A stretch of DNA of 32,977 nt, taken from Candidatus Iainarchaeum sp. (GTDB lineage Archaea; Iainarchaeota; Iainarchaeia; JAADDC01). The position numbers and the translations under genes were made by a program. This document shows positions 1 through 32,977 of this stretch, in pieces; positions within the stretch are counted from its first letter, which is position 1, and each line of letters begins with the position of its first letter. Location of the stretch: assembly GCA_030445695.1 (NCBI GenBank), contig JASUTF010000007.1, positions 1 through 32,977 of the forward strand. Reading direction: 5' to 3'. The notes beneath the pieces were generated by a model. It saw nothing but the letters and a program-made list of their open reading frames with translations. It had not been told where the DNA came from and made no database searches.

Positions 1-17
1 GTCAGAGAATCTGGTGT

Positions 18-91
18 GGGCCCGTAGCTCAGTCCGGCAGAGCGCCCGCTTGGCATGCGGGAGGCCCCGGGTTCAAATCCCGGCGGGTCCA
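18..91 (+). tRNA. tRNA-Ala (anticodon GGC)
   Basis: 7-bp acceptor GGGCCCG/CGGGTCC including a G3:U70 wobble (alanine identity element); anticodon arm CCCGC-TTGGCAT-GCGGG; T-loop GTTCAAATC; discriminator A; no encoded CCA. Confidence 0.95.
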
Positions 92-96
92 CTAGA

Positions 97-111
97 GGGG
101 GTTGCACCCCC
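97..111 (+). terminator. Hairpin downstream of tRNA-Ala (GGGGGT-TGC-ACCCCC), possible transcript end/processing element
   Basis: 6-bp perfect stem, 3-nt loop, 5 nt after the tRNA. Confidence 0.3.
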
Positions 112-227
112 TTCACCCCTGCGTGCTATCTTCGCTACGCTCGACAGCCCATTGCGTCTAACAAGGTCCACTTCTTATAACATCCCTGACCACGGCGATC
201 GTATTTCGACGAACGTCCCACGACAGT

Positions 228-1931
228 GTGAACATTCGTCTAACGGCGGCATTTAATATGCTTTTTGACGAATTTTATTACATGGGATATGTCCGCCTGG
301 AGAGCACAGTATCCGTGGATGACAAAAAATACACCGAAAACAGGGTTATCGTACCCGTTGCAGCCGAATACGTCCTCGACCCAGAGACGAACATCGTCTA
401 CCTTAAAAAGGAGAACGGAACTACCGAGCGTATCGGCTCCTACGAATACTGGAAGCGCATTATGAAGTACAGGGCCCGGCTAACAGCGGATTTGAAGGGA
501 TCCAACGGTCATTTTAACGGCTACGGATTGTCCTGCGGCCTGTGTAACATGCATAAGAACAGCACGGCGCTTCTCAACGTCATCGCCACAAACATGTGCG
601 ACCTTCGCTGCTGGTACTGCTTCTTCTACTCTGCCATTGCAGGGTACGTCTACCTGCCCACGCTGGAGGATTTTGAAAGAATATTTGACAGGGCAATAGA
701 GATCAACGGCTACATGCCCCCTGTCCAGATAACAGGTGGTGAGCCCGCACTCCGGGACGACCTGGCAGATATCATACGTCTCGCCAAGAAGAAGGGAGCC
801 CCGCACATCCAGCTGAACACGAATTCTGTCTTTTACGGCATTGAATACTACAAAAACCCTGAGAAAGCCCCTGAAAGGATAAGGGAATATGTGAAAGCAG
901 GCCTCAACACGATATACACGTCCTTCGACGGCGTTAAACCTGAAACCAACTTCAAGAACCACTACGAACTGCCGTTTGCACTGCGCAACTATTACGAAGG
1001 AGGGCTGCGTTCAATCGTTCTCGTCCCGACCGTTAGTACAATGAACCTCGATGAAATACCTGATGTCATCCGTTTCGCCGTCCACAACTACCGATGGGGC
1101 ATAAAAGGTGTGAACTTTCAGCCGTTATCAATTCTTGACCGTGTTGATGAGGAGAAGAGAAAAGCACTGCGTGTAACCCAGTCAGACATCGTAGAGAAAC
1201 TGGAAGAGGTCGGGCTGGGCGATATGGATATGTGGTTCCCCGTCCCCACGGTTCAGTATCTGGCAGACCTCATCTCCGGCGAGAAGTACTTCGTGCACTT
1301 CTATAACAGCGAGAAGTGCGGGATCGCGACGTATGCATTCGTAGATGGGGAGAAGCTCCGCCCGATAACCGATTTCATCGACGTGGACGGGTTCTTGAAA
1401 GAGGTGGAAGAAATTTACACAAGCTGGTTGAAGAAGGTCTACTACGGTGTCAGGGCTGCCCTTACGAAGATCCGCGGAAAGGATCCGAAGGAAATCGCCC
1501 TCGAGCGGCTGGATGATTTCATAAAGAAAGATCGTCTACCGAACGGGGCATCTCTGAAGGAAATTGTGGGTAGAGCAATTACAGAAGGATCCTACGACGC
1601 GTTGGGTGCCTTCCACGATGGGGCGCTTTTCATAGGTATGATGCACTTCATGGACTATTACAACTACGATTTCAACCGCGTGCAGCGCTGCAGCATTCAC
1701 TACGGGATGCCGTCGGGGCTCTACCCGTTCTGCACCTTCAACGTCTACGCTGACAAGTACAGGGACGTGCTGCTGAAGGCGTCCAGAGTACAGGATCCAG
1801 AAGAAGAGAAGCGCTGGACAGAATACGAGAAACGGCGGGCGTTACAGGTGGCCGAGTTCAGGAAGCACCTGGATGAAATCGTCGAGCATCCGATCTACAA
1901 GGAAGCTTATGGGTTCCTTGACCTATCTTAA
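228..1931 (+). CDS. tes: Radical SAM protein, resembles archaeal tetraether lipid synthase (Tes/GDGT-MAS)
   Basis: CxxxCxxC motif (CDLRCWYC) preceded by a Cys/His segment (CGLCNMHKNSTALLNVIATNMCDLRCWYCFF), GGEP motif, ~560 aa. GTG start at 228; ATG at 258 or 282 are alternatives. Confidence 0.6.
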   Translation: MNIRLTAAFNMLFDEFYYMGYVRLESTVSVDDKKYTENRVIVPVAAEYVLDPETNIVYLKKENGTTERIGSYEYWKRIMKYRARLTADLKGSNGHFNGYGLSCGLCNMHKNSTALLNVIATNMCDLRCWYCFFYSAIAGYVYLPTLEDFERIFDRAIEINGYMPPVQITGGEPALRDDLADIIRLAKKKGAPHIQLNTNSVFYGIEYYKNPEKAPERIREYVKAGLNTIYTSFDGVKPETNFKNHYELPFALRNYYEGGLRSIVLVPTVSTMNLDEIPDVIRFAVHNYRWGIKGVNFQPLSILDRVDEEKRKALRVTQSDIVEKLEEVGLGDMDMWFPVPTVQYLADLISGEKYFVHFYNSEKCGIATYAFVDGEKLRPITDFIDVDGFLKEVEEIYTSWLKKVYYGVRAALTKIRGKDPKEIALERLDDFIKKDRLPNGASLKEIVGRAITEGSYDALGAFHDGALFIGMMHFMDYYNYDFNRVQRCSIHYGMPSGLYPFCTFNVYADKYRDVLLKASRVQDPEEEKRWTEYEKRRALQVAEFRKHLDEIVEHPIYKEAYGFLDLS

Positions 1932-1954
1932 ATTGTTCCCTGCATCTTTGTTGT

Positions 1955-2770
1955 ATGCTATCAGAGATCTTTGTCGAATTTCCTCAGAGGGTTTTTCACG
2001 TGCCCGCCGAGAAGAAACACGAGGCAGAAACGAAAAAGGATCTGGGAAACTGCACCGTTTTGCCCGCGATGTCGCCTGAAATGGCAGGTGCCGTAAGAAT
2101 AAAGTTCAAGACAGGGGGGAAGGGCGCGCGCGATTTCTCCCGGCTCCCCGTGGAAACGGGGACGGCGGTGCTGGAACGATTAGTGAGCATTTCCGAGCAG
2201 TTGGGGCGTAGCTACTGGATAACGGGCGACTTTGGCTGGCTGGTAAAGGGAAAGGACAAGCTCACATTCAGCATTTTCCCGGATCCGTGGCACGTGGTGG
2301 AAGATTTCGTGGAGGAAACGGAAGGGAGGCGCAGGTTCGACCCGCTCACCGATGCGATCATGGACGGCGTTAAGAAGTGGGATAGGTTCTACGTGCGGTA
2401 CGGAGACGCCCACATGACCGGTGCCGTGATGCACGGCGACCGGCTCACCGACTTCGTGCAGCTGAAACGCCTGATCGGATCAATGAGGACGCAGTACGGG
2501 AAGATGAGGGAAGTGCTATACCAGCAGCGAAGAGCACTCCTTGAGCGGGGCCAGATGCCCTCGATCGGTTATCACGTCCTCACAATAAACTACAACGAAC
2601 CGCAGATTGTAGTGATTCCCCGCGTCTTCGTGCCCAGAAAGGGAACTTGGAAAGCCATAGAGCTCCTCTACAACGCAAGAATTGTAAGGGATCTGAAGGG
2701 GGAGGCGGCGGAGCAGTTCTGGGAGACGCACAAAGAAGTGGTGGGGGAGATCATAAAGGCAATTAAATAA
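1955..2770 (+). CDS. Hypothetical protein
   Basis: 271-aa ORF with coding-like composition; no family recognised; start uncertain. Confidence 0.6.
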   Translation: MLSEIFVEFPQRVFHVPAEKKHEAETKKDLGNCTVLPAMSPEMAGAVRIKFKTGGKGARDFSRLPVETGTAVLERLVSISEQLGRSYWITGDFGWLVKGKDKLTFSIFPDPWHVVEDFVEETEGRRRFDPLTDAIMDGVKKWDRFYVRYGDAHMTGAVMHGDRLTDFVQLKRLIGSMRTQYGKMREVLYQQRRALLERGQMPSIGYHVLTINYNEPQIVVIPRVFVPRKGTWKAIELLYNARIVRDLKGEAAEQFWETHKEVVGEIIKAIK

Positions 2771-3566
2771 ACGCTTCCAGCGTCCTATCCCTTTTCGGTG
2801 GCAGATCCACAACGTCCCCGTCCCGGAGTGCCACCGTTTTGACACCGAACTCTTCCTCTATCCGCCTCGCAAGGGCCCGTTCCATCTTCCTCATGGTGAT
2901 CTTGGCCCCGAAGTGCTGTAGAAGGACGATCTCAGGGGTTATCTCCGAAAGGACGGAGCGCACAGTGTCCATGTTCGTGTGGGGAACCCGCTCCTCTCCG
3001 TCAAAGATCAGGTTGAATATTACGGCGTTGGGGCGGAGTTTCTTCAACTCCCTGCCCAGTTCGTCCGTATACCCCGTGTCAGAAAGGTAGGAAACGGTAT
3101 ACTTGCCGTCGCTGAATGTGAAGCCAACGCCGGAGGGCTCGTTGTGCCACGTGGGGGTAGTGTAAACCTTCAGATCTCCGATCCGGAACTCCTGACCGGG
3201 CTCCGCAACAATGACCTGGTCAAGCATCGCCTTATGATATTCTCCGATCACGGGCAGGAAGTCCTGGCAGCCGTTGATTGCACAGGACGAACCGATAAGA
3301 ATGCCCCTCTTCTTCCTGCCGCCGTCCGCCATGCCCTCAACGAGAACGGGGACATCGTGGGAGTGATCGAGATGGGCATGGCTAACGAGGACTGCTGAAA
3401 GCTTTCCGGGATCTCCAACGACCTTGTTCAGATATACAACGGCCCCGGGACCGGGATCCACATGCACCATTGTCTCACCGGACCGGACGACAAATCCCGC
3501 GGTTCTCCTCAACTGCTTTGTCATTACGAAGCGTCCGCCACCTGTTCCAAGAAATATGAACCTCAT
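2763..3566 (-). CDS. MBL-fold metallo-hydrolase (RNase Z/cyclic phosphodiesterase-like)
   Basis: N-terminal FLGTGGG, SHAHLDHSHD metal motif, SYLSDTGYTDE, C-terminal LLQHFGAK. Confidence 0.85.
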   Translation of the reverse strand: MRFIFLGTGGGRFVMTKQLRRTAGFVVRSGETMVHVDPGPGAVVYLNKVVGDPGKLSAVLVSHAHLDHSHDVPVLVEGMADGGRKKRGILIGSSCAINGCQDFLPVIGEYHKAMLDQVIVAEPGQEFRIGDLKVYTTPTWHNEPSGVGFTFSDGKYTVSYLSDTGYTDELGRELKKLRPNAVIFNLIFDGEERVPHTNMDTVRSVLSEITPEIVLLQHFGAKITMRKMERALARRIEEEFGVKTVALRDGDVVDLPPKRDRTLEAFI

Positions 3567-4111
3567 TTTTCCACCTCGAAGGATTCTACCTCTTTATATA
3601 TGGGTCCCGACGGCGTGAGCGTGGAGCTATACAAAACAAAACGCTCAAACGTAAAGGATCCGAAGTCCAGCGATGCATCTTCACGTATCTTCCGGACGAT
3701 CTCGGGGCTGAACCGCTTGACACGCCCGATGGTAACGTGCGGGTGGAACGGCTTCATCTCGCGGGGAACGCCGTGCGCAACGAGAACGTCGTCAATCATC
3801 TTGCTAACGGACACCAGCTCGTTGAAGCCCTCCTTCACACCTACCCATACGACGCGGGGACGCTCCACAGAGGGGAACGCACCAACACCGGAAAGGTGCA
3901 CGCGAAACAGCCCTGTTTTGACGCTCTCCAGTGTGCCCACGATGTCAGGGATGCGGGTTTCAGGTACCTCGCCCATAAACTTAAGCGTGATGTGCAGGTT
4001 CTCCCGCTCCACATACTTGATTCCCTTGATACTTTGCTGCCACGAACCTATGAGACGCCAGACCGCTTCTCTCTGCTCATCCGGCAGGGGGACTCCCACG
4101 AAGAGGCGCAT
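3563..4111 (-). CDS. thpR: RNA 2',3'-cyclic phosphodiesterase (2'-5' RNA ligase family)
   Basis: MRLFVGVPLPDEQ, two HxTx motifs (HITLKF, HVTIGRV). Confidence 0.9.
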   Translation of the reverse strand: MRLFVGVPLPDEQREAVWRLIGSWQQSIKGIKYVERENLHITLKFMGEVPETRIPDIVGTLESVKTGLFRVHLSGVGAFPSVERPRVVWVGVKEGFNELVSVSKMIDDVLVAHGVPREMKPFHPHVTIGRVKRFSPEIVRKIREDASLDFGSFTFERFVLYSSTLTPSGPIYKEVESFEVEK

Positions 4112-4143
4112 GTATTATTTAAAGGTGAACGGTTTTTTACTAC

Positions 4144-4557
4144 ATGCGGGTGCTCTTTGAGGAAATTGTTTTTGGGACGAAGAGAAAGGAGCAGATTGTG
4201 GATATCACAGGAGAGGTGCGCGCCGTACTGAACAGATGGGGCGTGCAGGACGGGATCGTGGTGATTTTCGCTCCCCACGCCACAGCGTCCATCGTCCTTA
4301 ACGAGAACGAGCCCGGGCTGGAGAGGGATATCCTGAACCTTTTCAACCTGATTGCCCCAACGGATGCCGACTACCACCACAACAGGATAGACAACAACGC
4401 CCATGCACACCTTCGGTCGGCGGCGTTTCCGCCATACGTCGTCGTCCCCGTGAAGAACGGCAAGATGCTGCTCGGCGCCTGGCAAAGGATAATGTTCGTG
4501 GAGAACGACGGGCCCAGAGCACAGCGACGGGTCATCGTGGAGTATATGGGCGAGTAG
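4144..4557 (+). CDS. YjbQ family protein (secondary thiamine-phosphate synthase family)
   Basis: FAPHATASIVLNENEPGLERDI, HNRIDNNAHAHLRSA, LGAWQRIMFVENDGPRAQRRVIV. Confidence 0.92.
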   Translation: MRVLFEEIVFGTKRKEQIVDITGEVRAVLNRWGVQDGIVVIFAPHATASIVLNENEPGLERDILNLFNLIAPTDADYHHNRIDNNAHAHLRSAAFPPYVVVPVKNGKMLLGAWQRIMFVENDGPRAQRRVIVEYMGE

Positions 4558-4568
4558 GTAAGATCGGT

Positions 4569-5510
4569 ATGCCCCACCCGGAGGAGGAGTTCGTAAGACA
4601 GGGGGTTCGCGAGTACATAGCTTCCGTCTTCGGTGCGCCTCCACGGTCCCTGTATCCGGGCAAGGATCCCTTGTGGTTCTGGCGGGGGCCGACGCCGGGG
4701 AGAGATACGTTCTCCTACGTCCCCCCTCCAGATGTTTTCGAAAGGATTGCCCGCGAGATCGGCATAGAAAGGGGACACACTGTCGCGCACCCCTACGCTC
4801 TGGACGAAAGCTACAAGAAACTCCTGGAGAGGCAAGGTGCGGTAGTACACTCCTTTGACCTGTCTGCCGAATCTGCCATTCGCTCCGGCTCAAAAATTGC
4901 GGATGCCGAGCGGCTCGTGGACTACACAAAGCGAAAGTATGACCACTTCTTCGCGTTTGAACCAACATCGCTGTTTCTGGCCACGTCCGGACCGGTGAAG
5001 GGTATTCTCGCACTGGCGTCCGCGCTGAACATTGCAGACAGGGTGCACATAGCGTATTCCTACAATCCGAGATCCTCGGAGCACCACATGGACTTTGAGG
5101 CGCTGTTCAGGTGGCTGGCGAATCAGTTCGGCGGCCGGGTTGAGAAAAGAACATATCCCGCGGGAAGCAGAGAGCTCTTTGCAGTGACGACCATTTCCAT
5201 TCCCGACGAGGCAAAAAGAAAGCAGCTACTCGAACTTGCCCGCCTCCTCCATAAAACCGTCGTGCAGGGCCTGCCCGCGGATTATACCCGCCGCGTGATC
5301 CTCGCCGGCAAGATATCCGACGAAAAAGCAGAGACGCACAGCGCACCCCTTGAGATGGTTGAAAAACACGCGGATCGCGTGGTTCAACGCATGAAGAGAA
5401 CACGATGGGGCGACAAAACGCTCTACGATGTTTTCAAGGACTTACTCCGCGCACGTGAAGAGGTTAGGAAGGAATACTCGCCGGGAAAGCCCAAGAAACC
5501 TATCTTTTAA
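4569..5510 (+). CDS. Hypothetical protein
   Basis: 313-aa ORF between yjbQ and tRNA-Ser; no family recognised. Confidence 0.65.
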   Translation: MPHPEEEFVRQGVREYIASVFGAPPRSLYPGKDPLWFWRGPTPGRDTFSYVPPPDVFERIAREIGIERGHTVAHPYALDESYKKLLERQGAVVHSFDLSAESAIRSGSKIADAERLVDYTKRKYDHFFAFEPTSLFLATSGPVKGILALASALNIADRVHIAYSYNPRSSEHHMDFEALFRWLANQFGGRVEKRTYPAGSRELFAVTTISIPDEAKRKQLLELARLLHKTVVQGLPADYTRRVILAGKISDEKAETHSAPLEMVEKHADRVVQRMKRTRWGDKTLYDVFKDLLRAREEVRKEYSPGKPKKPIF

Positions 5511-5546
5511 ACGATTTCTTTCCATTCTCATCTTGTCAGTTCTGGT

Positions 5547-5629
5547 GCCGGGGTGGCCGAGTGGTTAAGGCGCCGGTCTGGAGAACCGGTGGGGGACACC
5601 CCGCCTGGGTTCGAATCCCAGCCCCGGCG
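5547..5629 (+). tRNA. tRNA-Ser (anticodon GGA)
   Basis: Acceptor GCCGGGG/CCCCGGC, discriminator G, anticodon arm CCGGT-CTGGAGA-ACCGG, long variable arm GGGGGACACCCC, T-arm CTGGGTTCGAATCCCAG. Confidence 0.95.
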
Positions 5630-5699
5630 CTCATTCAAACCATTTCATTGTTTACGTGACTTCGTGTTAAGGGTATCCTCGATCTCCTTATACTTAGCT

Positions 5700-5820
5700 G
5701 TGGGTACGGGTTCAGAGAACCCGTGGCCGCGTTCGAGCGGCGCACTGACTACGTCAGGCGCGCTCGGAGGAACTCCGAGTCGCCAGAGAGCCTGCCTTCG
5801 TGATCCCAGCCCCGGCGTTC
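5700..5820 (+). ncRNA. Putative structured RNA or decayed/expanded tRNA-Ser-derived element
   Basis: Four consecutive hairpins (5706-5724, 5726-5741, ~5741-5760, 5760-5783) followed by a 15-nt exact copy of the tRNA-Ser 3' end (5803-5817 = 5615-5629); TATA-like CTTATACTTA at 5687-5696. Confidence 0.4.
5803..5817 (+). repeat. Direct repeat of tRNA-Ser 3' end (ATCCCAGCCCCGGCG)
   Basis: Exact 15-nt match to 5615-5629, 188 nt apart. Confidence 0.9.
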
Positions 5821-6044
5821 CCCCTTTAAACCACGATGCATAAAATTTACGGCCGGGTTCCAAGAACGAACTAAATGTAGAGCGGCGAATTCTTATGCAA
5901 TCCAACCGAAGTAGGGATGTTAGAAAAATAGGGGTCCCCAATACAAAAAGATGGAATTCCAAGTTTTTATAACCGTTGGGTAGTAACATAAAAACCCCAA
6001 ATGAGGGATATTATTGCCCGCGGAGGCGGGCCGGGGGCGGAAGG

Positions 6045-6212
6045 ATGATGGTGCTATCCCCTCAGGTGGATTTTGACTCGCCCCCCACACTGCTTATAGG
6101 CGGAGGTCTGTTTTTCCTTATGACGAAAGACCCGGGGTGGGGGTGGATTCTGATCCTTCTGGGCACAATACTTGCACTGAAGGCCTATGAGAGCAGGTGT
6201 TGGGAGAACTAG
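6045..6212 (+). CDS. Small membrane protein (about 55 aa)
   Basis: MMVLSPQVDFDSPPTLLIGGGLFFLMTKDPGWGWILILLGTILALKAYESRCWEN; two hydrophobic segments; GGAAGG upstream of ATG; TATA-like TTTTTATAA at ~5964. Confidence 0.6.
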   Translation: MMVLSPQVDFDSPPTLLIGGGLFFLMTKDPGWGWILILLGTILALKAYESRCWEN

Positions 6213-6273
6213 TGCACTTCTTTTTTATCTGAACGCAAACCGAAGAGAAAAATAGTAAAAAGTGTGACGTCCG

Positions 6274-7332
6274 CTAACGACGCCACAACAGCAAAAGCAA
6301 AACCAGGACAAGCATTCCTGTACCTATTGCTATCGGGAGTGCTCCACTACCGAGTAACGCAAGACCTGTGGGTCCGGTATTTCCCGTTCCTTCTTCCGGC
6401 GCTGGCGCCACGGGTGGCGGCACTGATTCGTTCAGTTCCCCTTCTGTTGTCCCTGTTTGCGGTGTCTCCGCTGCTTCCTGTTTGTTGGGTTCCGTGGCTA
6501 TGGCAATCACCGAAAACGTCGTCGGGCCAGACACAAAGGTGTAAACGCCGTTGACATCGCTGACGAGTTCTGTGTTCAGTTCCTCCCACGTCCCGTTGAC
6601 ACAGTGAAGAATCTGCGTTGCCTCAAGGTTCAAATCGTTCTCTGCATACCACGAGGCGTTCACGTCGAAACTCACTGTTCCGCTCTCGTAGTCGCCGTTC
6701 ACGGTAACGTCAAGGTAAGCATACACATTGTCGAGAGGTGCGCACTCCAGTGTGTTCGGCGGGTCTGTGCTCTCCACGACGTTCACGGTTGTTCCGGGTG
6801 CTGTGCCAAACAGCGTAACTGTTCCGTGCGCACTCGTTTCAGTGACCGTTCCGCCGGACTCGGGCGGGACGTTCTCCTCTGGCGGTGCAGGTGTAGCCCC
6901 GCCGCCTCCGAGTGTTCCTCCACCGCTTGGCGGAGGCGTCGGCTCCGGACAGTCAAGAGGACAGAGTTCTTCTGTTTCACTGCCATCGCAATGACCGTTA
7001 CCGCAGAACACCATTCCTCTCGCGTCTATGTTTAACTCGTACAACGCACCGCTCTGGAAATTAATATCAACGTACTTCGTTCCTCCGATGTAGATATGGA
7101 CCACGGAGTACTCTCCCGTCGGCCGTGTAACGATGAACAGGTCTGAAGCGTATCCATACGCCCCGTTCTGCACCGTTGTCTCTGTAGATGTGCCGATAAC
7201 CGCCGTGATTACCGTTCCGTCCTTCGCGCCGACGACGTAGCCGTAGAACTGCATCCCCGGCTCAGGGGGACTCACTGCCCACGCAACCCCCATAAAGAAA
7301 AGGAGGAAGAGTGGCACTAGTTTAGCGTTCAT
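6274..7332 (-). CDS. Exported cell-surface protein with PGF-pre-PGF-like domain and C-terminal membrane anchor
   Basis: Signal peptide MNAKLVPLFLLFFMGVAWA; Pro/Gly linker; SFDVNASWYAENDLNLEATQILHCVNGTWEELNTELV...FSVIAIA; C-terminal LPIAIGTGMLVLVLLLLLWRR. ORF track start (7503) extends too far upstream. Confidence 0.75.
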   Translation of the reverse strand: MNAKLVPLFLLFFMGVAWAVSPPEPGMQFYGYVVGAKDGTVITAVIGTSTETTVQNGAYGYASDLFIVTRPTGEYSVVHIYIGGTKYVDINFQSGALYELNIDARGMVFCGNGHCDGSETEELCPLDCPEPTPPPSGGGTLGGGGATPAPPEENVPPESGGTVTETSAHGTVTLFGTAPGTTVNVVESTDPPNTLECAPLDNVYAYLDVTVNGDYESGTVSFDVNASWYAENDLNLEATQILHCVNGTWEELNTELVSDVNGVYTFVSGPTTFSVIAIATEPNKQEAAETPQTGTTEGELNESVPPPVAPAPEEGTGNTGPTGLALLGSGALPIAIGTGMLVLVLLLLLWRR

Positions 7333-9938
7333 TACCTCCACCATCCTCCGCCTTCGGCAGAGCGATACTTGCTGTGCACGTCTACATTGTCCTCTGTGGT
7401 GTAGACCCAGTATCCCTTGCGTGAGAACACCGGCGTCGTTCTTCTCGGACCGCCCGTCACCGTAATGGCCCAGTACCTGCCGCTGTAGTCCCTGCTGTTC
7501 CACGCGTCGCCCAGCGTGTAGACCTCCTTGGACGTCAGCGCGCTGAACGCCGTTCCTGCGTCTATACCGTCGTATGGCCTGAGGTCAAAGGCCACGGGAT
7601 TCCATCCACTGTGCACTGTGAAGATAACTGAAGGCATGGGCGGATTCGTGTTCGTTTCGGGCTGGCAGTATCCCCAGATGGTAAACTCGGGATAGTCGTC
7701 AAGCCCGTTCCAGTCCACGCGTATCATGTATGCCTTGCCCTGCTCAAACGCGTTCAAATCGCTCAGCTCGGGGTGTTCTGGACGGTAAACTTTCCAGCCG
7801 TTCTCCGTGTAGAGCCAGACGCTGTCAATGCCTTCTGGCATTACCTCGTTCATCTCTTCCGTGTACGGAATCACTGGAACACCTATGAAATACCACTCCG
7901 GTTCGTCCTCCGGCATTGCCGGTCTGAACCATTCTTCGTCTTCTCTGTCCCTGAGTTCATACTCGATGGCCCAGGCGTTCTTGTGGTATTCTATGTCGTC
8001 GGAGAACGTTGTCTCGCGTCCGAAGTAGTCCACCACGTGCACCGTAAGCGTCACCGTTCCTTCCTGCATGCATTCGTAGTAGAAGTCCTCGCCGTCGTCA
8101 ACGAACTCACTCATCTCGTATATGGACGTCCAGTTGTGGCCGTATGCGTCCTCGTAGGTCTCTGAATCGACTTCAAACCAGTTTCCGTCGTTGCACATGA
8201 CCTCAATCGTGTTTATTGGTCCCCAGCCGTTCAGCTCGGAATGCACTTCAATGTCCCTGTCTTCCTCGTCGCACCACTCGGGGCTCTCGTCTCCGCAGCC
8301 GTTGGTTACAGGTTCCCCGTCGTCAAGCACGAGCATACCTGCAGGTTCCGTTGCGTTGAACTCAAAGCCCTCCGCTGCTCCGCCGGTGGGACGGTAAGTC
8401 GCCCTGTGGAGAACGGTTAACTTGCACGAGCCGAGCGTCGGTGGCAGTTCTTCCACGCCGAACTCCCATTCTTCGTCGTCGTGGTCTGGTTCGAACTCAG
8501 CATAGTTTGCATCCCATTCGTGTCCGTCGTACCAGTAGTGGCCGTTCGGGCCGTTGCACTCGAAGATTATGGCAACACTGCTGTCTTCCATCCAGTTCTC
8601 AAGCGTTCCGCTGAAGCCCTCTGGGAAGTCGTTGAAGTAGTTCGTTTCCCATCCGCCGACGTCTATGTGTGCTACAGGTGCTGGTAACTGTGCAACGTCA
8701 AAGTCCTCCTGCCCGTAGATGTCGATTGCCCTGACGCATATCATCTCATTGTAGTCGATGGGCTCGTTAATGTCCGCCTGCCCGAATACAGACGATATAT
8801 TGCTGTAGTCCGCGGTCTCGCAGTTCCCGTCGCGGGGAACAGACGCAACACCTATGTCCACCTCTGTGGGGCCGTATCCCTCTATCTCATCGTCCTCTAT
8901 ATGGAACTGGGCAATCCAGCCCGAACCTCCAAGCACGAAGCCACCAAAGTCCACAGTAGGCGGACTCTTGTCAAAGAGGAACGTTGTCTGGTCTGTTGCT
9001 GTTCCGCGAACCTCCGTAACGTGGTACACCGTGAACACACAGTTGCCCTCAACAGGAGGTAGTGTGGTTACAAAATCCCACTCTGGCGGCGACAAGAACG
9101 GTTCAAGCGAAAAGTTCGTGTCACTCGTCGTCCACTGGTTTCCATCCCAGTAGTACGGACCGCACTGGACGTTGCCGAACAGACCTACCGTGTCCTGCAT
9201 GTAGTTCCCGAACTGGCCAGAAAACTCTGGCCATTCGTCAGTGTAAAAGCCCTCTGGGTCGTAGATTGTAATTATGGGCTCAGGAAGCAAGTATTCGTCG
9301 TATCCAACGTTGCCCGCTGCATCCACAGCCGAAACACAAACCTTGTGCGGGAAGTCCACGGAGACGGTTACAACACTGCTGCCGCCACCATTCACATCGC
9401 CAATATGGGCATAGTTTGCATCGGCACAGCTCTCTGTCCTCCCTACGACCCCAACGTATATTCCGTATGGGTTCGCGTCGCCCATGATGAACGTTACGCT
9501 GTACTGCTTCGTTGTTGCATTGTAATCAACGTTATTCCAGTCCACCGTGGGTGCTGTATTGTCCACAGTAATCGTTACAGTATCCGTAGGCGTCAGTTCG
9601 CCTATGTTCGTGTCCCATGTGCCAGTCACGGTTATGTTGTGCTCACCGTCCGCATATGAGGCCGTGTCCAGATTGTACTCCAGCCAGACCATGGGTTGCG
9701 ATGGTGAAACAGCTGTAACGGTCACGTTCGCTTCCGTTCCGTTATCCACCTTCAGATGCCCAACCAAAAAATTCGAATCAGCTATGAAGCTCTGCGAAGT
9801 GGCCTGAACCGTTAGCAAACCACCTACGTACACACCGTCTAATGGATGCGTAATCGTCGTGTCACTAAACATGTTCGCGTGCGCGCTGCTTGCAAAAATC
9901 GCTACTATTAGGAACACTCCTAAATATCGTAAATCCAT
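7332..9938 (-). CDS. Large acidic secreted surface protein with repeated Ig-like modules
   Basis: Signal peptide MDLRYLGVFLIVAIFASSAHA; Ig-like VTITVDNTAPTVDW; two paralogous ~160-aa modules; C-terminal SGWNPVAF.../GYWVYTTED modules. Confidence 0.75.
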   Translation of the reverse strand: MDLRYLGVFLIVAIFASSAHANMFSDTTITHPLDGVYVGGLLTVQATSQSFIADSNFLVGHLKVDNGTEANVTVTAVSPSQPMVWLEYNLDTASYADGEHNITVTGTWDTNIGELTPTDTVTITVDNTAPTVDWNNVDYNATTKQYSVTFIMGDANPYGIYVGVVGRTESCADANYAHIGDVNGGGSSVVTVSVDFPHKVCVSAVDAAGNVGYDEYLLPEPIITIYDPEGFYTDEWPEFSGQFGNYMQDTVGLFGNVQCGPYYWDGNQWTTSDTNFSLEPFLSPPEWDFVTTLPPVEGNCVFTVYHVTEVRGTATDQTTFLFDKSPPTVDFGGFVLGGSGWIAQFHIEDDEIEGYGPTEVDIGVASVPRDGNCETADYSNISSVFGQADINEPIDYNEMICVRAIDIYGQEDFDVAQLPAPVAHIDVGGWETNYFNDFPEGFSGTLENWMEDSSVAIIFECNGPNGHYWYDGHEWDANYAEFEPDHDDEEWEFGVEELPPTLGSCKLTVLHRATYRPTGGAAEGFEFNATEPAGMLVLDDGEPVTNGCGDESPEWCDEEDRDIEVHSELNGWGPINTIEVMCNDGNWFEVDSETYEDAYGHNWTSIYEMSEFVDDGEDFYYECMQEGTVTLTVHVVDYFGRETTFSDDIEYHKNAWAIEYELRDREDEEWFRPAMPEDEPEWYFIGVPVIPYTEEMNEVMPEGIDSVWLYTENGWKVYRPEHPELSDLNAFEQGKAYMIRVDWNGLDDYPEFTIWGYCQPETNTNPPMPSVIFTVHSGWNPVAFDLRPYDGIDAGTAFSALTSKEVYTLGDAWNSRDYSGRYWAITVTGGPRRTTPVFSRKGYWVYTTEDNVDVHSKYRSAEGGGWWR

Positions 9939-9948
9939 ATTTATTCAA

Positions 9949-9968
9949 CTCCTGCGCAGAAGCAGGAG
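9949..9968 (-). promoter_or_regulatory. 5'-UTR hairpin placing the Shine-Dalgarno of the 868-aa surface protein in a stem
   Basis: CTCCTGC-(6 nt)-GCAGGAG 7-bp perfect stem; GGAG on the minus strand ends 10 nt before ATG at 9938. Confidence 0.45.
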
Positions 9969-10095
9969 GATAGAAAAATCGTAACCCCGCCCCTCCGCAG
10001 TAATAATACGTATTTTTGTGCTTATAAAATAGCACGAATCTGTAATGCAGTATATTTTCGTGCGAAGAAGTTCTGGCATCTGGGGCACGTTTTTA

Positions 10096-10109
10096 TTAAC
10101 AATTGTTAA
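10096..10109. promoter_or_regulatory. Palindromic operator candidate TTAACAATTGTTAA upstream of the HTH-sufS operon
   Basis: Perfect 14-bp palindrome, 11 nt before the likely GTG start at 10121, overlapping a TATA-like tract. Confidence 0.65.
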
Positions 10110-10120
10110 ACCTTGTTACT

Positions 10121-10447
10121 GTGAAGAACCCGAAGACGCCGTGCGAAGTCATATTCTGGCAGATCCTCCCGGCGGTAAGGCGAGAGTTAGCAAGGGAACT
10201 CGTCAAAAGAGGGTTAAAGCAAAGGGAAGTGGCAGAGATGCTCGGGCTGACACCGGCCGCGCTGACGCAATACTTGAAGGGCAAGAGGGGAAAGACCGAA
10301 CTGCCAGAGTGGATAAAGGAGAAAATCCGTGATTACGCTGGAAGAGCAGATTGCATAAACCTGTGCGACGTGTGTACGGATATCCGTAAAGACAAACGGT
10401 TTGTTGAAACGTTCCTGAAGACAAAAGGGGGGTGTATGAGTGCGTAA
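10121..10447 (+). CDS. XRE-type HTH transcriptional regulator with C-terminal Cys cluster (archaeal COG2522-like)
   Basis: PCEVIFWQILPAVRRELARELVKRGLKQREVAEMLGLTPAALTQYLKGKRG; C-terminal CINLCDVC...GGC; GTG start at 10121 preferred over TTG at 10103; overlaps sufS by 8 nt. Confidence 0.82.
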   Translation: MKNPKTPCEVIFWQILPAVRRELARELVKRGLKQREVAEMLGLTPAALTQYLKGKRGKTELPEWIKEKIRDYAGRADCINLCDVCTDIRKDKRFVETFLKTKGGCMSA

Positions 10448-11630
10448 CGTGAAGGACGACTTTCCCATACTCAAGAACAGGGATATCGTGTATCTGGACA
10501 ACGCGGCCACCACGCAGAAGCCAAAAAGTGTTATTGAAGCAATCAAGGAGTTCTACGAGTATCACAACGCGAACATACATCGTGGAATCTACCCGCTGGC
10601 CCGAGAGGCAACGGAGATGTACGAAGGGGCCCACGAAAGAGTTGCAAAGTTCATCGGCGGGAAGATGGAGGAAACTGTGTTCGTCCGTAACGCGTCGGAG
10701 GGACTGAACCTTGCGGCGTGGATTCTGAAGGACAGGATAGGGAAAGGTGACAAAATCATAACAACCATGTCAGAACACCACAGCAACTTCCTGCCCTGGT
10801 TCAAGATAGCGAGGATGAGGGGCGCGAGGGTCGATGTTATCCCCACGAAGGAGGACGGCTCGATAGATGAGGAAAAAATAATCGAAGCCATTGACTCAAG
10901 GACGAAAATCGTGGCGGTTCAGCACGCGTCCAACGTGACGGGGTACATAACGGACGTGAAGGAGATAGCAAGAGCCGCCCACGATAACGGCGCAGTCATC
11001 GTGGTGGACGGAGCCCAGAGCGTCCCGCACATACCCATAGACGTGAAAAAGCTGGGAATAGATGCTCTTGCCTTCTCCGCTCACAAGATGCTCGGACCGA
11101 CGGGAATAGGCGCGCTCTGGATGAAGGCGGACCTTCTCGAAGAGGGAGAGCCGTTCCTTGAAGGGGGAGACATGATAAAGGAGGTCCACTACAACAGTGA
11201 ATTACAGGTCATTTACAACGACCTGCCGTGGAAGTACGAGGCAGGGACGCCGAACATCGCCGGTGGTGTGGGATTCGCCGCGGCAGTGGACTATTTAGAA
11301 CGTTACGGCATGGAGAACATCCTGCCACACGAACAGAAACTGGCGAAGCGTATAATGAATGGCCTCGAGGAAATGGGCGTTCCCTTCGTCGGGCCGAGGG
11401 ATATAAAGAGAAGGGGCGGCGTGGTGGCGTTCAGCGTGCCAGGAAAGAACCCGTACACCGTTGCCCTCTACCTGGGAACGAAGAACGTGTGCGTCCGTGC
11501 AGGTTACCACTGCGCGCAGCCACTTCACGAATCTTTAGGTATTAAAGGAACCGTGCGCGCATCGCTATACATATACAACGACGAAGAGGACGTTGAAAAG
11601 TTCCTGGAGGCGCTGGAGGGGATGCCATGA
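10440..11630 (+). CDS. sufS: Cysteine desulfurase SufS
   Basis: YLDNAATTQKP, SEHHSNFLPW, AFSAHKMLGPTGIGALW (PLP Lys), RAGYHCAQPLH active-site Cys. Confidence 0.95.
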   Translation: MRNVKDDFPILKNRDIVYLDNAATTQKPKSVIEAIKEFYEYHNANIHRGIYPLAREATEMYEGAHERVAKFIGGKMEETVFVRNASEGLNLAAWILKDRIGKGDKIITTMSEHHSNFLPWFKIARMRGARVDVIPTKEDGSIDEEKIIEAIDSRTKIVAVQHASNVTGYITDVKEIARAAHDNGAVIVVDGAQSVPHIPIDVKKLGIDALAFSAHKMLGPTGIGALWMKADLLEEGEPFLEGGDMIKEVHYNSELQVIYNDLPWKYEAGTPNIAGGVGFAAAVDYLERYGMENILPHEQKLAKRIMNGLEEMGVPFVGPRDIKRRGGVVAFSVPGKNPYTVALYLGTKNVCVRAGYHCAQPLHESLGIKGTVRASLYIYNDEEDVEKFLEALEGMP

Positions 11631-11851
11631 AGACATACGACCTGAGGAACGCGGGGGAGGGCTGTATCGACAACCCTGCGTTAGCACTATTAGACGTGTT
11701 CGCGAAGAGGGATAGGGAATTGCAAGTAATCGTAAAGGCGGAGGACATCCCCCTTGAAGTGCTCAGGGACGTGGCGAGGAGTTGCGGCTACGAAGTAAAG
11801 AGCAGCAGGGAAGAAGACGGTTTACTGGTGGCGGTGCTGGTGCGCAGTTAA
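11627..11851 (+). CDS. TusA-like sulfur carrier family protein
   Basis: 74 aa, YDLRNAGEGCIDNPALALLDVF... TusA-fold-like pattern; overlaps sufS end (ATGA). Confidence 0.65.
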   Translation: MKTYDLRNAGEGCIDNPALALLDVFAKRDRELQVIVKAEDIPLEVLRDVARSCGYEVKSSREEDGLLVAVLVRS

Positions 11852-11860
11852 CAATGTTAA
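11848..11860. promoter_or_regulatory. Palindromic operator candidate TTAACAATGTTAA upstream of the NifX-CDF-MinD operon
   Basis: 6-bp inverted repeat with 1-nt centre, matches sites at 10096 and 18138; TTTAAA TATA-like element at 11865-11870. Confidence 0.6.
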
Positions 11861-11893
11861 ACCGTTTAAACACATCCCTCCTGAAATAGAAAC

Positions 11894-12313
11894 ATGAAGG
11901 TAGCAATCACTGCAATGGGTCCGGGCTTGAACGCGGCGTTCTCTCCGGTGTTTGGGCGTGCTCCATACTTCGTTATTGTTGAAGTCGATGGAGGTAACGT
12001 TTCAGAGATAAAGAGCATTCCCAACCCTGCAGCACAGGCGGCACGCTCTGCGGGAATAATAGCAGCACAGACACTCGTCAGCGAGGGAGTTTCCGCAGTC
12101 ATATCCGGGTCGATAGGGCCTAACGCGCACATGGTCCTCTCGCAGGCAGGCATAGGCATGTACTCCTGCGGGGGTGCAACGGTCTTAGACGTGGCAAGGG
12201 CTTTCGCTCAGAACGCGTGCACCCCAATTACAGCGCCTGGCAGATACGGACCAGGGTACGGCAGAGGTAGAGGATGGGGCCGCGGAGGCGGCTGGGGGCG
12301 AGGGCCATGGTAG
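11894..12313 (+). CDS. NifX/NifB-associated-type (dinitrogenase Fe-Mo cofactor biosynthesis domain) protein with Gly/Arg/Trp-rich tail
   Basis: KVAITAMGPGLNAAFSPVFGRAPYFVIVEVDGG...; tail GRYGPGYGRGRGWGRGGGWGRGPW. Confidence 0.88.
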   Translation: MKVAITAMGPGLNAAFSPVFGRAPYFVIVEVDGGNVSEIKSIPNPAAQAARSAGIIAAQTLVSEGVSAVISGSIGPNAHMVLSQAGIGMYSCGGATVLDVARAFAQNACTPITAPGRYGPGYGRGRGWGRGGGWGRGPW

Positions 12314-13524
12314 ACATTGAGCACGGAGAGAGAACGGCACAGAGGGCAACCATACTCGTAGCGCTCCTTGCAACGCTGAAGGGAATCGTTGGATTCGTCA
12401 CGAACTCAGCAGCAATGCTCGCCGACGCACTCCACTCCACAGTAGACGTCATGACCGCAGCGGCGACGTGGATTGGCCTTAAAATTGCGAGAAGACCGGC
12501 GGACCAGAAATTCCCCTACGGATACTACCGCGCAGAGTCGCTGGTGGCACTCCTCGTGGCTGGCATCGTCCTCTGGGGCTCCGTGGAACTGTTCCTGGAT
12601 GGAGTGCATCGCATACAGCATCCGGAACTGGTTGAAATGCCATGGCTTGCGGCGGGCATGGCACTCATAGCATCTGTAACGTCATACTATATTTCCAAAA
12701 TGGAGAAAGAGGCCGCGGAAGTGTCCAACTCTCAAGCACTCAAGGCAGTGTCCGTGGAATCCTTGGCTGACACGCTATCGTCCCTCGTAGTGTTCCTGGC
12801 CATCGTTGCCGGCTCGTATCTCCACGTGCCCTGGGCTGAAGGCGTCGGTGCGCTCCTGGTAGCCGCGTGGGTCTTCAAGATCGGAGCAGAGATGCTGTGG
12901 AACGCGGTTCTATCCCTCATGGACGTGGCACCGGAAGATGTCGAAAAGGAAGTAGAAGAGATTCTGAGGCACGTGGACGAAATTACTGGATACAAAGACC
13001 TGCGACTAAGGCGTTCCGGACCAGTGGTGTTCGGCGAGGTGATTGTATTCATTCCAGCGGACGTGCCAGTGGCCAAGGCGGACGAGATTGCCCGAAGAGT
13101 CCAGGAGTACATCCTAACGGTTCCAGAAATTGAGGACTTCCGCGTCTACGTGGAGAGGGAAGAGCCCAGGAAAAAGAAAGTTATAATCCCGGTAACGGAG
13201 GATGGGAAAGTAGCAGGAACCTTCGCAACGGCACCGAAGTTCGCAGTGTTCGTGGCAGACAGCGGGATAAGGAAAGAGAAAGAGATTGAGAACATAGCGA
13301 GAAAGAGAAAGGTCCGTCGCGGCCTAGCGGCGGCCAAACTCGTGCTGGAGGAAAAGCCGTATGCCGTAATCGTGAAGAACATCGGGGAGATATCATACCA
13401 CACGCTCAAGGACGCTTTAGTAACAATACACAGAACAACAGCGGAAGAACCTGAAGAAGCGGTGAAAGAGTTCCTCGAAGGAAAAACAGAGGAACTACAC
13501 GCACCGACGGTGAAAAAGGAATGA
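12307..13524 (+). CDS. Cation diffusion facilitator (CDF) transporter with C-terminal NifX-like domain
   Basis: MVDIEHGERTAQRATILVALLATLKGIVGFVTNSAAMLADALHSTVDVMTAAATWIGL CDF core; C-terminal KVIIPVTEDGKVAGTFATAPKFAVFVAD...; ATGGTAG overlap with upstream stop. Confidence 0.88.
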   Translation: MVDIEHGERTAQRATILVALLATLKGIVGFVTNSAAMLADALHSTVDVMTAAATWIGLKIARRPADQKFPYGYYRAESLVALLVAGIVLWGSVELFLDGVHRIQHPELVEMPWLAAGMALIASVTSYYISKMEKEAAEVSNSQALKAVSVESLADTLSSLVVFLAIVAGSYLHVPWAEGVGALLVAAWVFKIGAEMLWNAVLSLMDVAPEDVEKEVEEILRHVDEITGYKDLRLRRSGPVVFGEVIVFIPADVPVAKADEIARRVQEYILTVPEIEDFRVYVEREEPRKKKVIIPVTEDGKVAGTFATAPKFAVFVADSGIRKEKEIENIARKRKVRRGLAAAKLVLEEKPYAVIVKNIGEISYHTLKDALVTIHRTTAEEPEEAVKEFLEGKTEELHAPTVKKE

Positions 13525-14315
13525 TTATCGCAGTAACGGGAGGAAAAGGAGGCACAGGGAAGACCACCGTAGCCCTTTCGCTTGCACTGACGTGGAGGAA
13601 GCCCGTAACGTACATAGACGCTGACGTGGAAACCCCCAACGCGGCCATTCTCCTTGGAACAGAGATGGAAAGAATCGGGGCGGCGTACAAGAGCATTCCC
13701 GTCATAGACGAGGAGAAGTGCATCAAATGCGGACTGTGTGCACATGCCTGCCCCGTTGCAGCTCTTGTCTTCATTCCCGGAAAGGTGCCCCTGTTCATAG
13801 AGGAGAACTGCGTCGGCTGCATGCTCTGCAAGGACGTCTGCCCGGTGGGAGCAATAAGAGAGGAAAAGAAGGAGATTGGAATTATACGCGAGGGGGAACA
13901 CGAACACATCACGCTCTACGATGGATTGCTTGACCCAACGGAAGAGGAAGCAGCCCCACTCGTTGAAGAGCTACTGAGGAGAGCATTGAACGACGCGAAG
14001 GGAGACGTGATTATCGACACAGCAGCGGGAATCCACTGCAACGTTGCAAGGGCGATAATGCCTGCGGATAAAGTAATCATCGTGACAGAACCGACGCCCT
14101 ACGGTGTTCACGACCTGGAGAAGATAGTAAAACTGGTGGAAACGCTGGAGAAGCCGTATGAAATCTACGCAAACAAGTGGGGGATTAACGGGGCATGCCA
14201 GAAAAGGATAGAGGAAATAGCGAGGGAAAAGGGCGTAAAACTTACAAAAATACAGTTCAGCGAGGATTTTGCCCGTAAATACGCAAAAGGGGCGTTCGAA
14301 CCGGTGATTCAATGA
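13521..14315 (+). CDS. MinD-family P-loop ATPase with inserted 2x[4Fe-4S] ferredoxin domain
   Basis: GGKGGTGKTT Walker A, CIKCGLCAHACP and CVGCMLCKDVCP. Confidence 0.93.
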   Translation: MIIAVTGGKGGTGKTTVALSLALTWRKPVTYIDADVETPNAAILLGTEMERIGAAYKSIPVIDEEKCIKCGLCAHACPVAALVFIPGKVPLFIEENCVGCMLCKDVCPVGAIREEKKEIGIIREGEHEHITLYDGLLDPTEEEAAPLVEELLRRALNDAKGDVIIDTAAGIHCNVARAIMPADKVIIVTEPTPYGVHDLEKIVKLVETLEKPYEIYANKWGINGACQKRIEEIAREKGVKLTKIQFSEDFARKYAKGAFEPVIQ

Positions 14316-15133
14316 TCATAACGGTTGCTTCAGGAAAGGGGGGCGCTGGAAAGACAACGGTAACCGCAAGCATAGCGCATGTGCTCCCAAAGGACAAAAC
14401 ATACCTCTTAGACGCGGACGTGGACACGCCGAACCTGGCGCTGGCCCTTGGACTGGAAAAGCCAGAGAAAAAAGAGGAGTGGTGGGGCGGAGTCGTCTCA
14501 GAGTTTGTAGGGAACGAACCGCACCCAGAAGCATGTCCATTTGGTGCAATAGGACTGGACGGAACAGTCAACGAACTACTGTGCGAGGGCTGCGGTGCCT
14601 GTGCGAAGAGATTCCCTGAATCGTACCGGCTGAAGAACGTCCACACCGCGGACATCCTCTGGTATTCCTGGAACGGTGTCCCCCTGCTGACCGCAGAACT
14701 GATGCCGGGACGTTCAGGTTCGGGGAAGATAGTGACGGAACTGCGTATGAGAGCGGAGAAGGAGATGGCAGAAAAGGGAAGAGACGTTCTGTTAATTGAT
14801 GCGGCCGCAGGCAGGGGCTGTCCGGTGATTGCATCGCTGAGGGGGAGTGACTATGCCATCATTGTGGTGGACAACACACCAACGGGTATTGAGGATGCTC
14901 TACAGGTGTTGAACGTTGTAGAGCATTTCAGCATACCCTTCGGCTACGTAATAAACCGGGCGGACATAGTGCCAGAGAGAGTGGAAAAGATTGAGGAGAT
15001 TTTTGGAAAACGGAGGGGAGGAGAAAAACTGGGGGAGATTCCATACATTCAGGACGTTCTAAAGACGTATCCGCCCCCCTTCGAGCGTGTTCTGGAGTAC
15101 ATCAACGTGGAAGAGATTCTGAAAAAGATTTAA
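14312..15133 (+). CDS. MinD-family P-loop ATPase with degenerate ferredoxin insert
   Basis: SGKGGAGKTT Walker A; insert with only four Cys (EACPFGAI...CEGCGAC). Confidence 0.9.
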   Translation: MIITVASGKGGAGKTTVTASIAHVLPKDKTYLLDADVDTPNLALALGLEKPEKKEEWWGGVVSEFVGNEPHPEACPFGAIGLDGTVNELLCEGCGACAKRFPESYRLKNVHTADILWYSWNGVPLLTAELMPGRSGSGKIVTELRMRAEKEMAEKGRDVLLIDAAAGRGCPVIASLRGSDYAIIVVDNTPTGIEDALQVLNVVEHFSIPFGYVINRADIVPERVEKIEEIFGKRRGGEKLGEIPYIQDVLKTYPPPFERVLEYINVEEILKKI

Positions 15134-16124
15134 TCGCAGAAATCACTCGTTCATCGGAAGCGAGATTGCCCACATACTGCTCTATAAGTTTCTCGACGTA
15201 AACAGATAGTGCTTCGGATGCAGGCAGCCCACGGGTCTGGAGATATAATATCTGCTCGTCGGACAGGGATAAATCACGGGAACGGTGAGACGCACGGATA
15301 ACATTGTCCGTCAGGACTTCGAGCATGGGGGCAGAAACTGCAAGCCCGCCCGTGGTGTAAAAGGCGGAATCCATGTCCGCGTCTGTGCCCGATGAAGTAC
15401 GGGCAACACGGATGGCTCCACGGTGCACGACAAAATCATCTGGGGCAGAAAAAACGGCGTGAGCGATGCGTATCACGTTGTCATTGCCGCTAACAAAGGC
15501 GTTCGTAATTAGGTCGCTCCTACCGCGAATGGATGCACCAGAGTATGATACGCGAGAGCCGGAACCGTTCAGGAAGAATTCGTGGTGAACATGAGTGTTA
15601 ATTCCTAAAACAGCAGAGTTCACGGACAGTTCAGACGAATCGCCAAGGTGGTAACGGATGTGCAAATACTGGGAGTGCTGACCGGAGATAAAGACGGAGA
15701 GATTGACGTGAGCGCCGGGACGAACGAGCATGTCGAGGGTAGCGGATTTCGGGCCGGTAGAAGCAAGGTCCTCAATGTGCACGTTCCTATCCCCGTCCAG
15801 GCAGAAGAGAACGTGTTGAAGTGCCAAGGAATTCCTCTCCGACTCAAGGATAATTGTATCGGAGTCGGCAACGAACGCTCCGGGAAGGTGAGAGAAGTGG
15901 TATGCGAGCATCCTGTTCTCTTCAGGTTGGAAGGAGAATGACGTAAGTTTGTCCGTTGCCGTGGCGCCGGATACTTTTCCGGATGATGCGGGAAGAGAAA
16001 AGGCGTTTTCAAATGCGGACCAGTCCGTGTAACTCTTTACAGTGGGGGAGTCACCGTAGGGCTGGAATGACGTCTTCGGTAGTGCTTTTTTGGCCCGTTC
16101 GCGAATCTTTTCAATCGAAATCAT
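15102..16124 (-). CDS. sufD: Fe-S assembly scaffold SufD (SufB/SufD family)
   Basis: SufB/D beta-helix features, C-terminal LSLSDEQILYLQTRGLPASEA; overlaps sufB by 4 nt. Confidence 0.85.
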   Translation of the reverse strand: MISIEKIRERAKKALPKTSFQPYGDSPTVKSYTDWSAFENAFSLPASSGKVSGATATDKLTSFSFQPEENRMLAYHFSHLPGAFVADSDTIILESERNSLALQHVLFCLDGDRNVHIEDLASTGPKSATLDMLVRPGAHVNLSVFISGQHSQYLHIRYHLGDSSELSVNSAVLGINTHVHHEFFLNGSGSRVSYSGASIRGRSDLITNAFVSGNDNVIRIAHAVFSAPDDFVVHRGAIRVARTSSGTDADMDSAFYTTGGLAVSAPMLEVLTDNVIRASHRSRDLSLSDEQILYLQTRGLPASEALSVYVEKLIEQYVGNLASDERVISAIKSFSESLPR

Positions 16125-17437
16125 CCCACACCACCGGAGAAGTCAGCGTTCAGCACCTCGCGGAGAACAGAGGCGTATTCTAACGGTAAACCACGGAGGA
16201 TATCCTGGATGAAACCGAGGACGGCAAGACCCTTCGCCTCTTCCTCGTTCAAACCGCGGGACTGTAAATAGAATAATTGGTCCTCGGAGAAACGCACGGT
16301 GGTCGCCTCGTGGGTGAACACCGCAGTTGGCTCGTCCACCTGGGCGTGTGGATAAGTAGACGCCTCGCTCTCGCCGTCAAGGATGAGTGAATCACAGGAA
16401 ACGTGGGAGAACGCGTTCTTCGCACCCTTCAAAATGCGAACAAGCCCGCGGTAAATGTTCACGCCGCCATCAGACGATACGCTCTTTGACACTACAGTGC
16501 TCCTCGTGTTGGGAGCCACGTGGAATATCTTTGCCCCGCCGTCCTTCACGTAGGGCCCGTGGGAAAGAGAAAACACGTTCATCGTCGTTCTCGCTCCCTC
16601 GCCGCGAAGGACAACGGAGGGGTAGACGATGGACGTCTTCGCGCCTATGCTTCCTTCCACCCATTCCACAAAGGCGTTCCTCTCCGCAATGGCCCTTTTG
16701 TTGTTGAAGTTGATGATGTTCTTGCTCCAGTTCTGCACAGTGGTGAACTTCACATAAGCGTTTTCCGCTGCGTAAATCTCAACAGCACCGTCATGGAAGG
16801 AAAATTTTCTGAACCGCGGGGCAGAACAACCCTCAATGAAATGAACCTCCGATCCCCTGTCCGCAACGATTAACGTATGCTCGAACTGTCCCTCAAGCTC
16901 CGTGGATATGTAGAAGAACGCCTCAATGGGGAGATCCAGTTTCACGCCTGGGGGGACGTAGAGGAAAACACCGCCGGACCAGAGGGCGTAGTGAAGGGCC
17001 GAGTACTTGTGCTCGGCAGGGGGAAATATGCGGGAGAAGTACTTGCGCACCAGATCGGGATAGTTAAGAACCGCGTCGTGCATGGGTTCCAGAATCACGC
17101 CTTTCTCGCGGAGAGGTTCGAGAACCCTTGAGTATATTGTCTCGCTGTCCAATGACGTTGAAAGGCCCGCGAGGTACTCCTTTTCATACTCCGGAAGGTT
17201 GAGACGCTCGTAAAGCCGGCGAATATCTTCAGGAAGTTCCTCCCAAGACGTGGCGGGCCTCACCCCGGGATCCTTGTAGAGAATTAGGTCTTCCACGTTG
17301 AGCCCTTCCACCCCGTGGATCCATTTGGGCTCGGGCAGACGGTTGTAAAGTTCCAAAGCGTTCAGACGTATCTTCAGCATCCAGTCCGGCTCGTTGTGCG
17401 CCTCGGATATCTCGCGAACAATGGAAGGGTCAATCAT
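16121..17437 (-). CDS. sufB: Fe-S assembly scaffold SufB
   Basis: PPGVKLDLPIEAFF, HFIEGCSAP, TTVQNWSKNIINFNNKRA, EATTVRFSEDQLFYLQSRGLNEEEAKGL. Confidence 0.95.
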   Translation of the reverse strand: MIDPSIVREISEAHNEPDWMLKIRLNALELYNRLPEPKWIHGVEGLNVEDLILYKDPGVRPATSWEELPEDIRRLYERLNLPEYEKEYLAGLSTSLDSETIYSRVLEPLREKGVILEPMHDAVLNYPDLVRKYFSRIFPPAEHKYSALHYALWSGGVFLYVPPGVKLDLPIEAFFYISTELEGQFEHTLIVADRGSEVHFIEGCSAPRFRKFSFHDGAVEIYAAENAYVKFTTVQNWSKNIINFNNKRAIAERNAFVEWVEGSIGAKTSIVYPSVVLRGEGARTTMNVFSLSHGPYVKDGGAKIFHVAPNTRSTVVSKSVSSDGGVNIYRGLVRILKGAKNAFSHVSCDSLILDGESEASTYPHAQVDEPTAVFTHEATTVRFSEDQLFYLQSRGLNEEEAKGLAVLGFIQDILRGLPLEYASVLREVLNADFSGGVG

Positions 17438-18134
17438 AGAACCCCGCCTTCAGCACGTCCTCAAGGACTTCTGGGCCGCCGGAGCGTTCAATCCTGCCAT
17501 CCCTGAGCACATAAACACGATTCGGCGAGATCATCTGCAGTAGAGCTGGATTGTGGGAAACAAGGAGCACGCCCTTTTCCGCGGATACGAGATCGTTAAT
17601 GATTGCCGCGATTTGCTTCAGGCCGTCCACATCCACTCCGCTGTCAATCTCGTCGAGCAGAACATATTTTTTGTTAAGAAATAATGCTTGGAGAAGCTCG
17701 GAACGCTTCTTCTCACCGCCGGAGAAGCCCTTGTTCAGCGGACGGGAGATGTAGGACGGGTCAAGGCCAACGCGGGAAGCGGCCTGCACCAGTTCAGAAA
17801 ACGCTTTGGGGTCACGCTCCCTCCCGGCGGCTCGGAGGAGAACGGTGGCGAGAGTGACACCGTCAAACTCCGGCGGGGTCTGGAAAGCCAGGAACAGGCC
17901 CTTCCTTGCCCGTTCGTCTGGAGGGAGACGCGTTATATCCTCACCGTCCAGAAGGATCCGGCCAGAAACCACTTTGTATCTCGGGTCGCCCGCGATTGTT
18001 CTGAGGAGGGACGACTTGCCGGAACCGTTGGGCCCCACGAGAACCACAAGCTCGCCGGGGCTCAAAAGCAGGTCAATGTCATGAATAACGTCCTTTTCGT
18101 CGACACGGACGGAAAGGTTCTCCACCTCGAGCAC
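17430..18134 (-). CDS. sufC: Fe-S assembly ATPase SufC
   Basis: VGPNGSGKSSLLRTIAG Walker A, FSGGEKKRSELLQ signature, LLDEIDSGVDVDGLK; GTG start. Confidence 0.95.
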   Translation of the reverse strand: MLEVENLSVRVDEKDVIHDIDLLLSPGELVVLVGPNGSGKSSLLRTIAGDPRYKVVSGRILLDGEDITRLPPDERARKGLFLAFQTPPEFDGVTLATVLLRAAGRERDPKAFSELVQAASRVGLDPSYISRPLNKGFSGGEKKRSELLQALFLNKKYVLLDEIDSGVDVDGLKQIAAIINDLVSAEKGVLLVSHNPALLQMISPNRVYVLRDGRIERSGGPEVLEDVLKAGFYD

Positions 18135-18136
18135 GC

Positions 18137-18151
18137 TTTAACAGTGTTAAA
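18137..18151. promoter_or_regulatory. Palindromic operator candidate TTTAACAGTGTTAAA upstream of sufCBD
   Basis: 15-bp palindrome (7+1+7), 2 nt from the sufC GTG start. Confidence 0.65.
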
Positions 18152-18156
18152 AAGGG

Positions 18157-18747
18157 TTAAAAAGAGTTGAGGATTTTCGGAAGTTCAGCGATGCGGGACG
18201 CGTGGAAGAAACGGAAGCCAGCACGCTCGGCAGCGATTCTGTCATACTCCGTGTCCCCAACGACCACCGCGTCACTCACGCCCAGCCGCCGGGCACCCAG
18301 AATGAACGGTTCCGGATCCGGCTTCCCGTGCTTAACGTCCTCGGCGGAAACAACGACGTCAAAGTACATACCGAGGGAAGGGTTTGTGGCACCAAACACC
18401 CACTGGACAAACTTTCGAGACGCAGACGTTACCAAGGCCATAGGGTATTTGCCGTGCAACGCGTCAAGGGCCTCGTAAACACCGGGAAGAACGCGGATCA
18501 TATGCAAATACTTGGGCGTGAACTCCCACTTCTTCTCGCGTATCTTCTGAACGGTAGCATCGTCCAGCTCCGGATAGAGCGAGCGAACAATATCCACGAA
18601 ACGTTTGCCCACCTGCTTGCGGAACGCCTCTTCCACCCCGGGCTTGCGGAGGATGTTCAGAGCATCCAACGCGTCCAGGAAGGAGTAGAGGTGCACGTCT
18701 GTGGAATCCACAAGCGTCCCGTCAAGGTCGAAGAGGATGCCGAGCAT
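18157..18747 (-). CDS. HAD-superfamily hydrolase (phosphoglycolate phosphatase-like)
   Basis: FDLDGTLVDST, TSASRKFV, KPDPEPFILGARRLG, VGDTEYD. Confidence 0.9.
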   Translation of the reverse strand: MLGILFDLDGTLVDSTDVHLYSFLDALDALNILRKPGVEEAFRKQVGKRFVDIVRSLYPELDDATVQKIREKKWEFTPKYLHMIRVLPGVYEALDALHGKYPMALVTSASRKFVQWVFGATNPSLGMYFDVVVSAEDVKHGKPDPEPFILGARRLGVSDAVVVGDTEYDRIAAERAGFRFFHASRIAELPKILNSF

Positions 18748-18755
18748 GGATTTAA

Positions 18756-19109
18756 ATGAAAGGAGAAAACAATATTATTGTGCTGGTAAACCGCACGAAG
18801 AACAAAATTCTCACAGAACGCGTAGATGTTGCCCACGACTTCTTCTCCCGCGCGTGGGGGCTCATGTTCCGGAAGAAATACGATGGAGCAATGGTGTTTC
18901 CCCACGTTGGTAAAACATCCTTCCACGGATTCTTCTGCTTCTTCCCCATCCTCCTCGTCTGCCTGGATGAACAGAACCGCGTCAAGGAAGCGAAAATACT
19001 GAAACCGTGGTCCGTCGTCTCCGTAAACTGCGAAACGGTGATAGAGCTGGACGCCAGAAAGGAATGGGATATAGAAAAGGGGGACGAGCTGGTCTGGGAT
19101 GAAGGTTGA
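18756..19109 (+). CDS. DUF192 family protein
   Basis: DFFSRAWGLMFRKK, HGFFCFFPILLVCLDEQNRVKEAKILKPW; ATG 18756 or GTG 18780. Confidence 0.82.
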   Translation: MKGENNIIVLVNRTKNKILTERVDVAHDFFSRAWGLMFRKKYDGAMVFPHVGKTSFHGFFCFFPILLVCLDEQNRVKEAKILKPWSVVSVNCETVIELDARKEWDIEKGDELVWDEG

Positions 19110-20613
19110 GGCAAGGGCAGATCTTTCGTCTGTCTGTCCCTACGAGCTGAAAGAGTCGAAGTGCGTGCACTGCAACCCTGAAGAGGCGCCCTGCGTTGTT
19201 GCCTGCCCGAAGGATGCAATATACGAGGTGGCAGACGGCGTTCTGGCCATTGATTATGATAAATGCGATGGCTGCGGCGAATGCGTGAAGGCCTGCCCCC
19301 ACGGTGCCATTGTCCTGAAAGAGGGAAAGGCGTTCAAGTGCGATCTATGCCTGTCGCTTTTTGATGAGCCGCAGTGTGTCCTTGCAGGGCTGGCAGGGAT
19401 CAAATACACGAGAAAGGAGCTGGAGGAGATATGGGAGACGCTGGGCTGGGCGTTCTTCGAGGACGGGGAGTATAAAGTGGATCTCCCGGAGATACGGCTG
19501 TGGGAGGCGCGGCTGCTCGGAGAGGTCGTCAGCAGATACATGAAGCTGCGCGGGGAGTTCTCGTGGGACGAAGTACTTGAGGGGCTCGAGTACGAGCAGG
19601 GAGAAATCCCAGAGGCGTCAAAGGAGCGTATTATGTGGTGGATAAGGAAAACCTATGAGGGCTATGGGCCGCTGGAGTTCCTCAACGGTCCGGAGATAGA
19701 AGAGATCGCGGTGGTGCGGCTCAGAGAGCCCATACGCATATACGTGAGGGGAGAGGGCTGGAAGACCACAAATCTTGCATTCTGGACGGAGGAGTACTTC
19801 AACGCGGTTGTAAACAGATTCGCAGCGTCCGTGGGCAGGAGAATAACGCTCAAAAACCCGAGAGTGAACGCCATCCTTCCTGACGGCTCACGTCTCCACG
19901 CGGTTGTGCCTCCCCTCTCTTCCGGACACGCCCTCACCATAAGAAGATTCACCGTGCGACGCTTCACACCGTGGGACCTCATAGAGAGGGGGACCGCAAC
20001 GCCGGAACAGCTCGCCCAGATATGGTATGCCATGGACGAGGAGAAGAACGTGATAATAGCTGGCAACACGGGATCCGGAAAGACCACAACACTGAATGCG
20101 GTTCTTTCCTTCGTCCCCATAAACGAGAGGATCGTGCTGGTGGAGGAAACGCCAGAGATAGAAATCCCGCATCCCCACAGCGTCCGTCTTGTCCCCACAG
20201 AAGACGTAAGTATGCAGGAACTCGTATACGACACGCTACGAATGAGGCCGGACCGCATTGTCGTGGGCGAGGTCAGAAGACCGGAGGAGATGCGCGCACT
20301 CTTTGACACCATGCTCGCGGGGCAGGGAAAGGGATCATACGCCACCATGCACGGCAGGACGGCGGAAGAGGCGATGCGGCGCATAAGAAGCATGGGTATC
20401 CCGGAGGAGGACCTGATCGCTCTGGATCTCTTAGTGGTGCAGAGGAGACGAGGAAGGGGCAGCATGGAGGAGCGTAAGATTATAGACGTGTTCTGGCCCA
20501 AGGGAGACACCCCTCCGGAAGAGGAAATCAAATGGAGGGCAGAGGCGCTTACGGAGATCAAGGAGCGGGATCTGAGGGCATACGCGGAGGCGGTGGAGCG
20601 GTGGCGTCGCTGA
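19099..20613 (+). CDS. Secretion/pilus ATPase (TadA/GspE-like) with N-terminal polyferredoxin domain
   Basis: N-terminus with 12 Cys (CVHCNPEEAPCVVACP, CDGCGECVKACP, CDLC...C) then GNTGSGKTTTLNAVLSFVP, VEETPEI, RMRPDRIVVGEVRRPEE, TMHGRTAEEAMRR. Confidence 0.92.
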   Translation: MKVEARADLSSVCPYELKESKCVHCNPEEAPCVVACPKDAIYEVADGVLAIDYDKCDGCGECVKACPHGAIVLKEGKAFKCDLCLSLFDEPQCVLAGLAGIKYTRKELEEIWETLGWAFFEDGEYKVDLPEIRLWEARLLGEVVSRYMKLRGEFSWDEVLEGLEYEQGEIPEASKERIMWWIRKTYEGYGPLEFLNGPEIEEIAVVRLREPIRIYVRGEGWKTTNLAFWTEEYFNAVVNRFAASVGRRITLKNPRVNAILPDGSRLHAVVPPLSSGHALTIRRFTVRRFTPWDLIERGTATPEQLAQIWYAMDEEKNVIIAGNTGSGKTTTLNAVLSFVPINERIVLVEETPEIEIPHPHSVRLVPTEDVSMQELVYDTLRMRPDRIVVGEVRRPEEMRALFDTMLAGQGKGSYATMHGRTAEEAMRRIRSMGIPEEDLIALDLLVVQRRRGRGSMEERKIIDVFWPKGDTPPEEEIKWRAEALTEIKERDLRAYAEAVERWRR

Positions 20614-21362
20614 CGAGAACCCTGCAGGAGAAGCTGCTGAAGGCGGGGCTCAGAACGGCAGTGGAGGACTATCTCACGAGGGCTGCACTCATCCTCCTTC
20701 TCGCCACGGTGCTTGTATACGTTTTGTTCCACCCGAGACCATCAGGGCTGGCACTTTTCGTCCTTTTCGGTATCCTTGTTATCGTATATCTGCCGTTCCG
20801 GCTTGCAAGGGTCCGTGCAGAGTGTGCGGAGGCGGAGATGCCATACGTGCTGCGCACCCTCGCATCGGAAGTGGAGGCAGGCGTTCCGTACATGACCGCC
20901 CTTGAAGACGCCGCAAGATCCGGAAAGGTGCTGGGAAGGGCTATAAAGGAGGCAATAGCACTTTACAAGAAGGGAATACCCGTCGAACGGGCGCTGAAGT
21001 CCGTGGGGGAGAGCTTTGAATCCGAACGCGTTCAAAGGGCATTCATGCACATGGGCATACTCTACCAGAGCGGAAAGGAGGCCTCCGCGGTAAAGAAAAT
21101 GGCAGACGAGATGATTTCCATCCACCGGGCGGAGGCGAAACGCTTCTCCGCAGAGCTGGCACTGTACACGCTTATATTTATAGCAGTTGCCGCTCTGATC
21201 CCCGCACTGTTCGAGATGTACGTTGCAGTGGGCTCTCTCTTCCTCTCCCTCACGGTAACGCCAGAACAGGCGTTCTACATCCCCGCAGTGATCATGCCGG
21301 CCCTGTCAGGGATGGTGCTCGCATGGATCTACCTGAAACTCCCCTCCTTCATGAGGCGATAG
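20601..21362 (+). CDS. GspF/TadC-like inner membrane platform protein
   Basis: Starts GTG 20601 overlapping the ATPase stop; EMPYVLRTLASEVEAGVPYMTALEDAARSG, C-terminal TM segments. Confidence 0.8.
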   Translation: MASLTRTLQEKLLKAGLRTAVEDYLTRAALILLLATVLVYVLFHPRPSGLALFVLFGILVIVYLPFRLARVRAECAEAEMPYVLRTLASEVEAGVPYMTALEDAARSGKVLGRAIKEAIALYKKGIPVERALKSVGESFESERVQRAFMHMGILYQSGKEASAVKKMADEMISIHRAEAKRFSAELALYTLIFIAVAALIPALFEMYVAVGSLFLSLTVTPEQAFYIPAVIMPALSGMVLAWIYLKLPSFMRR

Positions 21363-21363
21363 C

Positions 21364-22131
21364 ATGCGTGGCTGGGGAATAACGATCGTGGTGACCCTTG
21401 CCGTCGCGGGGATCCTATACTCCATAAAGCCGGTCTACGCCGCCATAGCCCTCCTGCTGCCACCCGCATACGCCGTCTACTCCGAGTCCGCACGCTACTG
21501 GAGAATTAGAAAAATGGAGAACGAGCTGCCGCGGGCCCTGCTCGAACTCGCAACGCTGCCAACCCACACCCTCCGAGACGTCATAAAATACCTTTCCAGG
21601 GGCTACGGACCGCTCTCAGAGGAGTTCAGGAGGATGGACGCGCTGGTGAGGAGCGGCATTCCCCCGGAAAGAGCAATGAAGGGGGTTGCAGAGCAATCCG
21701 GATCCGTCCTGCTGGAGAGCGCCGTTAACATCATAATTACAGGGGTAAGGAGCGGGTCCCGCTGGTCAGACCTGATAAGGGGCGCAGCGGAGGACATAGA
21801 GGCAGTAATAGAGATTGAAAGGGAGAAGTCCTCTGCCCTGGCACTCCAGAAGTATGTAACGCTCGTCTCTGCAGGTGTCTTCGTTCCGGCGGCACTGGGC
21901 ATAACGAGAAGGATGGTGGTTCGCCTCACGGGGGAGGGGCCGCTGACTGGGGGCCCCACGCTGCTGGCGATCCAGGACGCCGTGTGGGTGCACATCATTG
22001 CCCTCTCCCTGCTCACGGCCATATTTGTTTCACTGCTGGAGGGACGCCCGAGGAGGGCCCTATTCTACGCGGCCATCTTACTACCACTCTCCCTGGGTAC
22101 TTACGTGCTCAGCGGAGGGTTCCGCATTTAA
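21364..22131 (+). CDS. GspF/TadC-like inner membrane platform protein (second copy)
   Basis: ELPRALLELATLPTHTLRDVIKYL...IIITGVRSGSRWSDLIRGAAEDIEAVIEIEREKSSALALQKYVTLVSAGVFVPAALG; TM segments. Confidence 0.78.
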   Translation: MRGWGITIVVTLAVAGILYSIKPVYAAIALLLPPAYAVYSESARYWRIRKMENELPRALLELATLPTHTLRDVIKYLSRGYGPLSEEFRRMDALVRSGIPPERAMKGVAEQSGSVLLESAVNIIITGVRSGSRWSDLIRGAAEDIEAVIEIEREKSSALALQKYVTLVSAGVFVPAALGITRRMVVRLTGEGPLTGGPTLLAIQDAVWVHIIALSLLTAIFVSLLEGRPRRALFYAAILLPLSLGTYVLSGGFRI

Positions 22132-22138
22132 ATCAGGA

Positions 22139-22852
22139 ATGTGTATTTCCTTCGTGAGCATCAAGATAAACGTGAGTACATCGCTGAAAGGGTACACGCT
22201 CATAGTGGGCTTCCCCGGAATAGGCCTCGTGGGGCCGATAGTGGCACGCCACATCATAGATTCGCGCAGGATGAAGCTCGTGGGCACGGTAACGTCCCCC
22301 GACTTCCCTGCAGTAATGACAATAAGGAACGGCGTGGCCCTGCCCCCCGTCAGGATATACGCCGATGAAGACAGAAAAATTGCAGTGATCGTGTCGGAGA
22401 TTGCCTTCTCTGAGGACAACGCCAAGAAGATGGGTGAAGCAATCGTAAAAATGGCCACGGAGCAGGGCATCGAACGCATCATATCCATAGCAGGGGTTCT
22501 TATACCGTCGGCGGGCGGGTCTGCCATATGGGGGGCGGCCAACCACCCGGACAGCGTGAAATACCTCATGAAGCACGGTGTAAGCCCTGTGGAGAAGGGG
22601 ATAACCACGGGGATCTCCGCTTCGCTCCTGCTCAACGGCCAGGCAAGCTCCGTGGACGTTATACTCATTCTTGGAGCACTTCACGCAAAGGAGGACTTCA
22701 GGGCAGCGGCAGAAGTGGTCAAGAAGCTGGACGAAATGCTCGGCCTCGAGATCCCATACGAAACGCTCCTCCAGAGGGCAGAAGAGATCGAAAGAGAAGT
22801 ATCCAGGATCGTGTCCCAGTCAAAGCGGCAGGACAGCCCCATGTACGGGTGA
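22139..22852 (+). CDS. PAC2 family protein (proteasome assembly chaperone-like)
   Basis: LIVGFPGIGLVGPIVARHII, DFPAVMTIRNGVALPPVRIYAD; start 22139 (ATG) or 22154 (GTG), not 21998. Confidence 0.85.
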   Translation: MCISFVSIKINVSTSLKGYTLIVGFPGIGLVGPIVARHIIDSRRMKLVGTVTSPDFPAVMTIRNGVALPPVRIYADEDRKIAVIVSEIAFSEDNAKKMGEAIVKMATEQGIERIISIAGVLIPSAGGSAIWGAANHPDSVKYLMKHGVSPVEKGITTGISASLLLNGQASSVDVILILGALHAKEDFRAAAEVVKKLDEMLGLEIPYETLLQRAEEIEREVSRIVSQSKRQDSPMYG

Positions 22853-22856
22853 TGGC

Positions 22857-23222
22857 ATGATCGTGATAACTTGCATAAAGCCGGAGACGCTGCGACGGAT
22901 ACTCCAGAGAGGAGAGGCCACGCTGGAGCTCACGTCCCACCAGAACGTCTCGGCGGCGGAAGAGCTGCGCCCGGGGGACATCGTGTTCCTTGCCCGTGAA
23001 AACGAGGAGGACCTTCGCAGGGGAGTCGAAGGCATCGTTGTACGTGTCGAGAGGGTAAACGTGGACTACGTGAGGACCGACTCACCGCACGAGGACGAGT
23101 GGGAAAAGAAGAGGGCAAGGATCCGTGTCAGCTTCATAAAAACGGCGAAGGTCAACCAGGTGGCAAGGGGAAGGGTACTTACAGCAAACGTGGACACAAC
23201 GGATCACTTCGTTATCGGATGA
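22857..23222 (+). CDS. DUF473-like small protein
   Basis: MIVITCIKPETLRRILQRGEATLELTSHQNVSAAEELRPGDIVFLARENEEDLRRGVEGIVVRVERV resembles remembered DUF473 pattern. Confidence 0.5.
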   Translation: MIVITCIKPETLRRILQRGEATLELTSHQNVSAAEELRPGDIVFLARENEEDLRRGVEGIVVRVERVNVDYVRTDSPHEDEWEKKRARIRVSFIKTAKVNQVARGRVLTANVDTTDHFVIG

Positions 23223-26200
23223 TGGAAAATACCGCTGCAAGCATCATGATGAGTAGCACCGTTTCTCCGGGTTCCATGAGGGGTAATGAAAGGCCCTGCG
23301 AACGCGAACTAAGGTATGGGTTCGGCCTGAAGCTCCACGGGGCTGGAGTTGCAACAGCATTTCCACTGGCGTCCAGGGAAATCCTTATGCCATTCTTGAA
23401 CGCCTCCGCAATGGGTGTAAGGAGCCCGGCCACGAAGGACCACTCCCCTGTGTCAGGATCGTAGGTCACGAACCCCCTCGGGCCCTGCATGGCCTGAACG
23501 ATGCCCTTGAGCAGGCCGTCCACCAGCAACTGCGGCAGACCGTTCTGATCCACCTTCACCTGAATGGTGTGCGTCCCCTTGTCCGTCTTCACCACAAGGG
23601 CCCCCGTGTTCGGGTCCTGGTACATGTCGAGGACGCGCTCCTGCTCCACGGCACCGGGAACAACCACCGGGCCGTAGACCACACCGTCCAGGAGGGCAAC
23701 GATGATGCCGTCCTGCTCACTCACAGATACCACGTGTTCGCCCTCCTCCGTGCGGAGGAGGTAGCCGTTGACGTCCTCCGAGTAGCTCTGCACCATCAGC
23801 TCCCTGCGCTGGCCCGTTGTCCTGTCGACGTAGGAAAGAATCACCGATCCCCCATCCCTATATACCCTGAGGGAACCGTCGAGCACCTCGAAAGTATCGT
23901 ACTTCCCGTCGCCCTCAAGCACGGAACGGAGGATTTCATACGCCTGCTCCACGGTGAGGGATGCCATGGCATTCCTGTCAAAGATCCTCAGCCAGAGCAC
24001 GCCGTTCTCATCCCTGAACAGTGCAATGGCAGCGTCTTCAGAGAGTATGGAGTTTATTCCGCCCATTTCCTTTATCAACCTATTCAAACGGTCAATCTGT
24101 TCCCTGACGTCATCGGGCGCGTTGGCAGTGGGGGTGAAGGTGACGTTTATGCCGTTCTTCTCGTCGTTGGGGCCCATGCTGATGGACTTCACGTAGTTTC
24201 CGGGGAAGTGAACGAGCCGCCTGATATGGACAAGAAGCTTCCCATCGCTGTAGTAGATGGCCCCGTTCTCAAATATTATTGACTGTAACCTGCCGATGTC
24301 CTTTTCGGACGAGTCCAGATCTACGTTCAGCGTGTTGCCCTCCGCATTGATCTCAAACGTGGAGGCGGTAACTGTAACGTTGTAGTCCGATCCCACCTCT
24401 GCACGTGAGACGTAGGCACTCCAGTCCTGCGTCGCGGCGACGACCCTGTCTCCGAAGTCCACGGTGCCCCTGTCCGTGTTGATAACGATGATGTCTCCCA
24501 TTATGGACCTGAAGAACTCCGTTGTGGGCTCTCCTCCAGGAATCTTTGACGCAAAACACTGCAGAAACGAAGAGTCCTTTACAACGTAGCCGTCAGGTGT
24601 CGCCACGAATGCGGGATTCTCGGTGAACGCGGAGACGATCACCCACGCGGGAACAACGATGCCGGGAACCCTGTTGTCAACGTAGGAGAGCCGCACGAGA
24701 TCCGGATTCGCTATCACGGTCGTTCCGTCAATAGTTACGCTGCCGTTCACCTTGTCAAATAGCGCCTTCCTCCCGTCACTGGATTCGCCGGATATGCTAC
24801 CGTCACTCGATACTGCATTCTGAACGATCTCCCTGGGCTTTGTCCAGAGTTCAATGAGCTTTGCCGGGAAGAACTCCGCATGGGGCACACCGTCTGCATG
24901 GAACTGGACATACGCTCCCGAGTTCCTTATGCTCTCTGCAAGCGCCCTCTGCTTGAAAGCATTGATCTCAGCTGCTAGTTCCTCCGAAACGCCGCCCAAA
25001 ACGCTCGAGGCCGTGTCCAGAATGGATGTAAGGGCATCGTTAGCGGTTAATTCAAAAATCTGCTGTGAGTCCTCCTGTGGCGGGACACGGATGTGTAAAT
25101 AGTACCCCCCCTTCGTGTCCACGCACTCGCCGCAGTCCTTCATGAGCAGCATGGTGGCTGCGCCCGAAACCACCACTCCCGGGGCGCCCGCAACCGCGGA
25201 CATGCTCTGCAGGTACGAGAGGATAAAAACGGCAGAGGCAGGGTTGTCCCCGAATATCTTGCGGGCAAACTCGTTGCTTACAAGCGGACAGGTATCGTAG
25301 CAACTCTTCCCCTCGCGCTCCGCCTCGGGAATGTCAATCTCCGTGCCGTCCCCCATTCTGAAGTTCGTGTGGTGGCCGAAGAGGATGGCCGTTGCCCCTT
25401 CACTCAATGCATTCGCGTCCTCCACCACGGATCCGAGGAACGGGGTGCTCTCCGGCCCGTGGAGCGTCATGCGACCGTCCCCGAACGTGAGCACACAGGC
25501 GGGGCAGTCCTGAGTGGAAAAGCCCGCTGAGAAAATGGCCGGCCCCATCTCGTACTTTTTCGTGTGCTCCTCCGTTAGTATAATGCCACCCGTGGGTATC
25601 TCCCTCCCCAGCATCTCGGAAATGGCCTTGTGAATGAGTGCTCCACCTGATAGGGAGATGAGGGACTTGAACGCGTCGCCGGGGTCGGAACCGTTGTTAA
25701 TGAGGACGTCCACGAAGGAGTCACGGTAACCGCCCTCCTCGGGGGGATAAACAAGGGTAATCCTCCACGATTCGGGGAGGGGAAGCCCCTCCCCCAGCAG
25801 TCCGCTGAAGAAAGGCACATGGTATGCCCCGGTCGCCACAAAGGGGTTCTCGTGCGGGGCCATGGCAAGACGCTTGACAATGTAAAACGCGAGCGGCGTC
25901 ACTGTATACTCGGCGGCAGCAGTGGTCCACCCGCCCTTGACGTTCTCGGCAACCACCTCGTTTATCTTGGAGGAAATTGTGGTGACCACGGGTACCTGGT
26001 CCGCCAGGTGCCCCGTGAGGCGGTGAGCGTTCTCCTTTGCATACTTTAACTTCGTAGCAAGATCGTCAAGGTCATAATATCCCAACAACCCGTGAAGTTG
26101 ATCCGGCGTTGCCTTGGATATGGTATCTAAGAACGTTGAAAGCGGCACCGTCTTATATCCCTTCTCAGAAGGAACTCGAACAACAAGATCTGCATCGGTA

Positions 26201-27303
26201 TATCCCACCTTCTTCAGTGCCTCCTGTAATGCCCCAAAGGACTCCTTCAGCTTCTTGGTATCTATTTTTGAACAGTATTCACTCTTCTGGGCGCAGAGCA
26301 TAAGCGTGTCAATGTTCTTAACTACAGAGTCGCCCGTCTCGTCCAGATACGCTGCCCACATGGCTATCTTCTGCTTGTCAGACACGGGAAGGTCGTCAAC
26401 ACGGGACGGGCTGAAGTTGGGATCCAGAATCCCGCCGATGCCCATCTCCGGGCCGCCCTTCAACGCCACCTTTGCCCCGTCCGTGGTCTTGGCTATGTCG
26501 TCCAGTATGGAGTCCTTCACCTTGGAGACGGGGCCAGTTACCTTGCGCTTCAGAACCGTGGCCTTCTGGTATATCTTCCTCTTTGCGGAAGACGGCACGA
26601 AATTCCTCCAGACGTAGCCCCCACCCATCTCGACGATCATCTGGGCAGACGCCCCGACGTTGATATACTTGGTGAACAGGGAATACATCTCCTGGTCGCA
26701 GCCGTTGGAAGCACAGGTGGCCGTAACGCTGAAGTCCCGCGTGAGCACGACGTTCTTTATCCTCGGTCCCCCGGTGGCGTTCATACTGGCGAGCCGAACA
26801 AGGGCTTCCAGCTCCGTTTTTGCCGTGTTTAGAACTGCCTCCAATGCCTCCCGCGAAGTCCCGTACTCCATCCGGCCTTCAAAACGCTGCTGTAGTCCCT
26901 TATCATTCCCGTAGCCGATTTCCGAGTCCTTTGATATACGGAGAGTGTCGTCCAGAACGCTTACGAAGAAAACAGGGCCGATTATCGTTGTCCCCTCAGG
27001 GAAGAAATCCCCCTTGCGGAGATCCATGGCCCTGCTACCGTTGAAGTCCACGGGGTAATACGTGCCAGAGGCCTCGTCGATGACAGCCGTGCTTCCCCTG
27101 TTTATGGGAGAAACAGGTGGTCTCTCCGCAGGTCCGAAGCTATCGAGGGTTAGCACGCCGTTCTGCGAGTAGACCGCCTGAAGGAATCGCAGGTAATCCT
27201 TCGGACTGACCTGCTCGACGGAACACGTCTGTGCGTGGACCGCCGGGATCAGTAGAAGAGCTGCAAGTACCGCTCCAAGGACCAAGGGAACACGGCCACC
27301 CAT
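23212..27303 (-). CDS. Giant exported, C-terminally anchored protein (1363 aa) of unknown function
   Basis: Signal peptide MGGRVPLVLGAVLAALLLIPAVHA; C-terminal LMEPGETVLLIMMLAAVFSIIR. Confidence 0.75.
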   Translation of the reverse strand: MGGRVPLVLGAVLAALLLIPAVHAQTCSVEQVSPKDYLRFLQAVYSQNGVLTLDSFGPAERPPVSPINRGSTAVIDEASGTYYPVDFNGSRAMDLRKGDFFPEGTTIIGPVFFVSVLDDTLRISKDSEIGYGNDKGLQQRFEGRMEYGTSREALEAVLNTAKTELEALVRLASMNATGGPRIKNVVLTRDFSVTATCASNGCDQEMYSLFTKYINVGASAQMIVEMGGGYVWRNFVPSSAKRKIYQKATVLKRKVTGPVSKVKDSILDDIAKTTDGAKVALKGGPEMGIGGILDPNFSPSRVDDLPVSDKQKIAMWAAYLDETGDSVVKNIDTLMLCAQKSEYCSKIDTKKLKESFGALQEALKKVGYTDADLVVRVPSEKGYKTVPLSTFLDTISKATPDQLHGLLGYYDLDDLATKLKYAKENAHRLTGHLADQVPVVTTISSKINEVVAENVKGGWTTAAAEYTVTPLAFYIVKRLAMAPHENPFVATGAYHVPFFSGLLGEGLPLPESWRITLVYPPEEGGYRDSFVDVLINNGSDPGDAFKSLISLSGGALIHKAISEMLGREIPTGGIILTEEHTKKYEMGPAIFSAGFSTQDCPACVLTFGDGRMTLHGPESTPFLGSVVEDANALSEGATAILFGHHTNFRMGDGTEIDIPEAEREGKSCYDTCPLVSNEFARKIFGDNPASAVFILSYLQSMSAVAGAPGVVVSGAATMLLMKDCGECVDTKGGYYLHIRVPPQEDSQQIFELTANDALTSILDTASSVLGGVSEELAAEINAFKQRALAESIRNSGAYVQFHADGVPHAEFFPAKLIELWTKPREIVQNAVSSDGSISGESSDGRKALFDKVNGSVTIDGTTVIANPDLVRLSYVDNRVPGIVVPAWVIVSAFTENPAFVATPDGYVVKDSSFLQCFASKIPGGEPTTEFFRSIMGDIIVINTDRGTVDFGDRVVAATQDWSAYVSRAEVGSDYNVTVTASTFEINAEGNTLNVDLDSSEKDIGRLQSIIFENGAIYYSDGKLLVHIRRLVHFPGNYVKSISMGPNDEKNGINVTFTPTANAPDDVREQIDRLNRLIKEMGGINSILSEDAAIALFRDENGVLWLRIFDRNAMASLTVEQAYEILRSVLEGDGKYDTFEVLDGSLRVYRDGGSVILSYVDRTTGQRRELMVQSYSEDVNGYLLRTEEGEHVVSVSEQDGIIVALLDGVVYGPVVVPGAVEQERVLDMYQDPNTGALVVKTDKGTHTIQVKVDQNGLPQLLVDGLLKGIVQAMQGPRGFVTYDPDTGEWSFVAGLLTPIAEAFKNGIRISLDASGNAVATPAPWSFRPNPYLSSRSQGLSLPLMEPGETVLLIMMLAAVFSIIR

Positions 27304-27728
27304 ACCAGCATCACCACGAGGAATGTGAAGACGGCGAGATATATCCTGGCAAAAACGGATTTGAAAGGAACGCGGTGGTAGACAAAGAACGCAGCCGAGT
27401 AGAACAGGAGAAGGTAGGGTGCAAGAACCGCCGTTGAAACAACGGAAAGGGACACCGCATCACCCAAGGGGACGGAGGGGCACTCCACCTCCCAGTTAGG
27501 AACGTCCGGAAGCGAGGGGCAGCTGTACCCCGACAAAAAGTATGCGAAGTGGGCGAGAAGGATGAAAATGATAAGATAGACGGCTCCCGCAACGAACTGC
27601 CAGAGAAGACGCTCCGGTTTTGGCAGTATCAGAAGGAGAAGATATACAATCACCGACAGAAAGAGTGCAGAGACCGCACTCCCAAAAACAGCGCGGAGAA
27701 GGAAAAAGATCAAGCCAGAAACGCCCAT
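27249..27728 (-). CDS. Polytopic membrane protein
   Basis: MGVSGLIFFLLRAVFGSAVSALFLSVIVYLLLLIL... several TM segments; start trimmed to ATG 27728 because of TTTTTATA box ~25 nt upstream. Confidence 0.65.
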   Translation of the reverse strand: MGVSGLIFFLLRAVFGSAVSALFLSVIVYLLLLILPKPERLLWQFVAGAVYLIIFILLAHFAYFLSGYSCPSLPDVPNWEVECPSVPLGDAVSLSVVSTAVLAPYLLLFYSAAFFVYHRVPFKSVFARIYLAVFTFLVVMLVWVAVFPWSLERYLQLFY

Positions 27729-27759
27729 CAGTATTAAATACAGCCCATGTATAAAAAGA
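27729..27759. promoter_or_regulatory. Interlocked divergent promoters
   Basis: TTAAATA (27734-27740) ~25 nt before the + ATG 27760; TTTTTATA on minus (27757-27750) ~25 nt before the - ATG 27728. Confidence 0.5.
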
Positions 27760-29328
27760 ATGATGGGGATCGATGCGGTTACCAGAGCAGTGGACGCGCA
27801 TATCAGGGTGGCGTCGGAATACCTCCACATCAACATAGATCCGGTCGTAGGGCGTGTTGGCCTCTCGTTCATCATTGTCCTCCTCCTCGGCCACAAGCTC
27901 ATCGAAATTCTGTTCAGGAAGGGTTGCGGGCCGGCCGAGGAGAAACTTTCAGAGGGTGCAAAGAGCGGCATATACGGGCTCTTTTTCTTTTCGGCTCTGG
28001 TGATCGTTCCCCTCTTCACGTACTTGGACGTGCTCCTGGGGGCGTTCGCAGCGGTCGTTCTTCTTCTCGCACTTCCTTTCTACTATGGACGGAGCATAAG
28101 AAAGCGTTTGGAGAGGGGCAAGGAGACGAAAGAGAAGGACAATGCTAAGATCACGCACCCCGCCATGGAGGCCCCAGCACCACCGAGGAAACACGAGAAA
28201 GAAGAACCCAGAGAGAGCATCGGGGGAAAGGTCACGGGAACATTCGCGTCAATCGCAAAGGTGTTCTCAAGGGGTGAGAAGGTAGAGGAAAAGAAGGAAG
28301 CAGAGAAGAAGGTAGAAAAGCAAGTAAGGAGGGAAAAACCAGAGAATCACATAAAGAAGGAGGAGGAAGAACCGCCAAAAGAGCCCGTGAAGGCAGAAAA
28401 GCCGGAGAAAAAGGAGGAGAAGGGAGCAAAGGGAAGTCCCCTGTCCGCACTTGTTTCAATATTCGGCAAGAAGAAGGAGACGCAGAGACGAGTCGAGAGG
28501 AAGACAGAGCCGGTAAGAGTAAAGGTCGAGGAGGTAACACCAGAGGCAGTCGTGACAGTTAAAGAAGAGAAAATTCGTGAGAAGAGAAGCGTGATTCCGA
28601 GAAGAACAGCAAGCATAAAGGAGATAAAGGCGAAAAACGTTCCAAAACCCGTCAAGGAGGAGGAACTCCCTGAAAAAAAGGTGGAAGAAGAGGTAGAGCC
28701 GATCCCGGAACCGCAGGAGAAACAGGAGGAAGAGGTGCCCGAAGAGGTTGCACTGTTCAGGAAGGTAGTCGACGAATTGGAGAAAAAGTACGTGCTCGGG
28801 ATTGAAGAACAGCCCAAGAAAGAAGAGGAAAAGAGGCCCGTCGAAACAAAGAAGGAAGAGGAACTCAAATACAACAAGACGGTCTACGAGCGCATACGCG
28901 AGGAGTTAAAGAAGCTCTTATTCGAGCGGGAGAGGGCGAAACTCGAAAGGGTGACGTGGCGCGAAGTGCGAGAGCTCCGTGCAAGGGCAGAGGAGGAAGC
29001 AAACAAGTACTCTGGAGCAATAGCGGAGGAGGCCGCGAAGCTTGGAGATCGCCCGAGCAAGAGGGATGTTGAAAACGCGGCAAGGCGGATATTAGGTCTG
29101 CCAGAGAAAGAGGAGAAGCAGAGGAGACCCCACAGAAGGGAGAAGGTCGCAGAGGAGAAGGAGAAAAAGGAGACCGTGGAGCAGGAAGCACCGATCACGG
29201 AAGGGGAGGAAGACCTGACGGCACTGCTCGGGGAGGAAGGAGGGGAAGAGGAAGACCTCGCGTCGCTCCTAGGAGGAGAGGAAGAAGGGGAAGAGGAAGA
29301 AGACCTCACGAAGCTGCTGGGGGAGTAG
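27760..29328 (+). CDS. N-terminal membrane-anchored, Lys/Glu-rich cytoplasmic protein with DLxxLLG repeats
   Basis: Three hydrophobic segments then ~400 aa KE-rich; C-terminus EEDLTALLGEEGGEEEDLASLLGGEEEGEEEEDLTKLLGE. Confidence 0.75.
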   Translation: MMGIDAVTRAVDAHIRVASEYLHINIDPVVGRVGLSFIIVLLLGHKLIEILFRKGCGPAEEKLSEGAKSGIYGLFFFSALVIVPLFTYLDVLLGAFAAVVLLLALPFYYGRSIRKRLERGKETKEKDNAKITHPAMEAPAPPRKHEKEEPRESIGGKVTGTFASIAKVFSRGEKVEEKKEAEKKVEKQVRREKPENHIKKEEEEPPKEPVKAEKPEKKEEKGAKGSPLSALVSIFGKKKETQRRVERKTEPVRVKVEEVTPEAVVTVKEEKIREKRSVIPRRTASIKEIKAKNVPKPVKEEELPEKKVEEEVEPIPEPQEKQEEEVPEEVALFRKVVDELEKKYVLGIEEQPKKEEEKRPVETKKEEELKYNKTVYERIREELKKLLFERERAKLERVTWREVRELRARAEEEANKYSGAIAEEAAKLGDRPSKRDVENAARRILGLPEKEEKQRRPHRREKVAEEKEKKETVEQEAPITEGEEDLTALLGEEGGEEEDLASLLGGEEEGEEEEDLTKLLGE

Positions 29329-29329
29329 A

Positions 29330-29944
29330 TTAACATGGGGATGTAATGGAAGAACCAGCGGGCCAGATTACCATGTGCATTCTGCCAATCACGTAGACGT
29401 CCGATCCCCCGCTCTGAAGCTTAAACCTCAGGGGAACGGAGTAGGAATACACAGGAACCCTGCCGGCAAAACCGGAGAGCCAGCCCCTGAAATCCCCCAT
29501 CGTCTTCTTACAGTGATTCTCAACGGGTCTAAATCCGCTGGAAGGGTCGTGATACCAGGAGAAGATGTACGCTTCCGCACTGTCCCCCGTCCCCAACGTT
29601 ATAACGAGGGCGTAGTCGTATGCGGTGCTCAGGGGCTTCATGGCGTTCCCAAGGACCTTTGCTATCGCATCCTGGGTTGTGGTGTCGTCCAGCTCGCCGT
29701 AATACGCCCTCTCCTTCAGAAAGGCCAACAGGTAGTCGGGCGCGCAGGAGGGATCTTTCTGAATGGTGGCGGTGGATATTACCCTGACCGCCTGCCTCGC
29801 GTAATAGTCAAGGAGGAGCTCGTTGGCCCGTTTGTTTAGGTTAGAACCGTAGTTCGCCGCCGAGTAGAAGAGGATGGCAGAGGCGACTCCCGCGATCAGG
29901 AGGAGGAACACCACGTCCGTGAAGGTCGCTACCCCTTTGGCCAT
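29330..29944 (-). CDS. Pilin-like/minor pilin protein
   Basis: MAKGVATFTDVVFLLLIAGVASAILFYSAANYGSNL N-terminal pilin-like segment. Confidence 0.6.
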   Translation of the reverse strand: MAKGVATFTDVVFLLLIAGVASAILFYSAANYGSNLNKRANELLLDYYARQAVRVISTATIQKDPSCAPDYLLAFLKERAYYGELDDTTTQDAIAKVLGNAMKPLSTAYDYALVITLGTGDSAEAYIFSWYHDPSSGFRPVENHCKKTMGDFRGWLSGFAGRVPVYSYSVPLRFKLQSGGSDVYVIGRMHMVIWPAGSSITSPC

Positions 29945-30414
29945 ACTGCCACCACCAGGAACTTCACGTCGTTATGGATAACGTCGCCACTGTTCTGATA
30001 CGTGACGGGGAAGAATCGGATGAGAACGTCCTCCCCACGCACAGGCGGACGGGCGCCGGGGGAGACGCACGTCTTTTCCGCATTGGATGGGGCGGAGAGA
30101 GCAGAGATGCTCGACGCAAAAGAAGCAAGAGATGCATCGAGATCTGCCGGATCCACAAGATACACGTAGAAATAAACGGATGTTTCCTTCTGCTGCACCG
30201 TCCCGCAGCTCGTGTCCCAGCTGCTGTCCGTGAGAACGCCCCACTGCGCAAAGGCATCGGCCACGCGGATGAGCGCGAGGGTGAGGTCCACTTCCGTGTT
30301 CGTTCTGTTGACGGTGGATGTGGCCCAAGAAAGTGCCACGAAGAATAGGATCAGGGCTAACGCTATGGGAACCACCATGGGGACGTCCTCCAGCACGCCC
30401 TGGCCGCGCCTCAA
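29929..30414 (-). CDS. Pilin-like protein with class III-type signal peptide
   Basis: MRRGQGVLEDVPMVVPIALALILFFVALSW. Confidence 0.65.
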   Translation of the reverse strand: MRRGQGVLEDVPMVVPIALALILFFVALSWATSTVNRTNTEVDLTLALIRVADAFAQWGVLTDSSWDTSCGTVQQKETSVYFYVYLVDPADLDASLASFASSISALSAPSNAEKTCVSPGARPPVRGEDVLIRFFPVTYQNSGDVIHNDVKFLVVAVWPKG

Positions 30415-30947
30415 CAGAGATCACCCGTGGAACAGGAACAGCCCGTAGGGTCCTCGGATGCACAGATCGTCAACTTCATATTACCCGTCGAAAGATCAAG
30501 TGTTCGTTTAAGTATAAAATACTGCTCCTTCGTGACCGCCGAAGTGGCAAAAACGTCACCAGCGTTACCGCAGACGTGGAGTTCCACCTTCGAATCATCG
30601 CCTAAAGCAACAACTTCTGCTGACAGCGGTTTCTTCCGGACGTGATCCATTACGAGAATACCAAGATAGCAGGTAGAGCCCTTCTTGAACGCGATGATGT
30701 TCAGATCGTAAGGAATCTCCGTCTGGCCCGCACGGAGGAATGGGGGGAGTGGATACGCCCGGACCTCGGAGGTGCTCCTGACCGTGGTAACGATACGGGT
30801 CACGTCACCGGCAAGCTGTGATGAAAAGGTCTTCGCCGCCTGCTGGGCGAAGTATGAATCGAGGGAGTGCTGTATGAGTGTAAAGGCAGCTACGAGGAGA
30901 AGTAGGAAGATCAGGAGCACCATCTTGGAGAGGATGTAATCAAGCAC
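30411..30947 (-). CDS. Membrane-anchored minor pilin-like protein
   Basis: N-terminal MLDYILSKMVLLIFLLLLVAAFTLIQ then Cys-containing exodomain; 4-nt overlap with downstream gene. Confidence 0.6.
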   Translation of the reverse strand: MLDYILSKMVLLIFLLLLVAAFTLIQHSLDSYFAQQAAKTFSSQLAGDVTRIVTTVRSTSEVRAYPLPPFLRAGQTEIPYDLNIIAFKKGSTCYLGILVMDHVRKKPLSAEVVALGDDSKVELHVCGNAGDVFATSAVTKEQYFILKRTLDLSTGNMKLTICASEDPTGCSCSTGDLC

Positions 30948-30956
30948 GTTCCCACC

Positions 30957-31508
30957 TCACGACCTCTTCACGCAGAGGGCTATGCCGTTGGACGTCCTGA
31001 ACACGAAAACGGGGAGCACCGTCCCTCCCTCCACCTCGGCAACCATGTTCACAGTGTCCGTGATGAACGGATCATAGCCCGGGGGGCAGTCACTGTGGCC
31101 GCTCTGGAGAAGGAAATACATGTACGGAGACATGCCGCGAAGGCAGACCCTGTCGGCACGGAGTGGTTCTCCCCTGACGTCGTATATCCGGTGCTGGATC
31201 CCGTAACACGTATCGGAGACCTCTCCACAAACCCGGGTGCAGTCGCCCCCTGACAGCTGCACGAACTGATACTCATGCTTCCCCGAGTTCCCGCAGTGTA
31301 TAACAAGTCGGGCAGAGGACGTGGTGGGCGGCTCGGACATACCAACGCGAACTATTGCTGCCGCAAGGTCCTCCGTGCTCTGCGTCCACCTCTTGGCACA
31401 GTTCTCGGAGCCAACCATTTTAAGGACATAGAAGGCAATGGATACAACCATAACCATGGTGAAAACGGACACCAGCAGCTGAAACGGTGCCTCCACACCC
31501 CTCCTCAC
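30957..31508 (-). CDS. Pilin-like protein
   Basis: GTG start at 31508: MRRGVEAPFQLLVSVFTMVMVVSIAFYVLKMVG; ORF track start (31619) overruns an upstream small ORF. Confidence 0.6.
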   Translation of the reverse strand: MRRGVEAPFQLLVSVFTMVMVVSIAFYVLKMVGSENCAKRWTQSTEDLAAAIVRVGMSEPPTTSSARLVIHCGNSGKHEYQFVQLSGGDCTRVCGEVSDTCYGIQHRIYDVRGEPLRADRVCLRGMSPYMYFLLQSGHSDCPPGYDPFITDTVNMVAEVEGGTVLPVFVFRTSNGIALCVKRS

Positions 31509-31642
31509 GGCCCACCACCGGAAACGTATGAAGCGCCCTTGGAGAACATGGGCTTGATAACGCCGAACATCAGGATAGCGGCGATAATCGCAAGCACAAG
31601 CAGGTATATGGTGTTCCACTCACCGGCTCCACGGTCGTCCAT
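31505..31642 (-). CDS. 45-aa single-TM pilin-like protein not listed in ORF track
   Basis: MDDRGAGEWNTIYLLVLAIIAAILMFGVIKPMFSKGASYVSGGGP*; GTGA overlap with next gene; TTTTATTT box ~26 nt upstream. Confidence 0.6.
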   Translation of the reverse strand: MDDRGAGEWNTIYLLVLAIIAAILMFGVIKPMFSKGASYVSGGGP

Positions 31643-31679
31643 GTGAAGAAAAAGGGTTGGGGAAATAAAACGTTAACTG

Positions 31680-32144
31680 TCAGGTCGTGGGCGGTGTGAC
31701 CGTCACGGCGCAGGCAAAATCGTTCCCACCGCACACACCATCATCACAGTAAACGTAGATCCTTGCCTTCCTGCGCTTGCTGCCCCCCGTGTACTGGATC
31801 GTCTTGTTATTGGAGTCACACTTAAAGTCGGAACCGCAAAGGCTGTTGTTTATGCCTGCAGCCCTTATTTCAGTCACCACGCAGACCATACTTTCACTGT
31901 AGCCCAGCTCGTTCTCCACGATGTTCCCGACGTTCACTATGGTGTCACGCTCGAACTCCACCTCAACGCCGCTGCCACCGCCGGACTGGATGTACTCTTC
32001 AAGCAAGGACTTCACCGCCTTTGAGGGCTGTGTTCCAGGGGGACGCACAAGGTTAAGCACGTTGAAGAGCACCATGAGGATTACCATGGCTACCACTGCG
32101 GCTATGAGTAGACGGAAAACCTCGAATGCCTGTCCCTTACGCAT
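31680..32144 (-). CDS. Pilin-like protein with class III-type signal peptide
   Basis: MRKGQAFEVFRLLIAAVVAMVILMVLFNVLNLV; SD-like GGTGA upstream; TATA box TTTATATA at 32174-32181. Confidence 0.65.
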   Translation of the reverse strand: MRKGQAFEVFRLLIAAVVAMVILMVLFNVLNLVRPPGTQPSKAVKSLLEEYIQSGGGSGVEVEFERDTIVNVGNIVENELGYSESMVCVVTEIRAAGINNSLCGSDFKCDSNNKTIQYTGGSKRRKARIYVYCDDGVCGGNDFACAVTVTPPTT

Positions 32145-32189
32145 GGGGATCACCGTAGTAAAATGGCTCCGAGTATATAAACGCTACCC

Positions 32190-32606
32190 TTAGCAGCCGC
32201 CGCAGGGGTTCATGCAGGATGCACTATTTATGCAGAGCTTCGCAGCGTTGCCACACCTACAGGCGGATACGGTGGCCTTCACTGCTTTCTCGGCCCTCGC
32301 AATGCCGTTTTCCACGATAACACCGCGGCCCGCACATATCGTAACACTGGAGACACCCATTTGGTTTTTGACAAAGGATGGGGAAATCATTGTCCCGGGG
32401 CAGAGAATCACCTCCCCCCTCGTCTGGATGCAGCCGACGTCGAGCTTTGCAGCGTCGTGGAGGAGATCCACGATCTGGTCCCAGGACGTCTTGCAACCGC
32501 CGGCAACCACCGTATTATAGACAGAGTATATGGCAACGAGAAAGGCCACGGCGAAAGCCGTCCAGACGAGGTAGTTCATAACCGTGTACTCCTGCCCCCG
32601 CATCAC
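32190..32606 (-). CDS. Pilin-like protein with Cys-rich C-terminus
   Basis: MMRGQEYTVMNYLVWTAFAVAFLVAIYSVYN; C-terminal CRCGNAAKLCINSASCMNPCGGC. Confidence 0.6.
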   Translation of the reverse strand: MMRGQEYTVMNYLVWTAFAVAFLVAIYSVYNTVVAGGCKTSWDQIVDLLHDAAKLDVGCIQTRGEVILCPGTMISPSFVKNQMGVSSVTICAGRGVIVENGIARAEKAVKATVSACRCGNAAKLCINSASCMNPCGGC

Positions 32607-32977
32607 ATCATCCCCTTAACCAGCGAGAGTGACAGGTAGGTGGATAACGTGAAGAGGATCGCGGACACCACAAGGGCATAGGCAAGCTTCCTGTACATTC
32701 GGATCTTGTTGGGGCCGTCGTGCATGTAGGAAGCGAACCATACAAGGAGAGCGGTGATCTCTAGGGTATAAACGGCCACAGATATCATGAACAGCCAGTC
32801 GGGTATGGGCGGTCCCTTCACCTGCGAAAGGGCTCCCGCAGTGGTTTCAAAAAATGCCGCGGCACCTCCGACGTCAGAAAGGTACTCCACGTCCTCCGCA
32901 AGGCCAGAAGCACCGAACTGTGCCACTGAATTCACTATGACCTTCTCAAGGGCGACGGTGATGCCAAGAACGACGGG
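32603..32977 (-). CDS. C-terminal part of a polytopic membrane protein, possibly GspF/TadC-like (truncated at window edge)
   Basis: Frame stays open to the window end (PVVLGITVALEKVIVNSVAQF...); C-terminal TM segments; 4-nt overlap with next pilin-like gene. Confidence 0.5.
   Translation of the reverse strand, partial: PVVLGITVALEKVIVNSVAQFGASGLAEDVEYLSDVGGAAAFFETTAGALSQVKGPPIPDWLFMISVAVYTLEITALLVWFASYMHDGPNKIRMYRKLAYALVVSAILFTLSTYLSLSLVKGMM

Follow-up and report, generated by a model that had tools for sequence, protein, structure and literature searches.

Which protein, if any, reads the three matching palindromes that stand in front of the iron-sulfur (Fe-S) genes of this uncultured archaeon? 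The window, meaning the whole analysed stretch of 32,977 nucleotides from a genome of the lineage Diapherotrites, carries three palindromes of the form TTAACAN{1,2}TGTTAA. The original prediction had taken them to mark a local, autoregulated Fe-S regulon. Our preferred reading, to which we give a probability of about 0.8, is that they are the operators of a 108-residue XRE-type helix-turn-helix (HTH) protein that controls its own gene together with an Fe-S and sulfur regulon. Comparative genomics supports this well; binding is inferred and Fe-S sensing is untested. The genes concerned are:

10121..10447, + strand: XRE-type HTH regulator, 108 aa, cysteines at 8, 78, 82, 85 and 105 (HTH_3, PF01381, E 2.4e-7)
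10440..11630, + strand: sufS, cysteine desulfurase, in a co-transcribed unit with the HTH gene (TIGR01979, E 2e-142)
11627..11851, + strand: small ORF between sufS and nifX, earlier called TusA-like (no profile support)
11894..12313, + strand: nifX-type protein, dinitrogenase iron-molybdenum cofactor domain (PF02579, E 1.1e-20)
12307..13524, + strand: CDF metal-ion transporter with a C-terminal NifX-type domain (PF01545, PF16916, PF02579)
13521..14315, + strand: MinD/Mrp-like P-loop ATPase with two 4Fe-4S motifs (PF01656, PF00037)
14312..15133, + strand: second MinD/Mrp-like P-loop ATPase (PF01656, PF10609)
15102..16124, - strand: sufD-like (PF01458, E 1.6e-14)
16121..17437, - strand: sufB (TIGR01980, E 1.4e-172)
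17430..18134, - strand: sufC (TIGR01978, E 4.3e-73)

One assignment of the original prediction, tusA as the third gene of the HTH-sufS unit, was not confirmed, as the small ORF had no Pfam or NCBIfam match at E<0.001. Its orthologues come after sufS in two relatives (G080 and G084). SufT was searched for in the same assembly, which is 88.6% complete, and not found.

A pattern search bore out the claim that the window holds three palindromes and no other, with exact copies at three places and no fourth (shuffle mean 0.00):

10096..10109, no strand: 14-bp palindrome TTAACAATTGTTAA, AAC-N4-GTT type, putative autoregulatory operator of the HTH gene (pattern search and orthologue conservation)
11848..11860, no strand: 13-bp palindrome TTAACAATGTTAA, putative nifX operator, immediately 5' of the TATA-like box and over the BRE (pattern search and relatives)
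18138..18150, no strand: 13-bp palindrome TTAACAGTGTTAA (TTAACACTGTTAA read toward sufC), putative operator between the TATA-like box and the sufC start (pattern search and relatives); its longer form, TTTAACAGTGTTAAA, spans 18137-18151

The same search across the whole assembly (664,191 bases in 29 contigs) returned the same three copies only, and the reversed control returned none. All three sit just 5' of Fe-S operons. Frequent copies elsewhere in the genome would have refuted the prediction, and they were not found. It is the exact form that is special, as allowing up to two mismatches in the 13-mer gave 15 sites in this genome against 6 in the control.

Each palindrome lies close to a putative TATA-like box:

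10090..10097, + strand: TATA-like box TTTTTATT, centred about 27 nt 5' of GTG 10121, its downstream edge overlapped by the operator (inferred from sequence and promoter alignment)
11864..11871, + strand: TATA-like box GTTTAAAC, centred 26-27 nt 5' of ATG 11894 (from sequence; kept in G076, partly in G078)
18157..18163, - strand: TATA-like box TTTTTAA, centred about 26 nt 5' of the sufC start (inferred from sequence and promoter alignment)

Boxes 26-27 nt before all three starts would fit leaderless archaeal promoters, an inference from sequence alone. In the HTH and sufC promoters the palindrome is at or just downstream of the box, and ends 11 nt from the HTH start codon and 3 nt from the sufC start codon (GTG 18134, minus strand). 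With 33 nt between palindrome and nifX start, the claim that two of the three lie within about 25 nt of a start held. The nifX order is reversed, running palindrome, GTTTAAAC, ATG, and the palindrome overlaps the stop codon (11849-11851) of the preceding small ORF. Sequence and geometry at nifX are the same in G076 and G078, the latter with a weaker TATA-like box. The SufT promoters of relatives have the palindrome at or just downstream of the box. When 40 promoters were aligned, AT content peaked at positions -13 to -7 counted from the operator.

If these sites are operators they should be kept at the same genes in relatives, and footprinting showed that they are, before the orthologues of sufC, HTH-sufS and nifX. 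Across ten genomes of the family there were 21 exact sites in nine genomes, with none in the reversed control, and 20 of the 21 lie directly 5' of a few identified categories. Nine precede sufC, in nine different genomes (this one and eight of the nine other family members). Three precede nifX (this genome, G076 and G078), and there are two each before HTH-sufS (this genome and G080), SufT (DUF59, PF01883; G078 and G084), a second NifX-like gene (both in G079, on two contigs with matching context) and an unknown gene whose product begins MAKTTFEEE (G078 and G079). The target of the remaining site, at a contig end in G082, could not be identified. The regulon is thereby refined to include, in relatives, SufT and other NifX-type genes.

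The wider form TTAACN{3,4}GTTAA gave 50 sites in the family against 3 in the control. It adds SufT in five more genomes (G076, G079, G080, G082 and G083), a 2x4Fe-4S ferredoxin in G082, glutamate dehydrogenase in G080 and G083, and redox genes. Glutamate dehydrogenase has a one-mismatch site in the present genome (contig 1, 27143). Part of the wider-form sites fall within coding sequence and resemble chance. In G076, G078 and G079 the HTH is of another subtype and SufS is missing, yet the sites before sufC and other targets are kept, a point against our preferred reading. The one family member without any palindrome, G077 (68% complete), also had no HTH gene, and no palindrome precedes its SufT.

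The identity of the binding protein is inferred from the company the palindrome keeps. The site next to the HTH gene proved to be conserved through the phylum (here a single class, so that the phylum-wide pattern scan is a class scan) and beyond. The 14-mer TTAACAATTGTTAA lies directly 5' of the HTH orthologue in G080 and in ten phylum genomes outside the family (G003, G004, G005, G040, G042, G043, G045, G047, G059 and G063). Adding G068 and G085 brings to 12 the non-family genomes whose orthologous gene adjoins an exact palindrome; in most of them it is the first gene of an HTH-sufS or HTH-sufC-sufB operon. Where a genome lacks the HTH, the motif is mostly deep within long ORFs and never adjoins suf genes.

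Of 107 distinct archaeal homologues of the HTH gene, 43 are preceded by TAACN{3,4}GTTA at no more than 120 bp (shuffle mean 0.70, maximum 3). The association extends outside Diapherotrites, where 19 of 75 have it (shuffle mean 0.52, maximum 3). The opposite palindrome, GTTN{3,4}AAC, was not enriched upstream of these genes (8/107, shuffle mean 8.7), and no other palindrome tested there was enriched to the same degree. Among other ORFs of the same loci 47 of 616 had an upstream site; this control set is partly enriched because the loci were fetched around sites and so include targets. This conserved adjacency, in the absence of binding data, is our ground for assigning the palindrome to the HTH protein.

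The HTH protein is the sole member of its family in its genome. It qualifies as HTH_3-type, with PF01381 above cut-off, the segments LPaiRrELA, AA..QY and KRG conserved and P16, Y51 and R56 invariant, and C82 and C85 align with the C-terminal CxxC of relatives. It also has what is expected of an autoregulated Fe-S biogenesis regulator, a conserved operator before its own gene and before suf genes. The architecture PCEIIvW-LPaiRrELA...AAvsQYLkgKRG...CxxC defines a group, which we take to be the COG2522-type predicted archaeal HTH regulators, found in 172 of the 389 genomes searched. A profile search of genome contigs found seven related HTH loci, most of them labelled Diapherotrites; five carry that name or Micrarchaeota, and two are labelled merely as archaea. 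The protein is predicted to be all-helical, with six helices and a short helical tail bearing the cysteines (model pLDDT 80.5). Sequence and fold searches of the PDB gave no useful relative (best fold match E 0.15), and PHROGs gave generic HTH matches only.

Three other explanations of the palindromes need to be considered. The most serious, which we nonetheless think unlikely, is that the HTH protein owns only the 14-mer and that a different regulator, for instance a second HTH paralogue that was lost or not assembled, reads the 13-mers before sufC and nifX. In its favour there is a consistent split in spacing, N4 before HTH-sufS and N3 before sufC, nifX and SufT; the HTH-adjacent site is mostly a 14-mer in relatives too, and other targets have 13-mers. 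Two HTH paralogues occur in g2, the sister genus, and at 88.6% completeness a second paralogue could possibly be missing from the present assembly. Against it, only one HTH of the family is present in this genome, the second paralogue of g2 precedes a ribonucleotide reductase-like gene with no clear palindrome, and in other genomes N3 sites do precede the HTH gene itself: a 13-mer in G085, and TTAACNNCGTTAC in the relatives G076, G078 and G079. That one protein tolerates both spacings remains unproven.

A second rival assigns the palindrome to an ArsR-type regulator (G000 contig 1, 29506-29814) whose gene diverges from a PDO-like one, much as SurR serves the sulfur genes of Thermococcales. Its support is that TTAACNNNGTTAA also lies between the ArsR and PDO genes in G000, G076, G078 and G079. 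The ArsR gene is missing from G080-G084, where the sufC and SufT sites persist, and SurR recognises GTTn3AAC, not AACn3GTT (PMC12162507), the form that was not enriched at HTH genes. This very improbable owner was rejected on its absence from g2. The sites might alternatively have no regulator at all and be AT-rich palindromes due to chance, elements of the basal promoter or RNA hairpins, and they do overlap AT-rich promoter stretches. Loops of 1-2 nt cannot form hairpins, however, and the arms are not G+C-rich. Genomic exclusivity with an empty reversed control, conservation at orthologous promoters in family and phylum, and the excess of the wider form over its control refute this reading, and leave it all but excluded.

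With these alternatives weighed, we return to the HTH protein as the probable owner of the palindromes. The closest parallels in function are the bacterial repressors SufR, which represses suf (PMC6034842), IscR, and RisR, a repressor of Fe-S biogenesis (PMC9973013). They are encoded with suf or isc genes, as the HTH protein is with suf genes, and regulate further Fe-S assembly genes besides their own operon, as it is proposed to do. The present regulator differs from them in being a short XRE-type HTH with another cysteine layout, another operator and archaeal promoters. Profile searches found no SufR match (Pfam and NCBIfam) and no Rrf2 match (Pfam), so that it lacks the Rrf2-type winged helix with three clustered cysteines that would mark an IscR. 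By profile it is thus unrelated to SufR and IscR, yet it would work like both, an inference made without binding data. IscR and SufR use cysteine-ligated clusters as their signal.

An archaeal parallel is ThiR, reportedly an HTH-ThiN regulator of thiamine genes (Rodionov et al. 2017). At least one member of the same family (G340; PF10120, E 3.2e-43) has a ThiN domain joined to the HTH and cysteine segment, an arrangement we take to be that of ThiR, which would share its HTH lineage with the window protein. The latter stops after the cysteine segment at 108 aa; it has no ThiN, and its links are with Fe-S genes rather than thiamine genes. Our literature search found no COG2522 study and no characterised COG2522-type member without ThiN, nor any description of a protein that regulates suf genes or Fe-S biogenesis in archaea. 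SurR, a sulfur and redox regulator of Thermococcales, activates from upstream of the TATA box and represses from downstream (PMC12162507). It is an ArsR-type winged helix reading GTTn3AAC, whereas the present protein is XRE-type and its putative operator has the opposite arrangement, AACn3/4GTT.

We propose that a dimer of the HTH protein would bind [T/A]TAAC-N3/4-GTTA[A/T] and, in this genome, control the HTH-sufS-small ORF, sufCBD and nifX-CDF-MinD-MinD units. In front of the HTH gene and sufC, and of SufT in relatives, the operator is within about 25 nt of the putative leaderless start, and binding would block assembly of the transcription complex or the start itself. The position of the site, at or downstream of the TATA-like box and near the start, is therefore the basis for proposing repression at sufC and negative autoregulation at the HTH gene. 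The claim that binding blocks TBP/TFB or the transcription start fits these two promoters. It need not apply at nifX, where the operator is directly upstream of the TATA-like box over the BRE and binding may either exclude TFB or activate. By analogy with SurR it is possible that suf and the HTH gene are repressed and that nifX is activated, or repressed through coverage of the BRE.

The signal can only be guessed. Acting through the cysteines of the short tail, it would most likely be Fe-S, iron or sulfur status, with the suf genes derepressed when clusters are scarce. Binding of an Fe-S cluster is plausible, yet the cysteine set varies among homologues, the CxxC being missing from the sufS-linked HTH proteins of G080 and G084, and we therefore leave the sensed signal open.

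Our picture is limited by the incomplete genome, the question of N3 and N4 spacing and the lack of binding or expression data. It adds to the original prediction the genome-wide exclusivity, the conservation in family and phylum, the SufT and NifX-like targets, the AAC-N3/4-GTT operator that HTH homologues in other archaea have too, and the reversed geometry at nifX. Regulons of the uncultured DPANN archaea are almost unknown, and here sequence by itself, from an assembly of about 0.66 Mb, lets one read off a regulator with its operator, its targets and the geometry of its promoters. The exact operator provides an object for in vitro tests and a route to assigning function to the unknown MAKTT gene, the NifX-like proteins and SufT. 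Because related HTH genes elsewhere carry upstream AAC-N3/4-GTT palindromes, it may also be the operator code of a large, unstudied family of archaeal regulators.

This may be a first view of how an archaeon controls the building of its Fe-S clusters. A bolder reading, no more than possible at present, is that an Fe-S-sensing regulator of non-bacterial type accompanies suf genes in several archaeal lineages and uses one operator in two geometries, repressing suf and itself from at or downstream of the TATA box and activating nifX-CDF-MinD from upstream. If so, it would be a switch between making clusters and trafficking metal cofactors.

Outside Diapherotrites too, homologues of the HTH regulator (the family of the 108-aa XRE-type protein at window 10121-10447) adjoin sufC/sufB or sufS, at loci L169, L174, L176, L177, L190, L195, L140 and L197. 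The majority of these eight loci have a palindrome near the HTH start, for example TTAACTATGGTTAA, TTAACAATTGTTAT, TTCACAATAGTGAA and similar sequences. In the sister genus g2, a second HTH paralogue without a clear palindrome lies a few hundred bases 5' of a gene that we identified by eye as ribonucleotide reductase-like (L086, L099, L101 and L090).

The window's own genome (G000) has CTAACATTGTTAA, one mismatch from the operator, 5' of glutamate dehydrogenase (contig 1, 27143-27155), and in the related genomes G080 and G083 this gene is preceded by TTAACN3GTTAA sites. On the same G000 contig, an ArsR-type HTH gene is divergent from the gene for a PDO-like thioredoxin/glutaredoxin protein, with TTAACNNNGTTAA (29858-29870; L200:5859) lying in between, as it does in G076, G078 and G079. 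The pair resembles SurR and PDO of the Thermococcales; its ArsR is absent from g2.

The ATPase at window 19099-20613, of the secretion/pilus type and labelled VirB11-like by eye, is unusual in being fused to an N-terminal stretch whose Cys motifs are like those of 4Fe-4S ferredoxins. In the genus it stays close to sufC, HAD and DUF192 genes.

Two operator-like palindromes lie 5' of a conserved gene of about 192 aa (G078 contig 40, 54117; G079 contig 95, 4013). Its product, MAKTTFEEEIYLRVLTGRLVGKAL..., has no Pfam match and is perhaps a new Fe-S or sulfur-related protein.

SufS was not detected in the same-genus relatives G076, G078 and G079, which retain sufC and the operators and whose HTH is solitary and of a different subtype. 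This combination suggests that these relatives have lost the cysteine desulfurase.
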